This document shows, in pieces, positions 1-64,000 of a stretch of DNA of 64,000 bases. The position numbers and the translations under genes are program-made. Positions within the stretch are counted from its first letter, which is position 1. Every line of letters starts with the position of its first letter. This DNA comes from Aeromonas lacus (GTDB taxonomy: Bacteria; Pseudomonadota; Gammaproteobacteria; Enterobacterales; Aeromonadaceae), in assembly GCF_000764665.1 (NCBI RefSeq), contig NZ_JRGM01000147.1, forward strand, positions 62,001-126,000. The letters run 5' to 3'. The notes under the pieces were generated by a model that did no database searches, was not told the DNA's origin, and worked only from the letters and a program-made list of their open reading frames with translations.

Positions 1-84
1 AAAACAAGCGCTCTCGTCCCTTCCTTCTCGCAGCATAGTGGCCAGCGTCTCGGCCCCCGCTTTGAAACTGGCAACATCAATCAT
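1..84 (-). CDS. Partial unidentified gene at window edge
   Basis: An open frame starts at the ATG at 84 and runs without a stop to the window edge (28 codons; N-terminus MIDVASFKAGAETLATMLRE). Its start overlaps the stop of the maf gene in an ATGA arrangement, which is typical of translational coupling, so it probably belongs to the same minus-strand flagellar transcript. Too little is visible to assign a family. In lateral flagellar loci this position commonly precedes the flagellin genes. Confidence 0.5.
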   Translation of the reverse strand, partial: MIDVASFKAGAETLATMLREGRDESACF

Positions 85-1367
85 CCGACAAACTCCTCGT
101 GATAGCGGGTACCCAGAATGCGAGCACCTTCACGACTGCTGTTTTTGAATACGACTTCTGGGTGGGTCTTGATATAGAGCTCCATATAGTTCAGATAGAT
201 ACAGAAGCTCAGCAGTGTTCTGACTGGCTGACCATGGCCATTTGGAACGGTACGGCGACCGTAACAGGCATATCCACCCAACACGCCGTCATCCCAGCCA
301 GTGTGACTTTTATCGCCCGGATAGGAGAAGTCGGCACCAAAGAGAGTCACTTGCCCAGCCCCCATTTTAACGGCCAGATCCGTTGCCGGATGAATCACGC
401 TGCCGCCAGTAAAGAGGCTAGCCCGCCGCAGTTTGCTGCTCAGTCTGGCATAGGTATCGAGCGCCTCATAAGCACCATAACGTGGCCCCTGCCAACTGGC
501 CAATACCCCATTATCAACCATGGGTATGTAGACCAGCTTGATATCATGAGACCAGTCAGGATGGAGGATACCACTGTGGATATTGCGATCCACGGTAACA
601 ACAATATCAGGCTTGATCCCATGCTCCAGCAGTGGTCGCAAGGCCGTATCGACACAGATATAGAGGGGCCGCTCAGCCCTCTCGCGAACCTGTTTCAGGC
701 GTGCAAAATGACCTGCTAATGTGGGGCCGGTTGCCAGCACATAAGCTTCTCTCCCTTTCATCGTTCCGAACAGCGCAGCAACATCCTGATCTTGCCGAAG
801 CAAGGCTAGGTTTTCATCAAAGCGCTTGAAGACCCACGCATCTTCGAACTCCCCATTTAGGACTTCACGTCTGCTCTGGATCAAGACCCGATCCCGGACC
901 TTGGCACTACGTTCGTCAGCCAGTTCCAGTTCTGCACTCAAAAACAGAAACGGGCTCATGACCAGCTCATTTTCTTCTGCAAGCAAGAGGTTCACTCTGG
1001 GGTCAGAAAGCCAGTCCAGCTGTTCCGTCAGGTGCAAGACCAGCGCAAAGATAGCGGAATTCATGATCTTGATATTCAGTCGCCGTAGCCGCTTGCGCTT
1101 CAGCAATACACGCGGGACATCACCAAGGCCGGTCCCATACAAGGTCAGCTCCGGCTCCTTGGCCGAAGACATAGCCGCAATCCGTTCAGCCTCCCGTATC
1201 CGGTCATGGCGACTGGTCAGTTGAATGCCATTGATAGCCAGAGTAGAACTGAGGCCTTCAACCAGTTCGGCAGGCACGCTGTTGACGTCCTGCTCTTGCA
1301 GGCAGGCCAAGACTGCAGGCCAGCGGCGGGCTATAAGCTCTGCGTGCTGGGGAAAATTGTCGATCAT
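81..1367 (-). CDS. maf-5: Motility accessory factor, Maf/DUF115 family (flagellin glycosylation)
   Basis: A 428-residue protein with a C-terminal MptE-like/DUF115 Rossmann domain. It has a glycine loop ATGPT at about 212-216, a VDTALRPLLEHGIKPDIVV segment at about 239-257, and a GADFSYPG motif near residue 350. Maf proteins are thought to transfer nonulosonic acids onto flagellins before secretion. The gene sits downstream of lfgL and the unnamed 1420-2421 gene, in the lateral flagellar transcript. In A. hydrophila a maf homologue linked to the lateral locus has been called maf-5; I apply that name from position and family, not from a sequence comparison. Glycan and acceptor are inferred. Confidence 0.8.
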   Translation of the reverse strand: MIDNFPQHAELIARRWPAVLACLQEQDVNSVPAELVEGLSSTLAINGIQLTSRHDRIREAERIAAMSSAKEPELTLYGTGLGDVPRVLLKRKRLRRLNIKIMNSAIFALVLHLTEQLDWLSDPRVNLLLAEENELVMSPFLFLSAELELADERSAKVRDRVLIQSRREVLNGEFEDAWVFKRFDENLALLRQDQDVAALFGTMKGREAYVLATGPTLAGHFARLKQVRERAERPLYICVDTALRPLLEHGIKPDIVVTVDRNIHSGILHPDWSHDIKLVYIPMVDNGVLASWQGPRYGAYEALDTYARLSSKLRRASLFTGGSVIHPATDLAVKMGAGQVTLFGADFSYPGDKSHTGWDDGVLGGYACYGRRTVPNGHGQPVRTLLSFCIYLNYMELYIKTHPEVVFKNSSREGARILGTRYHEEFVG

Positions 1368-1419
1368 GATGTGTTATGCCACTTGCAGAAGGGGATGAGA
1401 GAAAAAAGAAGATGTGGGC

Positions 1420-2421
1420 TTACGTCAGCAGAGCCACCACATTCTGGCGCGATACATTGGCCTGAGCCAGCAGACCAGACATGGTTCCCATAAAACCGCC
1501 ATCCTTTAGCTGTTCACTGAGCTTGCTCTGAAGCTGCTCAAGCTCCTGCTGTTTCATGTTCTGGCTGCGCGCCTTGACCCGATCGAGCTGCTTGACCATC
1601 CGCTGGCGGAACTGCTTCAGCTCCCGCACGGACTGTTCGATTTCCCCAAGCAATCTTTTCAGGCGCTGTTGCTCCTGTCGCAGCTCACCTTTGTCGATAC
1701 CTTCGCCAAGCAGGGTCAATTGCCCCGGCTTTGCCTTGAATTGCACCGGAACAGGGTTTCCGGCCGGAATGCGAATGCCTTCCCCACTGAGCAGAACAGG
1801 CTCGTCCAGTTTGCGTCGATGCAATTCCGGAACACTCAGTTCCAGCTTGCCCAACTCGTTGAGACGTGCCTGAATGTGCTCTTTGCGCAGAGCCCGATCG
1901 AGCCTGGATGCAACATCAGCCTCATTGGCTCCTGCTGGTAGGGTCACCTCGACGGCACTGGCAGTTTGCGGGAAAGAGAACACCAGACGCTCGGCACTTG
2001 CCTTGGGACTTAGCAGATCGAGCCGATCGGCGCTGTAATGCACCCGACTCTCGGCGGCCGAGGTCAACAGACGCGGCTTCAACTCCGAGGTCAGGGGCGC
2101 TTGTGGCCGGGTGAGTTTATCTTCCAGCTGCTTGAGGCGTGTCACCAGATCGCTGCCAGCCTCACGATGCTGACCCAGCTGTTGCTCCAGCCGCTTCAGC
2201 TCGCCCCAGACCTGGCTTAATGCCAGTTCACCACCCTGAGCGTGGGCAATTCGCTGCTGGGCCGTCCCGATCAGTGCCCAGCGATCGAGCCGGACAATAT
2301 TGGGTTGGCGCTCAACTTTTTTTGCCGGTCGGGATGTGTCCTGAGCAGTCAAGCGCCCGTGCAGCCGGGGCTGAGCGGGCGTCTCGGCCACACTGCCCGG
2401 ACGGGTTTGCTGAATCTGCAT
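1420..2421 (-). CDS. Flagellar locus protein with a flagellin-like C-terminal tail (possible LafW-like hook-associated protein)
   Basis: A 333-residue protein starting at the second ATG, which has AAGGAG just upstream; an ATG one codon earlier is too close to that site. The N-terminus is polar and Pro/Gln-rich, with a helical stretch near 45-100 and a strongly charged coiled-coil-like stretch near 245-310. The last residues, LLAQANVSRQNVVALL, closely resemble the D0 C-terminal helix of flagellins (AQAN-x-x-x-QNV-x-x-LL). It lies 21 bp after lfgL. E. coli Flag-2 has a LafW hook-associated gene at the corresponding place. I infer a secreted flagellar-axis or export-related role; identity with LafW is not proven. 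Confidence 0.55.
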   Translation of the reverse strand: MQIQQTRPGSVAETPAQPRLHGRLTAQDTSRPAKKVERQPNIVRLDRWALIGTAQQRIAHAQGGELALSQVWGELKRLEQQLGQHREAGSDLVTRLKQLEDKLTRPQAPLTSELKPRLLTSAAESRVHYSADRLDLLSPKASAERLVFSFPQTASAVEVTLPAGANEADVASRLDRALRKEHIQARLNELGKLELSVPELHRRKLDEPVLLSGEGIRIPAGNPVPVQFKAKPGQLTLLGEGIDKGELRQEQQRLKRLLGEIEQSVRELKQFRQRMVKQLDRVKARSQNMKQQELEQLQSKLSEQLKDGGFMGTMSGLLAQANVSRQNVVALLT

Positions 2422-2442
2422 CATGACTCCTTGCGCCTGACG

Positions 2443-3342
2443 TTATGGCATGTAGTTGAAGAGGCTCAATCCATTGACCTTGGCAAATGCCTGTTGCTGC
2501 ACTTGCAAGGCCATCAGCACATGGGCCTGCTGGGTAACGGCACTGGCATAGTCGAGGGACTCTATCTGATTGCTCACTTCCTTGCTATAGGTCCCCTTCT
2601 CGGTATGCCCCTCATCGACCTGATCAAGCAGGTTCATGCGGGCGCCGATGGTACTCACCATCTGGCTGATATCGTCCTGCAACACCTTGCTGCGATCCAG
2701 CATACTGCGCGCCTGATCGGCGGCATCGGGTGCTCCGCTCTCTATCGCGGCAACCATGGTATCGAGCTGCTTGAAGAAATCGCCGTTGTCGATGAACAGC
2801 TTGTCTGCCGTCTGGTTGAGACCGACCGTGACCCCCTTGGCGATGCTGACCTCACGCACCAAGGAATCGCCCTGATAGACGTAGTCACCGCTGGCATTTT
2901 TCACGAGAGTGGTCTGGTTGACCTGACTACCAGCAAACAGGCTGGAGCCACTCTCGTTGCGTGCATTGGCCAGATCGAACAGCCCCTCCTTGATGACACC
3001 GACTTCGGTCGCGATGGCGCGACGATCATCTTCTGACAAGGAGTCAGTTGCCGCGGTCTGGGTCAACTCGCGCAGCCGCATCAGCATATTGGTCATGGAC
3101 TCCAGCTGGATTTCACCCTGAGAGAGCTGGCTTTTGGCGTTGGCGATATTCTTCTGATACTGCTCCATCGCCACCTGCTCTTTCTTGAGTCCGAGCAGTT
3201 GCACGCTCCCCACCGGATCATCCGAAGGCTGCAGAATGCGCTTGTTTGAGGAGATCTGGCGATCGAGGCGAGCATACTCGCCGAAACCGTATTGCAGGTT
3301 ATCGAGCATGCTGAGCTGGATCTGGTTGGTACTGATGCGCAT
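2443..3342 (-). CDS. lfgL: Lateral flagellar hook-filament junction protein FlgL (HAP3)
   Basis: 299 residues from the ATG at 3342, which has GGAG five bases upstream; an in-frame GTG two codons earlier lacks spacing. The N-terminus MRISTNQIQLSML and the early conserved ILQPSDDPVGSVQ stretch are typical of FlgL and flagellins. The C-terminal amphipathic helix (ALQVQQQAFAKVNGLSLFNY) forms the other half of the D0 coiled coil. It joins FlgK to the flagellin filament. It follows lfgK with a 10-bp gap, inside the lfgB-L operon. Confidence 0.92.
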   Translation of the reverse strand: MRISTNQIQLSMLDNLQYGFGEYARLDRQISSNKRILQPSDDPVGSVQLLGLKKEQVAMEQYQKNIANAKSQLSQGEIQLESMTNMLMRLRELTQTAATDSLSEDDRRAIATEVGVIKEGLFDLANARNESGSSLFAGSQVNQTTLVKNASGDYVYQGDSLVREVSIAKGVTVGLNQTADKLFIDNGDFFKQLDTMVAAIESGAPDAADQARSMLDRSKVLQDDISQMVSTIGARMNLLDQVDEGHTEKGTYSKEVSNQIESLDYASAVTQQAHVLMALQVQQQAFAKVNGLSLFNYMP

Positions 3343-3352
3343 AGTCACTCCG

Positions 3353-4672
3353 TCAGAACATGTTCAGGATGGAATTGAAGAGCTGATCCGAGGTGCTAAT
3401 CACCTTGGCATTGGCCTGATAGACCTTGGTGTATGCCATGATCTTGACCCCCTCTTCATCAGTGTTGACCCCGCTTACACTGCTCAGCTTGGTAGCCAGC
3501 TGCTTCTCCATATTGGCATCAGCCTGCATGGTCGCCTTGGCCTGTCCGCTCTGCACCGCTATCCGGCCCAGCAGGGCGCTGTAGGCGTCATACTGGCCAT
3601 CTTTGATGGTGATTATCTCCTGCAGATTGCGGTTGTCGCCCTGCCCGCCCCCGGCCTTGGCAAAAGCGAGATGATCGCCGGTAAAGCCATCGGCAATCTT
3701 CAGGGTACCGGAAGGGTTGAGCGGGTCGTAACTGAACAGGGGTTTGCCCGGGTCACCATTAAGGTCAACACCGCCAGCCTGCTTGGCATTGAAGTCGTCG
3801 GCCAGCTTCTTTGCCATCTGGTTGAGTTCATCGCGCAGCGGACGCAGCACATTGGCACGGTAATCCATCACCCCGGCCAGAGTACCGCCATGCAGAGCGG
3901 GAACTTCGAAGGTCTGTGGGCCAAAACTGAGACTGAGCTTGTCACCGGCCAGCGAGAGCGTACTGCTGCTGCCGGCCAGAACCAGCGGTTGCCCCTGAGG
4001 CAGGCTGAGCGAGAAGGAACCATCGCTCTGCCGGTTGACCCTCACCTCCATATAGGTGGAAAGCTCACGCACGATCTGCTCACGACTGTCTTCCAGAGCG
4101 GATGTATTGACCCCCTTGGAGGCCTGCTCGCTGATCTGCGTATTGAGCTCGGCAATCTGCTTGAGATAGCTGTTGACCTGAGAAACCGTGCTGTTCAGCT
4201 GATCGTCGATCTGCTTCTCCTGAGTCATCATGCTCTCGTTCAGCTGGCCATAGCGGTTCGCCAACGCGCCAGCAGAGCTCACTATCTGGCTGCGCTGGGC
4301 CGGTGTTTCCGGGCTGTCGAGGGCCGCACTCAGGGAAGCGAAGAAGCTGTCCAGCCCCTTGGCGATGTTCATCGACTCGCTGCCCAGGAGCTGCTCGGTG
4401 GTATTGATGTACTGATGGAACGAGTAGGAGGCCCCGGTCGCGGAGCAGCTGCGCCAATGCTGGGAAACCAGATACTCATCCGTGATCCTGCGAACACCGG
4501 TTACCTCTACCCCCTGACCATTATCCAGCCGGCCAAAACCGGACAGGCTGCCCATCATGGCCTCCTGACGGCTGTAGCCGATGGTATTGACGTTGGCGAT
4601 ATTCTGGGCGGTCACATTCAACGCGATCTGTGCCGCGTTGAGTCCGCTAAAACCGATATTGAGCAGAGACAT
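3353..4672 (-). CDS. lfgK: Lateral flagellar hook-associated protein FlgK (HAP1)
   Basis: 439 residues. The N-terminus MSLLNIGFSGLNAAQIALNV and the QNIANVNTIGYSRQE rod-type motif identify the axial family. The C-terminus YTKVYQANAKVISTSDQLFN is the matching D0 helix. It caps the hook and connects it to FlgL. It is shorter than enterobacterial FlgK (about 547), as expected of lateral systems with reduced variable domains. The start overlaps the lfgJ stop as TGATG. Confidence 0.93.
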   Translation of the reverse strand: MSLLNIGFSGLNAAQIALNVTAQNIANVNTIGYSRQEAMMGSLSGFGRLDNGQGVEVTGVRRITDEYLVSQHWRSCSATGASYSFHQYINTTEQLLGSESMNIAKGLDSFFASLSAALDSPETPAQRSQIVSSAGALANRYGQLNESMMTQEKQIDDQLNSTVSQVNSYLKQIAELNTQISEQASKGVNTSALEDSREQIVRELSTYMEVRVNRQSDGSFSLSLPQGQPLVLAGSSSTLSLAGDKLSLSFGPQTFEVPALHGGTLAGVMDYRANVLRPLRDELNQMAKKLADDFNAKQAGGVDLNGDPGKPLFSYDPLNPSGTLKIADGFTGDHLAFAKAGGGQGDNRNLQEIITIKDGQYDAYSALLGRIAVQSGQAKATMQADANMEKQLATKLSSVSGVNTDEEGVKIMAYTKVYQANAKVISTSDQLFNSILNMF

Positions 4673-5070
4673 CAGTCACCTTTCCTCATTTTTACCGTGT
4701 TCAGAGGCTGACTGAAGGCAGCCAGGGTCTGTGATTCTGAAGCGACCGCCTGGTCGGCATTCTTTAATGTCGGTGCCAACTGGCTGACCATCTGCTCTTT
4801 AAGGCCGATCCCGCCGCGCTTGACCAGGCTCATCGCCAGCTGGCTGTCATACATATCGCGATAGAGATCCTGCCCCTTGATGAGCTTGTCATCCTCATCC
4901 TGCAGGGCGTCACTGGCCGAGCGCATATGCTTGAGCACTGTCTGCAGAAAGCTCACTTCGAACTGACCGGCTACGGCATCGAGCGCGGCACGCTGATCCG
5001 GGTTGCTCTTGATCTGCTGAAGTTCATTGAGATCCTGGTAAAAACCAGGTTCCGAAGTTATTCGGGTCAT
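4672..5070 (-). CDS. lfgJ: Short FlgJ: rod-assembly domain without peptidoglycan hydrolase
   Basis: Only 132 residues. It carries the N-terminal rod-binding domain: VAGQFEVSFLQTVLKHMRSA, then DDKLIKGQDLYRDMYDSQLA and MSLVKRGGIGLKEQM. The C-terminal muramidase domain of the roughly 313-residue enterobacterial FlgJ is absent, and the frame is intact, so this is a single-domain form rather than a frameshift. It is expected to act as rod scaffold/cap in the periplasm, with wall opening by a separate enzyme. It is flanked by lfgI and lfgK in one operon. Confidence 0.88.
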   Translation of the reverse strand: MTRITSEPGFYQDLNELQQIKSNPDQRAALDAVAGQFEVSFLQTVLKHMRSASDALQDEDDKLIKGQDLYRDMYDSQLAMSLVKRGGIGLKEQMVSQLAPTLKNADQAVASESQTLAAFSQPLNTVKMRKGD

Positions 5071-5078
5071 AGAGATCC

Positions 5079-6185
5079 TTAGATGACCACCAGCTCTCCC
5101 TCGAGGGCACCAGCCTCATCGAGCGCCTGCAAAATGGCCATAACATCATCGGGCGTTGCCCCAAGCGAGTTGACGGCCTTGACGATCACCTCAAGCGAAG
5201 TGCCATCAGGCCAGACAAACATGTTGTTTCGTTCGCGATCCACCTGGATCTTCGAGTTGGGGGTCGTGGTGGTCTGTCCGTTGGAGAAGGCATTGGGCTG
5301 GCTGACTGTCTGGCTCTCACCAATGGTCACCGTCAAGCTGCCGTGGCTGACCGCCGCCTTGTGCACCTTGACCCCCTGCCCCATTACCACGGTACCGGTA
5401 CGGCTGTTGAATACCACCTTGGGTCGCTCCTGCCCCATGTCGACCTGCACGTCCTGCAGCAATGCCATGAACGAAATGCGTTGGCTTTCGTCACGGGGGG
5501 CTGCAATCTGAATGCGTCCGGCACTGACCGCTTTGGCAACCGGTCCCAGCTGGTGATTGATGGCCCGCTCCACATTGCGGGCCGTCTTGAAGTTGGGCTG
5601 ATGCAGATTGAGCGTCACTTCGGGCTTGTCGGCAAAATTGCTGGCAACTTCCCGCTCAATGATGGCGCCATTGGGAATGATCCCCGCCGTCGGTACGTTG
5701 ATGGTCACCGAAGAGCCGGATTGGCCCTCGGCCTTGACCCCGGCCACCACCAGATTGCCCTGGGCCACCGCATACACTTCACCATCGATGCCGCGCAAGG
5801 GGGTCAACAGCAGCGAGCCGCCACGCAGACTCTTGGCATCGCCAATCGAGGTGACGGTTACATCCACCAGCTGCCCCTTGCCAGCCAGCGCCGGCAGGGT
5901 TGCCTGCACCGATACCGCCGCGACGTTCTTGAGCTTGGGGTCGATATCATCCGGCAGTTGCACGCCAAACTGCTTGAGCATGTTGGCCATCGACTGACCG
6001 GTAAACTTCACCTGGCTCTTGTCGCCGGTGCCGGACAAACCCACCACCAGACCATAACCCACCAGCTGGTTGGTTCGCATCCCCTGCACGTCGGCAATAT
6101 CAAGCAGTGACCGCTTGGCTGCAGGAGCGGCATTCGCCCACCATGGCAGGCAGAGGCAAAGCAGGGCGATAACCCATCTGTTCAT
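5079..6185 (-). CDS. lfgI: Lateral flagellar P-ring protein FlgI
   Basis: 368 residues from the ATG at 6185, chosen because it gives a clean signal peptide ([19 protein letters not shown]) followed by the family start [20 protein letters not shown]. The family signature [12 protein letters not shown] and the late segment [14 protein letters not shown] are present. It polymerises in the peptidoglycan layer as the P ring around the rod. The start lies 9 bp after the lfgH stop. Confidence 0.94.
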
Positions 6186-6193
6186 GTAAGACC

Positions 6194-6865
6194 TCAAAAC
6201 GGTGCAAATGCGGAGCTGAAGAAGCGCCCCAGCCAACCCATCTGGTTGCTGTCGGCAAGCGCACCACGACCGGCATAAGTGATACGGGCATCGGCGATAC
6301 GCTGAGAGGAGATCCGGTTGCTCTGGTCGATATCCTCAACCCGCACCATACCGCCCAGACGGATGTACTCATCACCCTGATTAAGACGGATCCACTTCTC
6401 GCCGCGGATACCGAGCACGCCATTGGGCATTACTTCGGCCACCGTCACCGTGATGGAGCCGGCCAGGGTATTCTGCTGGCTGGATGTCGCACCGCCATCA
6501 AAATCCCGGTCGGCACTGAGGGTCGCCCCCCAGTCAGGACGCAGTTTGCCACCAATGGAAGGGGCCGGCACATTCATGCTGCTGTTCTTGCTCATGCTGG
6601 TGTTGGCTTTCTTGCTCGACTGGGTACGCTCTTCCAGCACCACGGTCAGAATGTCGCCGATACGATAGGCGCGACGATCCTGAAACAGGGTCATCATGTA
6701 GTCGCCACGATAGAGACTGCCATCTTCCCCCCGGGCCGAGGCAGACTGCATGGGGCGTGAAGGCGCCCACTTCTCCTCGCCCGGTTCCGGAGCCTTGAGC
6801 TCATAGGTCGCGCAGCCACCCAACAACAGCACGACCCACAGGTAACGCCACATCATCTTCATCAT
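6194..6865 (-). CDS. lfgH: Lateral flagellar L-ring lipoprotein FlgH
   Basis: About 223 residues. A short hydrophobic signal ends in a lipobox LLLGGC, with the acylated Cys near residue 18. Conserved FlgH segments include [43 protein letters not shown] and the end [22 protein letters not shown]-like tail. It is secreted and lipidated to form the outer-membrane L ring. Several ATGs lie at the start; the one at 6865 overlaps the lfgG stop as TGATG. Confidence 0.92.
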
Positions 6866-7650
6866 CACAGCGCTTGAGTGACAAACTTGAGCATCTGGTC
6901 GGCGGAAGAGACCACCTTGGCATTCATCTCGTAGGCTCGCTGGGTGGTGATCATGTCCACCATCTCCTCCACCACGTTGACGTTGGAGCTCTCCAGCGTG
7001 AACTGCTTGATGGCCCCCATCGCCTCTTCGCCGGGCACACCTTCGATGGCTTCACCGGATGCGCCGGTCGCGCGATAGAGGTTGCCACCGAGCGCCTCGA
7101 GACCGGCCGGGTTGGAGAAGTTGGTCAGAGTGATGCGTCCCAGCTCCACATTCTCCTGCTGACCCGGCAAGGTGGCACTTACTGTACCGTCGGTACCGAT
7201 GGAGATCTTGGTGGCATTGTCCGGGATCTGGATCTGCGGCTGCATCGGCAGACCGTCGGCGTTGACCAGCATCCCTTCCGCGTTGCGATGCCACTGACCA
7301 TTGCGGGTGTAGGCAGTCTCGCCATCGGGGCGCTCGACACTGAAGAAGCCGGCGCCGACCACAGCCATATCCAGCTCCTGGTTGGTGTTCTGGAACTGAC
7401 CCGGGGTAAAGACCTTCTGGGTGCCGACCACACGCACACCGTTACCCATCTGGATGCCGATGGGCGAGAGGTTCTGCTGATCCTGCTGGGCCCCCGGCTG
7501 GCGCTGTACCTGATAGAACAGATCTTCAAAGGCAACCCGATCACGCTTGAAACCAACCGTGTTGACGTTGGCCAGGTTGTTGGAAATGCTGGCCATCTTG
7601 GCATCTTGGGCCGACAGACCCGTTTTGCTTACCCAAAGTGCTGCATGCAT
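6865..7650 (-). CDS. lfgG: Lateral flagellar distal rod protein FlgG
   Basis: 261 residues from the ATG at 7650, which is preceded by GGAGAG and gives the usual family length; the frame is open further upstream but that part is not conserved. The N-terminus MHAALWVSKTGLSAQDAKM, the motif ISNNLANVNTVGFKRDRVAF and the C-terminus TTQRAYEMNAKVVSSADQML are diagnostic. It builds the distal rod that crosses the P and L rings. Its stop is coupled to lfgH. Confidence 0.94.
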   Translation of the reverse strand: MHAALWVSKTGLSAQDAKMASISNNLANVNTVGFKRDRVAFEDLFYQVQRQPGAQQDQQNLSPIGIQMGNGVRVVGTQKVFTPGQFQNTNQELDMAVVGAGFFSVERPDGETAYTRNGQWHRNAEGMLVNADGLPMQPQIQIPDNATKISIGTDGTVSATLPGQQENVELGRITLTNFSNPAGLEALGGNLYRATGASGEAIEGVPGEEAMGAIKQFTLESSNVNVVEEMVDMITTQRAYEMNAKVVSSADQMLKFVTQAL

Positions 7651-7732
7651 CTTTGTCTCTCCACCTGATTCATTCGGATGCCGAAGCACCTCTCAGCGGG
7701 ACGATGCACCAAACCGCTCGTCCCGTTCATGA

Positions 7733-8467
7733 TTAACCCTGACCGGAAATCAGCCGGGCCCCTTGTCTGGCCTGCTCGTCCGCGGTCTTCATCAGTTTGA
7801 CCTGCAGCTCGAAGTTGCGGGTCAGCGACATGCTGCTGATCAGCTCGTCGACCGCATTCACGTTCGCCCCCTCCAGAAAACCGGAGGCCAGTACGACCTG
7901 CTCGCTGGTCTCGGCATCGCCACCCTGCCGCAGGCGGAAGAGGCCATCCTGCCCCTTGACCAGCTCGGCAGGATCCGGGTTGACCAGTTTGAGGCGCCCC
8001 ACGTCGAGACGGGCGCCACCGCCGGGCGGCGTGATGCTGAGCGAACCATCCTTGCCAAAACTGAGATCCCGATAGGCAGGAAGTACCATTTCCCCACCAT
8101 CGCCTAGTACAGGACGACCGTTGAGGGTCAACAGCCCGTCAGCATCGCTCTCCAGATTGCCGGCCCGGGTGTAGGCCTCTTTGCCATCTGCGGTCTGCAC
8201 CGTGATAAAGCCTTCACCGCGAATGGCCACGTCCAGCTTGCGCCCGGTCTGCATCAGCGCGCCCGGCTTGAAGTCGGTCCCGGCCATCTCTTCGCGAGCC
8301 ATGACCCGGCTGGGGTAACCATCACCGCTCAGGGCATAGGCCGACACCCGCTCGAAGTCAGCCCGAAAGCCGGCGGTGTTGACGTTGGCCAGGTTATTGG
8401 CCCGGATTTGCTGGGCCATCAGGGTATGTTGCGCCCCTGACATGGCGGTATAGATAAGCTTTTCCAC
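7733..8467 (-). CDS. lfgF: Lateral flagellar proximal rod protein FlgF
   Basis: 244 residues starting at a GTG (MEKLIYTAMSGAQHTLMAQQ). It has the axial motif IRANNLANVNTAGFRADFER and a C-terminal ELISSMSLTRNFELQVKLM helix. It is the proximal rod subunit exported by the lateral type III apparatus. It lies 10 bp after lfgE and 82 bp before the lfgG start; that spacer contains the lfgG ribosome-binding site and nothing else I can identify. Confidence 0.92.
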   Translation of the reverse strand: MEKLIYTAMSGAQHTLMAQQIRANNLANVNTAGFRADFERVSAYALSGDGYPSRVMAREEMAGTDFKPGALMQTGRKLDVAIRGEGFITVQTADGKEAYTRAGNLESDADGLLTLNGRPVLGDGGEMVLPAYRDLSFGKDGSLSITPPGGGARLDVGRLKLVNPDPAELVKGQDGLFRLRQGGDAETSEQVVLASGFLEGANVNAVDELISSMSLTRNFELQVKLMKTADEQARQGARLISGQG

Positions 8468-8477
8468 GGATCAGCCC

Positions 8478-9683
8478 TTAGAAGGAGTTGAAGAGAACCT
8501 GGGTCATCTTGTCAGCGGAGCTGATGGTCTTGGCGTTGGCCTGATAGTTGCGCTGGGAGGTCATCAGGCTGACCAGCTCACCGGTCAGGTCAACGTTGGA
8601 GCTCTCGTAGGCCCCGGCAGTCAACTGACCCATGGTGCCTGTTCCCGGCGCCCCCAACACTGGCTGACCAGAGCTGAAGGATTGCTGCCAGGTGGTGTTG
8701 TTGGTCTGCAGCAGACCATTGGGGTTGGCGAAGTTCGCCATAACCACCTGACCCTGCTTCAGGCTCTGACCGTTGGTAAAGGTGGCATAGACCCCCCCAT
8801 CGGCATCAACCCGAACACCGGTCAAATCGCCAGCGGTGTAACCGTTGGACTGGTTGCGAGTGGCGTTGAAATCAGAGGCGTACTGACTGACTCTGCTCAT
8901 ATCCAGTTGCAAGGCAATTGGAGATGCGCCCGCTGGTGCCAGCGCCAAACTGGCAGGAATGGTCGAAGCACCCGCATCCAGCTTGCCATCAGCGGTGAAT
9001 GTCATCTTGGCCCCGCCAGCAGGGGTGATATCAGAGCCATTGAATGTGTAATGCACAGCCCACTCATTGGGTGCTGTTTTGACAAAGTATTGGGTGACAG
9101 TGTGCTCAACCCCGAGCGAGTCATAGACCTTGCTGGATTGGGAGTAGCTGAAGCTGTCCGACTTGGCCGGATCGAAGGGGTTAAGAGCGGGATCGATCAC
9201 GCTGGCATCCGCCTTCAGGTTGGCGACGAACTCCAGCTTGTCGGATGCCTTGGCAGGCAGGCTGCCGGCTTTGACCTGAATGTCACCGATCACGCCGGAT
9301 TGCAGCTCACCGGCATCATTGGTGGTATAGCCCTGCAAACGGGTGCCGTTGGCGGTTGTCAGGTAGTTGTTCGGGTCACGCTGGAACATGCCGGCTCTGG
9401 TGTAGGAGATCTGGCCGTTGCTGTCCTTGAGCACAAAGAAACCACTGCCGGAGATGGCCAGATCCAGACCTCGGCCGGTACGCATCACGTCACCATTGCG
9501 GTCAAAGTTCTGGGATATGTTGTTCATCTCAACCCCACCCGCCTGACCGCCACCATAGATGGCAGCAAACTCGGCACGGCTGGACTTGAAGCCTGCGGTA
9601 CTGGCGTTGGCCACGTTGTTGCTGATAACGCTCAATTCCTGGTTTACGGCGCGCAAGCCGCTCAATCCGATACTGAAAGACAC
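8478..9683 (-). CDS. lfgE: Lateral flagellar hook protein FlgE
   Basis: 401 residues beginning at a GTG with GGAG seven bases upstream (MSFSIGLSGLRAVNQELSVI). The N-terminal SNNVANASTAGFKSSRAEFA motif and C-terminal MTSQRNYQANAKTISSADKM match the hook subunit. The variable middle domain (about 130-320) is rich in Ala, Asp, Ser and Thr. It polymerises into the hook under control of the FlgD cap. Confidence 0.94.
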   Translation of the reverse strand: MSFSIGLSGLRAVNQELSVISNNVANASTAGFKSSRAEFAAIYGGGQAGGVEMNNISQNFDRNGDVMRTGRGLDLAISGSGFFVLKDSNGQISYTRAGMFQRDPNNYLTTANGTRLQGYTTNDAGELQSGVIGDIQVKAGSLPAKASDKLEFVANLKADASVIDPALNPFDPAKSDSFSYSQSSKVYDSLGVEHTVTQYFVKTAPNEWAVHYTFNGSDITPAGGAKMTFTADGKLDAGASTIPASLALAPAGASPIALQLDMSRVSQYASDFNATRNQSNGYTAGDLTGVRVDADGGVYATFTNGQSLKQGQVVMANFANPNGLLQTNNTTWQQSFSSGQPVLGAPGTGTMGQLTAGAYESSNVDLTGELVSLMTSQRNYQANAKTISSADKMTQVLFNSF

Positions 9684-9701
9684 AATTTCGCTCCTGTTTG
9701 A

Positions 9702-10409
9702 TTACGCCGATTTGCCGAACTGAATGGCACTGAAGAGGGGGACTTCACCCACGCCAGCGACCTGCAACATGATCTCGCCTGTGCCGGGCAGGGTGACGCG
9801 TTCCACCTTGCTGGCGACATAGTTTTTGGAAGTGGTGGCAACCCCGTTGAGGGACGCCTTGACCTCGAAGCTGTACTCCCCGGCCGGCAGCTCCGGCAGT
9901 TCATAATCCAGCCCGCCAGCCTTGCTTTCACCCCAGCTCTTGGTTGCCACCAGGGTGCCATGTTCGTCATACACCTTGAGTTCGACCTGATCGGCGGCGC
10001 CCGCCAGCTCGACCTGACCGCGAATGGCTTTGTCATCGCTCTTGGTCAGGGTCTTGCTCGGTACCATCACCTCTTTATCGATCAGATCGGTACTCTGCAG
10101 AACCTGCTGGGTATCCATCATGTTGATGGACTTCTGCTGCAGCAGCTTCAGGCTCTCGACCCCCTCCACCATGCTGAACTGGGCCAGCTGGGTGACATAT
10201 TGGGCACCATCCAGCGGGTTGGTGGGATCCTGGTTCTGGATCTGGGCCACCATCATCTGCAGAAATTCGTTGCGCAGTTGCATGCCGCTCTGGGCACTCT
10301 GGCCAGTGGCAGATCCCGCCGCCGCATTGTTGGGGGCGATATCCGGGGTGGCAGAGCGCTGGCTGGCGCCACGGGCGGTATCAAGCGTGCTTACCTGAGG
10401 CAGACTCAC
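9702..10409 (-). CDS. lfgD: Lateral flagellar hook-capping protein FlgD
   Basis: 235 residues from a GTG. The conserved N-terminal block LRNEFLQMMVAQIQNQDPTN, then LDGAQYVTQLAQFSMVEGV, identifies FlgD. A central Ig-like/TUDOR region follows (GAADQVELKVYDEHGTLVA; YELPELPAGEYSFEVKA). It forms the transient scaffold cap for hook polymerisation. It lies 18 bp upstream of lfgE and 3 bp after lfgC. Confidence 0.93.
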   Translation of the reverse strand: MSLPQVSTLDTARGASQRSATPDIAPNNAAAGSATGQSAQSGMQLRNEFLQMMVAQIQNQDPTNPLDGAQYVTQLAQFSMVEGVESLKLLQQKSINMMDTQQVLQSTDLIDKEVMVPSKTLTKSDDKAIRGQVELAGAADQVELKVYDEHGTLVATKSWGESKAGGLDYELPELPAGEYSFEVKASLNGVATTSKNYVASKVERVTLPGTGEIMLQVAGVGEVPLFSAIQFGKSA

Positions 10410-10412
10410 GGC

Positions 10413-10838
10413 TTAGACCCCCTGACCAAGACGCAGCAGACCCTGCTGCATGCTGTTGATGCGATTGATCACCTCGACCGAGGTCTCAAAACCGCGGGAG
10501 GCGCTCATCATGTCGGCCATCTCCTCCACCGCATTGACGTTGGAGTAGTAAACAAAACCGTCTTTATCGGCGATCGGGTTGGTCGGTTCGAGACGCTTCT
10601 CGACCTGACGATCGGACTGCACTATGCCGGCGATCTGAACCTGTGCAGACCCCAGCGCCTCTGCATCCTGCACACGCTGATAGAGAGTGGAGAAAACCGG
10701 CTTGATAGCGCGAAAAGCGGCATCTTCACTGCCTGCGGCACTGTCCACGTTCGCCAGATTGGAGGCGACGGTATCAAGTCGCACGGTTTGTGCCCGCATG
10801 GCACTGCCGGCGATGTCATAGATTCGGTTGAACGACAT
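10413..10838 (-). CDS. lfgC: Lateral flagellar proximal rod protein FlgC
   Basis: 141 residues, the usual length. N-terminus MSFNRIYDIAGSAMRAQTVR, rod motif TVASNLANVDSAAGSEDAAF and C-terminal VNAVEEMADMMSASRGFETS are all characteristic. It is a proximal rod subunit acting with FlgB and FlgF. Gaps to lfgB and lfgD are 2-3 bp. Confidence 0.94.
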   Translation of the reverse strand: MSFNRIYDIAGSAMRAQTVRLDTVASNLANVDSAAGSEDAAFRAIKPVFSTLYQRVQDAEALGSAQVQIAGIVQSDRQVEKRLEPTNPIADKDGFVYYSNVNAVEEMADMMSASRGFETSVEVINRINSMQQGLLRLGQGV

Positions 10839-10840
10839 GA

Positions 10841-11230
10841 TTAACGCCCCTCGATCGCTTTGGCGATCCCGGTGATTTTCATATTCAGGAAGGTCAGGCT
10901 GGTCTGGAAATCCGTGGCATTGTTGGCAAACTTGCTCTGCTCGACGCTGAGCTCAGCGGTATTGCCATCCATGGATGCCTGATACGGGATGCGATAGAGC
11001 GGATGCTGCATATCGTCAGCCATGGTGCCCTGACTGATGGCAGCGCTCTCCTCGCCTGCCGCAACTTGCTGTGCGACACGGCCAAGAATCGTCTTATAAT
11101 CGACGTCCCGGGCCAGATAGCCGGGGGTATCCACATTGGCCAGATTCCCGGCCAGAATACGCGCCCGATCGGCCCGGATATCAAGGGCATAAGGGTGTAC
11201 GCCAAGAGCGCTGTCAAATGAGATACTCAT
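10841..11230 (-). CDS. lfgB: Lateral flagellar proximal rod protein FlgB
   Basis: 129 residues. The motif LAGNLANVDTPGYLARDVDY and the C-terminal block EQSKFANNATDFQTSLTFLN are the FlgB signatures. It is the first gene of the lfgB-L rod/hook operon. A sigma-54-like -24/-12 element lies about 40 bp upstream (11272-11287), consistent with LafK-dependent expression. Confidence 0.94.
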   Translation of the reverse strand: MSISFDSALGVHPYALDIRADRARILAGNLANVDTPGYLARDVDYKTILGRVAQQVAAGEESAAISQGTMADDMQHPLYRIPYQASMDGNTAELSVEQSKFANNATDFQTSLTFLNMKITGIAKAIEGR

Positions 11231-11271
11231 GCTTCATCCTTTTATGAATCAGTCAGACCGGTGAACTCGTT

Positions 11272-11287
11272 ATCAAGACTCATGCCA
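11272..11287 (-). promoter_or_regulatory. Candidate sigma-54 promoter of the lfgB operon
   Basis: The minus strand reads TGGCAT-GAGTC-TTGAT. Spacing between the GG and the -12 element is the required ten bases; the -12 reads GA where GC is the consensus. The predicted start near 11260 gives a roughly 30-nt leader to lfgB. A sigma-54 activator (LafK) is encoded in the same locus. The single -12 mismatch and lack of an identified LafK site keep this tentative. Confidence 0.4.
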
Positions 11288-11290
11288 ATC

Positions 11291-12082
11291 ATGAAGATCC
11301 CTTATTGGCGCTGGATGCAGCGCTGCCCCTGGCTGATCACCTTGATAAAAGGGGAAGTACCGTTTCCCGTATGGAAGCGATCAGGCCTCTTCTGGCTGCT
11401 GATGCTGGCAAGCCCGCTACACGCTGAACCCGGCGAGCAGTCGCAACAGATCGCAGCTCGCCTCAGGGAAGATGCAAGCCAGACCCTGCATGCCTACCTG
11501 CAACAACAGGGCTGGACAATCCCGGAGGTGGACTATCAGGTGTGGATCTCTCCGGCGGTGGAACACCTTCCTCCCTGCCAGCAAGAGATCCGCTTGCAGG
11601 CCGGGGGGCAATATCGCCAGCCGTGGGGTCGTCGCCCCTACCTGGTCGAGTGTGCCAACCCCTCCTGGCAACTGAGAGCCCGGGTCGAGGTCACGCTCAT
11701 GCTACCTGTCTGGATGACGGCCCGGGAGATCCGGAAAGGCCAGACCATTCAGGCAGCAGACCTCGTCGAGGAGTCGCTGGATGTCAGCAGACTGCAGCGA
11801 GGTTTCATTCCCGTCTCCGAGTCACTGGCAGGCAGCAAGGCCAATCGCAATCTCAGGATGGGGCAGTTGATTGGCGAACTGGACCTGCAGAAGGCCTGGG
11901 CGGTGAAGGAGGGTGAAGGGGTGTTGATCCGAGCCGGTCAGGGCGGATTCTCGGCCACAACCCGCGGCACGGCGTTGGCAAGCGGCGCCATCGGCGATGG
12001 CATCAAGGTACGCAACAGCAGCTCAGGCAAAGAGATCCAGGCCTGGGTCATCGCAAAAGGGGAAGTCGAAACCCGTTTTTGA
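11291..12082 (+). CDS. lfgA: FlgA, P-ring assembly chaperone (lateral system)
   Basis: About 263 residues from the ATG at 11291. The frame is open back to a GTG at 11261, but that start would run through the candidate lfgB promoter, and no start has a strong Shine-Dalgarno site. A hydrophobic export segment (SGLFWLLMLASPLHA) is followed by the mature protein. The C-terminal SAF-type domain is visible (MLPVWMTAREIRKGQTIQAA, then GQLIGELDLQKAWAVKEGE, then DGIKVRNSSSGKEIQAWV). It is a periplasmic chaperone for FlgI polymerisation. It is divergent from lfgB. Confidence 0.87.
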   Translation: MKIPYWRWMQRCPWLITLIKGEVPFPVWKRSGLFWLLMLASPLHAEPGEQSQQIAARLREDASQTLHAYLQQQGWTIPEVDYQVWISPAVEHLPPCQQEIRLQAGGQYRQPWGRRPYLVECANPSWQLRARVEVTLMLPVWMTAREIRKGQTIQAADLVEESLDVSRLQRGFIPVSESLAGSKANRNLRMGQLIGELDLQKAWAVKEGEGVLIRAGQGGFSATTRGTALASGAIGDGIKVRNSSSGKEIQAWVIAKGEVETRF

Positions 12083-12103
12083 ACCCATATAAGGGTTTTT
12101 ATT
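12079..12103 (+). terminator. Weak intrinsic terminator-like hairpin after lfgA
   Basis: AACCC-atataa-GGGTT followed by TTTATT, immediately after the lfgA stop. The stem is only five base pairs, so it may attenuate rather than stop transcription into lfgM. Confidence 0.35.
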
Positions 12104-12159
12104 CAAGTTAGGCCGACCTTGGGTCGCTTTGCAGAGATAGACCACCAGGAATTGACGTT

Positions 12160-12435
12160 ATGAAAATCACACGCACCGACCCGCTCTACGTTCAGACCCA
12201 GTTGCAACGCAAGCAGGATGGCGCGCCAGCCCAAGTCGAGGCGCGCGCTACCAAGGCTGACGCCCAAATAAGCAGCACGGCACAGGTTGTCAATCAGGCG
12301 AGAGCCCAGCTTGCCACCACATCCGACGTGGATATGGAAAAAGTGAACCGGATCCGTCAGGCCATCAGCGAAGGAAAACTGGAGCTCGATATGGATGCAC
12401 TGGGTCAGGCCATTCTGGACATGCATCGCCGATGA
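12160..12435 (+). CDS. lfgM: FlgM, anti-sigma-28 factor (lateral system)
   Basis: 91 residues. The C-terminal half (VDMEKVNRIRQAISEGKLEL, then DALGQAILDMHRR) is the sigma-28-binding part of FlgM; the N-terminal half is polar and low in structure, as in secreted anti-sigma factors. It would hold the lateral flagellar sigma factor (LafS, outside this window) until hook completion lets it be exported. AGGA lies upstream of the ATG. It overlaps lfgN by 4 bp. Confidence 0.88.
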   Translation: MKITRTDPLYVQTQLQRKQDGAPAQVEARATKADAQISSTAQVVNQARAQLATTSDVDMEKVNRIRQAISEGKLELDMDALGQAILDMHRR

Positions 12436-12875
12436 GCATAGAGCCGAAGCAGCGGATCAAGGAGCTGATCCTGGGCATCCAGCAAGATTGCAGCCGCTAC
12501 GCCGAGCTGCAGAGCCTGTTGCTGCGCCAACACGGCTTGCTGGCAGCGCACGATGTCGATGGGCTGGCGACCCACAACCAGCAACAGACAAGATTGATGG
12601 CCGATGTGCAAAAACAGGCGCAGCAACGTTGCCACCACCTGCTCGCACTGGGACTGAAACCGGATGAAAAGGGGATGGCGACCCTGATTGCCAAACTGCC
12701 GGCCACCATGAAACCCAAAGTTGCCAGCCAGTGGCAGCAGCTCGAACTGCTGTTGCAGCAGTGTCTGCGCCAGAACGATCTCAACGGCCGTCTGCTGGCT
12801 GGGCAGATAGAGACCATCAACACGCTGCTGGGCCAGGAGCATGCTTACGGCCAGCTGGAGCGTTTTCCCGACTAG
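12432..12875 (+). CDS. lfgN: FlgN, export chaperone for FlgK/FlgL (lateral system)
   Basis: 147 residues, predicted largely helical, rich in Gln and Leu. It matches FlgN in length, composition and position directly after flgM. It would escort the hook-associated proteins to the export apparatus. Its stop overlaps the end of the convergent lfiJ by 4 bp, so there is no room for a terminator between the two units. Confidence 0.82.
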   Translation: MSIEPKQRIKELILGIQQDCSRYAELQSLLLRQHGLLAAHDVDGLATHNQQQTRLMADVQKQAQQRCHHLLALGLKPDEKGMATLIAKLPATMKPKVASQWQQLELLLQQCLRQNDLNGRLLAGQIETINTLLGQEHAYGQLERFPD

Positions 12876-13291
12876 CTCCCCTCTTTGAGCTGACGGTGGC
12901 GCAAGCTGGAAAGCTCGTCGAGTTGGCGCTGATCCCGCAGCTCCCGCTGCTGGTTGATGGCTCGCTCACGTTTGTCCAGCAGGTGCTCCAGCCCCTTGAC
13001 CCGACCAAACTGCCTGACCACCTCCCCTTCATGGCGCTCCAGATCCAGCCTGGCCAGTGCCGATTGCTGAACCTGATGGGCCAGCAGATGACGCAGCTGG
13101 CGATCCATCTGCTGCTTGTTCTGCCACAGCAGGGGATGAAAAGTGGCCGAACCGGGACTCAACGAGCCGATCACCTCCTGCAACCGCAAGGCTCTCTGCT
13201 CTTCCCTTATCGCCTCTTCCCGCAAGCGCTGACGCTCCTTGCCGAGCACCTCCAGCGCCTCCTGCTGCAAGCCGAGATAGGATTTCAACAT
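12872..13291 (-). CDS. lfiJ: FliJ, flagellar export chaperone-escort/ATPase stalk (lateral system)
   Basis: 139 residues, almost entirely charged coiled coil (LEVLGKERQRLREEAIREEQ; ERHEGEVVRQFGRVKGLEHL), the expected fold for FliJ, which sits in the centre of the FliI hexamer. It is the last gene of the lafK-lfiEFGHIJ run, 12 bp after lfiI. Its end overlaps lfgN on the other strand. Confidence 0.85.
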   Translation of the reverse strand: MLKSYLGLQQEALEVLGKERQRLREEAIREEQRALRLQEVIGSLSPGSATFHPLLWQNKQQMDRQLRHLLAHQVQQSALARLDLERHEGEVVRQFGRVKGLEHLLDKRERAINQQRELRDQRQLDELSSLRHRQLKEGS

Positions 13292-13303
13292 GGCGACCTC
13301 TGA

Positions 13304-14632
13304 TTACCTGCCCAGAACCTGCTTGAGCCCTGCCACTACCTGAGCCAGCGGGGTCTCTTCATGGATCCCCTGCTGCAGGAAGGCGGCAATGGCCGGGTAA
13401 CGTTGTACCGCTTCGTCCATCTGGGGATCAGCCCCCGGTTGATAGCCACCGAGCGGCAGCAATTCGCGCACCTGTTGGTAGCGCCCCCACAACTGGCGCA
13501 ACGTTACCGCCAGCTGCTGCCAGTCGGTCGGCACCACTTGCGGCATCACCCGGCTCACCGAAGCACCGATGTCGATGGCCGGGTAGTGCCCCTCTTCCGC
13601 CAGACGACGGGTCAGCACTATATGACCATCCAGAATGGCACGGGCCGAGTCGACCACCGGGTCTTGCTGGTCATCCCCTTCCGCCAGCACGGTGTAAAAG
13701 GCACTCAGGCTGCCATCAGGGTGGGTACCATTGCCGGCCCGCTCTACCAGCTGGGTCAACATGCTGAACACCGATGGCGGGTAGCCGCGCGTTGCCGGTG
13801 GCTCGCCGATAGCCAGTGCGATTTCGCGCTGGGCCTGGGCGTAGCGGGTGAGGGAATCCATCAACAGCAGTACATCCTGCCCGCGCTCACGAAAATATTC
13901 GGCAAGACGATGGCAGAGCTGGGCGGCACGCAACCGCATCAGAGGGGATTGATCCGCAGGCGCAGCCACCACCACCGAGCGGGCCAGACCTTCCGCACCG
14001 AGACTGAGTTCGATGAACTCGCGAACCTCGCGACCCCGTTCACCAATCAGCCCCACGATGACGATCTGTGCCGTGGTGTTGCGGGTCATCATGCCGAGCA
14101 GCATGCTCTTGCCCACGCCTGAACCGGCGAACAGGCCCAGTCGCTGCCCCTTGCCAACCGTCAGCAAACCATTGATGGCGCGGATACCCACATCAAGAGG
14201 TTCACGGATCGGCGTGCGCAGCAGCGGATTGGGCGGAGAAGAAAAGAGCGCAACGCGCTCCCCCTCGTCACGAAGAGGACGGCCATCCAGCGGCTGCAAC
14301 AGACCATCGACAACCCGGCCCAGCAGATGCTCGCCGACCCTGATTGTCTCTTCGCCATCGATTGGCAGCACCCGGGCTCCGGCGTAAAGCCCTCCCATCG
14401 GCTGCAGCGGCATCAGATAGGAGATCTCCCGGTTGAAACCCACCACCTCCGCCAACAGAGATTCGCCGGATGCCGTATCGACCCGGCAGCGCTGCCCCAT
14501 CACCAGCTGGCAGCCGATTACCTCAAGGGTCAGCCCCGTTACGCGAACCAGACGGCCATAGCGGCGAAAACCGGGCACCTCGTCAAAACAGTCGAGCGCC
14601 GAGGTGAGCGCCTGTTGCAGGGCTTCATGCAT
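13304..14632 (-). CDS. lfiI: FliI, flagellum-specific export ATPase (lateral system)
   Basis: 442 residues with a Walker A motif GSGVGKS at 170-176, a Walker B DVLLLMDS near 253-260, and the downstream LTRYAQAQREIALAIGEPPA segment typical of FliI/F1-beta family members. It hydrolyses ATP at the cytoplasmic base of the lateral export gate, regulated by FliH. Its start overlaps the lfiH end by 8 bp. Confidence 0.95.
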   Translation of the reverse strand: MHEALQQALTSALDCFDEVPGFRRYGRLVRVTGLTLEVIGCQLVMGQRCRVDTASGESLLAEVVGFNREISYLMPLQPMGGLYAGARVLPIDGEETIRVGEHLLGRVVDGLLQPLDGRPLRDEGERVALFSSPPNPLLRTPIREPLDVGIRAINGLLTVGKGQRLGLFAGSGVGKSMLLGMMTRNTTAQIVIVGLIGERGREVREFIELSLGAEGLARSVVVAAPADQSPLMRLRAAQLCHRLAEYFRERGQDVLLLMDSLTRYAQAQREIALAIGEPPATRGYPPSVFSMLTQLVERAGNGTHPDGSLSAFYTVLAEGDDQQDPVVDSARAILDGHIVLTRRLAEEGHYPAIDIGASVSRVMPQVVPTDWQQLAVTLRQLWGRYQQVRELLPLGGYQPGADPQMDEAVQRYPAIAAFLQQGIHEETPLAQVVAGLKQVLGR

Positions 14633-15320
14633 GCTGCGGCAATTCCAGCGTGCTATTCAGCTGCTCGATGCAGGAGGCAAGGCGCTCGCCGGTATTGACC
14701 TCGATCACCGCAGCCCGTGTTTCGATGCGGGCATCGCCAATGGCCAGATTGGGGTCTACCTGCAGCGGCCACCCTTCGCAACGGGTGACCCCCTGTTCGG
14801 CCAGACGCTGGCGATCCCCCTCATTGAGATAGATGACCAGCTCTTCCGAAGCGGCTGGCAGAGTCGCCAGCGCCTGCTCCACCTGATTGAGCACCTGCTG
14901 GGGATTGAGGGTAAATTCGGCCTGGATAACCCGCTTGGCCACCTGGGCCACCAGCTGGGCAATCAGCGCTTTCTGCTCCTGCATCTTTACCCGGGTCAGG
15001 GATTCCCACTGCTCCTGCAGCTTGGCAAAGGGGACCATGGCCTGATCGAAAGAGGCACGCCCCTCCGCCAAACCCTGAGCAAAGCCGCGGGTTTGTCCCT
15101 GCTGCAGCCCCTTGGCTTCCCCTTCCACCAGACCGCTGGTCAGTCCCTGCTGATATCCGGATTGATACCCTTCGTCGTGACCTTGCTCCAGCCCCTGCTG
15201 ATAACCAAACTCGAACTGCTCCTGCTGACTCAGAGCCTCTTCCCCGCTCTGTCCCAAGGCAGGGAAGCGGTAGAGCCGGGTCGGGCCGGGCATCAACTTG
15301 CGCACATAGTGACTCATCAA
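14625..15320 (-). CDS. lfiH: FliH, negative regulator of FliI (lateral system)
   Basis: 231 residues. Residues about 35-85 form a run of GxxxG repeats (GYQQGLEQGHDEGYQSGYQQ and more), the hallmark of FliH. The C-terminal half corresponds to the FliI-binding/V-ATPase E-like domain. It tethers FliI to the C ring through FliN. It lies between lfiG and lfiI. Confidence 0.9.
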   Translation of the reverse strand: MMSHYVRKLMPGPTRLYRFPALGQSGEEALSQQEQFEFGYQQGLEQGHDEGYQSGYQQGLTSGLVEGEAKGLQQGQTRGFAQGLAEGRASFDQAMVPFAKLQEQWESLTRVKMQEQKALIAQLVAQVAKRVIQAEFTLNPQQVLNQVEQALATLPAASEELVIYLNEGDRQRLAEQGVTRCEGWPLQVDPNLAIGDARIETRAAVIEVNTGERLASCIEQLNSTLELPQHA

Positions 15321-15329
15321 TGCCCCCTG

Positions 15330-16358
15330 TTAGCTGACAGTCGGTTCTTCGAACAGCTGGAACTCGATCTCGCCCTGCTCCACCAATTCGCGGACCAGCT
15401 GCATGATCTCCTCTCGGGCCTGCTCGACCTTGCGCAGGGAGACGCTGCCCTGATGCTGGATCTGATCTTCCAGTGCCTGAGCCATCCGCTTCGGCATGGC
15501 ACCGAGCACCACCTTGCGGAAACTGGTCTCGGTATTCTTGAGGGCCAGAGCCAGCAGCTCGCTCGGGATCTCCTGCACCAGACGCTGCAGGGTTTCGTCG
15601 CTCTGGCGACGCAACGTCATAAAGTCGAACATGTTCTTCTCGATTTCCAGCGCCATGTCACCATCGTGTTCACGCAGCAGCGAGAGCATCTGCTCCTTGT
15701 CGCCCTGATAGCGGTTGAGGATATCGGCAACCTGCCGCACGCCATTCACCTTGGCTCCGGACTGGTCAGCAACATAGGCAAGACAACGATCCAGCGTCAG
15801 CCTGAGTTCACCCAGAACATGCTCGCTGACACTGCTGAGACTGGCGACCCGCACCAGCAGATCGTCGTGCACCGAACCGGGTAGCTCATCCAGTACCGCG
15901 GAAGCGGTCTGAGGTGGCAGGAACGCCAGCAGCACCGCCTGCATCTGCGGGTGTTCATTGCGGAAGAAGCGGGCCAGCACATCGGCAGGCACCCACTGCA
16001 ACCGCTGGATATCCTGACTCATCACATCACCGTAGAGGCTGTCGAGCAGGCTGCGGGAGAGACGCTGACCAAGGGCCAGGTCGAGAGTCTGTTCCAGATA
16101 TTCGCGGGAGGCGCTGCCGATCCCGCTCTGTTCACGATACTGGTTGAAGAACTGCTGCAAGGTCCATCGGGCTTCCATCGAACTGACGCCGGAGAGACCC
16201 GCCATCTTGGAGATAAGGCGCTGCACTTCATCGCGGGAGAGCTTTTGCATCACCTTGGCAGCAGCCTCGGTCCCCATGCTCAACAGCAGGATGGCCGCTT
16301 TTTCAAGGTTATCGATATCGATGTCGACGGCTTTCTGGTTCAGGTTAACGTTGTTCAT
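15330..16358 (-). CDS. lfiG: FliG, motor switch protein (lateral system)
   Basis: 342 residues from the ATG at 16358; a GTG two codons upstream is possible. Family blocks include KAAILLLSMGTEAAAKVMQK, FRNEHPQMQAVLLAFLPPQT and the torque helix region LREHDGDMALEIEKNMFDFM. It joins the MS ring to FliM/FliN and contacts the stator. It overlaps the lfiF end by 14 bp. Confidence 0.94.
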   Translation of the reverse strand: MNNVNLNQKAVDIDIDNLEKAAILLLSMGTEAAAKVMQKLSRDEVQRLISKMAGLSGVSSMEARWTLQQFFNQYREQSGIGSASREYLEQTLDLALGQRLSRSLLDSLYGDVMSQDIQRLQWVPADVLARFFRNEHPQMQAVLLAFLPPQTASAVLDELPGSVHDDLLVRVASLSSVSEHVLGELRLTLDRCLAYVADQSGAKVNGVRQVADILNRYQGDKEQMLSLLREHDGDMALEIEKNMFDFMTLRRQSDETLQRLVQEIPSELLALALKNTETSFRKVVLGAMPKRMAQALEDQIQHQGSVSLRKVEQAREEIMQLVRELVEQGEIEFQLFEEPTVS

Positions 16359-18105
16359 TGCCACTTACCCATGCTCTCACCACTTCCGCTACCCGAGCGG
16401 TATCTTTGTCAACCAGCAACTGCAGATGCTTGAGTTGTACTTCCAGCTCGGAACCCGGCTCCGGCAATGCCTCCAGATCCAGAGAAGAGAAGTGCGGCTC
16501 CCGCTCGTTGTCGGAACGGATCAGGCCATTGCTCATCGGCGGCGCCGTCAAGGCAACATCATCGTCCCGCCGCATGGAGAGACCCACGGTCGGCTCCTGT
16601 TCATCATCCAACTCGTCAGAGAGCGCCTCTTCATCCGGCGCCTGCTGGGTACGAACCAGATGCTTCACCAACGGGCGGATACCGAAGAAGACCAGCGTCA
16701 GACCAAGCAGACCACCCACCAGATAACGGAGCGAATCCTGCCAGTAAGGGGTCTCCCACCAGCTCGATTCGGGCGGAGCAATCGGCGCTGCGCCGGTGAA
16801 GTCAAACACTTGCAGGCTGATCTGATCTCCACGGCCTTCATCAAAGCCCACCGAACGCTCGACCATCTGCCGAATCTGCGCCAGCTGCTCATCATTCCAG
16901 CCACCTTTCGGGGCGCTCTGATGATTGAGCAGTATGGAGACGTTCATCTTCTCGAGCCGTCCCTGCTGATAGCGGGTGTGTACTATGGTGCGGCTGTTTT
17001 CGTACTGCTTGCTGACCTCCTGCCGCTCGGTGCGGGAGTCATTTTTCTGATTTTCCGTGGTGGTGGCCGCCGCAGTTTGATTCTGGGTCGCAGGATCACT
17101 TTTGGGCGCCGTTTCGGGAGGACGATTGGACAGAGCGCCGGGGATACCCAGTGCCAGCGCATCGATGGTTTTGTCCGATTTGCTCGACTCCTTGGTCACC
17201 ACCCCTTGTGGATCCAGCTGCTGCTGGGTCTCCTCCACCGCATTGAAGTTGACATCTGCGGCGATCTGCACCCGGAAGTTGCCGGTGCCCAGCATGGGAT
17301 AGAGCATGTCACTGGCACGCTGACGAATGTACTGCTCCAGCTTGCGCACATACTCCATCTGCTGCACGCTCTGCTTGCCAAAACCGGCCTTGTCGCCGAG
17401 TTCGGCACTCAGCAGCTGGCCAGCCTGATCGACAATGGTGACCGCCCCCGGTTTCATGCCAGAGATACTGCCTGCCACCAGGTTGGCAATGGCCTCGACC
17501 TGGCCGGGCTCCATGGCCTGACCGGGTTGCAGATCGAGCATGACGGATGCACTCGGTTTCTCCTCGTCACGACCGACAAAGAGGGTGCGTTTGGGAATGG
17601 CGAGATGGACGCGGGCACTGCGCACTGCATCCAGCGAAATGATGGTGCGCGCCAGTTCCCCTTCCAGCGCGTGGCGATAACGGGCCCCCTCCATAAACTC
17701 ACTGGTGCCGAGGCCGGTGACATTGTCCAACCCCTCCAGACCCGCCGGCATGGCCGCTCTCACCCCTCTGGCTGCCAAGGCCATACGAACATGAGCCAGC
17801 TGATTCTCCGGCACCAGGATCTGGCCAGAGCTCTTCTCCAGCCGGAACGGCACCTGCTCCTTCTCCAACATCTCCATGATGTTGGCGGTATCGTAGAGCT
17901 CCTGCTTGCCGTACAGGGGGACGTAGTTTTTGCTGGACGTCCACAGAATGACGACGATTGTGCCGGCAACGATGGCAGCCAGCAGGGCAATGGTCAGGAT
18001 CGACTTATTGTCACGGGAGAGGCTGCGCCAGTTGCGAAGGCCCTCCTGCACGCGTGTTCTGAAGGAATCCGAAGCCCCTTGCGGGGACGTTACCAGTTCA
18101 GTCAT
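16345..18105 (-). CDS. lfiF: FliF, MS-ring protein (lateral system)
   Basis: 586 residues from the ATG at 18105. Two membrane segments flank the periplasmic part: SILTIALLAAIVAGTIVVIL near 40-60 and YLVGGLLGLTLVFFGIRPLV near 465-485. Ring-building motifs include YDTANIMEMLEKEQVPFRLE and the SARVHLAIPKRTLF stretch. It assembles first and houses the export gate. The C-terminal tail binds FliG. Confidence 0.95.
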   Translation of the reverse strand: MTELVTSPQGASDSFRTRVQEGLRNWRSLSRDNKSILTIALLAAIVAGTIVVILWTSSKNYVPLYGKQELYDTANIMEMLEKEQVPFRLEKSSGQILVPENQLAHVRMALAARGVRAAMPAGLEGLDNVTGLGTSEFMEGARYRHALEGELARTIISLDAVRSARVHLAIPKRTLFVGRDEEKPSASVMLDLQPGQAMEPGQVEAIANLVAGSISGMKPGAVTIVDQAGQLLSAELGDKAGFGKQSVQQMEYVRKLEQYIRQRASDMLYPMLGTGNFRVQIAADVNFNAVEETQQQLDPQGVVTKESSKSDKTIDALALGIPGALSNRPPETAPKSDPATQNQTAAATTTENQKNDSRTERQEVSKQYENSRTIVHTRYQQGRLEKMNVSILLNHQSAPKGGWNDEQLAQIRQMVERSVGFDEGRGDQISLQVFDFTGAAPIAPPESSWWETPYWQDSLRYLVGGLLGLTLVFFGIRPLVKHLVRTQQAPDEEALSDELDDEQEPTVGLSMRRDDDVALTAPPMSNGLIRSDNEREPHFSSLDLEALPEPGSELEVQLKHLQLLVDKDTARVAEVVRAWVSGNEQR

Positions 18106-18113
18106 CACTTACC

Positions 18114-18440
18114 TCAGAGCGGCATGCGCATAATGTCGTCAAAACCGGTCATCAGCTTGTTGCGCACCTGCATCAGGGCTGAAAAGCTGAGACCCGCTTT
18201 CTGACTGGCCACCATGGCCCCGACCAGATCATCGCTCTGGCCGGCATCAACAGCCGTCATCATGGCTGAAGCCATGTTCTGCTGTTCGTTGACTCTGCCG
18301 ACAACGTCGCGCATGGCGTCGCTGAATGACACATTCGAGAGATCGTTGGATTCGATGGAAGGAGCCTGAGTGGCAACTCGTTGCATCTCCTGCATCTGCT
18401 GCAGAAGCGTTGCCTGTGATGACATCATTTCAATCTTCAC
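18114..18440 (-). CDS. lfiE: FliE, MS-ring to rod adaptor (lateral system)
   Basis: 108 residues from a GTG with AAGGGA upstream. The C-terminal half (MVASQKAGLSFSALMQVRNK then LMTGFDDIMRMPL) is the conserved FliE signature. It links the MS ring with the proximal rod. It lies 11 bp after lafK and so is probably co-transcribed with it. Confidence 0.92.
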   Translation of the reverse strand: MKIEMMSSQATLLQQMQEMQRVATQAPSIESNDLSNVSFSDAMRDVVGRVNEQQNMASAMMTAVDAGQSDDLVGAMVASQKAGLSFSALMQVRNKLMTGFDDIMRMPL

Positions 18441-18451
18441 GCCGTTATCCC

Positions 18452-19828
18452 TTAGTTTTGAAGCTGCTGCTCGATATCAATGCCCTGCTCACGCATCGCC
18501 GCCAGCTTGTATCTCAGAGCCCGGGTGGTCATCCCGAGCGCTTCTGCCGTGCGGGTACGATGGCCACGGAAGCGGCGCAAGGTCTCTAGTACAAATTGAA
18601 ATTCTGCGTGCCGACGCGTCTCGCTCAACCCTTCCGGGGCGGAAAGAACTTCCGCCAATCCATGTTCGGGTTCCGCGACATAGCTGGGCAGCATCAAATC
18701 GACCGCTTGAATATGCAATCCGCGAGCCATGATTAATGAACGTTGAATGACGTTATCCAGCTCCCTGACGTTGCCCGGCCACTGATAAGCCAGCAGTTGC
18801 TTGCGGGCACTCTCGCTCAGGCGATATCCCTGCTGAGGCGCATAGCGTTCGATGAAATATTCAGCCAACGGCAATATGTCATCAGGACGCTCGCGCAGTG
18901 CCGGCCAGTTCATCGGCAACACATCGAGGCGATAGAAGAGATCTTCCCTGAACTGGCCGGCAGCCACCAGATTACGCAGATCCTTGTTGCTGGCGGCGAT
19001 GATCCGCACATCCAGCGCGATGGTCTGATGGCTACCGAGGCGCTCCACCTCACGCTCCTGCAAAACTCGCAACAACTTCGCCTGCAGTGACAGGGGCAAC
19101 TCGGAGATTTCGTCGAGCATCAGGGTTCCGCCCTGCGCCTGCTCGAACTTGCCGGGCTGCGAACCCGTCGCACCGGTGAAGGCCCCCTTGTTGTGGCCAA
19201 ACAGAATGGATTCGAGCATGGACTCGGGAATGGCGGCGCAGTTGATGGCGACAAACGGCTTGTGAGCACGGCTGGACATCTCGTGGATGTAACGCGCCAA
19301 ACGCTCCTTGCCCGTTCCCGACTCACCACCGATAAGAATGGTGGCTGCCGTTTTGGCTGCCCGGCGAGCAAGCTGCAACACTTGCAGGCTCATGGTCGAG
19401 ACGGCGATCAGGTCTGGAATGGCCTGCCGCAGACGCAGTGCCCCCTTCACCACATCCAGCATCTGCTGCCCCCCGAAGGGCTTGATGATGTAGTCAATGG
19501 CACCGGCTCGCATCGCTTCTGCCGCAAGATAGGCCTGACGCTCATTAACCAGGATCACGCAATCAATGCCGCTAAAATCATGCACCAATTGAGGACCTGC
19601 TTCGGTCATGAGATCCATATCGAGCAGGATTAAATCAACGGAACGACTGCCGAGAATTAATCTCGACTTGCGAATAGAGTCACAGCGGGAAACAGCATAT
19701 CCCTGTGCAGCCAATATTCCTTCAATATCGTTCCCATCGACCATAGATGAGCTGATTAACAATAAATGGGGATCTTTCCCAAGACTGGCTGGTCTTGAGC
19801 TTTTTTTGATAGATACATCCGAAAGCAT
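18452..19828 (-). CDS. lafK: LafK, sigma-54-dependent activator of lateral flagellar genes
   Basis: 458 residues from the ATG at 19828; a TTG further upstream extends the frame but is unlikely. Domains: a receiver-like domain (about 20-130) with Asp70 (LLDMD) and Lys116 (IKPFG) but without the usual N-terminal acidic pair (LLLISSSMVDG); an AAA+ domain with Walker A GESGTGKE at 168-175, the sigma-54 contact loop GAFTGA at 215-220 and GGTLMLDE near 233-240; and a C-terminal Fis-type helix-turn-helix ending TRTAEALGMTTRALRYKLAA. It activates RNA polymerase-sigma-54 at lateral class II promoters. It heads a run with lfiEFGHIJ and is preceded by a cyclic-di-GMP riboswitch. Confidence 0.94.
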   Translation of the reverse strand: MLSDVSIKKSSRPASLGKDPHLLLISSSMVDGNDIEGILAAQGYAVSRCDSIRKSRLILGSRSVDLILLDMDLMTEAGPQLVHDFSGIDCVILVNERQAYLAAEAMRAGAIDYIIKPFGGQQMLDVVKGALRLRQAIPDLIAVSTMSLQVLQLARRAAKTAATILIGGESGTGKERLARYIHEMSSRAHKPFVAINCAAIPESMLESILFGHNKGAFTGATGSQPGKFEQAQGGTLMLDEISELPLSLQAKLLRVLQEREVERLGSHQTIALDVRIIAASNKDLRNLVAAGQFREDLFYRLDVLPMNWPALRERPDDILPLAEYFIERYAPQQGYRLSESARKQLLAYQWPGNVRELDNVIQRSLIMARGLHIQAVDLMLPSYVAEPEHGLAEVLSAPEGLSETRRHAEFQFVLETLRRFRGHRTRTAEALGMTTRALRYKLAAMREQGIDIEQQLQN

Positions 19829-19954
19829 ATGAACCCGAACCCGTGATTGTGGATAAAACAATCAACAGAACTGAAATGCCGAAATAAAAGACGCACAGGT
19901 ACGCAGGCACTTCTAACGAGCACCTGCATCAAACCAGTGTTATATCAAGGCGGT
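19829..19954 (-). promoter_or_regulatory. Probable expression platform between the riboswitch and lafK
   Basis: The 126 bases between the aptamer and the lafK start hold a hairpin at 19903-19927 (GCAGGTGCT pairing with AGTGCCTGC, two wobbles). An alternative pairing of CAGGT with the nearby ACCTG overlaps it. A U-rich run (TCTTTTATTT) follows. The overlapping stems suggest mutually exclusive structures, but I cannot say whether control is by termination or by translation. No strong Shine-Dalgarno site precedes the lafK ATG. Confidence 0.4.
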
Positions 19955-20055
19955 AACAATGGCCTTGGCAACCCCGCTATCATGAGCATTCCTGCTTTTA
20001 GACCGGAGGCTTTGCGTCCTGACTTTTCAGTTCAGTTTGCCTTTTTCATGCGACT
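19955..20055 (-). promoter_or_regulatory. Cyclic-di-GMP-I (GEMM) riboswitch aptamer upstream of lafK
   Basis: Read on the minus strand, the region contains in order AAGGCAAAC, a stem capped by a GAAA tetraloop (CTGAACTGAAAAGTCAG), GGACGCAAAGCCTCCGG-TCTAA, a short variable hairpin (GCAGGAATGC) and ATAGCGGGGTTGCC. These are the conserved blocks of the Vibrio Vc2 GEMM-I aptamer in the same order and spacing, including the GAAA tetraloop and its receptor. GGCAA (20037-20041) and TTGCC near 19967-19973 can close P1. A sigma-70 promoter is placed about 110 bases upstream. This identification rests on sequence recognition, not a covariance search. Confidence 0.9.
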
Positions 20056-20166
20056 GCCCGTATTTGGACAAGACAGCACCAAATTAGTGGTGACTGCTGA
20101 GTGACACATGCGAATTTTTATATTTTTTATTTATCTTTGACGACCAAATGTGTCAAAAACAGTCAC

Positions 20167-20194
20167 ATCATAACGGCTTACAATTACAATTCAA
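20167..20194 (-). promoter_or_regulatory. Sigma-70 promoter of the lafK leader
   Basis: Minus strand -35 TTGAAT (20189-20194) and -10 TATGAT (20167-20172) with a 16-base spacer. The start would fall near 20160, placing the riboswitch about 105 nt into the transcript. The region to the left is strongly AT-rich and contains TGTGACTG/GACACA half-sites that could bind a regulator. Confidence 0.55.
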
Positions 20195-20248
20195 GTAGAT
20201 AGGCGGAATATATTCTTCCCATTTTCCTATTAACATGGCAGCCCTGTT

Positions 20249-22324
20249 TCAGCCTAGCGTACCAATAACCTCCACTCTCAACTCTTCCGGTATTTCATTA
20301 TATGAGAGCACTTTGAGACCTTTTGCAAAAGATCGGGCATAACGCGCTATCAAGGGTCTAAGTTGTGGCATCACGACCAGTACCGGGGCATATCCTTGCT
20401 GCTGCAGCTGCTCTTTAACCAGCGGCATATTTTGCTGCAGCTGTGCCAGCAGTTGCGGATCAACCGGAAAACTGTCCAGCTGGATTTTCCCCTGCTGCTG
20501 CGACTGGTTCATAGCCGCCAGCAGGGTCTGCTCAAGACGGTCATCGAGCGTGAAGGTGGCAAGCACATCACGGCTACCGATCGCCTGTCTCACAATCTGG
20601 CGCTTCAAGGCACAACGAACATCGGAAGCAAGCAGCACGGGATCCTTGGTCAGCTCGCTGGCATCGAGCAGGGTCGTCGCCACCGTGCGTATATCCGTCA
20701 GGCTGACCTGTTCCTTTAGCAATTGCCGAAAAACTCGCAACTGCTGCATCTGGGTCAGGGCCAGATTGAGCTCTTCCGCCAGACGGGGCGACTGGGCCGC
20801 AAGATGTTGCCCCAGCTTGCCCACCTCGTCATGGCCAAAGAGGGCATCGAGTTGCTCACGCAGCAGCTTGCTGGCATGGGTCGCAATCACCGTTGCCGAA
20901 TCCACCACCGAATAGCCAAGATTCAATGCCTTGGCCTTGTTTTCCGGTGAAATCCAGACTGCGCTCATGCCATATGCAGGATCCTGGGTCAGCTCGCCAT
21001 CCAGCGAGCCATAGGTCTCGCCGCTGCTGATGGCCATCAGACGCTGACAATCGACATTGCCGGACGCCAGTGCCACACCGGAGAGCTTGATCCGGTACTG
21101 ATCGGGCTGCAGCTGCAAATTGTCGCGAACCCGGATCTCGGGCAGCAGAAAACCGTACTGCTCCGATAGGGTTTTGCGAATACCGCGCACCCGGGCCAGC
21201 AGCTCGGCACCTTTGTCAGCTTCCGCCAGCGGGACCAACCGATAGCCCAGTTCGATGGCAACGGTATCGACCGGCGGCAGATCCTGCCACTCCAGCCCTT
21301 GTGGTTCCGGCTGGGCAATCTGGCGAGCCAGCTCCTGCGCGGCATCCAGATCCGGGGTATTGACCGCCCGTTTGCTCACGCTCCAGCCTGTCCAGGCCAG
21401 CACAGCGGCAAAGCTGAGGAAGGCCAGCATCGGCATGCCCGGCACCAGCCCCAGTACCAGCATGATGGCGGCGGCAGTGTAGATGACACGGGGAGAAGCC
21501 AGGATCTGGTCACCCACCTGATCCGCCATCTCACCTTCATCGCTGACCCGGGTCACAATGATGGCGGCAGCAGTAGACATCAGCAGCGAGGGGATCTGGG
21601 CAACCAAACCATCACCAATGGTCAGCAGGGCATAGCGCTGGAAGGCTTCGGCAACCGGCAAGGCGTGCTGGAAAATACCGATGGCAAGGCCGCCAACCAG
21701 GTTGATGATGAGTACCAGCATGCCGGCAATCGCATCACCGCGGACAAACTTGGAGGCACCATCCATCGCCCCGTAGAAATCGGCTTCACGGGCGATCTCG
21801 TCCCGTCTCGCCCGCGCCTGATGCTGATCCATGGTGCCGGCATTGAGGTCGGCATCGATGGCCATCTGCTTGCCCGGCATCGCATCCAGGGTAAAGCGGG
21901 CAGACACCTCGGAGATCCGCTCCCCACCCTTGGTGATAACCACAAAGTTGATGATCATCAGGATCACGAAGACCACCAGACCCACGACATAGTTGCCGCC
22001 GATCACCACCTCGCCAAACGCCTGAATCACCTTGCCCGCCGCTTCATGACCCTCATGACCATGCAGCAGCACCACGCGGGTCGAGGCCACGTTGAGCGAC
22101 AGCCGCATCAGGGTTGCCACCAGCAACACCGTAGGGAAGACGGAGAAGTCGAGAGGGCGACGCGCCGATACGGAGACCAGCAGCACCAGTACCGCCAACA
22201 CAATGTTGAAGGTAAAGAGGGCATCCAGCAGCCAGCCCGGCAGAGGCAATATCATCATGGCCAGAATGGCCAGCAGCATCATCGGGATCGCGGTATAGGA
22301 TTGGGTCAATACACGCCAGTTCAC
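20249..22324 (-). CDS. lfhA: FlhA, export gate protein (lateral system)
   Basis: 691 residues from a GTG preceded by GAGAGG. The N-terminal half has about eight membrane segments, and the cytoplasmic loop carries the FHIPEP-family motif (RDEIAREADFYGAMDGASKF). The C-terminal half is the soluble domain that docks chaperone-substrate complexes. It is the last gene of the lfiMNPQR-lfhBA run. I see no terminator after it, so some transcripts may continue into the lafK leader. Confidence 0.95.
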   Translation of the reverse strand: MNWRVLTQSYTAIPMMLLAILAMMILPLPGWLLDALFTFNIVLAVLVLLVSVSARRPLDFSVFPTVLLVATLMRLSLNVASTRVVLLHGHEGHEAAGKVIQAFGEVVIGGNYVVGLVVFVILMIINFVVITKGGERISEVSARFTLDAMPGKQMAIDADLNAGTMDQHQARARRDEIAREADFYGAMDGASKFVRGDAIAGMLVLIINLVGGLAIGIFQHALPVAEAFQRYALLTIGDGLVAQIPSLLMSTAAAIIVTRVSDEGEMADQVGDQILASPRVIYTAAAIMLVLGLVPGMPMLAFLSFAAVLAWTGWSVSKRAVNTPDLDAAQELARQIAQPEPQGLEWQDLPPVDTVAIELGYRLVPLAEADKGAELLARVRGIRKTLSEQYGFLLPEIRVRDNLQLQPDQYRIKLSGVALASGNVDCQRLMAISSGETYGSLDGELTQDPAYGMSAVWISPENKAKALNLGYSVVDSATVIATHASKLLREQLDALFGHDEVGKLGQHLAAQSPRLAEELNLALTQMQQLRVFRQLLKEQVSLTDIRTVATTLLDASELTKDPVLLASDVRCALKRQIVRQAIGSRDVLATFTLDDRLEQTLLAAMNQSQQQGKIQLDSFPVDPQLLAQLQQNMPLVKEQLQQQGYAPVLVVMPQLRPLIARYARSFAKGLKVLSYNEIPEELRVEVIGTLG

Positions 22325-22327
22325 AAC

Positions 22328-23464
22328 TTACCTCTCAGGTTGACGTAATTCGGGCGGCACATGCAAAGGAGCAAGCGGGTTTGGCTTTCGCCCCTTGCCG
22401 GCCTGATACGCCCTCAACTGCAATACATGATTCAAGACATAAGCCACCGCGGTATAGAGACCCGCCGGCACTTCCTGATCTATCCGGGTGGAGTAGTAGA
22501 TGGCACGGGTCAGCTCCGGCAGACTCATCACCATCTTGTCGTGCTGTTTGGCCACCTGACGGATCCGCTCAGCCATGCCATCAACCCCCTTGGCAATCAC
22601 GAACGGGGCATTGGCACGCTGGGGATCATATTTGATGGCCACTGCGTAATGGGTCGGGTTGACGATGATCACATCCGCCTGCGGTACACGCTGCTCGATA
22701 CGGGCTCGAGCCAGCATGGTCTGCACCTGACGGATCCGCGCCTTGATTTCCGGACGACCCTCGCTGTTCTTGTGCTCATCCTTGACCTCCTGCTTGGTCA
22801 TCCGCAACTGCTTGTTCAGCGACCAGCGCTGATAGGGCACATCCAGCACGGCGATCAACATCTGCACGCCACCAAGCAAGATAAATGCCTGGGAGAGGAT
22901 CCGCAGCGCCTGCTCCATGGCGGCCTGGGGTGGCATACGGTTCATCATCAGCAACGTGGGCCACTGATGCTGGAGCAGCAGCGCCAGCGTAGAGCCAATC
23001 AGCAGAATTTTCAGTACCGACTTCAGCAGCTCCATCAGGCTGTGGCTCGAGAACATCCGCTTGAGGCCCTTGAGCGGATTCAGCTTCTCGGCACTGGGGA
23101 AGAGCTTCTTCCAGGTCAGTACCATGCCCCCCGGCAACGAGCTGAGCAGAACCAGCATCAGAGCCAGAAAAGCAAACAGCGGCAACAGCACCCACAACAT
23201 GTTGAGCAAGGCTTCCGCCGTCCAGTGCACCATCATTTGCGGATCCCTGGCTCCTTGCCAGTCGAACCGTTGTGGCCGTTTCATCAGCTCGGCGAAGAAG
23301 CGGCCAAAGCTGGGCACCATCCACTGCATGGCAAAGCCGCCGAGCAGCAATAGTCCCGCCGAACTGAGCTCCTTGGAGCGCGCGATCTGACCCTCTTCCC
23401 GTGCCTTGCGCAGTTTCTGGGAAGAGGCCTCTTCGGTTTTATCCTGGGCGCTGTTCTGGCTCAT
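22328..23464 (-). CDS. lfhB: FlhB, export substrate-specificity switch (lateral system)
   Basis: 378 residues. Four membrane segments lie in the first 210 residues, followed by a cytoplasmic domain with the self-cleavage motif NPTH at 269-272. Cleavage there switches export from hook to filament substrates. The C-terminus includes VAYVLNHVLQLRAYQAGKGR. It overlaps lfiR by 4 bp (ATGA) and is followed closely by lfhA. Confidence 0.95.
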   Translation of the reverse strand: MSQNSAQDKTEEASSQKLRKAREEGQIARSKELSSAGLLLLGGFAMQWMVPSFGRFFAELMKRPQRFDWQGARDPQMMVHWTAEALLNMLWVLLPLFAFLALMLVLLSSLPGGMVLTWKKLFPSAEKLNPLKGLKRMFSSHSLMELLKSVLKILLIGSTLALLLQHQWPTLLMMNRMPPQAAMEQALRILSQAFILLGGVQMLIAVLDVPYQRWSLNKQLRMTKQEVKDEHKNSEGRPEIKARIRQVQTMLARARIEQRVPQADVIIVNPTHYAVAIKYDPQRANAPFVIAKGVDGMAERIRQVAKQHDKMVMSLPELTRAIYYSTRIDQEVPAGLYTAVAYVLNHVLQLRAYQAGKGRKPNPLAPLHVPPELRQPER

Positions 23465-24243
23465 GAGGGGGTCAGGGCTCGCAGTTGTTCCAGCACGTGA
23501 GTCACCAGCTCAAGGTAACGGGAAGGGACACCGCTGATTGAGATAGCCATGGTAAGCAGCCCGAGCAGCAGCGTCATGGGGAAACCAAGCGAGAAGATGT
23601 TCAGCGAAGGGGCCGAGCGATTCATGACGCCAAAGGTCAGGTTGACCATCAACATGGCAACCACGGCAGGCAGAGTCAGGATCAGTGCAGCGCCGATACA
23701 CCAGCCGAACAGACCGACCACCCCTTTCATGTCGAGCAGGTCGAGGGAAGAGCCGGGTGGCCAGCTGCGCAAGCTCTGCACCAGCACATCGAGCGTCACC
23801 AGATGGCCATTCAGACCAAGAAACAGCAGTGAACAGAAGACCAGCATCAACTGGCTGACGATGGGCGCGGTGTCACCATTGCTGGGGTCATTCATCACCG
23901 CCATCGCCAAACCCATCTGCATGGAGAGGATCTGGCCGGCCATGGTCATGATCATGAACAGCATCTGGACGCAAAGCCCGAACAGCAGTCCGAACAGCAG
24001 CTGCTCTACAGCCAATACCAGAGCACCGGTGCTGAAAGGGTCAACGACAGGCATCCCCTCAAGCATGGGGGCAATCAGCAGGCTGACGATCAGCGCCAAC
24101 AGCAGACGAACTTGCGGCGGCACCCGACCGTCACCGAATACCGGCATGACCCAGAAGGCGGTGCCAATCCGCAAGAATGGCCACCACCACTGCCCCAGCC
24201 AGGCCGTCAGATCGGCAGCGCTGAGGGACAAGAGGGAGTTCAT
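23461..24243 (-). CDS. lfiR: FliR, export gate membrane protein (lateral system)
   Basis: 260 residues, about six membrane segments, including WWPFLRIGTAFWVMPVFGDG at the N-terminus and the conserved GQILSMQMGLAMAVMNDPSN block. With FliP and FliQ it forms the core of the export gate inside the MS ring. Both ends overlap neighbouring genes by 4 bp. Confidence 0.94.
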   Translation of the reverse strand: MNSLLSLSAADLTAWLGQWWWPFLRIGTAFWVMPVFGDGRVPPQVRLLLALIVSLLIAPMLEGMPVVDPFSTGALVLAVEQLLFGLLFGLCVQMLFMIMTMAGQILSMQMGLAMAVMNDPSNGDTAPIVSQLMLVFCSLLFLGLNGHLVTLDVLVQSLRSWPPGSSLDLLDMKGVVGLFGWCIGAALILTLPAVVAMLMVNLTFGVMNRSAPSLNIFSLGFPMTLLLGLLTMAISISGVPSRYLELVTHVLEQLRALTPS

Positions 24244-24509
24244 CCGATGAGTCCGGGTATCTTCAAAAACAGGTCGTGGAACAGGGTTGTGATCTGCGAT
24301 AGCAGCCAGTTTCCGGTGAAGATAAGTGTCATCAGGGTCACCAGAAAACGGGGTAAAAAGCTGAGGGTCTGCTCCTGGATCTGGGTCGCAGCCTGAAACA
24401 CACTGACGACCAAACCCACAATCAGCCCCGGCACGACCAGCACGGAGACCATCACCACGACAAGATTGACGGCACCGCCAACCAGCGCCACGCTCTGCTC
24501 CGGCGTCAT
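24240..24509 (-). CDS. lfiQ: FliQ, export gate membrane protein (lateral system)
   Basis: 89 residues from the ATG at 24509 (MTPEQSVALVGGAVNLVVVM), the standard family start and length. Two membrane hairpin segments; VSVFQAATQIQEQTLSFLPR is the conserved loop. It packs around FliP/FliR in the gate. One base separates it from lfiP and it overlaps lfiR. Confidence 0.94.
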   Translation of the reverse strand: MTPEQSVALVGGAVNLVVVMVSVLVVPGLIVGLVVSVFQAATQIQEQTLSFLPRFLVTLMTLIFTGNWLLSQITTLFHDLFLKIPGLIG

Positions 24510-24510
24510 G

Positions 24511-25245
24511 TCAGCCTCCTCCGCCAAAACTGGCTGCAAGGGTACCGACCGTCATCGACCAGCCATCAACCAGCACAAATACCATCAGCTTGAATGGCAA
24601 GGAGATGATCAGCGGCGAGAGCATCATCATCCCCATCGCCATCAGCACGCTGGCCACCACCAGATCGATCACCAGAAACGGAATAAACAGCATAAAGCCG
24701 ATCTGAAATGCGGTATTCAACTCACTCAATACAAACGCGGGCAACAACACGCCGAAAGGAACATCCTTCTTGGCCACCGTTGTTGGTTCACCGGAGATGC
24801 GCAGCATCTGTTCCAGATCCGGCTCGCGGGTCTGCGCCAGCATAAAGGTGCGCAGCGGTTTCTCTGCGCGAGCAACCCCTTCCGACAGGGTGATCTCATC
24901 CCTGTCAAACGGGACAAAGGCATTCTGGTATATGTCGGTCCAGACCGGACGCATGATAACCAGAGTCAGGATCAGGCTGATTCCGATCAGCACCCGGTTG
25001 GGGGGACTCTGCTGCAAACCGAGCGCCTGTCGCAAGATGGCCAGCACTATGATGATCCGGGTAAAACTGGTCATCATCAGCAGCAGGGTCGGCAATAACC
25101 CCAGCACGGTCATGAAGAAGAGGATCTGCAACTTGATGTTGTAATCCTCGCCACCTGCTGCCCCCGGAGCTACCGAGAACAGAGTCATATCAGCCCCCCA
25201 GCCAGGCAGGGAGAAGAGCAGCAGGGTCAGCAGCAGGTAACGCAT
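24511..25245 (-). CDS. lfiP: FliP, export gate membrane protein (lateral system)
   Basis: 244 residues with an N-terminal signal peptide (MRYLLLTLLLFSLPGWGA) and four membrane segments. The motifs MMTSFTRIIIVLAILRQALG and FVLSELNTAFQIGFMLFIPF are diagnostic. Five copies form the gate core. Start and end abut or overlap lfiN and lfiQ. Confidence 0.95.
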   Translation of the reverse strand: MRYLLLTLLLFSLPGWGADMTLFSVAPGAAGGEDYNIKLQILFFMTVLGLLPTLLLMMTSFTRIIIVLAILRQALGLQQSPPNRVLIGISLILTLVIMRPVWTDIYQNAFVPFDRDEITLSEGVARAEKPLRTFMLAQTREPDLEQMLRISGEPTTVAKKDVPFGVLLPAFVLSELNTAFQIGFMLFIPFLVIDLVVASVLMAMGMMMLSPLIISLPFKLMVFVLVDGWSMTVGTLAASFGGGG

Positions 25246-25622
25246 CAGTCGTCCATGCCACCCAGCAGTTTGGCATCGATAACGTCAACCAGACGCAAGC
25301 CATACTTGCCGTTGACGACGACCACTTCTCCCTTGGCAAGCAGACGGCCATTGACCCGTACATCCAGCGGCTCCCCCGCCAGTTTGTCCAGCTCAATCAC
25401 GGCACCCTCTTCTACCCGCATCAGGTCGCCCAGAGGCACTTCGGTACTGGCCACCTCAAGGGTCACCTTGACCGGGATCTGGCGGAAGAAAGAGAGATCC
25501 CTCTGCTTGCTGCTACTGGTCGGCGCCATGTAGTCGGCTGCGCTGGGCATGCTGATATCATCACCAAACAGTTGATCCAGTCCATCCAGATCCAGCGGGT
25601 CATTCATATTGTGCTCGCTCAT
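25245..25622 (-). CDS. lfiN: FliN, C-ring switch protein (lateral system)
   Basis: 125 residues. The C-terminal SpoA domain is clear (PVKVTLEVASTEVPLGDLMR; ELDKLAGEPLDVRVNGRLLA; GKYGLRLVDVIDAK). The N-terminal 45 residues are acidic and probably flexible. It forms the lower C ring and docks FliH. Adjacent to lfiM (8 bp). Confidence 0.93.
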   Translation of the reverse strand: MSEHNMNDPLDLDGLDQLFGDDISMPSAADYMAPTSSSKQRDLSFFRQIPVKVTLEVASTEVPLGDLMRVEEGAVIELDKLAGEPLDVRVNGRLLAKGEVVVVNGKYGLRLVDVIDAKLLGGMDD

Positions 25623-25630
25623 GATTCGAT

Positions 25631-26503
25631 TTACTCCTCTACCACGGTCGCAACCTGGTAGACCAGACTGCCTTTATGTTCTGCTATGCGCCCATTGAAG
25701 CAGGGGCGGTTACCAATCAGGGCGGGCACCATCTCCGGCAGATCCAGCGACAGCACATCTCCCACCCTGAGGCACTCCAGATCGGCCAGCGTCATCGACA
25801 ACTGCCCCATGACCACCCGCAGCCGCACCGGAACATGGCTCAATACCTGTTCCAGTTCTCCCTCGGGCAGGACGGTTCCTTCCTGAGAGTCGGACTCTTC
25901 GGACGGAAGCAGCCACATCTGCCACTGGTGGGTGCAATTGCCGGCTTGCAGGGTGGCACGGGTAGTCCACAGCTGACGGGTCGGCATGGCATCCTGCGGG
26001 ATGATATTGATCTGCCACTCAAGATCTCCCAGCCCGAGGCAGGAGCACCAGATATCGACCTGATAGTGACAGAGTCGTTGCAGCAGGCGCTGTTCGGTAT
26101 CGGTCACCCCTTTACCGGCAGGAAGTGCCTCCTCTTTCTGATGCAGCGTGCCACCAAAAAAGAGAACAGCAAGACGGTAGATCACCAGAGGAGAGATAGA
26201 AAAATAGACCACGCGCTGGGGATCAAGCCGGGATGTGGCTTCGACCCAGAGCTGTGGCTCGGCAACATCGGCGACGCTGGAGGCGGCGAACTCGCCATAG
26301 GCCAGCTCGCAATCAGCACTGTTGAAAAGTTGGGCCATGCAGCCGGCGACCTGCAGAGAAAAGGTGCTCAACTGGGCATTAACCTGCTTGAGACGAGTCC
26401 GGTTTACCCGATCGATACCCAGCAGATCATAACGAGGAAGGGCTTTGCCTTGCTCGGCTCCGAGCAGGCGGGAAGGTGTGTGCACTGCACCGCTTGATGA
26501 CAT
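25631..26503 (-). CDS. lfiM: FliM, C-ring switch protein (lateral system)
   Basis: 290 residues, shorter than polar/enterobacterial FliM (about 334). It ends in a SpoA-like domain (VLSHVPVRLRVVMGQLSMTL; LRVGDVLSLDLPEMVPALIG). The N-terminal CheY-binding peptide typical of chemotactic FliM (LSQxEIDALL) is not visible. That would fit a lateral motor without switching, but this is an inference. It is the first gene of the export-gate operon; the 168 bp upstream to the rnpB terminator show no promoter I can defend. Confidence 0.85.
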   Translation of the reverse strand: MSSSGAVHTPSRLLGAEQGKALPRYDLLGIDRVNRTRLKQVNAQLSTFSLQVAGCMAQLFNSADCELAYGEFAASSVADVAEPQLWVEATSRLDPQRVVYFSISPLVIYRLAVLFFGGTLHQKEEALPAGKGVTDTEQRLLQRLCHYQVDIWCSCLGLGDLEWQINIIPQDAMPTRQLWTTRATLQAGNCTHQWQMWLLPSEESDSQEGTVLPEGELEQVLSHVPVRLRVVMGQLSMTLADLECLRVGDVLSLDLPEMVPALIGNRPCFNGRIAEHKGSLVYQVATVVEE

Positions 26504-26671
26504 TAAAAATCCACCCTGACCATTTCATCTTCCCTTGCCGTCAGCCCCTTCGGTGAGGGACGCAGCATGATAGATACAACTCATCCAACCGGGTCATAGC
26601 GACCAAAAAGAGGCCAAACTTTATTACAAATTCAAAAATGCTGCCACGCGCCACATCATGTTGTGACATGT

Positions 26672-26706
26672 AAAAAATCCCGGTGCCGCTAAGCACCGGG
26701 ATTTAT
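26672..26706 (-). terminator. Intrinsic terminator of rnpB
   Basis: On the minus strand ATCCCGGTGC-ttagcg-GCACCGGGAT followed by TTTTTT. It closes the RNase P RNA transcript and insulates it from the lfiM operon downstream on the same strand. Confidence 0.9.
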
Positions 26707-26728
26707 CGTGACGAGTCACGCAGAATTG

Positions 26729-27117
<389 letters not shown>

Positions 27118-27124
27118 GGCGCGG

Positions 27125-27154
27125 ATTATAGCCTCGTGATGCGGGCGGGGTAAA
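27125..27154 (-). promoter_or_regulatory. Sigma-70 promoter of rnpB
   Basis: Minus strand -35 TTTACC (27149-27154), 18-base spacer, -10 TATAAT (27125-27130), followed by a GC-rich CCGCGCC stretch resembling a discriminator of stringently controlled stable-RNA promoters. The predicted start near 27117 matches the RNA 5' end. Confidence 0.7.
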
Positions 27155-27177
27155 CCGGCAATTCCCGTTTACGGCAA

Positions 27178-28011
27178 TTAATAGTGCTCGAGACCGTACT
27201 TGTAGAGGGCATTCTTCTTCACGCCGTGGATCTCGGCGGTCAGTGCCGCCGCTTTTTTGAGCGGCAGCTCGGCAACCAGCAGACCCAGGGTACGGATCGC
27301 CTCGGCCGGCAGCTCCTCTTCCTCTTTACTGGCTCCGGCAACCACCAGCACGATCTCGCCACGGCAGCGGTTTTCATCTTCGCCAAGCCAGGTCAGCATC
27401 TCGGAGGCGGGCAAGCCGTGGATGGATTCGAACGTTTTGGTCAGTTCACGACACACAACCACCTGGCGCTCGCCCAGGATGCGAGCAATCGCTTCCACCG
27501 TATCCTGTACCCGGCGCGGGGATTCGTAGAACACCAGCGAACGGGTATCTTCGATGACAGCTTGCAGGCGATCGTCACGCCCTTTGCTCTTGGCCGGCAG
27601 GAAACCTTCGAAAGCAAACCGGTCGGTGGGCAGACCAGCAGCGCTGAGCGCCGTGATGGCGGCGCAGGGGCCTGGCAGTGGCACCACCTTGACCCCGGCT
27701 TCGCGACAGCGGGTGACCAGATGATAACCGGGGTCGCTGATGAGCGGGGTACCCGCATCGGAGACCAGAGCGACACTCTTGCCCTCTTTGATCCGGCCGA
27801 TCAGCACATCGGCTTTCTGCTGCTCGTTGTGATCGTGCAGCGCGAAGGTCGGCACCGAGATTTGATAGTGGCTGAGCAGAATGCCGGTGTGGCGGGTATC
27901 TTCGGCGGCGACCAGGTCGACACTGCGCAGAGTATCCAGCGCACGCTGGGTAATGTCAGCCAGATTGCCGATCGGAGTGGGCACTATATACAGGGTTGGG
28001 ATGTCACTCAT
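27178..28011 (-). CDS. rsmI: 16S rRNA (cytidine-1402-2'-O)-methyltransferase RsmI
   Basis: 277 residues of the tetrapyrrole-methylase fold. N-terminal [20 protein letters not shown], the catalytic-loop [20 protein letters not shown] and [20 protein letters not shown] are the family blocks. It 2'-O-methylates C1402 of 16S rRNA with SAM. It is divergent from lpoA, as in enterobacteria. Confidence 0.95.
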
Positions 28012-28034
28012 GGGATCTCCGAGTGCCCCGACAA

Positions 28035-28063
28035 TTGTGTCGCCATATTGCCCCGTTTACACT
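28035..28063 (+). promoter_or_regulatory. Sigma-70 promoter of lpoA
   Basis: -35 TTGTGT (28035-28040), 17-base spacer, -10 TACACT (28058-28063) in the rsmI-lpoA intergenic region; the start near 28070 gives a short leader. Confidence 0.5.
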
Positions 28064-28090
28064 ATGGGGAATTTCAACACTGGTCGGGGA

Positions 28091-30001
28091 ATGAACTTGA
28101 ACCGGGTTACAAAGCAGCTAAGTGTATCACGACTCTTCGGCATCCTACTCGCGGCAATCCTGCTGGCCGCCTGTGCGTCGGAGCCCAATCAACCTTCGGG
28201 GCAGTCTGGCATGCCGTCAGCCTTCTCGGATTTGACCAAGAATGCCCAGTGGTATCTGGAGCAGGTCGATCCCGCCAAACCGGCTGAAGCCTTTACCTGG
28301 CAGATGCTGGCAGCGCGCAGCTATCTGGCGCTCGGTCAGGCCAAACCGGCCTCGGCACTGTTCCAACAGTTGCAGAAACAGGCCAAAGAGCCAGCCCAGA
28401 AGGCGCAGTTGCAGTTGCTGCAAGCCCACCTGCTGCTGGCACAAGGCCATGCCAATCAGGCGCTGATCCTGCTGGAAGGCAAGCCTGAGGTTGCGCTGGA
28501 TGCCGATACCCAGAAGGATTGGTATCGTCAGCGTGTGGTACTGCAGCTCGACATCAACAACAAGTTTGGTGCCGCCAAGTCCCTGATTGCGCTGGAGCCC
28601 TACCTCAACCAGAGCGAGCAGGCCACCAACCATCAGCAGATCTGGTCGCTACTCAAGAGCATGACCCCTTCCACCCTGCAGGCGCTGGAAGAGGCACCAG
28701 CCCCTGACGTGACCACCGGCTGGCTGCGTCTGGCGGCACTGGTCAACGAGTTCGGTGCCCAGCCCAACCTGCTGGCCCGCCAGCTGGCAGGCTGGAAGCG
28801 CGACTTCCCCAACCATCCGGCCCAGAAAGACATGCCGGCGGGTCTTGGCGATCTGACTGCCACTGCTGCCAGCACCTCGGTGCAGCAGATTGCGGTGCTG
28901 CTCCCCCTCTCCGGTAATCTGGAGCCGCAGGGCGCCGCCATCCGCAACGGTATGCTGATGTCCTACAAGGAGAATCAGGGTCAATTTACCCTGAACTTCT
29001 ACGACACCCAGAGCAAACCGACCATCGACCTCTACAAGCAGGCGATTCAGGAAGGGGCGGACATGATCATCGGCCCGCTGCTCAAAGACCGGGTCGAGGA
29101 GCTGCTCAAGGCCAACCCGACTGTGCCAGTTCTCGCGCTCAACGAGCTGGACAAGCCGATCGTCAACGACAGCACCTACTACTTCTCCCTCTCTGCCGCC
29201 GCAGATGCCGCGCAGGCTGCGCAGTACCTCTATACCCAGGGCTATCGCAAGCCGCTGCTGATCGCCGCCCAGGGGCGGATCGGCTACAGCAGCATCAAGG
29301 CCTTTGAACAGGCCTGGGCAACCGTGAGCCAGGATAAGCCGGTAGTAGCCACCTTCGGCGGTCGCAACGAAGTGCAAGGTATGGTTAAAAACGCCCTGAG
29401 CGGCCGCTCTACTGCCCGTGCCGGTCAGGTTGTCCAGCTTTCCGACGCCGCACCGCGCAGCATTGATGTGGTCTACATCGTGGCCAACCCGCTGGAAACC
29501 CGGATGATCAAGCCCTACGTGGATGTCTCCGTCAATCCGATGGGCAGTCTGCCAATCTTCACCGGCCCGCGCGGCTATGACAGCGCGGCAACCGAAGTGA
29601 CCTCCGAACTCAACGGCATGCGTATCGCCGATATGCCGCTGCTGCTCGGTGGTTATGAGAAGCAGCGCGAGCAAATTGCCCTGCTGTGGCCACAGACCCA
29701 GGGCGACCTGCTGCGCCTGTTTGCCATGGGCTATGACGCCGTTGCACTGGCGGAAAATCTGCAACAGATGCGCAAGGTGGGCGGCATGCAGCAGTCCGGC
29801 ATGAGTGGTCAGCTGAGCGTCGATGCCCAGGGCAATATCGTGCGGATGCTGAGCTGGGCCACCTACCAGAACGGCAAGCTGGTCGACGAGAATGCAGTAC
29901 AGCAGCTGGAGGAGCAAGCCAATGAAGGAGCTGTTAGCACGGATGCGCCAGCAATTGCAGAACCTGTTCCCGCTCCCGTCGAGCAAGGGACAGCACTTTG
30001 A
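28091..30001 (+). CDS. lpoA: LpoA, outer-membrane lipoprotein activator of PBP1A
   Basis: 636 residues from the ATG at 28091; the signal peptide ends in the lipobox LLAAC with Cys28. The N-terminal half is TPR-like, and the C-terminal half is a periplasmic-binding-protein-like domain (VLLPLSGNLEPQGAAIRNGM; ARPRGYDS-type region near 500). It spans the periplasm to stimulate PBP1A. Its 3' end overlaps yraN by 80 bp. Confidence 0.92.
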   Translation: MNLNRVTKQLSVSRLFGILLAAILLAACASEPNQPSGQSGMPSAFSDLTKNAQWYLEQVDPAKPAEAFTWQMLAARSYLALGQAKPASALFQQLQKQAKEPAQKAQLQLLQAHLLLAQGHANQALILLEGKPEVALDADTQKDWYRQRVVLQLDINNKFGAAKSLIALEPYLNQSEQATNHQQIWSLLKSMTPSTLQALEEAPAPDVTTGWLRLAALVNEFGAQPNLLARQLAGWKRDFPNHPAQKDMPAGLGDLTATAASTSVQQIAVLLPLSGNLEPQGAAIRNGMLMSYKENQGQFTLNFYDTQSKPTIDLYKQAIQEGADMIIGPLLKDRVEELLKANPTVPVLALNELDKPIVNDSTYYFSLSAAADAAQAAQYLYTQGYRKPLLIAAQGRIGYSSIKAFEQAWATVSQDKPVVATFGGRNEVQGMVKNALSGRSTARAGQVVQLSDAAPRSIDVVYIVANPLETRMIKPYVDVSVNPMGSLPIFTGPRGYDSAATEVTSELNGMRIADMPLLLGGYEKQREQIALLWPQTQGDLLRLFAMGYDAVALAENLQQMRKVGGMQQSGMSGQLSVDAQGNIVRMLSWATYQNGKLVDENAVQQLEEQANEGAVSTDAPAIAEPVPAPVEQGTAL

Positions 30002-30314
30002 GCTAGTGGCTGAACGCTGGCTGCAGGCCCAGGGTCTGCAGCCGGTGACCCGCAACTACCGCTGCCGGGGCGGCGAAATCGATCTCATCATGCACCAGGG
30101 CCAGACCCTGGTGTTTGTTGAGGTGAGGTACCGGGCCTCTGCCAGCCATGGCGGGGCCGCCAGTTCGGTTACCCGGGCAAAACAGCGCAAGATCATGCTG
30201 GCAGCGCGCCACTATTTGAAGCAACATGCCATCAACGAGGCCAGCCAGGCCTGCCGATTCGATGTGATCGCGTTCGAGGGGGACCAGCCAGACTGGATCC
30301 GGAACGCATTTTAA
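29922..30314 (+). CDS. yraN: YraN/UPF0102 family nuclease-fold protein
   Basis: 130 residues from the ATG at 29922, which has GGAG upstream and lies inside the lpoA end in another frame. The restriction-endonuclease-like core GQHFELVAERWLQAQGL, CRGGEIDLIM and LVFVEVRYR carries the E/D-x-E-x-K-like pattern. The role is undetermined; a Holliday-junction-resolvase-like fold is known for the family. Confidence 0.88.
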   Translation: MKELLARMRQQLQNLFPLPSSKGQHFELVAERWLQAQGLQPVTRNYRCRGGEIDLIMHQGQTLVFVEVRYRASASHGGAASSVTRAKQRKIMLAARHYLKQHAINEASQACRFDVIAFEGDQPDWIRNAF

Positions 30315-30323
30315 GAGGACCCT

Positions 30324-30914
30324 ATGACAGACCGCATCAAAGAGAACTACACCGAAAGCATCCAGACCAAGATCGCAGCCGCCGAGGCGCTGCCGGATGC
30401 CATCCATACTGCAGCCCAGATGATCACCATCTGCCTGCTCAATGGCCACAAGGTGCTGGCATGCGGTAACGGTCCTTCTGCCGCACTGGCGCAACTGTTC
30501 ATCTCCGAGCTGGTCAACTGCTACGAGACCCAGCGCCCCTCCCTGCCCGGCATGGCGCTGACCCCCGACATGGCGACCATCAGCGCCATCGCCACCGATC
30601 ACGGCTTCGAAGAGGTCTACGCCAAGCAGATCCGGGCGCTGGGTCAGCCGGGTGACATTCTGGTGGTGATCACCACCTCGGGTCACAGCCGCAGCCTGAT
30701 CAAGGCGGCGGAAGCTGCGCTCTCCCGCGACATGACCATAGTGGTACTCAGTGGTGGTGACGGTGGCGAGATGGCCGGTCTGCTGGGCCCGAACGATGTG
30801 GAGATCCGCGTGCCATCCGCCCGTCGGCCCCGCATTCTGGAAGTGAACCTGTTGACCCTGCACTGCCTGTGTGATCTCATCGACCAGACTCTTTTCCCGC
30901 AACAGGAAGATTGA
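30324..30914 (+). CDS. diaA: DiaA, DnaA initiator-associating protein
   Basis: 196 residues with an SIS fold. It aligns well from memory with E. coli DiaA, sharing [35 protein letters not shown], and the end [12 protein letters not shown]. It bridges DnaA molecules at oriC to time replication initiation. The close paralogue GmhA is the alternative, but the genomic position (yraN-diaA-dolP) and N-terminus favour DiaA. Confidence 0.93.
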
Positions 30915-30918
30915 AACC

Positions 30919-31497
30919 ATGAACAAGCAGATCCTCATTCTTGGCCTGCTGGCCGGTTCCCTGCTGCTGCAAGGCTGTGCGGCTGTAGTAGTAGGCGGTG
31001 CAGCCGGTACTGCCAAGGCCTCCGGCGATCGCCGTACCTTGGGCGCCCAGTGGGACGATCAGGCCATAGAGCTCAAAGCAGCCAACCTGCTGGCCGACAA
31101 CAAACCACTGAGCGCGGCCAGCAAGATCAGCGTCTACAGCAACAATGGCCGTGTCCTGCTAGTCGGCCAGACACCTTCTGACGTGTACAAGCTCGAGGCA
31201 GGCAAAATCGTCGGTCGCATCGAAGGGGTTCGCCACGTCTACAACGAGTTGCGTCTTGGTCAACCAGCCAGCTTCACCACCCGCAGCAATGACTCCTGGA
31301 TCACCTCCAAGGTGAAAGCCGACATGTTTGGCACCAAGAACTTCGACAGCACCAAGGTGAAGGTAGTGACCGAAGATAGCGAGGTATTCCTGATCGGTCT
31401 GGTTACCCGCCAGGAAGGGGAACAAGCCGTCGAGATCGCCCGCCACGTCAACGGCGTGAAGCGCGTAATCAAAGCCTTCGAGTATGCTCAGAACTGA
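30919..31497 (+). CDS. dolP: DolP (YraP), dual-BON outer-membrane lipoprotein
   Basis: 192 residues from the ATG at 30919. Signal peptide with lipobox LLLQGC (Cys20), then two BON domains (AIELKAANLLADNKPLSAAS to about 110; SWITSKVKADMFGTKNFDST to the end). It supports outer-membrane integrity at division sites. It is 4 bp downstream of diaA. Confidence 0.93.
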   Translation: MNKQILILGLLAGSLLLQGCAAVVVGGAAGTAKASGDRRTLGAQWDDQAIELKAANLLADNKPLSAASKISVYSNNGRVLLVGQTPSDVYKLEAGKIVGRIEGVRHVYNELRLGQPASFTTRSNDSWITSKVKADMFGTKNFDSTKVKVVTEDSEVFLIGLVTRQEGEQAVEIARHVNGVKRVIKAFEYAQN

Positions 31498-31512
31498 TGA
31501 TGCGAAGCGGAT

Positions 31513-31549
31513 ATAAAAAAACGCAGCCAACCGGCTGCGTTTTTTTATT
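31513..31549. terminator. Bidirectional terminator between dolP and sspB
   Basis: ACGCAGCC-aacc-GGCTGCGT stem flanked by seven A's on one side and seven T's on the other, so it can stop both convergent transcripts. It abuts the sspB stop codon. Confidence 0.9.
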
Positions 31550-31970
31550 TGATCACTTTCAGGGTCGGACGACCACTTGGACGCGGCGGTTCCGGCTCTG
31601 GCTCCACCGGCGCCTCGGCCTGCTCCAGCCAGATGTCATAGCCAGGCTCGGGCGGGAACATGGTGCCCACACCGTTTTCCCGGGCATGAATGGCCAGCAC
31701 GGCCGCCATCGGTATGTAAACCTGCTGGGAGACACCGCCAAAGCGGGCACTGAAGCTGATCGCTTCGTTATCCATGTGATACTGCACCACGGCACGTGGC
31801 GCTATGTTCAGCACAATCTGCCCATCCTGAGCGAACTGCATCGGCACCATCACATGGGGGATGTTGACGTTGACCACCAGATGGGGGGTCAGGTCATTGT
31901 CCAGCAACCAGTCATAAAACGCCCGTAACAAGTACGGGCGGCTCGGGGTCATTGTCGGTTCCATGCTCAT
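31545..31970 (-). CDS. sspB: SspB, ClpXP adaptor (stringent starvation protein B)
   Basis: 141 residues. The substrate-binding domain includes [20 protein letters not shown] and [20 protein letters not shown]; an acidic, Pro-rich linker leads to the C-terminal ClpX-binding tail RPTLKVIK. It delivers ssrA-tagged and RseA-type substrates to ClpXP. Its start overlaps the sspA stop (ATGA). Confidence 0.96.
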
Positions 31971-32596
31971 ACGCCGGCACGGATCTCGCGCTCGGCCTCG
32001 GTCAGGGAAGCCTGGAAGGACTCACGCTCGAACAGGCGAACCATGTAGGCCTTCAGCTCTTTGGCACCACGACCGGTCAGGTCGATGCCAAGGCTCGGCA
32101 GACGCCACAACAGCGGAGCCATGTAGCAATCCACCAGACCAAACTCTTCGCTCATGAAGTAGGGCATTTCACCGAAGATCGGCGCGATGGCCAGCAGATT
32201 GTCCCGCAGCTCGTTGCGTGCAGCATCAGCATCGGTGCCAGCCATGATCTTGTCAGCCAGCGAGTACCAGTCCAGCTCGATGCGGTGCATCATCAGACGG
32301 CTGTTACCACGGGCTACCGGGTAGACAGGCATCAGGGGCGGATGCGGGAAACGCTCGTCCAGATACTCCATGATGATGCGCGAGGTATAGAGTGCCAGCT
32401 CGCGATCGACCAGGGTCGGTACAGAGTTGTAGGGGTTCAGCTCGGCCAGTTCATCCGGCAAGTTGGCAGGGTCAACCTGGCAAATATCCACGCTAACACC
32501 CTTCTCCGCCAGGACAATACGCACCTGATGGCTGAACATATCGTTGGCACCGGAAAACAGCGTCATTACCGAACGCTTATTGGCAGCTACAGCCAT
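31967..32596 (-). CDS. sspA: SspA, stringent starvation protein A
   Basis: 209 residues with a GST-like fold ([40 protein letters not shown] with the conserved Pro-His-Pro surface). It binds RNA polymerase and modulates stationary-phase and virulence transcription. Coupled to sspB. Confidence 0.96.
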
Positions 32597-32616
32597 TGAA
32601 CCCTCCCGTCATTTAA

Positions 32617-32658
32617 AAGCAGAAACGGCAATGAAGCCTCTATGGTCTTCATTGCCGT
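32617..32658 (-). terminator. Intrinsic terminator of the petABC operon
   Basis: A 12-bp perfect stem, ACGGCAATGAAG / CTTCATTGCCGT, followed on the minus strand by TTCTGCTTTT. It lies between petC and sspA. Confidence 0.75.
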
Positions 32659-32684
32659 GCATTATATTACCCGGATCTGGTCGC

Positions 32685-33419
32685 TTAGTGAACGTCGCGC
32701 CAGAATTCCTTCTTCAACAGCACAGTGAAGATGAAGAAGATCACGATGAAACCAAGTACCCAGAAGCCCATACGTTCGCGCTCCTGCTTGACCGGTTCAG
32801 CCGAGTAGACCAAGAAGTTTACCAGATCCAGCACCGTCTGATCATACTCTTCGTTATTCATTTCACCATTGCCGTCAGATTTGATGCTGACAACCTGCTG
32901 GGTCTCGACTCCATCGACCGTGTGGGTGGCGAACTCGGCGCGCGGAGTGCCCTGCAGCGGTTCCAGCACATGGGGCATACCCACGGACGGGAACACCACG
33001 TTGTTCACACCAAACGGACGGGTCGGATCCACGTAGAACGAGCGCAGATAGGTGTAGATCCAGTCCGCACCACGCACACGGGCAACCAGCGTCAGATCGG
33101 GAGGCGCCGCACCAAACCACTTGGCCGCATCCTTGTCGTGCACCGAGTTTTCCATCAGGTCACCAATCTTGGCACCGTTGACGATGAGATTAGACGCCAT
33201 CAGATCAGCCGGGATCCCCAGATCCTCGGCTACCCGGTTGTAACGCTGATACTGGGTGCTGTGGCACCCGAAGCAGTAGTTCATGAAGGTGGCCGCACCA
33301 CGCTGCAGTGACGCCTTGTCACTCAGGTCGTAGTTGGCCTTATCCAGATGCACGGCTCCGGTATTGGCAAAAACCAGAGATGGCAGCAGGGTCAGCACTG
33401 CAAATATTATTTTTTTCAT
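32685..33419 (-). CDS. petC: Cytochrome c1 of the bc1 complex
   Basis: 244 residues. Signal peptide (MKKIIFAVLTLLPSLVFA), haem-c motif CFGCH near 52-56, sixth-ligand Met region around 175-195, and a C-terminal membrane anchor (MGFWVLGFIVIFFIFTVLL). It passes electrons from the Rieske protein to cytochrome c. It overlaps petB by 4 bp. Confidence 0.94.
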   Translation of the reverse strand: MKKIIFAVLTLLPSLVFANTGAVHLDKANYDLSDKASLQRGAATFMNYCFGCHSTQYQRYNRVAEDLGIPADLMASNLIVNGAKIGDLMENSVHDKDAAKWFGAAPPDLTLVARVRGADWIYTYLRSFYVDPTRPFGVNNVVFPSVGMPHVLEPLQGTPRAEFATHTVDGVETQQVVSIKSDGNGEMNNEEYDQTVLDLVNFLVYSAEPVKQERERMGFWVLGFIVIFFIFTVLLKKEFWRDVH

Positions 33420-34633
33420 TTAAATGTCACCCTTTCCGGCAGCGGCTTGGTGCTTTCGTTCTTGCTATAGAAGAACAGCAGGACAAAGAAACCGAAGTAA
33501 CCCAAGGTACACACCTGAGCGATCAGGGTCAGGGTCGGGGTCGACGGCAGCACACCCAGAACACCCAGGATGATGAAGCAGACCACGAACTGGGCGATGT
33601 TCAGCTTGTGCAGCTTGCTGCGATAGCGCACCGAACGCACCTTGCAGCGATCCAGCCAGGGCAGCAGGAACAGCACCACGATGGAGAGACCCATCATGAT
33701 AACGCCCAGCAGCTTGTCGGGTACGGCACGCAAAATCGCATAGAAGGGGGTGAAGTACCACACAGGCGCAATGTGGGCCGGGGTCTTCAGGCCGTTGGCC
33801 ACTTCAAAGTTCGGCTTCTCGAGGAAGTAACCCCACATGTCCGGTTTGAAGAAGATGATGGCGCAGAAGAAGAACAGGAAGCCGGCGACGCCGATCATGT
33901 CCTTGACGGTGAAGTAAGGGTGGAATGCCACCGCATCCAGCGGCCAGCCGTTCTCGTCCTTGTGCTTCTTGATGTCGATGCCGTCCGGGTTGTTGGAGCC
34001 CACTTCATGCAGCGCCAGGATATGCATCGCAACCAGCATCACCAGCACCAGCGGCAACGCGATGACGTGCAGCGCGAAGAAGCGGTTCAGGGTGGCGCCG
34101 GAGATAACGTAGTCACCGCGGATCCACAGAGTCAGATCGTCGCCGATGATCGGAATGGCACCGAACAGCGAGATGATGACCTGAGCCCCCCAGAAAGACA
34201 TCTGACCCCACGGCAGCAGGTAGCCCATGAAGGCTTCCGCCATCAGGCAGAGGAAGATCAGCATGCCGAAGATCCACAGCAGCTCGCGCGGCTTCTGGTA
34301 GGAGCCGTAGATCATGCCGCGGAACATGTGCAGATAAACCACGATGAAGAACGCAGATGCGCCGGTTGAGTGCATGTAGCGCAGCAGCCAGCCGTAATCC
34401 ACATCCCGCATGATGTACTCGACGGAAGCAAAAGCGCCTTCCGCAGAGGGGTTGTAGTTCATGGTCAGCCAGATACCGGTGATGATCTGGTTAACCAGCA
34501 CCAGCATCGCGAGGGAGCCGAAAAAGTACCAGAAGTTCAGGTTTTTCGGTGCCGGATACTTGGCCATGTGGTCGTTGTACATGGCAGTGAGCGGGAACCG
34601 GTAGTCGATCCAGCCCATCAGTTTGCTCAACAT
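33416..34633 (-). CDS. petB: Cytochrome b of the bc1 complex
   Basis: 405 residues from the ATG at 34633 (MLSKLMGWIDYRFPLTAMYN). Eight membrane helices; the GWLLRYMHSTGASAFFIVVY and HVIALPLVLVMLVAMHILAL segments hold the haem-ligating histidines, and the PEWYFLP-equivalent reads PVWYFTPFYAILR. It carries out the Q cycle. It starts 2 bp after petA. Confidence 0.95.
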   Translation of the reverse strand: MLSKLMGWIDYRFPLTAMYNDHMAKYPAPKNLNFWYFFGSLAMLVLVNQIITGIWLTMNYNPSAEGAFASVEYIMRDVDYGWLLRYMHSTGASAFFIVVYLHMFRGMIYGSYQKPRELLWIFGMLIFLCLMAEAFMGYLLPWGQMSFWGAQVIISLFGAIPIIGDDLTLWIRGDYVISGATLNRFFALHVIALPLVLVMLVAMHILALHEVGSNNPDGIDIKKHKDENGWPLDAVAFHPYFTVKDMIGVAGFLFFFCAIIFFKPDMWGYFLEKPNFEVANGLKTPAHIAPVWYFTPFYAILRAVPDKLLGVIMMGLSIVVLFLLPWLDRCKVRSVRYRSKLHKLNIAQFVVCFIILGVLGVLPSTPTLTLIAQVCTLGYFGFFVLLFFYSKNESTKPLPERVTFK

Positions 34634-34635
34634 GA

Positions 34636-35226
34636 TCAGGCCTCCTTGCCGTCGGCACCGACCAGAATGGTGGTGTCGTTGATGAATTTGTATGGCGGAA
34701 TGACCAGGTTCAGCGGTGCAGGCACCCCCTGGAATACACGGCCGGCCATATCGAACTTGGAGCCATGGCACGGGCAGAAGAAGCCGGATGTGACCCCTTG
34801 CACCTGCTCGCCAAAGCTGTCCGGCAAATAGGAGGGCGAACACCCGAGGTGGGTGCAGATGCCGACCGCGACGAAGATTTCCGGCTTGATGGATCTATAC
34901 CCGTTGTGGGCATAGTCAGGCTGTTGCGGCTCTTCGGATGAGGGATCCCGCAGCTTGTCGTCATGCGCAGAGAGCGCATCCAGCGTCTGCTTGGTGCGGT
35001 TCACCACCCAGACCGGCTTGCCTCGCCACTCGACACGGATGAGCTGACCCGGTTCCAACTTGCTGATGTCGACTTCAACCGGGGCGCCGGCCGCTTTGGC
35101 CTTGGCACTCGGGTTCCATGATTTTATAAACGGCACTGCGGTAAACGCAGCTCCTACCCCGCCAACGGCAACCGTTGACCAGGTAAGAAATCTGCGGCGA
35201 CCGTTATCAACTGGCGCATTGCTCAT
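34636..35226 (-). CDS. petA: Rieske iron-sulfur protein of the bc1 complex
   Basis: 196 residues. N-terminal twin-arginine-type anchor ([20 protein letters not shown]), then the [2Fe-2S] motifs CTHLGCSP (about 125-132) and CPCHGS (about 147-152). First gene of the petABC operon, with a well-formed promoter 115 bp upstream. Confidence 0.96.
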
Positions 35227-35339
35227 CCAAAAACTCTCCCATGTGGACTCCGCACATTCTTATTGTGTCCCTGTTCCCCTTTTCCCGTGACAACAGCGGC
35301 GGAAGCTGGAGTTACAATTGCCACAGAAAAACCGAGGAA

Positions 35340-35368
35340 ATTTTAAAGAAAAGATAACAACTTGACAA
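35340..35368 (-). promoter_or_regulatory. Sigma-70 promoter of petABC
   Basis: Minus strand -35 TTGTCA (35363-35368), 17-base spacer, -10 TAAAAT (35340-35345), in an AT-rich stretch. The start near 35333 gives a leader of about 107 nt to petA. Confidence 0.6.
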
Positions 35369-35455
35369 GAAAGAGAGGTAGTCCCAGAAAACAATAAATA
35401 TACAATTTTTTGTCTTTTGTGACGTATGGTTAGCATTGCGGCAGGAAAGATCACC

Positions 35456-35491
35456 AATAAAAAAAGCCTGGCAGTTGCCAGGCTTTTTTGA
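35456..35491. terminator. Terminator of rplM-rpsI
   Basis: AAAAAGCCTGGCA-gt-TGCCAGGCTTTTTT: a strong stem with A and T tracts on both sides, 30 bp after the rpsI stop on the minus strand. It can act in both directions. Confidence 0.9.
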
Positions 35492-35520
35492 CACTCGAAA
35501 GAGTGAGTACCAGAAGCGAA

Positions 35521-35928
<408 letters not shown>

Positions 35929-36357
35929 TTAGATATCCAGTACTTGAGGTTGCTGAGCAGCGTGAGCGTGCTCGGCGCCTGCGTAAACTTTCAGTTTACG
36001 GAACATGGCACGGCCCAGAGGACCTTTCGGCAGCATGCCTTTAACAGCAGCTTCGATTACCATTTCCGGTTTACGCTGAATCAGCTTGTCGAAGCTGATG
36101 GACTTGATACCACCCGGGAAGCCGGAGTGAGCGTGGTACATTTTGTCGGTAGTTTTCTTACCGGTTACACGTACCTTCTCAGCGTTTACAACGATGATGT
36201 AATCACCGGTGTCAACGTGCGGAGTGTATTCAGCTTTGTGCTTACCACGCAGACGAGCAGCGATCTCGGTTGCGATACGACCCAGAGTTTTACCTTCTGC
36301 GTCCACAATGTACCAGTCACGTTTTACGGTTTCTGGCTTGGCAACGAAAGTTTTCAT
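35929..36357 (-). CDS. rplM: 50S ribosomal protein L13 (uL13)
   Basis: 142 residues with [40 protein letters not shown], and [20 protein letters not shown]. An early-assembly 50S protein. Co-transcribed with rpsI behind a roughly 140-nt structured leader. Confidence 0.98.
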
Positions 36358-36511
36358 TAAGTTAAACCCAATTACCTGTTACAGACCCAATTGTTTATGG
36401 GGGCTCTCCCACAAACAACAAACGATGGCCTACCTGTACCCCTTCGAATACAAGTAAAGCTTAAAGTGTTGCTGTCTTATCGACAGCTGTAACGTGGGCC
36501 GGGCGATTATA
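36358..36511 (-). promoter_or_regulatory. rplM promoter and structured leader
   Basis: A perfect -10 TATAAT on the minus strand at 36506-36511 (-35 poorly conserved) places the start near 36499 and a leader of about 140 nt. The leader has a perfect hairpin GCTGTC-gataa-GACAGC (36471-36487) and a G-run/C-run hairpin (GGGAGAGCCCCC) nearer the gene. Such leaders can host autogenous control by L13; that is inference. The remaining bases to zapE (36512-36623) show nothing recognisable beyond a CCTGCC/GGCAGG inverted repeat. Confidence 0.5.
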
Positions 36512-36623
36512 AGTGAAGTTGCCTTAAATATCACCTGCTAATTTCACTGCCATGAAGCTAGCAAATGTCGCCCGGCCCTACCTGCCGCAGATGCCCATCC
36601 GACTGGCAGGCGCGGTATTGTGA

Positions 36624-37718
36624 CTAAGGAAGGTGCACTCTGGCAAGGTATTCGTGCGATTGCATTTCCTGAAGCCGTGAAAGACAGCGCTGGAATTCGA
36701 AATTCAGCAGCCCTTCACCATAGAGTTCCGTCATGGGCACGGCGGCCGACATGATGAGTTTGACGTGCCGTTCATAGAACTCGTCGATCATGGCGATGAA
36801 GCGGCGGGCCGCGTCATCCGTGCCTCTGCCCATTGGTTTAACATTGGCCAGCAACACGGTGTGGAACAGCCGGGCCAACTCGATATAGTCGTTTTGGGAG
36901 CGGGGAGTACAGCAAAGTTGCTCGAAATCCATATAGAGCACCCCTTCCCCCATCCCCAGCGACGTCAGCTGCCGATGATTGACCTCAAAACGCCCCTCTG
37001 AGGCCTCGTGCCCCCCGGTTAATTGCTGAAAATAGCGATCAAGATTCGTTTTTGCCTGCAGATCCAGCGGGCAGTGATAAATCTCAGCCTGCTCCAGCGT
37101 ACGCAGGCGATAGTCGATGCCACCGTCTACGTTAAGTATTTCGCAATGGCGCTCGATAAGCTCGATGGCGGGCAGAAAACGGGCTCGCTGCAGCCCGTTG
37201 CGATAAAGATCCTTTGGCGGCATGTTTGAGGTTGCCACCAGCACGACGCCCTGACCGAACAACTCCTGAAACAAGGTGCCAAGCAACATGGCATCTGTAA
37301 TGTCCGAGACGAAAAATTCGTCGAAGCAGATGATGTCCGTCTCGCCGGCCAGCTTGGCTGCTACCAGCTTGAGCGGGTCAGCCAGACCGCTCAACGCCTT
37401 GAGTTCATCATGGATCCGCTGCATGAAGCGATGGAAATGACAGCGCATTTTGCGCGTCCCTGGCAGGCTGTCGAAAAAAGTATCCATCAGCCAGGTCTTG
37501 CCTCTGCCCACTCCCCCCCACATATAGATCCCCAGGATGGGCTCCTGCGCCCTGGGCTTTTGCAACCAGCCAAACAGCCCGCGGGATCTGGTCGGAGTCG
37601 GGCGATGCAGCAAATCCTGATACAGTCGCTCCAGCCTGCTGATGGCCATCCCCTGAGCGGGGTCGGCATGCACGCCGGGTCGTAGCAGATCCTGCTGGTA
37701 TTTTTGCTGCGGTGTCAT
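36624..37718 (-). CDS. zapE: ZapE, division-associated AFG1-like ATPase
   Basis: 364 residues from the ATG at 37718. Walker A GGVGRGKT (68-75) and Walker B IICFDEFFVSDITDAMLLGT. The family regulates Z-ring constriction in E. coli (YhcM) and corresponds to mitochondrial AFG1. It is divergent from zapG, as in enterobacteria. Confidence 0.94.
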   Translation of the reverse strand: MTPQQKYQQDLLRPGVHADPAQGMAISRLERLYQDLLHRPTPTRSRGLFGWLQKPRAQEPILGIYMWGGVGRGKTWLMDTFFDSLPGTRKMRCHFHRFMQRIHDELKALSGLADPLKLVAAKLAGETDIICFDEFFVSDITDAMLLGTLFQELFGQGVVLVATSNMPPKDLYRNGLQRARFLPAIELIERHCEILNVDGGIDYRLRTLEQAEIYHCPLDLQAKTNLDRYFQQLTGGHEASEGRFEVNHRQLTSLGMGEGVLYMDFEQLCCTPRSQNDYIELARLFHTVLLANVKPMGRGTDDAARRFIAMIDEFYERHVKLIMSAAVPMTELYGEGLLNFEFQRCLSRLQEMQSHEYLARVHLP

Positions 37719-37858
37719 CCTTGAGGGCCTCTCCAACTCCCTGAATAGAGGACAAAATGGTATCACGCCCTCAGGACGCACGGTATAGTGCCATCAAGGC
37801 ATGGCGGTTCATCCAGCCGTATGAACACACACTGTTTTAGCTGTAACAAGGAGCATCT

Positions 37859-38230
37859 ATGAGTCTGTCAACTGGGATCCTGCTGGCTGTCGCAGCCTTG
37901 ATCGTCGGTATCATCATCGGCCGTTTTTCGGTTCGCAGCCGTGACGCCGGTCGTCTGGAACAGGAGCTGAAAAAGGCCCATAAAGAGCTCGAAAACTATC
38001 AGGGCCAGATCAATACCCACTTTGCCGACAGTGCGGCACTGATGGAGCAGCTGGCCGAGCAGTATCAAACCCTCTATCGCCACATGGCAGAGCAGAGCAA
38101 GTTCCTGGCCAAGGCTCAGGAGCCGCTGTTCCGCGAAGTCTTGGTGGAAGAGGAAGAGACCAAGACCGAAGCCGAGCCGGGCGTACCGCCTCGCGACTAT
38201 GCCGGCGCCTCTTCCGGTCTGCTCAAGTAA
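37859..38230 (+). CDS. zapG: ZapG (YhcB/DUF1043) division and envelope protein
   Basis: 123 residues: one N-terminal membrane segment (GILLAVAALIVGIIIGRF) followed by a cytoplasmic coiled coil (GRLEQELKKAHKELENYQGQ) and an acidic tail. It links divisome and envelope synthesis. Lies between zapE and degQ in conserved order. Confidence 0.92.
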   Translation: MSLSTGILLAVAALIVGIIIGRFSVRSRDAGRLEQELKKAHKELENYQGQINTHFADSAALMEQLAEQYQTLYRHMAEQSKFLAKAQEPLFREVLVEEEETKTEAEPGVPPRDYAGASSGLLK

Positions 38231-38247
38231 GCGGGTCAGTCCCTTGC

Positions 38248-38276
38248 GGAACTAATCGGGAACGTCTGTGGTCTGA
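38248..38276 (+). promoter_or_regulatory. Possible sigma-E-type promoter of degQ
   Basis: GGAACT (38248-38253) and TCTGA (38272-38276) with an 18-base spacer, one or two longer than the usual sigma-E spacing. Periplasmic proteases of this family are often sigma-E regulated. Weak evidence. Confidence 0.25.
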
Positions 38277-38320
38277 CCTTGACGATTGCAATGCAACTTT
38301 TTCTGGGAGCTGTTTTTCAT

Positions 38321-39682
38321 ATGCGTAAACCTCTTTCCATGCTCAGTGTGCTAGCCCTCAGTGTCGGTATCGCCATGTCTGCGGCCCCTGCTCAGGCTGC
38401 ACTGCCTTCCCTGTTAGGCTCCAACCAGGAGATGCCGAGTCTGGCTCCTGTTCTGGAGCAGGTCACTCCGGCCGTGGTCAACATTTCTGTCTCAGGCAAA
38501 AAAGTGACCCGCCAGCGCCTGCCCGAGCAGTTCCGCTTCTTCTTTGGCCCCAACATGCCTGACGAACAGGTGAGCGAGCAGCCCTTCCAGGCGCTCGGAT
38601 CCGGCGTCATCATCGATGCCAAGAAAGGCTACGTGATCACCAACGCCCACGTGGTTCACGAGGCGGACGAGATCAAGGTCAACCTGAAAGATGGTCGTGA
38701 ATATGCGGCCAAGAAGATCGGTGAGGACAAACAGTCCGACATCGCCCTGCTGCAAATCAAGGCGGAAGATCTGGTGCAGATCAAGTTCGCCGACTCCGAT
38801 GAGCTGCGGGTGGGTGACTATGCGCTGGCAATCGGCAACCCCTTTGGTCTGGGCCAGACCGTCACCTCCGGGATTGTCAGTGCGCTGGGCCGTAGCGGCC
38901 TCAACATCGAAAATCTGGAGAACTTCATCCAGACCGATGCAGCCATCAACTCGGGTAACTCCGGCGGCGCCCTGCTAAACCTGCGTGGCGAGCTGATCGG
39001 TATCAACACCGCGATTCTGGGCCCCAACGGTGGCAACATCGGCATCGGCTTTGCCATCCCCTCCAACATGGTGCGGGATCTGGCCGACCAGATCGTCAAG
39101 TACGGTGAAGTACGTCGCGGCCAGCTGGGTATTACCGGCACCGAGCTCACCTCCGACATCGCCAAGACCTTCGGTTACAACAAGAAGGATGGCGCTTTCG
39201 TCAATCAGGTGATGCCGGGTTCCGCAGCCGACAAGGCGGGCATCAAGGCGGGCGATATCATCGTCAGCATCGATGGCAAACCGGTTCGCTCCTTCGGCGA
39301 GCTGCGCGCCAAGATCGCCACCATGGGCGCCGGCAAGCAGGTCGAGCTGGGGCTGATCCGCGATGGCAAGTCACAAACTGCCAAGGTGACCCTGAAGCAG
39401 GCCGATGACAGCGAAGTGCGCGCCAGCGCGCTGCACCCGGCACTGGAAGGGGCCAAGCTGAGCACCACTACCGACCCGGTCTCCGGTGTCGCGGTGGCCG
39501 ACATTGATCCTCGCTCTGCTGCAGCCGCTTCCGGCCTGCAGAAGGGTGATATCATCATCGGGGTCAACCGGGTGCGCATCAACACCCTGGGTGAACTGAC
39601 CAAAGCGCTCAAGAGCAAGCCGGACGTACTGGCCCTCAACATCCAGCGCGGCGACTCTTCCCTCTATCTGGTAATTCGTTAA
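38321..39682 (+). CDS. degQ: DegQ, periplasmic serine endoprotease (Do/HtrA family)
   Basis: 453 residues from the ATG at 38321, with a signal peptide ending SAAPAQA. The catalytic triad is visible as NAHVV (His), DKQSDIALLQ (Asp) and INSGNSGGALLN (Ser). Two PDZ domains follow (about 265-360 and 370-450). It is both protease and chaperone for misfolded periplasmic proteins. Followed by its own terminator, then degS. Confidence 0.95.
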   Translation: MRKPLSMLSVLALSVGIAMSAAPAQAALPSLLGSNQEMPSLAPVLEQVTPAVVNISVSGKKVTRQRLPEQFRFFFGPNMPDEQVSEQPFQALGSGVIIDAKKGYVITNAHVVHEADEIKVNLKDGREYAAKKIGEDKQSDIALLQIKAEDLVQIKFADSDELRVGDYALAIGNPFGLGQTVTSGIVSALGRSGLNIENLENFIQTDAAINSGNSGGALLNLRGELIGINTAILGPNGGNIGIGFAIPSNMVRDLADQIVKYGEVRRGQLGITGTELTSDIAKTFGYNKKDGAFVNQVMPGSAADKAGIKAGDIIVSIDGKPVRSFGELRAKIATMGAGKQVELGLIRDGKSQTAKVTLKQADDSEVRASALHPALEGAKLSTTTDPVSGVAVADIDPRSAAAASGLQKGDIIIGVNRVRINTLGELTKALKSKPDVLALNIQRGDSSLYLVIR

Positions 39683-39688
39683 TCCCCC

Positions 39689-39722
39689 ATCACCCGCGGC
39701 ACTCGCCGCGGGTGATTTTTAT
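39689..39722 (+). terminator. Intrinsic terminator of degQ
   Basis: CACCCGCGGC-actc-GCCGCGGGTG stem followed by ATTTTT. Confidence 0.9.
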
Positions 39723-39771
39723 CCATCGATAATGTTATTCTCTGCCCGCAGCCAGCACGGATGAGAATGAC

Positions 39772-40893
39772 ATGAAAATCCCCTCTTTAGTCAGTTACTT
39801 GGGCAAGTCTGTCGGTTTCGGTTTGACCGTCGCCGCACTGCTGTTGCTGCTGTTCCCCAATTTCCGTGGCGGGGCTCAATTGCCCGGCCTGATCACCAAT
39901 GCCCGTGAACTGAGCTTCTCTTACGCCGCACACCGCGCCGGCCCGGCTGTCGTCAACATCTATACCCGCAGCTTTGCCTCCAATCAGGGCAATCGCGGAC
40001 AGCTGCAGCCACAGGGGCTGGGCTCTGGCGTCATCATGAACCAGCGTGGCTATGTGCTGACCAACTACCACGTCATCGCCGATGCCGATCAGATCATTGT
40101 CGCCCTGCAGGATGGCCGCGTCTTCAGCGCCGAGTTGGTCGGTACCGATCAGCTCACCGATCTGGCAGTGCTCTACATCGAATCGGATAACCTGCCGGTG
40201 ATCCCGCAGGATCAGAACAGCCAGCCCGAGGTGGGCGACGTGGTGCTTGCCATCGGCAACCCCTACAACGTCGGCCAGACCATCACCCAGGGGATCATCA
40301 GTGCCACCGGCCGCACCGGTCTCTCCAGCATGGGGCCAGACAGCAATGGCCGGCAGGATCTGCTGCAAACCGACGCAGCCATCAATGCCGGCAATTCGGG
40401 GGGTGCTCTGGTCAACGGCCGGGGTGACCTGGTTGGCATCAACACCGCCACCTATCACCTCAACGGCAATCAGGAGAGCTACGGCATCAGCTTCGCCATC
40501 CCCTACCGGCTGGCCAAGCGGATCATGGACGAGCTGATCGCCAACGGCCGCGTTATTCGCGGCTATCTCGGTATCTCCAGCGTCGAGATCAACCCCATCG
40601 TCGCCCGTATGATGAATCTGGGCGAACTGCGCGGCCTCATCGTCGAGAGTCTGGATCCGGTCGGTCCGGCGGCCAAAGGCGGCCTGCAACGGGGTGACGT
40701 GCTGCTCAAGATCAACGGTGAAGCGATCACCGGGGTACGTGCCGCCATGGACAAGATCGTCGAGAGCCGCCCCGGCACAAAGCTCTCCATCTCAGTCTTC
40801 CGCGATGGCAAGCCGCTCGAGGTGGTAGTGACCATCGAAGAGGATCTGCGCTACCAGAACAGGGCTGCCGCCAGCGCGGCAGGCGCCAGCTAA
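39772..40893 (+). CDS. degS: DegS, membrane-anchored site-1 protease of the sigma-E response
   Basis: 373 residues. An uncleaved N-terminal membrane anchor (GFGLTVAALLLLLFPNFRGG), the triad TNYHVIADAD / TDQLTDLAVL / INAGNSGGALVN, and a single PDZ domain (about 265-350), which distinguishes it from DegQ. It cleaves RseA when unfolded porin C-termini bind the PDZ domain. Separate from degQ by a terminator. Confidence 0.95.
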   Translation: MKIPSLVSYLGKSVGFGLTVAALLLLLFPNFRGGAQLPGLITNARELSFSYAAHRAGPAVVNIYTRSFASNQGNRGQLQPQGLGSGVIMNQRGYVLTNYHVIADADQIIVALQDGRVFSAELVGTDQLTDLAVLYIESDNLPVIPQDQNSQPEVGDVVLAIGNPYNVGQTITQGIISATGRTGLSSMGPDSNGRQDLLQTDAAINAGNSGGALVNGRGDLVGINTATYHLNGNQESYGISFAIPYRLAKRIMDELIANGRVIRGYLGISSVEINPIVARMMNLGELRGLIVESLDPVGPAAKGGLQRGDVLLKINGEAITGVRAAMDKIVESRPGTKLSISVFRDGKPLEVVVTIEEDLRYQNRAAASAAGAS

Positions 40894-40915
40894 CCGCCAC
40901 TCCATCTCATCGTTC

Positions 40916-40939
40916 AAGGGCGGGCAACCGCCCTTTTTC
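40916..40939 (+). terminator. Intrinsic terminator of degS
   Basis: GGGCGG-gcaa-CCGCCC followed by TTTTTC, 23 bp after the stop. Confidence 0.85.
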
Positions 40940-41213
40940 TTGCCCGCTATTTCATAAATACGCCCCGTCTGCGTGAGGCGATTCACACTTTTCGCCAAGG
41001 CTCAGCTGCCCGCTGAAAACGGAAAAGTGCGCCTCTGCTCACACTAATCCAGCCTCGTTCAGAGCTTTTCCACTCTTTTTTGCCAACGAAGGGTCCTCTT
41101 TGACCCCTAACGACGGGAATTTCCGCTTCGAATCGGAAAAAAGCTGCCTCCTCTCACCATCCATGCCGGCTTAGGGTAGAGCCATCCCTTCTGCCAGCCT
41201 TGGAGAGCAGACA
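40940..41213 (+). promoter_or_regulatory. Upstream control region of the SFCGS/DUF4310 operon
   Basis: No gene is present. A palindrome TTTCCG-cTTCGAAt-CGGAAA lies at 41120-41139. A second inverted repeat CACTTTTC / GAAAAGTG lies at 40986-40993 and 41022-41029, and another CTTTTCCACT stands between them and the palindrome. I infer that these CTTTTC/GGAAAA half-sites are operators, most likely for the MtlR-type regulator encoded at the end of the operon. No -10/-35 or sigma-54 element stood out. Confidence 0.4.
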
Positions 41214-41576
41214 TTGCAAACAGAGACCCACGACCAGACCATGACCCCGGACAGCCCGGCGCTGCTGCGCCAGACCGACCAGATCCTGGCACGCATTCAT
41301 ATTCTGCTGGGCGATCAGGGCATCCGCCCCAACGAGGTACAGCAGCAGATGCTGGCCTCCCACGTCAAAGCCATGGTGTGGCGCTCCCACAGCGGTGAAC
41401 CGCTGCCGGAAGTTGACCTCAGCCTGTTTGAGGAGATCTCTCCCCTCTCGCTGCGTCTCGCCGAGCAGGTTGTCAGCTGGCTGGAGCGACTCGCCTACGA
41501 AGAGGCACACCTCTTGTCCGTCCATTTTGAAGTAGCCAAAGAAAACGAACTCAGCTCAGTAACAGGAGATAACTAA
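41214..41576 (+). CDS. Small stand-alone PRD-domain protein
   Basis: 120 residues from a TTG with GGAGAG eight bases upstream; an ATG nine codons later is an alternative. Helical, with residues about 15-105 resembling a single PTS-regulation domain (histidine in LASHVKAMVWRSH; ISPLSLRLAEQVVSWLERL). Stand-alone PRD proteins (YhfY-like) occur in this type of cluster. I recall TIGRFAM families defined from Enterococcus faecalis EF_0829-0839 and A. hydrophila AHA_391x for these neighbours. It may sense PTS phosphorylation; no DNA-binding part is visible. Confidence 0.7.
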   Translation: MQTETHDQTMTPDSPALLRQTDQILARIHILLGDQGIRPNEVQQQMLASHVKAMVWRSHSGEPLPEVDLSLFEEISPLSLRLAEQVVSWLERLAYEEAHLLSVHFEVAKENELSSVTGDN

Positions 41577-41942
41577 ATGACTGCCATCAAACTCGTGATT
41601 GGAGATCGTCTCGGCAAGGGTCAGAAAGTGGGGGCAGGCGCGGAAGCAGCCGGTGCCAGCGTGACCATCATCCCCGGCATGGCCGCCGACATGAAGCTCG
41701 GCGACGTGATGAACAAGGAGCAGGCTGATCTGGGGATCTCCTTCTGCGGCAGCGGCGGCGCCGGTGCCATCACCGCCCAGACCAAGTACGGCTACAAGTG
41801 CCGTTACGGCATGCGCTCCATCGAAGAGGGCGTCACCGCCATCAACGAAGGCTGCGTCGTGCTGGGCTTTGGCTTCATGGACAAGGAAGAGCTGGGCCAG
41901 AAACTGGTCGAAGCCTTCGCCAAGAAACACGGACACGCCTGA
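41577..41942 (+). CDS. SFCGS glycine-rich family protein (function unknown)
   Basis: 121 residues with AGGAGAT upstream. The family motif ISFCGSGGAGA is centred on Cys57. The stretch that precedes it (EQADLGISF) looks like a beta strand, so strand-Cys-Gly-loop resembles the phosphocysteine loop of PTS EIIB proteins (C-G-S-G-x-G-x-S), although EIIB cysteines lie near the N-terminus. No enzymatic role is established. Always found, as far as I recall, with DUF4310, 4311 and 4312. Coupled to the next gene by TGATG. Confidence 0.85.
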   Translation: MTAIKLVIGDRLGKGQKVGAGAEAAGASVTIIPGMAADMKLGDVMNKEQADLGISFCGSGGAGAITAQTKYGYKCRYGMRSIEEGVTAINEGCVVLGFGFMDKEELGQKLVEAFAKKHGHA

Positions 41943-42238
41943 TGAAAGAGAACTTCACCACCAAGGTCACCGTCAGCGGCAAGGGAACCACCCGTCAGCA
42001 GGCGTTTGCCTCCGCCCTCAGCCAGGTGCAACCCACACTGCTCAAGGACAACCAGCAGGTACTGCTGCGCATTGAGCCGGTCGATGTACAGGTGCTCAAA
42101 GCCGAGGAGTCAGTCCGGGTGGAGAAGTTTCTGTTCTTCTTCCTGCCGCGCCAGCGCCGCGAATACCGCGTCCAGCTGGAGATCACGGTTCAGGTCACCA
42201 GTCTCGACGTCGCCAGGGTGACGTTCACCCAGGTGTGA
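41942..42238 (+). CDS. DUF4312 family protein
   Basis: 98 residues. Begins MKENFTTKVTVSGKGTTRQQ, contains VEKFLFFFLPRQRREYRVQL and ends in a beta-rich VTSLDVARVTF stretch. Small alpha/beta protein without signal peptide; the FFFLP stretch could touch a membrane partner. Translationally coupled to the SFCGS gene, and 39 bp before the DUF4311 membrane gene. Function unknown. Confidence 0.85.
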   Translation: MKENFTTKVTVSGKGTTRQQAFASALSQVQPTLLKDNQQVLLRIEPVDVQVLKAEESVRVEKFLFFFLPRQRREYRVQLEITVQVTSLDVARVTFTQV

Positions 42239-42277
42239 TCTCCTGACCGGCACCACCCCACAAGAAGGATACGTTGG

Positions 42278-43054
42278 ATGTTTCTAATCATATTTATCAA
42301 GTCTCTCATCATTGGCGGCCTGGTTGGCGTCGGGGTGGGGGCCGGCGCGGCGCGGATGTTCCACGCCCCGACCGTACAGGGCATGGGTGCCTTCCGCACC
42401 CTGGGCGAACTCAACTCCTGCGAGGGGGATCCCGCTTCCCACTTCTCGTTTGGTCTGGGCTTCTTCTTCAACGCCTGGGCCTCCACCGTGGCGGCTGGCG
42501 CCTTCACCCAGGATGTGGATCACCGCATCATCCCGCACTGGGCCACGGCGGCACTGCTGTTCAAAAATCGGGATCTCGCCACCACCCTGCACGACCCGAA
42601 AAAGATGGCCATCGCCGGCGGCATCATAGGTGCCATCGTGGTCGCCTTCCTCAACAGCACGGCTGCTGCCGTCCCGGCCGCCCTGCAGGTCACTGCGGTC
42701 AAGGTGCTGGTACCGGCCGCCAACCTGCTGGTCAATACCGTCATGCCGGTGATCTTCTGGCTGGCAGCCATCGAGGCGGGCAAGAAATCCGGTTTCTGGG
42801 CAACCATCTTCGGCGGTCTGGCCCAGCTCATCATGGGCAACGCGGTACCGGGTCTGGTGCTCGGCATCCTGATCGGCAAGGGCGTGGAAGAGAGCGGCTG
42901 GAACCACGTCACCAAGGTGATGATGGCGGCCATCGTCCTGCTGTTCGTGCTGAGCGGCTTCTTCCGCGGCTTCGACATGAAACTGATTGAATCCTTCCAT
43001 ATGGGTGTCCCCCTGTGGCTGGAAAACGTCCATAACCTGCTGAGCGGCAAATAA
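42278..43054 (+). CDS. DUF4311 family membrane protein, candidate permease subunit
   Basis: 258 residues with AAGAAGGA upstream. Roughly six membrane segments, for example IIFIKSLIIGGLVGVGVGAG, MAIAGGIIGAIVVAFLNSTA, LLVNTVMPVIFWLAAIEAG and VMMAAIVLLFVLSGFF. Gly/Ala-rich with conserved charged loops (CEGDPASHF; QDVDHR). It pairs with the DUF4310 protein 11 bp downstream. Transport is inferred from topology and context only. Confidence 0.85.
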   Translation: MFLIIFIKSLIIGGLVGVGVGAGAARMFHAPTVQGMGAFRTLGELNSCEGDPASHFSFGLGFFFNAWASTVAAGAFTQDVDHRIIPHWATAALLFKNRDLATTLHDPKKMAIAGGIIGAIVVAFLNSTAAAVPAALQVTAVKVLVPAANLLVNTVMPVIFWLAAIEAGKKSGFWATIFGGLAQLIMGNAVPGLVLGILIGKGVEESGWNHVTKVMMAAIVLLFVLSGFFRGFDMKLIESFHMGVPLWLENVHNLLSGK

Positions 43055-43065
43055 GGGGTCACACC

Positions 43066-43716
43066 ATGGATGAGAAACTGAAAAACAACTTCTGGTATGC
43101 CGACTGGTCATTCCCCATCTTCGTCGGCCTGCTCTCGGCCGGGGTCTTTGCCGGTACCCACATGTTCTATCTGTACGGGGTCGGTACCTTCAACGAGGTA
43201 GCCTTCGTCGCCATGCTGAAAGCCGGAATGGACACGGGTGCCTACGGCGCGGTAGCCGCTTTCGGCGCCAGCTTCCTGTTCGCCCGCATCATCGAAGGCT
43301 CCCTGGTGGGGATCCTGGATATCGGCGGTGCCATCCAGACCGGGGTCGGCCTCGGTGTGCCAGCCCTGCTGCTGGGGGCCGGCATCGTCTACCCGGTGGA
43401 GAACTTCGGCGCCTCGCTGGCAACCGGCATGGGGATTGGTCTGGCCATCGGCTACGTCATCATTCTGGCGCGCAAGTTCACCATCAACCAGAGCAACTCC
43501 ACCTACGGAGCCGACGTCATGATGGGAGCTGGCAACAGCTCTGGCCGCTTCCTCGGCCCCCTCATCATCCTCTCCGCCATGGGTGCCTCGATCCCCATCG
43601 GTATCGGTTCCCTGCTGGGTGCCCTGCTGTTCTACGTGTGGGGCAAGCCCATCACCGGCGGTGCCATCCTGGGAGCCATGCTGCTCGGTACCTTCTTCCC
43701 GGTTGCCCTTATGTAA
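43066..43716 (+). CDS. DUF4310 family membrane protein, candidate permease subunit
   Basis: 216 residues, about six Gly/Ala-rich membrane segments (FPIFVGLLSAGVFAGTHMFY; GAIQTGVGLGVPALLLGAGI; FLGPLIILSAMGASIPIGIG; TGGAILGAMLLGTFFPVAL). The loop FTINQSNSTYGADVMMGAGN is hydrophilic and conserved-looking. With DUF4311 it would form the membrane part of an uncharacterised transporter. Confidence 0.85.
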   Translation: MDEKLKNNFWYADWSFPIFVGLLSAGVFAGTHMFYLYGVGTFNEVAFVAMLKAGMDTGAYGAVAAFGASFLFARIIEGSLVGILDIGGAIQTGVGLGVPALLLGAGIVYPVENFGASLATGMGIGLAIGYVIILARKFTINQSNSTYGADVMMGAGNSSGRFLGPLIILSAMGASIPIGIGSLLGALLFYVWGKPITGGAILGAMLLGTFFPVALM

Positions 43717-43719
43717 GTA

Positions 43720-43746
43720 CCAGCCGCCCTGCGGGGCGGCTCGCCA
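43720..43746 (+). repeat. Strong intra-operon stem-loop
   Basis: AGCCGCCC-tgcg-GGGCGGCT between DUF4310 and the amidohydrolase gene, with no U tract. It is likely to stabilise the upstream transcript 3' end or reduce expression downstream; this is an inference from structure. Confidence 0.6.
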
Positions 43747-43758
43747 GAGGTTATCAGC

Positions 43759-44898
43759 ATGTACGACACGATCATCAAAGCGGGGCGCCAGGGAGATGGC
43801 CAGCTCGTCGATATCGCCATCAGGGAGGGCCAAATCGCCGCCATCGGCTCCCTGCCGGAGACGGCAACGGCGCGGCAGATCCTGGATCTTGCAGGCAGGA
43901 TCCACGTCAGCGCCGGCTGGATCGATGGCCACACCCACTGCTACCCCGCCTCTCCCATCTATCACGATGAACCGGACAAGGTCGGGGTCGAATCAGGCGT
44001 CACCACCGTGATCGATGCCGGCAGCACCGGAGCCGACGATGTGGACGACTTCAAGCGGATCGCTGCGGGTTGCAAGACCCGGGTGCATGCCCTGCTCAAC
44101 ATCTCCCGGATCGGCCTGCTGCGCCAGAACGAGCTGGCGGATAGCAGAGACCTCGATATGGATCTCGCCTCGGCAGCCATTCGCCGCCACCCCGACTTTA
44201 TCGTCGGCATCAAGGCGCGGATGAGCGGCAGCGTGGTCGGAGAAAACGGTCTGCAACCGCTGCGCATGGCCAAGGCGCTGCAACAGGCCCACGGCCAGCT
44301 ACCGCTGATGGTGCATGTGGGTAACACGCCGCCGGATCTGGACGAGATCGTCGCCCTGCTGGGAGATGGCGATCTGCTGACCCACTGCTTCAATGGTAAG
44401 CCCAACCGCATCCTGACCCCGGCTGGCGAGCTGCGCCAAGCTGTGCGCGAGGCGATGCAGCGGGGCCTCTTGCTCGACATCGGCCACGGCGGCGCCAGCT
44501 TCAGCTTCGAGGTGGCGGAGCTGGCTATCCGGCAGGGGATCCTGCCCCGCACCATCAGCTCCGACATCTACTGCAAGAACCGCATCAAGGGGCCGGTCTA
44601 CAGTCTGGCCCACGTGATGTCGAAGTTTCTCGCCATCGGTATGACGCTGGAGCAGGTGCTCGCCTGCGTCACCCATCAAGCGGCTGACGCACTGCGGCTA
44701 ACCGGCAAGGGGCGACTCGAAGTGGGCGCCGATGCCGATCTGACCCTGTTCGAGGTCGCCAGCGGCCCGACCCTGTTTATGGATACCGAAGCCCAGTCCC
44801 GCAGCGGTGACCAACAACTGCAGCCTCTCGCCGCCCTGGTAGGGGGCGAACTGGTTCTGACTCACTATGGGAAATCACACCATGCCTTCTGTTTATGA
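43759..44898 (+). CDS. Amidohydrolase/deacetylase family metallohydrolase
   Basis: 379 residues of the amidohydrolase superfamily. Metal ligands include the HxH pair GWIDGHTH (His58, His60), a likely carbamylated Lys in FIVGIKARMSG (about 154), His in PLMVHVGNTP, and Asp in ISSDIYCKNR. Sequence resembles deacetylases or dihydroorotase-like enzymes found beside DgaE/DgaF. In context I infer N-deacetylation of an acetylamino sugar acid (or its 6-phosphate) ahead of the ammonia lyase. Overlaps the next gene by 17 bp. Confidence 0.82.
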   Translation: MYDTIIKAGRQGDGQLVDIAIREGQIAAIGSLPETATARQILDLAGRIHVSAGWIDGHTHCYPASPIYHDEPDKVGVESGVTTVIDAGSTGADDVDDFKRIAAGCKTRVHALLNISRIGLLRQNELADSRDLDMDLASAAIRRHPDFIVGIKARMSGSVVGENGLQPLRMAKALQQAHGQLPLMVHVGNTPPDLDEIVALLGDGDLLTHCFNGKPNRILTPAGELRQAVREAMQRGLLLDIGHGGASFSFEVAELAIRQGILPRTISSDIYCKNRIKGPVYSLAHVMSKFLAIGMTLEQVLACVTHQAADALRLTGKGRLEVGADADLTLFEVASGPTLFMDTEAQSRSGDQQLQPLAALVGGELVLTHYGKSHHAFCL

Positions 44899-45997
44899 GA
44901 AATATCAGCTCAAACCGGTGATCAACGCCTCCGGGCGCATGACCATTCTCGGCGTATCTACCCCCGAGCAGGAGGTGGTCGATGCGGTCAACTTCGGCCT
45001 CGGCCACTACTTCGAGGTCAAGGATCTGGTCAACAAGACCGGCGCCTATCTGGCTGGCCTGCTGGGAGTGGAAGATGCGGTGGTGGTCTCCTGCGCCAGC
45101 GCCGGCATCGCCCAGTCGGTGGCCGCCGTGATCGTACGCGGCGACCCCTACCGCCTCGAGCAGTTGCACGCCCATACCCACGATGTGCCCAGCGAAATCG
45201 TGCTGGCCAAGGGACACAACGTCAACTTCGGCGCCCCGGTCGGTACCATGGTCAATCTGGGTGGCGGCAAGGTAGCGGAAGCCGGTTACGCCAACGAGTG
45301 CTCCCCCGCCCAGCTGGCCGCTGCCATCAATGCCAACACTGCAGCCATCCTCTATATCAAGTCCCACCACTGCGTGCAGAAGAGCATTCTGTCGGTGGCC
45401 GAAGCCGCCGAGGTCGCCAGGGCCCACGGGCTCCCGCTCATCGTTGATGCAGCCGCCGAAGAGGATCTGCGCCTCTACTACAACCAGGGGGCGGATCTGG
45501 TCATCTACAGCGGCGCCAAGGCCATTGAAGGCCCCACCAGCGGGCTGGTGCTTGGCAAGCGTCAGTACGTAGAGTGGGTCAAGCAGCAAGCCAACGGCAT
45601 CGGCCGCGCCATGAAGGTCGGCAAGGAGGGGATCCTCGGCCTGACCCATGCCATCGAGCGCTATCTGGCCAAAGAGAAAGAGAGCGGCGCCGCCATGGTC
45701 GCCAAGATGACCCCCTTCATCGAGCGCCTCAACCAGCTGCCCTGCGTCACCGCCAAAGTGGTGTGGGACAGCGCCGGGCGCGATATCGCCCGCACCGATA
45801 TCGCCTTCGACCACCAGCAGATCGGCATGACCACAGTGCAGGTCGTCACCCGTCTGCAACAGGGCACGCCTGCCATCTACTGCCGTGGCTACAAGGCCAA
45901 CGAGGGGCATATCGAAATCGATGTGCGCAGCGTCACCGTGCCCCAGCTCGACCAGATCCACTCCGCTATTGCCAACCTCGTTCAGGAGAATCGCTGA
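44882..45997 (+). CDS. dgaE: DgaE-type PLP-dependent ammonia lyase
   Basis: 371 residues from the ATG at 44882 (MPSVYEKYQLKPVINASGRM). SelA-like fold-type I PLP enzyme: cofactor lysine is Lys213 in VIYSGAKAIEGPTSG, with LIVDAAAEEDLR supplying the pyridine-contacting Asp. Salmonella DgaE converts D-glucosaminate 6-phosphate to 2-keto-3-deoxygluconate 6-phosphate plus ammonia. The exact substrate here may differ, since the neighbouring uptake genes are not the Man-family PTS of Salmonella. TGATG overlap with the aldolase. Confidence 0.83.
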   Translation: MPSVYEKYQLKPVINASGRMTILGVSTPEQEVVDAVNFGLGHYFEVKDLVNKTGAYLAGLLGVEDAVVVSCASAGIAQSVAAVIVRGDPYRLEQLHAHTHDVPSEIVLAKGHNVNFGAPVGTMVNLGGGKVAEAGYANECSPAQLAAAINANTAAILYIKSHHCVQKSILSVAEAAEVARAHGLPLIVDAAAEEDLRLYYNQGADLVIYSGAKAIEGPTSGLVLGKRQYVEWVKQQANGIGRAMKVGKEGILGLTHAIERYLAKEKESGAAMVAKMTPFIERLNQLPCVTAKVVWDSAGRDIARTDIAFDHQQIGMTTVQVVTRLQQGTPAIYCRGYKANEGHIEIDVRSVTVPQLDQIHSAIANLVQENR

Positions 45998-46737
45998 TGT
46001 CCCTTACCCCCAACTACTACCGTGATCGAGTCTGTCTCAACGTGCTGGCAGGTTCCAAAGAGAATGCCGTCGAGGTGTACGACGCAGCCGAAGGCCACGT
46101 GCTGGTCGGTGTGCTCTCCAAAAACTACCCGGATATCCCCTCCGCGGTGGCCGACATGCGGGCTTACGCCAAGCTCATCGATAACGCCCTCTCCATCGGT
46201 CTGGGGGCCGGTGATCCGCGCCAATCCGCCATGGTGGCCGAGCTGGCCTGCCAGCTGCAGCCCCAGCACGTCAATCAGGTGTTCACTGGTGTTGGCGCCA
46301 GCCGGGCGCTGCTCGGTCAGTCAGAGACACTGGTCAACGGTCTGATCTCCCCCACCGGCATGCCGGGCATGGTGAAGATCTCCACCGGCCCGCTCAGCGC
46401 CGGGCAGCCGGACGGGATTGTCCCCATCGATACCGCCATCGCCCTGCTCAAGGACATGGGTGGCAGCTCGGTCAAATTCTTCCCCATGGGCGGACTGGCC
46501 TGCCGTGACGAGTATCAGGCGGTAGCCGAGGCCTGTGCCCGCCACGGCTTCTGGCTGGAGCCCACCGGCGGTATCGACCTGGACAACTTTGAAGAGATTG
46601 TGCGAATCGCGCTGGATGCCGGGGTCGAGAAGGTGATCCCTCACGTCTACAGTTCCATCATCGACAGCGTGAGCGGTCAGACCCGTCCTGATGATGTACG
46701 GACTCTGCTGGCCATGGTGAAACGACTGTTGGCGTGA
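45997..46737 (+). CDS. dgaF: DgaF-type 2-dehydro-3-deoxy-phosphogluconate aldolase
   Basis: 246 residues, KDPG/KDGP aldolase-like TIM barrel with Schiff-base Lys160 in SVKFFPMGG and phosphate-loop glycines in EPTGGIDLDN. It should cleave 2-keto-3-deoxygluconate 6-phosphate to pyruvate and glyceraldehyde 3-phosphate. It is the last enzyme gene of the operon; a hairpin GGCACCGGT / ACCGGTGCC at 46749-46776 follows, without a T tract. Confidence 0.85.
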   Translation: MSLTPNYYRDRVCLNVLAGSKENAVEVYDAAEGHVLVGVLSKNYPDIPSAVADMRAYAKLIDNALSIGLGAGDPRQSAMVAELACQLQPQHVNQVFTGVGASRALLGQSETLVNGLISPTGMPGMVKISTGPLSAGQPDGIVPIDTAIALLKDMGGSSVKFFPMGGLACRDEYQAVAEACARHGFWLEPTGGIDLDNFEEIVRIALDAGVEKVIPHVYSSIIDSVSGQTRPDDVRTLLAMVKRLLA

Positions 46738-46844
46738 TGGCAGTCACGGGCACCGGTTTAATCACTGACCGGTGCCTGGCCTGCTGGTGACATGCTTGTT
46801 AACATCGGCCCTTTTATCGTGCGACAGGAGACGCTCATCCCCAC

Positions 46845-48749
46845 ATGATCAAGCTGCCCCACCCGAGACTGCACCAGCTGCTGACCCAACTTCATGCCGA
46901 ACCACTGCCGCAGGAGGAGCTGGCACGCCGCCTCAATGTTTCCACCCGCACCGTACGCACCGATGTGGCGACCCTCAACGAACTGATTGCCACGCACGGC
47001 GCCCACCTGATCCACCAGCGTGGCAGCGGCTACCAGCTGAAGATCTACAATCAGACGCTGTTTGAGGCATTGCTGGCAGCGCAGGGACAGGAGAGTACCT
47101 TGCCGCGCACCAGTCGCGAACGGGTGCTGAATCTGCAGATCCTGCTGCTGACGGCAGAGCAGGGGATCAAGCTCGATGAGCTGGCCGATACCTGGTACCT
47201 GAGCCGGACGGCGCTGCAAGGCGATATGGCGGAAGTGCGGGAACAGCTGGCTCACTTTGGCCTCGCGGTCGAGAGCAAACCAAGGGTGGGTATGCGGATA
47301 CAGGGGAGCGAGACGGCAATCCGTGCCTGCCTGACCCAGCTGCTCTATCAGGAGTTGCTGCACAACAATCAGTTGCAAACCCTGCTACCCAATCTCTGCC
47401 CCAGCAAAACCCTGGAGGTAGTGGGCAATCACATTCACGCCCAGTTGAGCCGTCATCAGCTGCGTCTGGCCGACGAAAGTTTGCAGCAGCTTGCTATCTA
47501 CTGCGCAGTCGCCCTGCTGCGCCAAGCCGCTGGCCACGAGCTGCGCCAATTCGCCAGCGAGGATCTCACTGCCCCCCTGCTGGCAGTCGCTCGTGACATC
47601 TATGGCGAACTGCCGACCCTCACCCCGCCAGGAGAAGAGGAGATAGCCTGCCTCGCTATCCAGATCCAGGCGCGCCTGATTGCCGAAGCGCCTCAGCTTA
47701 GCCCGGCCATGGCGGCCGAGAGCGAACAGCTGGTGGAACATCTGCTCACGTACATCCACCAGCACTACCCCTATGATCTGCGGGGCGACCTGCAGCTGCG
47801 AGCCGACCTGCAGACCCACATCAGCGCCATGCTGCTGCGGGTCAAGTACCAGATCGGCAGCCACAATCCGCTGGCAGACCACATCAAGCAGTACTACCCC
47901 CTCGCCTACGACATCACGCTGGCAGCCATCTCGGAGTGGATCAGGCAGACCCCTTACCGGCTGACCCACCACGAGATCGGCTATCTGGTGATCCATATCG
48001 GGGTCGGGCTGGAGCGCCACTACGATATCGGCTACACCAGACGCCCGCAGGCACTGCTGCTGTGCGATGCGGGCAATGCCACTTTCAGAGTGCTGGAGGC
48101 CCGCATCAAGCGAGAGTATCCCCAGTTGCAGCTGACCACGCTTGAATCGGTGCGGGATTACGAAGGGCTGGAGCAGATCAAACAGGATTTTGTCATCAGT
48201 ACCGTCAAGGTGAGCGAAAAGGATGTGCCGGTGGTGCAGGTAGACCCCTTCCCGACCCAGTACCAGCTGGAGCAACTTGGCAAACTGGTGCTGATCGACC
48301 GCACCCGTCCCTATATGCTCGACAAGTACTTCGATGCGGACCACTTCATGGTGGTCAACGAGCCGATTACCCAGGCGGAACTATTTGAGCGCATTTGCAG
48401 CCAGCTGGAGGCAGAGGATCTGGTGGAGAGCGGCTTCAGGGCTTCCCTGCAGGAGCGGGAGCGAATAGTCTCCACCATGCTGGGTGAGGGTATCGCCCTG
48501 CCCCACTCCCTTGGCCTGCTGGCACATAGGACGCTGGTCTATACCGTACTGGCACCACAGGGTATCGACTGGGGCAATGGCGAAAATGCCACCCTCATCT
48601 TCGTGCTGGCCATCAGCAAGGCAGACTATGAGGAGGCGATGGGGCTCTATGATCTGTTCCTGGCGCTGATGAACGAAAAAGCCAGCAGGAGTCTGCTGGC
48701 TTGTCGCGATTTTGCCGATTTCAAGGCGTTGGCAAGAGTAGCGCCCTGA
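46845..48749 (+). CDS. MtlR/BglG-type PRD regulator with EIIB-like and EIIA domains
   Basis: 634 residues. N-terminal winged helix (LPQEELARRLNVSTRTVRTD) plus a second HTH near 100-140, two PRD domains (about 190-395), an EIIB-like domain with LLLCDAGNATFRVLEARI (about 400-490) and a C-terminal EIIA(Fru/Ntr)-like domain with active-site His in GEGIALPHSLGLLAHR. The HTH start marks it as a DNA-binding activator rather than an RNA antiterminator. It should respond to PTS phosphorylation and probably controls the operon before it. It converges on npr with 9 bp between stops. Confidence 0.85.
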   Translation: MIKLPHPRLHQLLTQLHAEPLPQEELARRLNVSTRTVRTDVATLNELIATHGAHLIHQRGSGYQLKIYNQTLFEALLAAQGQESTLPRTSRERVLNLQILLLTAEQGIKLDELADTWYLSRTALQGDMAEVREQLAHFGLAVESKPRVGMRIQGSETAIRACLTQLLYQELLHNNQLQTLLPNLCPSKTLEVVGNHIHAQLSRHQLRLADESLQQLAIYCAVALLRQAAGHELRQFASEDLTAPLLAVARDIYGELPTLTPPGEEEIACLAIQIQARLIAEAPQLSPAMAAESEQLVEHLLTYIHQHYPYDLRGDLQLRADLQTHISAMLLRVKYQIGSHNPLADHIKQYYPLAYDITLAAISEWIRQTPYRLTHHEIGYLVIHIGVGLERHYDIGYTRRPQALLLCDAGNATFRVLEARIKREYPQLQLTTLESVRDYEGLEQIKQDFVISTVKVSEKDVPVVQVDPFPTQYQLEQLGKLVLIDRTRPYMLDKYFDADHFMVVNEPITQAELFERICSQLEAEDLVESGFRASLQERERIVSTMLGEGIALPHSLGLLAHRTLVYTVLAPQGIDWGNGENATLIFVLAISKADYEEAMGLYDLFLALMNEKASRSLLACRDFADFKALARVAP

Positions 48750-48758
48750 GCGTCGCCA

Positions 48759-49031
48759 CTACTCCTCGTTGAAACCCGAGGTGAACAGCTCCACTACAGC
48801 GGCAAGGGCCTCAACCTCTTCGGGGCCCTCAACCTGCACTTCCACCTGCTTGCCCTGAGCAGAATCAAGCATCAGCAGGCCAATCACGCTGTCGGCATCG
48901 GCCTCGACCCCATCTTCATTGCGCAGCAACACATGGGCATCGAATCCCTGTACCAGCTCGAACAGCATCATGGCCGGTCTGGCGTGAATGCCCAGCTTGT
49001 TTTTCACTTCAACCGAAGCCGAAACTGTCAT
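48759..49031 (-). CDS. npr: NPr, HPr-like phosphocarrier of the nitrogen PTS
   Basis: 90 residues, phosphoacceptor His16 in LGIHARPA. It passes phosphate from EI-Ntr (PtsP) to EIIA-Ntr (PtsN). Last gene of the rpoN-hpf-ptsN-rapZ-npr run. Confidence 0.95.
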
Positions 49032-49051
49032 TTTGCCGTCCTATTGCATCA

Positions 49052-49918
49052 TCAGGAGTGGGATGGGTTCTTGTCGAGGGTGCGGTGGCGGAGCTGAACG
49101 TTCTTGCCAAGCAGCCGGAAAGCCGCAGCCAGCCGCTCTGCGATAAAGACCGAACGGTGCTGACCGCCGGTGCAACCGATTCCGACCGTCACATAGCTGC
49201 GATTGTTGCGCTCAAGATGGGGCAACCAGGTCGCCAGCATGTTTTCGATCTGCTGGGTAAACAGCATCACATCAGCTTGCGCCGCGAGGTAGTTGGCGAC
49301 CGGTTCATCCTTGCCGGTAAAAGGCTTGAGTTCCGGGATCCAGTGCGGGTTGGGCAGGAAGCGGGCATCGAACACGAAGTCGGCATCCTTGGGAATGCCG
49401 TACTTGAAGCCGAAAGATTCGAACACCAGCACCAGCTCGTTCTCTTTCTTGCCGAGTACCCGGGTCTTGATGAGCTCGCTCAGGTCGTGAATGCTGAGGT
49501 TGGTGGTATCGATACGCAGGTCGGCAGTAGAGGAGAGCGGCGCCAGCAGGTGGGTCTCCTGCCGGATCGCCTCATCCAGCGACAGCTTGTTGCGCGACAG
49601 GGGGTGCAGACGGCGGCTCTCGCCATAGCGCTTGAGCAGGGTGCCGTTATCGGCATCGAAGAAGAAGCTGGCAAATTCAACCCGCCCTTCGTTGCGAACC
49701 TGAGCCAGCAGGTTCTCCAGTTTTTCCGGGTCACCGGGCAGGTTGCGCACGTCGATGCTGACCGCCAGCTTGTCATACTGGCTCTCGACCGAGACGATCA
49801 GCTGGGGCAGCAGGTTGACCGGCAGGTTATCTACGCAGTAGTAGCCCAGATCTTCCAGCACCCGCAGGGCTACCGTCTTGCCGGAGCCCGAACGTCCACT
49901 CACCACGATTAACTGCAT
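49052..49918 (-). CDS. rapZ: RapZ, RNase adaptor and nucleotide-binding protein
   Basis: 288 residues. Walker A GRSGSGKT at 8-15, and a C-terminal domain with TVGIGCTGGQHRSVFIAERL. In E. coli it binds glucosamine-6-phosphate and directs GlmZ sRNA to RNase E. Between ptsN and npr in the conserved order. Confidence 0.96.
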   Translation of the reverse strand: MQLIVVSGRSGSGKTVALRVLEDLGYYCVDNLPVNLLPQLIVSVESQYDKLAVSIDVRNLPGDPEKLENLLAQVRNEGRVEFASFFFDADNGTLLKRYGESRRLHPLSRNKLSLDEAIRQETHLLAPLSSTADLRIDTTNLSIHDLSELIKTRVLGKKENELVLVFESFGFKYGIPKDADFVFDARFLPNPHWIPELKPFTGKDEPVANYLAAQADVMLFTQQIENMLATWLPHLERNNRSYVTVGIGCTGGQHRSVFIAERLAAAFRLLGKNVQLRHRTLDKNPSHS

Positions 49919-49963
49919 CTTGTTCCCTCACGCCAAAACGGGTATGTCATCAGGGCCTGCACA

Positions 49964-50410
49964 TCAGGCCGAAGTCATGATCTGATAGAGCTCTTCGTCA
50001 CTGGTAGCCTGACGCAACTGGCGGCAGACCGCCTTGTCGCCCAGCTTGGAAGCCATCAGAGAGAGGGTCTTGAGATGCTGTTTGCACTCGCTCTCCGGTA
50101 CCAGCAGGGCAAAGAGCAGGTCAACCGGTTGATTGTCGATGGAGTCGAAAGGGATGGGTTCGGCAAAGGTCATCAGGATCGCGGTTGGCGGAAACTCATC
50201 GTCAATTCGACCGTGGGGGATCGCAATACCGGCACCGATCCCGGTACTGCCCATTTTTTCGCGGGCCAGCAAGCATTCAAACAGCGCCTGGCGGGAGGTA
50301 CCGAGGCGTTCGGCGGCCAGCTCGCTGATGATTTCAAGGGCGCGTTTCTTGCTGGTACATGGGACTGCACCCTTGGTGCAGTCCCGACTCAGTATGTGTT
50401 CAAGTTGCAT
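49964..50410 (-). CDS. ptsN: PtsN, EIIA of the nitrogen PTS
   Basis: 148 residues, phosphoacceptor His66 in GAGIAIPHGRID. Regulates K+ transport and stress functions by its phosphorylation state. Two bases separate it from hpf. Confidence 0.96.
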   Translation of the reverse strand: MQLEHILSRDCTKGAVPCTSKKRALEIISELAAERLGTSRQALFECLLAREKMGSTGIGAGIAIPHGRIDDEFPPTAILMTFAEPIPFDSIDNQPVDLLFALLVPESECKQHLKTLSLMASKLGDKAVCRQLRQATSDEELYQIMTSA

Positions 50411-50412
50411 AG

Positions 50413-50700
50413 TTATTTTTTATTTAACTTATCTTTGTGCTTGATGATCTGCCTGTCCAGCTTGTCGAGCAAGGTATCAATCGCGGCATACATATCGGCA
50501 TGCTCGGAGTTAGCGAATACCTCGCCACCGCTGACGTGCAGTTTGGCTTCGGCAATCTGGTTCAGTTTCTCTACGCTAAGCACCACATGCACGTTGTTGA
50601 TGTGGTCAAAATGACGCTCGAGTTTGGCAAATTTGTTATTCACATAATCACGCAGAGCTTCGGTGATCTCGACATGGTGTCCGGTCAGGTTAATTTGCAT
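50413..50700 (-). CDS. hpf: HPF, short ribosome hibernation promoting factor
   Basis: 95 residues: MQINLTGHHVEITEALRDYV at the start and a C-terminal DTLLDKLDRQIIKHKDK. The short form promotes 100S dimers together with RMF. Immediately downstream of rpoN. Confidence 0.95.
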   Translation of the reverse strand: MQINLTGHHVEITEALRDYVNNKFAKLERHFDHINNVHVVLSVEKLNQIAEAKLHVSGGEVFANSEHADMYAAIDTLLDKLDRQIIKHKDKLNKK

Positions 50701-50721
50701 AACATCATCCTTTTGTTTTGC

Positions 50722-52161
50722 CTAAACCAGGCGTTTGCGCTGATTGGAAGGTGGGATAAACAAGGATTCGCGATACTTAGCGATCGTGCGTCTAGCCACC
50801 ATAATACCCTGTTCGGCCAGCAAATCCGCGATCTTGCTATCACTTAACGGCTTGGCAGGATTCTCTGCCGTCACCAGCTTTTTGATGAGCGCGCGAATTG
50901 CGGTCGATGAGCACTCTCCTCCTCCTTCGGTGTTCACATGGCTGGAGAAAAAAAACTTCAATTCGAAGATACCGCGGGGGGTATGCATGTACTTCTGGGT
51001 CGTCACCCGGGAGATGGTCGACTCATGCATCTCCACCGCTTCGGCAATGTCGTTGAGCACCATTGGCTTCATCGCCTCTTCACCATACTCGAAAAAGCCC
51101 TGCTGCTGCTCGACAATACAGCTGGCTACTTTCAGCAGGGTATCGTTGCGGCTCTCAAGGCTCTTGATGAACCACTTGGCCTCCTGCAGGTGGGAGCGGA
51201 TGAATTGGGTATCCGTGCTGCTGCGGGCGTTGCGGGCCATGGCGGCATAGGTCTCGTTGACCCGGATGCGCGGGGCGGAATCGGGGTTGAGCTCCACCAC
51301 CCAGCGGTTCTGGCGCTTTACCACCGAAACATCGGGGATCACATACTGGGAGTCGCTCTGGATAATGCCATTGCCGGGGCGCGGCTCCAGCAGCTGGATC
51401 AGATCCAGCACCTCCTTGAGGTCGCTCTCCTTGAGGCGGGTTTTGCGGGCCAGAGCGCGATAATCGCGGTTGCCGAGCAGATCCATGTGCTCGAGGATCA
51501 CCTCTTTGGCTTCGTTGAGCCAGGGTGTTTCAGGGGCATACTGCTCCAGCTGGATAAGCATACACTCCTGCACCGAGCGAGCGGCGATACCGACCGGATC
51601 GAAGTGCTGCACCCGCTTGAGGACAGCCTCCACTTCATCGAGTTCGACCTCCAACTCGTCACTGCTGACGGCGGTCTGGATATCCTCCAGTGCAACAGTC
51701 AGATACCCGGATTCGTCGATGGCATCGATGATGGCAAGCGCGATGGCGGCATCGACGTCGCTAAACGGAGTGAGCCGCATCTGCCACAGCAGATAGTCCT
51801 GCAGGTTTTCGGTGGTCTCACCCTGATAGACGCTGTCTTCACCGTCGTGGATCGGGCCTGCACTCTGGGCGGTACCGGCGGAGTAAACCTCATCCCAAGT
51901 GGTATCTACCGGCAACTCGTCCGGCATCTGTTCCTGAGCCATGGCATCGCTGGAGTCGAGCTGGCTGGCATCGACAGTCTCTTGCGGGGCAGTCTCCTGC
52001 ACTTCGCTCTCTTCCTGCTCCAGCAGAGGATTGCTTTCGAGCGCTTGCTGAATTTCCTGCTGGAGTTCCAGAGAGGAGAGCTGGAGCAGACGAATCGCTT
52101 GTTGTAATTGCGGCGTCATGGTCAGGGACTGACCGAGACGCAACTGTAATGTCGGCTTCAT
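50722..52161 (-). CDS. rpoN: RNA polymerase sigma-54 factor RpoN
   Basis: 479 residues. Region I is Gln/Leu-rich ([20 protein letters not shown]) for activator response, region II is acidic, and the RpoN box [10 protein letters not shown] near the C-terminus binds the -24 element. It is the sigma factor LafK works with. Between lptB and hpf. Confidence 0.97.
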
Positions 52162-52224
52162 CTACGTCGGGATATCCTTATGTTCAGCGAGGCACTGTCA
52201 CAGAGAATGAAGGCTGCCCCCTTA

Positions 52225-52950
52225 CTATAGACTGAATTGATCGCCCAAATAGACGCGCTTGACCTGTTCGTCGGCGAGGATATCGGCCGGGGCACCCTCG
52301 GCAATCATCTGGCCGTGGCTGACGATATAGGCCTTCTCGCATACGTCCAGAGTCTCTCTGACGTTGTGGTCGGTAATCAAGACGCCGAGCCCCCTATCTT
52401 TCAGGTGCTGGATGATCTTCTTGATGTCTATCACAGAAATCGGGTCAACCCCTGCGAAGGGTTCATCCAGCAGGATAAAGCGCGGTTCTGCTGCCAGCGC
52501 CCGGGCAATCTCGACCCGCCGCCGCTCACCACCGGAGAGGCTCTGCCCCAGGTTGTCGCGGATATGGGTGATATTGAACTCTTCCAGCAGTTGCTGAACC
52601 TTGTCCTCCCGCTCTTCGCGACTCAACTCCTTGCGCGTCTGCATCACCCCCATCAGGTTTTCATACACCGTGAGGCGGCGGAAAATTGAGGCTTCCTGCG
52701 GCAGGTAACCTATGCCGTTGCGGGCACGCACATGCATGGGCTGCAGGCTGATGTCCTGATCGTCGATGGTGATGAGACCGGCATCGCGCTGCACCAGCCC
52801 GACAATCATGTAAAACGACGTGGTCTTGCCGGCGCCGTTGGGACCGAGTAAGCCGACGATCTGGCCGGTTCCCACCTCAAGGCTCACATCGCTAACCACC
52901 ATGCGACGTTTGTAACTCTTCTGCAGGCCGACTGCTTTCAATACTGCCAT
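52225..52950 (-). CDS. lptB: LptB, ATPase of the LPS transporter
   Basis: 241 residues, ABC ATPase with Walker [10 protein letters not shown], signature [11 protein letters not shown] and Walker [14 protein letters not shown]. Powers LptFG to extract LPS from the inner membrane. Starts 3 bp after lptA. Confidence 0.97.
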
Positions 52951-52953
52951 AGC

Positions 52954-53481
52954 TTATTTTCCCTGCTTCTTCTGGTCGGCGGGCTTGTCGAAATTCTCGA
53001 CCTGATCCGGCAGGAAGACCGTCTTGACCCGCTGGTTCGGGGTCTTGCTCTCGGCAATCATCTTCTGTTTGACGATGTCGTAACGGATCAGGTCACCGTT
53101 GACCTGACTATCTTCCTGCTTGAGCTGACCGTTGCCGGTGATAGTCACCAAGCGCTTCTTCAGCTCATAACGAATGCTGTCACCATGGGCGTTAACCGGC
53201 TTGCCGTTATCCAGGATCTGGAAGAAGGTGGCGGGTTTACCATAGGCAGTCATCACCTCGGCACCTTTCTCGCCGGAACGGGTTACCACAACCTTGTCAG
53301 CCTTGATCCTGATGGTGCCCTGATTGATGGTCACATCCTGCTCGAAGGTGATGCGGTTGTCCTGCATCTCGGCCACCTGCTTGATGGCGTCGACATAGAC
53401 CTTCTCGGTGAAGTCGGACTCCTTGGCGTTGACTGTGCCGCAGAGCATCAGGGCGGCGAGAGCCAGATTAACGTTTTTCAT
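52954..53481 (-). CDS. lptA: LptA, periplasmic LPS bridge protein
   Basis: 175 residues from the ATG at 53481, with signal peptide MKNVNLALAALMLCGTVNA. OstA-fold beta-jellyroll (FEQDVTINQGTIRIKADKVV). Links LptC to LptD across the periplasm. Overlaps lptC by 14 bp. Confidence 0.94.
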   Translation of the reverse strand: MKNVNLALAALMLCGTVNAKESDFTEKVYVDAIKQVAEMQDNRITFEQDVTINQGTIRIKADKVVVTRSGEKGAEVMTAYGKPATFFQILDNGKPVNAHGDSIRYELKKRLVTITGNGQLKQEDSQVNGDLIRYDIVKQKMIAESKTPNQRVKTVFLPDQVENFDKPADQKKQGK

Positions 53482-54028
53482 TGAAATAGATGGCATGACC
53501 TTGATCCAGTAGCTCAAAATATTTGCGGTCCAGATGGCCCTTGAGGCCAACCCCTTCGGTCTGGAAATCCTGACCCAAAATGTTCACTTGCCGATTGCTG
53601 CGTACGTCCTGTGTCACCAGATCCAGCTCCATATAGGGCGTATCCAGCTTGGAGATAAAGGAGTCCGGCAGCAACCCGTCCAGATGCACCTTGTCCCGCA
53701 GGATCACGTTGTCATCGGTATTGAGTACGCCGGTCTCGGCCGTCACCTTCCACTCGGCCTGTCCCTGCTCGTCAAACATGTAGACCACCGGTTTTTCGAA
53801 GGTCGCCTGCTCGAGGATCTGGAAATACTCAGCATATTCGGATTCCAGCCGCTCGGTACGCTTGCCGTTGACATCGAACCGGGTGGTCACCAGATCTCTG
53901 GCGACAAAATCCGGCTGATAGTGCTCGGTTTTTACCTTGGCCTCGGGCACCAGCTCCACCTTGCCAAGCTGCCAGGCCACCAGAGCGACCAGAAACAGCA
54001 GGCCAAACAACAGGGTTTGTCTGCTCAT
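53468..54028 (-). CDS. lptC: LptC, inner-membrane-anchored LPS transport protein
   Basis: 186 residues: N-terminal membrane anchor (LLFGLLFLVALVAWQLGKVE) then a periplasmic jellyroll domain (LESEYAEYFQILEQATFEKP). Overlaps both kdsC and lptA. Confidence 0.93.
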   Translation of the reverse strand: MSRQTLLFGLLFLVALVAWQLGKVELVPEAKVKTEHYQPDFVARDLVTTRFDVNGKRTERLESEYAEYFQILEQATFEKPVVYMFDEQGQAEWKVTAETGVLNTDDNVILRDKVHLDGLLPDSFISKLDTPYMELDLVTQDVRSNRQVNILGQDFQTEGVGLKGHLDRKYFELLDQGHAIYFNEKR

Positions 54029-54582
54029 GCCGATACCTCGGGCTGATAATCGTCATGACCCTGCGCCTGCAGGATGAGATCGCACACTTCGCGTACCGCC
54101 CCCATACCACCGCCAAGCCGGGTCACCATATCGGCACGGCTCAATACCAGCGGATGGGCATCGGCAACGGCAATGCCGAGACCACAGGCCTCCATCACCG
54201 GCAGGTCGATGGTGTCATCTCCCATATAGGCTGCCTGTTCCGGTGTTAGTCCCAGCTTGGTCAGCAGGGCTTCAAAATGAGGCAACTTCTTGTCTGCCCC
54301 CTGCACCACATGAGCCACACCCAGGCTCTTCATCCGATCGCTGACGATACGGGAGTTGCGCCCGGTAATGATGGCGATCTCGATCCCGGCATTGAGCAGT
54401 GCCCGCATGCCGGCGCCGTCGCGGGTACAGAAGGTTTTCAGCTCTTCGCCGTTGTTTCCCATGTAGATGAGGCCATTGGAGAGCACCCCGTCCACATCGC
54501 ACACCAGCAGGCGAATCTGCGCCGCCTTGTCGAACTGGCTGCGCGTCACCGGACCATAGAGGGTCGGTACGTTTTGCATCAA
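54025..54582 (-). CDS. kdsC: KdsC, KDO-8-phosphate phosphatase
   Basis: 185 residues, HAD family with the nucleophile motif LLVCDVDGVLSNG and late motif YMGDDTIDLPVM. Makes KDO for the LPS inner core. Overlaps kdsD and lptC by 4 bp each. Confidence 0.96.
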   Translation of the reverse strand: MMQNVPTLYGPVTRSQFDKAAQIRLLVCDVDGVLSNGLIYMGNNGEELKTFCTRDGAGMRALLNAGIEIAIITGRNSRIVSDRMKSLGVAHVVQGADKKLPHFEALLTKLGLTPEQAAYMGDDTIDLPVMEACGLGIAVADAHPLVLSRADMVTRLGGGMGAVREVCDLILQAQGHDDYQPEVSA

Positions 54583-55574
54583 ATAACTCCGGCTTTCAGC
54601 AGGTCATGCATGTTGAAGGCTCCCAGCGGGCGCTTGTCGCCATCCACAACCAGTAATCCGTTGATTTTTCTCGTTTCCATCAGCTTGACGGCTTCTGCCG
54701 CCATCATCTCCGGCCCTACGGTAACACAGTTGGCCGTCATGACGCGGCTGATGGGGGTGCGATGAATATCGACCTGCTGGTCGAGAATGCGGCGCAGGTC
54801 ACCATCAGTGAAGAGTCCCGCCAGCAGCCCGCGCTGGTCGACCACTGCGGTCATACCGAGCCCTTTGCGGCTAACTTCCAGCAGCGCTTCGCTGATGGTG
54901 GCATCGATCCCCACTCGGGGCAACAGCTCGCCACTGTGCATCAGATCGCCCACTCGCAACAGCAACCGCTTGCCGAGCGAACCACCCGGGTGAGAGAGGG
55001 CGAAATCATCGGCGGTAAAGCCGCGCGCTTCCAGCAGGGCGACTGCCAGCGCATCGCCCATCACCAGCGTTGCCGTGGTGCTGGAGGTTGGTGCCAACCC
55101 GAGCGGACACGCCTCTTTCTCCACCTTGATGCACAGATGCACGTTGGCCTCTTTGGCCATGGTGGAGGCCGGGTTGCCGGTCATACAGATGAGCGGGATA
55201 CCACGACGCTTGAGCACCGGCAGCAGGGCCAGGATCTCGTCGCTCTCACCGGAATTGGAGATGGCGATGATGAGATCCCCTGCCGAAATCATCCCCAGAT
55301 CGCCGTGGCTGGCCTCACCCGGATGAAGGAAAAAGGCTGGCGTACCGGTACTGGCCAGGGTGGCGGCAATCTTGCTGCCGATATGGCCCGACTTGCCCAT
55401 TCCGGTGACCACTATCTTGCCACCACAACGGAGCACCATCTCGCACGCCTTGTCGAAGGCGTCATTCAGATACTGATAGAGTCCATCAATCGCTTGCTTT
55501 TCTGTGTCCAGCACCGCACGGGCACTGCGACGGAAATCGAACAGTTCAGACACTTTCTCGGGGGTTGCAGACAT
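54579..55574 (-). CDS. kdsD: KdsD, arabinose-5-phosphate isomerase
   Basis: 331 residues from the ATG at 55574 (MSATPEKVSELFDFRRSARA). SIS domain (KIVVTGMGKSGHIGSKIAAT) and two CBS domains in the C-terminal third. Supplies arabinose 5-phosphate for KDO synthesis. First gene of the long minus-strand operon to npr. Confidence 0.96.
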   Translation of the reverse strand: MSATPEKVSELFDFRRSARAVLDTEKQAIDGLYQYLNDAFDKACEMVLRCGGKIVVTGMGKSGHIGSKIAATLASTGTPAFFLHPGEASHGDLGMISAGDLIIAISNSGESDEILALLPVLKRRGIPLICMTGNPASTMAKEANVHLCIKVEKEACPLGLAPTSSTTATLVMGDALAVALLEARGFTADDFALSHPGGSLGKRLLLRVGDLMHSGELLPRVGIDATISEALLEVSRKGLGMTAVVDQRGLLAGLFTDGDLRRILDQQVDIHRTPISRVMTANCVTVGPEMMAAEAVKLMETRKINGLLVVDGDKRPLGAFNMHDLLKAGVI

Positions 55575-55732
55575 AAAGAGACAGCTCCGGGGCGAATTTA
55601 GCTGCGGGATTATAAAAAAGTCTGCTCTGATAAGCGAATCGGATGGCAAATCCCGTAACACATGACGCAGTTTGTTACATAAAACTGTCGCGCAAACCGC
55701 GCTGAAGGCTGCTCAATAGTTGTTCCTTGCTG

Positions 55733-55761
55733 TTGCTTAGACCTAGACTAGCCCATAAAAT
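55733..55761 (+). promoter_or_regulatory. Sigma-70 promoter of the mla operon
   Basis: -35 TTGCTT (55733-55738), 17-base spacer, -10 TAAAAT (55756-55761). The start near 55768 leaves only about 14 bases before the mlaF ATG, and no Shine-Dalgarno is visible, so the transcript would be nearly leaderless. Confidence 0.45.
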
Positions 55762-55781
55762 TCGCACCTCATTTACACCGA

Positions 55782-56582
55782 ATGGACAATTGTTTGAACA
55801 ATGACCTGATCACCATCTCCGATCTGACCTTCAGTCACGGAGATAGGCTGCTATATGACGGGATAAACCTGACCATTCCCCGTGGCAAGGTCACCGCCGT
55901 CATGGGCCCGAGCGGCATCGGCAAAACGACCCTGCTGCGGCTGATCGGTGGCCAGCTCAAACCCGAGTCCGGTCATATCCTGTTTGACGGGGAAGATATC
56001 CCCGCCCTCTCCCGCTCGCGCCTCTACGAGGTGCGCAAGCGGATGAGCATGCTGTTCCAGAGCGGCGCCCTCTTTACCGGCATGACGGTCTACGACAACG
56101 TGGCCTTCCCGTTGCGGGAGCACTCCGGTCTGCCGGAAGAGCTGATCCACACCATTGTCATGATGAAGCTGCAGGCTGTAGGTCTGCGCGGCGCGGCAAA
56201 ATTGATGCCTTCCGAGCTCTCCGGCGGTATGGCCCGCCGGGCGGCACTGGCTCGCGCCATCGCGCTGGATCCGGATCTCATCATGTATGACGAGCCGTTT
56301 GTCGGCCAGGATCCCATCACCATGGCGGTGCTGGTCAAGCTGATAAAGGATTTGAACGATGCCCTTGGTATCACCTCCGTCATCGTCACCCACGACGTGA
56401 AAGAGGTGCTGAGCATCGCCGATTACGCCTACATCATCGCTAACCGCAAGGTGGTGGCGCACGGTACGCCGGAACAGCTGCGCGAGGAGCACAATCCCGA
56501 AGTCGAGCAGTTCCTTAAAGGATTGCCCGATGGTCCTGTTCCGTTTCACTTTCCGGCAGGCGACCTGCTACAGGATCTCTGA
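55782..56582 (+). CDS. mlaF: MlaF, ATPase of the phospholipid transport system
   Basis: 266 residues, ABC ATPase: Walker [11 protein letters not shown]-loop [12 protein letters not shown], signature [13 protein letters not shown], Walker [14 protein letters not shown]. Works with MlaE, MlaD and MlaB to maintain outer-membrane lipid asymmetry. Stop overlaps mlaE. Confidence 0.97.
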
Positions 56583-57361
56583 TGTTGATAAGTCAAATAA
56601 GCAAGCTGGGGCGGGTCGGCATTCGCGCCATCACCTCTCTGGGTCGGGCAGCCATCATGCTGTTCCATGCGCTGGCGGGCAAACCCGAACCACGCAAGCA
56701 CTTCCCGTTGCTGGTGCAGCAGCTCTATGTAGTCGGGGTGCAGTCCGTCGCCATCATTCTGGTGTCAGGGCTCTTCATCGGCATGGTGCTGTCGCTGCAG
56801 GGCTACAACGTATTGAAGGATTTTGGTGCCGAGCAGAGTCTGGGCCCGCTGGTCTCCCTCTCCCTGTTGCGGGAATTGGGCCCGGTCGTGACGGCGCTGC
56901 TGTTTGCCGGTCGCGCCGGTTCGGCTCTCACTGCCGAGATCGGCCTGATGAAGGCGACCGAGCAGCTTTCAAGCCTCGAAATGATGGCAGTCGATCCGCT
57001 GCGCCGCGTGGTGGCTCCCCGCTTCTGGGCCGGGGTCATCAGCATGCCGCTGCTGGCCTTCATGTTCAGCCTGATCGGTATCTTTGGCGGCAAGCTGGTC
57101 GGGGTTGACTGGCTTGGCGTCGACGAAGGGGGCTTCTGGTCTGCCATGCAGGCCTCGGTCGACTGGCATGAAGATATCATGCAGGGTGCCATCAAGAGCC
57201 TGATCTTCGCTCTGGTGGTCACCTGGATAGCCCTCTTCAATGGCTATGATGCCAAGCCGACCTCGGCCGGGATCAGTCAGGCCACGACTCGTACCGTGGT
57301 TCACTCGTCCCTCGCCGTACTCGGCCTGGATTTTATTCTCACTGCAGTCATGTTTGGATAA
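56582..57361 (+). CDS. mlaE: MlaE, permease of the phospholipid transport system
   Basis: 259 residues with five to six membrane segments and the MlaE signature [20 protein letters not shown]. Forms the membrane dimer of MlaFEDB. 7 bp before mlaD. Confidence 0.96.
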
Positions 57362-57368
57362 GGTAAAG

Positions 57369-57869
57369 ATGAAGTTCAGCAAAGTAGAATTCCTGGTTGG
57401 CACCTTCATGCTGGCCGGCATCGGTGCCATTCTGGCGTTGGCACTGCAAGTGGCCGGTTTGAGCTTCAAACCGGAAGGAGAAACCTATACCCTGCGCGCG
57501 CATTTCGATAATATCGGCGGCCTGAAAGTCCGTTCGCCGGTCAAGGTCGGCGGCGTGGTGGTTGGCCGGGTCAGCGACATCGTGCTCGACCCGAAAACCC
57601 AGGTTCCCGAGGTCACCCTGCAGATGGAAAAGAGTGCCGGCGAGTTCTCCGAGACCAGCACCCTCTCCATCCTCACTTCCGGTCTGCTCGGCGAGCAGTA
57701 CATCGGTCTGGCCCCCGGCTTTACCGATGAGGAGATGGGGACCAGCATGCTCAAGGATGGCGACCTGATTGAAGACACCAAATCCGCCATCGTGCTGGAA
57801 GATCTGATTGGCAAGTTCCTCTATAGCAGCCAGTCCTCCGACAGCAAGTCAGACAGCAAGAAGGAGTAA
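57369..57869 (+). CDS. mlaD: MlaD, MCE-domain lipid-binding subunit
   Basis: 166 residues from the ATG at 57369. N-terminal anchor (EFLVGTFMLAGIGAILALAL) and one MCE domain (SPVKVGGVVVGRVSDIVLDP; SILTSGLLGEQYIGLAPGF). Forms the hexameric periplasmic ring on MlaE. Confidence 0.96.
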   Translation: MKFSKVEFLVGTFMLAGIGAILALALQVAGLSFKPEGETYTLRAHFDNIGGLKVRSPVKVGGVVVGRVSDIVLDPKTQVPEVTLQMEKSAGEFSETSTLSILTSGLLGEQYIGLAPGFTDEEMGTSMLKDGDLIEDTKSAIVLEDLIGKFLYSSQSSDSKSDSKKE

Positions 57870-57871
57870 CC

Positions 57872-58504
57872 ATGTTCAAGAAAATTGCCCTGCTGCTGGG
57901 TCTGATGACCAGCATGTTCTTTTCCCTGTCCGCTCAGGCGGTTGATGCCACCGATCCCTACGCGCTGGTGGATCAGGCGGCCAAACAGACCTTTGCCCGC
58001 CTGAAAGCCGATCAGGCTGAGGTCAAAAGCAATCCGGACCACCTGCGGGTGATCATCCGCGAAGAGCTGCTGCCCTATGTGGACAACCGCTTCGCCGCCT
58101 ACAAGGTGCTGGGCAACCAGATCAAGGAGACCACCCCGGCCCAGCGTGACGCCTTCGTCGCCGCCTTTACCGAGTACATGGTGAGCTCCTACGCCGACGC
58201 GCTGGCCCACTTCGACAAGCAGACCGTCAAGGTCGAGCCGGGCAAGGCGCCGGGTACCAGCAACATCACCGCCGTCAATGTCAGCGTGAAAGAGGCTGGC
58301 AAGCCGGATATCTTCCTCGAGTTCAAGCTGCGCAAGAACAACAAGACCGGCGAGTGGAAAGCCTTCGACATGGTGGCCGAGGGGATCAGCCTGCTCTCCG
58401 CCAAGCAGAGCGAGCTGGGCGGCCTCATCCGCCAGAATGGCATCGACGCCGTGATCAAGCAGCTAAACGAGCACAATGCCAAACCGCTGGTACTCAAGAA
58501 ATGA
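57872..58504 (+). CDS. mlaC: MlaC, periplasmic phospholipid shuttle
   Basis: 210 residues with signal peptide (ALLLGLMTSMFFSLSAQA). The domain DNRFAAYKVLGNQIKETTPA and FDMVAEGISLLSAKQSELGG are family blocks. Carries lipids between MlaA and MlaD. Overlaps mlaB by 4 bp. Confidence 0.95.
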   Translation: MFKKIALLLGLMTSMFFSLSAQAVDATDPYALVDQAAKQTFARLKADQAEVKSNPDHLRVIIREELLPYVDNRFAAYKVLGNQIKETTPAQRDAFVAAFTEYMVSSYADALAHFDKQTVKVEPGKAPGTSNITAVNVSVKEAGKPDIFLEFKLRKNNKTGEWKAFDMVAEGISLLSAKQSELGGLIRQNGIDAVIKQLNEHNAKPLVLKK

Positions 58505-58773
58505 TCCTGAGCGGTGATCTGCAAGCGCCACAGGTCAAGGACCTGTGGCAACGCCGCGACGAGTGGTGGCAGGATGACCGGCTCGAGCTGGGGGGGGTTA
58601 CCACCCTCGACTCCGCCGGGCTGGCACTGCTGGTCAAATGGGCTAAAGCCGCTTTCGCACGAGGCGCCACACCGCAACTGGTGGGCGCCTCCAGTGATTT
58701 CTATACCCTGGCCAACCTCTACGGGGTGGCCGGTTTGTTTCAGTCAACTCCGCTCACAACTGAGGACGCATAA
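58501..58773 (+). CDS. mlaB: MlaB, STAS-domain subunit
   Basis: 90 residues from the ATG at 58501. STAS fold with [17 protein letters not shown] around the conserved serine region. Stabilises and activates MlaF. TAATG overlap with ibaG. Confidence 0.92.
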
Positions 58774-59030
58774 TGCAAGTCTCTGAAATTGAAGCGATAC
58801 TCCTCGAGGCTCTGCCATTGTCCGAAGTCCATGTCAAAGGGGACGGTAGTCACTATCAGGTGATCGCCGTTGGTGACATGTTTGACGGCATGAGCCGGGT
58901 CAAGAAACAGCAGGCCATCTATGCCCCGCTGATGGACAAGATCGCCAGCAACGCCATTCACGCCCTCTCCATCAAGGCGTTCACCGACGCCGAGTGGAAA
59001 CGCGAACGTAAATTCCTAATGCCCTCCTGA
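58773..59030 (+). CDS. ibaG: IbaG, BolA-family protein
   Basis: 85 residues: [20 protein letters not shown] and [20 protein letters not shown]. BolA paralogue that pairs with monothiol glutaredoxin. Usual place between mlaB and murA. Confidence 0.95.
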
Positions 59031-59046
59031 TTTGGTAACCAAGTAG

Positions 59047-60306
<1,260 letters not shown>

Positions 60307-60330
60307 TTACCGTCCCTGAGCACTGGCTAA

Positions 60331-60365
60331 CAAAAAGGCCCCTCGCATTGCGAGGGGCCTTTTTC
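60331..60365. terminator. Bidirectional terminator between murA and pmbA
   Basis: AAAAAGGCCCCTCGC-attg-CGAGGGGCCTTTTT between convergent genes. Confidence 0.92.
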
Positions 60366-60393
60366 ATTGTTTCAGCTCGGCAGAAATCGGGGA

Positions 60394-61737
60394 TCAGTGA
60401 CCCGCCAGCTTCATCCTCTCCACCAGCACCGAGCCGGTCTTGAGGCTGGAGCGCTCATCTTCATCGCTACCCACAGCCACTATGTGACTGAACATATCTG
60501 CCAGATTGCCGGCAATGGTGATCTCCTCGACCGGATAGACGATCTCGCCATTCTCAACCCAGAAACCGGCGGCACCGCGGGAGTAGTCGCCATTGACGAT
60601 GTTGACCCCCTGCCCCATCAGCTCGGTCACCAGCAAGCCGGTGCCCATCTCCTTGAGCATGCCATTGAAGTCCTGACCTGTGCTGGAGACCTGCCAGTTA
60701 TGGATGCCACCGGCGTGGCCGGTACTGGTCAGCCCCAGTTTGCGGGCGGAGTAGGAGGTGAGCAGCCAGCTCATCAGCTCGCCGTTGCGCACTATGTCCA
60801 TGTCGCGAGTGCGCACCCCTTCGCCATCAAACGGGGTACTGGCCAGGCCGCCCAGCAGGTGGGGGAACTCCTGGATAGTCAGCCACTCGGGCAGGATCTG
60901 CTTGCCCAGCTTGTCCAGCAGGAAACTCGACTTGCGATAGAGGTTGCCCCCACTGATTGCCATCACCAGATGACCCCACAGACCGGAGGCGGTATCGGGA
61001 TGGAACATGACCGGAGCCTGGCAGGTCGCAATCTTGCGGGCGCCAAGGCGGGAGAGGGTACGCTCCACCGCCTCGTCGGCGATACGCTGCGGGCTCCAGA
61101 GCCCGTCGAGGGTTCGGCTGGAGGAGTAGCCATAATCGCGCTGCATGTCGCCATCCTGCTCGCCGATCAGCACGCAGCTCAGGGAGTTGCGCGAGGCTGC
61201 ATAGCCTTTGACGAAACCGTGGCTGTTGCCATAGACCTTGATGCCTAGGTGGCTGGAGAAACCGGCCCCGTCGGAGTGCTTGATGCGGGCATCGCGACCC
61301 AGCGCCAAGCGCTCGCACTCGGTAGCCAGCTCGATACCGTATTGGGGATCCAGCGCCACCGGGTGGCACAGCTGCAGATCGGGCGCATCCCAGGCCAACA
61401 GTTCGGCATCTGCCAGACCGGCACAGGCATCGGGTGATGTATGGCGGGCAATCTCCATCGCCGCTTCAACGGCGGCACGGATGGCGGGACGGCTCAGGTC
61501 TGTGGTGGAAGAGGAGCCTTTGCAGCCATCGCGATAGACGGCGATACCGAGCGCGCCGTCCTTGTTGAATTCAATGCTTTCCAGTTCACAACCGCGGGTG
61601 TTGACCGACAGTCCGGTCTGCTTGCTGATGGAGACTTCGGCCAGCGAAGCGCCCAGTCCTTTGGCAATATCCAGAGCCTCGGCAACCACGGCCTCGAGAT
61701 GGGCTTGATCCTGGCGGATTTGGTCTTGCTGATCCAT
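60394..61737 (-). CDS. pmbA: PmbA/TldE, metalloprotease partner subunit
   Basis: 447 residues: GVSLAEVSI-type N-terminus ([20 protein letters not shown]), then [20 protein letters not shown] and the C-terminal [20 protein letters not shown]. TldE is the non-catalytic half of the TldD/TldE protease (microcin maturation, CcdA turnover); the HExxH motif belongs to TldD and is absent here. Divergent from darP. Confidence 0.95.
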
Positions 61738-61850
61738 AACTCACATCTGTATGAAGGAAGGAAAGGGGCTAAGCATATCAGACCCCTGCGCCCAGCGGGA
61801 GAAGCTGGTAACATATCCACCAAACGTGAATGACAGGAATCAAGAGACCG

Positions 61851-62375
61851 ATGAGTCACCATCAAGACGACAACGAGTGGGAAGATTGGGGCCCCAGCAA
61901 GAGCCAGCTCAAGCGCGATGCCGAAGCCCTGCAGAAGATGGGGGAAGAGATTGTCTCCCTCAGCCACAGCGAGCTGGAGAAGATCCCGCTGGATGAAGAG
62001 CTGGCAGAAGCGGTCGAGCTGGGCCGCAAGCTCAAGCCGAAGAAGGATGAGTCCTTCCGCCGTCACCTGCAGTTCATCGGCCGCCTGATGCGCAGCCGGG
62101 ATGTAGAGCCGATCGCCGAAGCGCTCTCCATCATCAAGAACCGCCACTCCACCGTGAATGCCCGCCTGCACCGGCTGGAGCAGTGGCGCGAGCGCCTGAT
62201 CACCGAAGGTGACAGCGCCCTCAACGAGCTGATGTCCCAGTTCCACGAGCTGGATCGCCAGAAACTGCGCCAGCTGATCCGTTCCGCCAACAAGGAGCGG
62301 GAGCTGAACAAGCCGCCGGTCGCCTACCGCGAAATGTACCAGTATCTGCGCGGCGAGATCGAAGACCTGCTGTGA
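61851..62375 (+). CDS. darP: DarP (YjgA), 50S assembly factor
   Basis: 174 residues from the ATG at 61851 with AAGAGA upstream. Highly charged helical protein (EWEDWGPSKSQLKRDAEALQ; LRQLIRSANKERELNKPPVA). Binds 23S rRNA near the peptidyl-transferase centre during assembly. Divergent to pmbA, as in E. coli. Confidence 0.94.
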   Translation: MSHHQDDNEWEDWGPSKSQLKRDAEALQKMGEEIVSLSHSELEKIPLDEELAEAVELGRKLKPKKDESFRRHLQFIGRLMRSRDVEPIAEALSIIKNRHSTVNARLHRLEQWRERLITEGDSALNELMSQFHELDRQKLRQLIRSANKERELNKPPVAYREMYQYLRGEIEDLL

Positions 62376-62381
62376 TCCCCG

Positions 62382-62414
62382 AAAAACGCCTCCCCTTGCG
62401 GAGGCGTTTTTTTA
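62382..62414 (+). terminator. Intrinsic terminator of darP
   Basis: AACGCCTCC-ccttgc-GGAGGCGTT followed by TTTTTT. Confidence 0.92.
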
Positions 62415-62591
62415 TGCACGCCCCGCTACTCCCGCCCACATCACAACACACACCTCGTTTAATATATCCACCACAATGCAGCAGTTTTATGCAAAGCGAT
62501 GGCTTGGAATGGCCAAAAATAGGCTACTTGGCGAAGATGCAAGTCACAACCATTAACATTTTTGCATCATTTTGTTTGACATATTGAACGG

Positions 62592-62772
62592 CCTTGGCAG
62601 ACTGGAAGCAGGATCCAGGCTGTCGTTGCCGAGGCTGACCGACGATTCTGCCCCCGGGCCGACACGGGATCCCTTGACCATGCTTTGAGGCATGCCCTTG
62701 TCCGGTTTATGTGCAAGGGTCTGCCCAAGGCGCAGGATGCGAATTCAACGCCAAGGATAACTCAGGTGCCCT
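62592..62772 (+). promoter_or_regulatory. Structured 5' leader of the PuuD-like gene, unknown class
   Basis: An 11-bp long-range stem can form between CCTTGGCAGAC (62592-62602) and GTCTGCCCAAGG (62719-62730). Inside are hairpins CCCG/CGGG and ATGC/GCAT, and two copies of CCCTTG (62671-62676, 62695-62700) that compete for one CAAGGG (62713-62718). The pattern is that of a cis-regulatory RNA, but it matches no riboswitch consensus I know. Upstream, 62415-62591 is AT-rich, probably with the promoter, and holds no gene. Confidence 0.4.
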
Positions 62773-63555
62773 ATGCCAACGCCTTCACTCCCTCCCAACC
62801 GTAAACCCGTCGTATTGATGACCATGGGCGCCCAGCCCCGCAACGGCCACGCCTATCAGGTGATGACCCACAAATACATCACGCCGCTGGTCGAACTCAG
62901 CCACTGTGTCCCACTGCTGGTGCCCACCTGCTGCGGCACCGCCGATCTGGAGCAGTATCTGGATCTGGCCGATGGCGTCTACCTGAGCGGGGCAGGTTCC
63001 AACATAGACCCCACCCTCTATGGCCAGGAGAACCTCACTCCGGAAAAACAGCAGGACAGGGATCGCGATCTGTTCGATCTGCCGCTCATCAAGGGGGCGC
63101 TGGAGCGCGGACTGCCGATCCTCGGCATCTGCCGCGGCATGCAGGAGATCAACGTGGCGCTGGGTGGAGATATCCACCAGAAGGTCTATAGCGAGCCGGG
63201 ATACGACGATCATCGGGAAGATTCGGACGATCCGGTAGACGAGCAGTATGGAGAGAGCCACCAGATCAATCTGGTCTCTGGCAGCTGGTTTGCCGACCTG
63301 ATGGGCGAAGAGAGCATTGCGGTCAACTCGTTGCACGGACAGGGGATCAAGACACTGGGCAGCGGGCTGGAACCGCTGGCCCATGCCGAGGATGGTCTGA
63401 TCGAGGCTATCCACGCCCCTGTCATCTCCCCCTTCCTGCTGGCTGTGCAGTGGCATCCGGAGTGGAAAGCGAGGGAAAATCCCTACTCCATCAAGATCTT
63501 CGAGGCTTTTGGCGATGCCTGCCGCAAGCGCCAGGCGGTCACCAGCAAGACGTAA
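62773..63555 (+). CDS. PuuD-like gamma-glutamyl-gamma-aminobutyrate hydrolase family protein
   Basis: 260 residues, class I glutamine amidotransferase-like. Catalytic Cys120 in GICRGMQEIN, with His228 and Glu230 in AVQWHPEWK. YLSGAGSNIDPTLYG is typical of the PuuD/peptidase C26 family. It probably hydrolyses a gamma-glutamyl amide in polyamine or related catabolism. No other puu genes are nearby, so the substrate is uncertain. Confidence 0.85.
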   Translation: MPTPSLPPNRKPVVLMTMGAQPRNGHAYQVMTHKYITPLVELSHCVPLLVPTCCGTADLEQYLDLADGVYLSGAGSNIDPTLYGQENLTPEKQQDRDRDLFDLPLIKGALERGLPILGICRGMQEINVALGGDIHQKVYSEPGYDDHREDSDDPVDEQYGESHQINLVSGSWFADLMGEESIAVNSLHGQGIKTLGSGLEPLAHAEDGLIEAIHAPVISPFLLAVQWHPEWKARENPYSIKIFEAFGDACRKRQAVTSKT

Positions 63556-63969
63556 TCACTCGCCAAACCCGCGCGCCTTGAGCTTGGGCATCCCCCCTCG
63601 TTCGAGGCGCAGGCCACGACAGGCATCCAGCCCTTTCAGGCCGCGCTGGATATGGTCCGGCGACTGGCCGAATACCATGCCATTGCTGCGATAGAGATTG
63701 CTGTCATCCAGCTCGAATTTCTCCCCTCCAATCAACAGCTGCTCACGACCATTCACCTTGTCGCCACGCTTGATGGGTACCGTCATGTCGCTCAGCACCT
63801 CGCCAGTCGCACATCCCTCGCGCCAGCGCGCCTCGCTGGAGAAGGGGGTAATAGCAATCTCGCGCCAGGATCCATCCCTGAACTCAACCCGATAGCGATC
63901 CACCAGCAGGTCACAGCCTGCCAACGGCAAGAGCGCCATCAAGCAGATGATTTTCTTTGAAAATTGCAC
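63556..63969 (-). CDS. Small lipoprotein of unknown function
   Basis: 137 residues from a GTG at 63969 preceded by GGGAGG seven bases upstream; a TTG further out is less likely. Signal peptide with lipobox LPLAGC (Cys near 18). The mature part is beta-rich and polar (DLLVDRYRVEFRDGSWREIA), with two more cysteines that could form a disulfide (EGCATGE; LDACRGL). I do not recognise the family. Convergent with the PuuD-like gene, stops adjacent. Confidence 0.75.
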   Translation of the reverse strand: MQFSKKIICLMALLPLAGCDLLVDRYRVEFRDGSWREIAITPFSSEARWREGCATGEVLSDMTVPIKRGDKVNGREQLLIGGEKFELDDSNLYRSNGMVFGQSPDHIQRGLKGLDACRGLRLERGGMPKLKARGFGE

Positions 63970-64000
63970 TGGAAGACCTCCCTGAAGCAATTGAGTGCAG

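Follow-up and report, generated by a model that had tools for sequence, protein, structure and literature searches.

A conserved c-di-GMP-I riboswitch in the lafK leader is a candidate direct brake on lateral flagella in Aeromonas

By sequence comparison, the leader of lafK, the gene for the sigma-54-dependent activator of lateral flagella, contains a genuine and conserved member of the known c-di-GMP-I (GEMM-I) riboswitch class. We infer that c-di-GMP binds this element, acts directly on the mRNA of the activator and turns it off, a reading to which we assign a probability of about 0.75. Through it, the c-di-GMP signal would probably shut swarming off at the RNA of the activator itself.

Results

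The lafK leader carries a c-di-GMP-I aptamer

In the window (the whole stretch of 64,000 nucleotides of Aeromonas lacus DNA analysed here), lafK precedes the lateral fliE-fliF-fliG-fliH-fliI-fliJ run, and the same-strand genes flhA, flhB, fliR, fliQ, fliP, fliN and fliM lie 5' of its leader (Table 1). The initial annotation had called lafK the activator of the lateral flagellar hierarchy and the head of this run, and both the Pfam domains and the gene order agree. The gene sits within the second flagellar cluster, separate from the polar-type paralogue, and its product's next best homologue in the window's genome is 48% identical. The likely start codon is an ATG (position 19828), and there is also a TTG in the same frame at 19861.

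Table 1. Features of the lafK locus in the window (coordinates of the window; minus, reverse strand)
Feature	Position	Strand	Basis or remark
Lateral fliE-fliF-fliG-fliH-fliI-fliJ run, 3' of lafK	12872..18440	minus	Pfam
lafK, sigma-54-dependent activator of lateral flagella	18452..19828	minus	Pfam Response_reg, Sigma54_activat, HTH_8
Conserved hairpin CUGU(U)GAUUG...CAAUCAC(A/G)G, just 5' of the translation start	19841..19868	minus	alignment and fold
Candidate anti-aptamer strand, core UUUCAGUUCuGUU (19876-19864), complementary to aptamer AACuGAACUGAAA (20037-20025)	19864..19899	minus	
Candidate intrinsic terminator: long hairpin (19939-19894) and U-rich tract (19890-19882)	19882..19939	minus	looser scan
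Conserved hairpin AAGGC...GCCTT, directly 3' of the aptamer	19947..19966	minus	fold of 13-leader alignment
c-di-GMP-I (GEMM-I) riboswitch aptamer	20051-19964	minus	RF01051 covariance-model match
5' leader hairpin between promoter and aptamer	20077..20092	minus	sequence differs among relatives
Sigma-70-like promoter TTGAAT-16-TATGAT	20194-20167	minus	promoter scan, 9/12 matches
Lateral flhA (lfhA), 5' of the leader	20249..22324	minus	Pfam FHIPEP

All of the GEMM-I blocks that had been claimed for the leader are present and in the claimed order: GGCAAAC, the GAAA loop, GACGCAAAGCCTCCGG and AGCGGGGTTGCC. The covariance-model search proposed as a check gives a strong match to Rfam RF01051, at 82.9 bits against a cut-off of 35 (E 8.1e-15), which spans the full model (1-87 of 87) and has no pair marked as non-standard. 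At curated cut-offs, Rfam yields one other match in the window, the RNase P RNA (27115-26729). The window's genome as a whole has five RF01051 matches, and the one in the lafK leader scores best. The other four (L202, L203, L204 and L003) lie on the same strand as, and just 5' of, three GH18 chitinase genes and gbpA.

To read the ligand-contact positions we used G20, A47 and C92 in Vc2 numbering. On this numbering the window aptamer has G, A and C, and in 41 aligned leader aptamers these bases occur in 40, 41 and 41 sequences, respectively. The odd one out is the motY-lafK leader aptamer of a relative, G309 (L092:1743-1832, reverse strand), with an A where the other 40 have the G of position 20.

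The same 41 aptamers, from lafK and motY-lafK leaders (38 distinct sequences, with the decayed copy in G027 described below excluded), served to examine the helices. On this alignment, the Rfam structure has 96.8% of its cells paired and two-sided changes at 12 of its 22 pairs. The covariation score is 0.416, compared to 0.182 for shuffled alignments and 0.023-0.097 when the pairing partners are slid. The aptamer helices are thus maintained by strong covariation in the homologues.

Aptamer and promoter are kept in nearly all Aeromonas lafK leaders

We scanned each of 37 Aeromonas genomes for RF01051 and for LafK. Orthologues of LafK were taken as matches with 65-100% identity and at least 489 bits; the best of the next group has 381 bits, and its members are 47-50% identical across some 415 residues. 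Twenty of the genomes have an orthologue, and the 19 besides that of the window's genome are 65-99% identical to it. An RF01051 match above the cut-off lies on the same strand just 5' of lafK in 19 of these 20, with the contact positions kept, so that the conservation check proposed by the initial annotation is passed. No motY gene is found at the Aeromonas lafK locus, where the riboswitch adjoins lafK.

The twentieth genome, G027, has an open lafK frame preceded by a decayed copy of the aptamer (L084:2831-2921), which scores 28.3 bits with the Rfam model and 44.3 bits with our own. It has unpaired positions in P2, and a U occupies the presumed C92 contact. Across the whole of G027, no RF01051 match reaches E 0.001. 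We searched for decayed copies, with default filters, at 16 loci that have LafK without an above-cut-off riboswitch, and G027 was the only one recovered. A candidate at L117 was rejected, as its 9.3 bits (E 3.4) are at the level of chance.

A sigma-70 promoter had been claimed upstream of the aptamer, and TTGAAT-16-TATGAT is indeed found there, one of two such sites that the promoter scan reports on both strands (1.1 expected). The pattern TTGnnn-16-TATnAT recurs in 19 of the 20 Aeromonas leaders, 146-164 nt ahead of GGCA(A/G)AC; G029 is without it. Aptamer and promoter pattern are kept even though the surrounding leader sequence diverges. Most Aeromonas lafK leaders also share a block, TTTTGAC(A/G)CA, just 3' of the promoter (20158-20149 of the window, reverse strand). 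Its role may be that of an operator or of an additional -35 box.

The leader between aptamer and start codon holds a candidate switch

The 135 nt between aptamer and ATG contain, in order, the AAGGC...GCCTT hairpin, the long hairpin with its U-tract, UUUCAGUUCuGUU and the hairpin at the start codon. Across the 13 leaders aligned, the first of these hairpins has a single one-sided change and zero covariation, and the hairpin at the start codon likewise has one-sided changes only. The initial annotation had described competing hairpins plus a U-rich run downstream. Hairpin and run both exist, with modest support for their working as a switch.

A simple terminator scan of the window did not report the hairpin at the U-tract. 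In a looser scan its stability is -21.5 kcal/mol, a value that 1 of 25 shuffles equals. Of 19 Aeromonas leaders (G027 excluded), 11 have the U-tract at the 3' end of the scan's best hairpin, and in 6 of these 11 at most 1 of 25 shuffles is as good; in G024, G005 and G011 the hairpin does not exceed chance (25 shuffles each). Outside Aeromonas, a hairpin-plus-U site matched by at most 1 of 25 shuffles follows only 5 of 22 aptamers. In the consensus fold of the 13 Aeromonas leaders (of 20) that have the U-tract, the tract itself pairs with an upstream strand, and three of these pairs show two-sided changes. We therefore reject the idea that these leaders generally work through a conserved intrinsic terminator, with which both the scan counts and the consensus fold disagree.

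In its minimum-energy fold, the window leader has UUUCAGUUCuGUU paired to the 5' half of the aptamer's P2 helix, in a structure just 1.6 standard deviations better than that of shuffled sequences. The duplex between aptamer and tail of this leader lies 2.1 standard deviations beyond shuffled tails, 8 of 300 of which are as good. For 14 of the 16 closest leaders the excess is 1.3-3.3 standard deviations; it is 2.2 in G011, 1.0 in G010, 0.9 in G009, 0.6 in G027 and 0.3 in G013, and G029 does worse than its shuffles. A strand complementary to P2 hints at co-transcriptional control, with modest statistical support.

Transcripts were also grown in silico, with the aptamer fold forced and fixed seeds, for 19 Aeromonas leaders (G027 excluded) and for the leaders of the four chitin-gene riboswitches that the window's genome also has. 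The gain from the alternative fold, a difference that by construction is zero or favours that fold, stays within 4.2 kcal/mol in 17 of the 19 leaders when 20, 50 or 80 nt past the aptamer have been made; G011 and G029 exceed this value. At 110 nt it amounts to 4.5-11.6 kcal/mol in all 19, and at 140 nt it shrinks to 2.5-10.2. For the chitin-gene riboswitches the gain is 0.6-5.2 at 110 nt, and two of them reach 6.9 and 10.1 at 80 nt. When compared with shuffled tails at 115 nt, 16 of the 19 leaders, which are related to one another, lie beyond the mean, and at most 5 of 100 shuffles do as well in 6 of them (1 of 100 for the window). G007, G010 and G029 show no excess over shuffled tails. None of the chitin-gene leaders stands out, though one is a little past its shuffle mean (36 of 100). 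In these models the growth pattern is compatible with, but does not prove, kinetic switching of the sort that PMC9262584 considers for Cd1 and Vc2.

Because the anti-aptamer core is transcribed after the U-tract, termination at that tract is outside its control. The one segment that could decide it is UGCGUC, which comes earlier and can pair with GACGCA of the aptamer. Models of 16 of the 20 Aeromonas leaders address the ribosome site instead. Accessibility from -20 to -13 drops in the bound model in 9 of the 16, including the window (0.19 to 0.02), and does not in the other 7. With a drop in only 9 of 16, sequestration of the ribosome site is unproven as a general rule.

Outside Aeromonas, motY usually lies between aptamer and lafK

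LafK is present in 12 of 38 genomes of other Aeromonadaceae (at least 394 bits, 58-65% identity), and in 8 of these 12 an aptamer lies 5' of lafK. The arrangement in 7 of the 8 is aptamer-motY-lafK, as identified by tblastn, with MotY_N and OmpA domains in all seven. G063 has two tandem c-di-GMP-I aptamers straight ahead of lafK (L081:7664-7755 and 7893-7985) and no motY match; 3' of the second is a strong hairpin-plus-U site that none of 25 shuffles equals. In G041 the locus is split, so that aptamer and motY start end one contig and the end of motY and lafK are on another. G037, G071 and G074 have LafK without an aptamer ahead of the gene.

A sample of 394 genomes from the order adds 24 with LafK outside the family, at E 1e-118 or better. 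Eleven of these, from other families, have the aptamer about 0.9-1.1 kb 5' of lafK, and a MotY gene intervenes in each. The aptamer is found in 4 of 4 genomes of family f16, 3 of 3 of f7, 3 of 4 of f2 plus the split case G172, 1 of 8 of f6 and 0 of 5 of f22. In G172, split between contigs, aptamer and motY share one contig. Overall, 38 of 56 LafK genomes have the aptamer, with G041 and G172 counted apart.

Two wider searches were made. A search of genome contigs with the LafK alignment returned at least 80 loci, 35-58% identical and spread over many phyla. A search of a plasmid collection returned two short matches. At the match in Aeromonas caviae, on a 4.9-Mb record titled plasmid, lafK, motY, lfhA and fliE are absent within about 3 kb.

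The initial annotation saw only the Aeromonas leader, and the aptamer-motY-lafK order in other families is an addition to it. The simplest reading of these gene orders is that aptamer-motY-lafK was ancestral and that motY was later lost by Aeromonas and by G063. We consider it slightly better than an even bet that this arrangement was the order's ancestral direct c-di-GMP brake, which would have been kept in Aeromonas and several families, is missing in most of the sampled f6 genomes and in each of the five from f22, became tandem in G063 and was possibly retuned to another cyclic dinucleotide in G309.

Discussion

How might the leader work as an off switch? The course of events proposed here is the least certain part of our reading. 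While the first 80 nt or so past the aptamer are being transcribed, the aptamer would be free to fold and to bind c-di-GMP. If the aptamer stays empty, UUUCAGUUCuGUU, which is made about 90-110 nt after it, would invade P2 and give the expressed form. In an occupied aptamer this invasion would be blocked and the leader would end in the off form, with termination at the U-tract, closing of the ribosome-site hairpin, or both as the output. At high c-di-GMP, LafK production would then stop, and most of the lateral-flagella hierarchy would go off with it.

The fold alone does not fix the sign, and known class I switches act in either direction according to the accessible text of PMC6366702. Two sets of published observations bear on the question, and they uphold what had been assumed about swarming and about lafK. 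GGDEF overexpression inhibits swarming in Aeromonas and EAL overexpression promotes it (PMC5247445, in the part available). In the A. hydrophila lafK mutant three lateral-flagella promoters collapse, from 247 to 22 Miller units for PfliM, 970 to 20 for PflgB and 976 to 22 for PlafA (PMC5013049, also in part). Together, the swarming effects and the loss of promoter activity make OFF the likelier sign. For the proposed one-step control of about 38 genes, 38 is an upper bound. The same source gives A. hydrophila AH-3 38 lateral-flagella genes in nine putative operons, and the authors' scheme, as far as it is accessible, counts only classes II and III as LafK-activated.

The main competitor is the same riboswitch with the opposite sign, whereby c-di-GMP raises lafK, for instance in surface-attached cells whose motors are stopped by other receptors. 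Class I elements have opposite signs even within V. cholerae (PMC6366702, available portion), the anti-aptamer fold might just as well represent the off state, and the modelled accessibility of the ribosome site gives no clear sign. Against this, GGDEF overexpression inhibits swarming in Aeromonas (PMC5247445, in part), and c-di-GMP would normally switch off an activator of swarming. We therefore regard an ON switch as unlikely, at odds of perhaps one in six. It is a good deal less probable that the aptamer is a relic, or that it binds its ligand without regulating lafK. Such a state has parallels in the decayed aptamer ahead of the open lafK frame of G027 (28.3 bits) and in some C. difficile class I riboswitches that are non-functional (PMC6366702, in part). 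The conservation of aptamer and promoter pattern, each in 19 of 20 leaders with diverging surroundings, and the strong covariation of the helices argue otherwise, and read-through from lfhA (420 nt upstream, same strand) would also carry the aptamer.

A different cyclic dinucleotide as the ligand, such as 3',3'-cGAMP, is the least probable reading, and we give it very little weight. GEMM-Ib (cGAMP) RNAs carry an A at position 20; there the window aptamer has G, as do 39 of its 40 companions in the alignment of leader aptamers, and only G309 has A. As a G20A GEMM-I RNA binds 3',3'-cGAMP (PMC6274999, accessible part), that one leader may sense another cyclic dinucleotide. For the window leader, an OFF switch that responds to c-di-GMP is the reading we prefer. 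With the sensor in the activator's own RNA, the messenger's route to the lateral hierarchy is testable with one leader fusion. The five c-di-GMP-I riboswitches of this one genome would join two programmes, lafK on one side and three GH18 chitinase genes and gbpA on the other.

Annotation pipelines that use Rfam may, we presume, already mark the site in the lafK leader. The riboswitch class is known; for lafK as its target, or for a riboswitch at motY-lafK, we found no description in full-text searches of a literature collection with few subscription journals. The A. hydrophila c-di-GMP riboswitches, of the same genus and class, precede fimbrial and chitinase genes, and lafK is not named among the targets in the accessible text of PMC6366702. 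A. hydrophila ATCC 7966 is without the lateral-flagella cluster (PMC2556355, Table 3, available in part); the lafK riboswitch was thus beyond the reach of any survey of that genome. The same paper, in its accessible part, gives A. salmonicida 11 riboswitches, which it does not name, and a lateral cluster; the lafK site may be among them. The protein effectors of which the available part of PMC5247445 names homologues are VpsR/FleQ, VpsT/CsgAB and FleN, and it ties none of them to lateral-flagella genes.

Known systems resemble the lafK leader in different respects. V. cholerae, a gammaproteobacterium, has the same aptamer class at gbpA (Vc1) and tfoX (Vc2), and the window's genome also has a gbpA riboswitch. 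Neither Vc1 nor Vc2 uses termination (PMC6366702, in part), and their targets, unlike lafK, are not flagellar activators. The nearer parallel is C. difficile Cd1 (Cdi-1-3), likewise a GEMM-I element in the leader of a flagellar unit, the flgB operon, that includes a regulator, sigD; there c-di-GMP turns expression off by termination, through a co-transcriptional kinetic decision (PMC6366702 and PMC9262584, accessible parts). Cd1 acts on an early flagellar operon, whereas the lafK leader precedes the gene for a sigma-54 activator that serves a second, lateral flagellar system in a gammaproteobacterium; for this leader we predict the same OFF sign.
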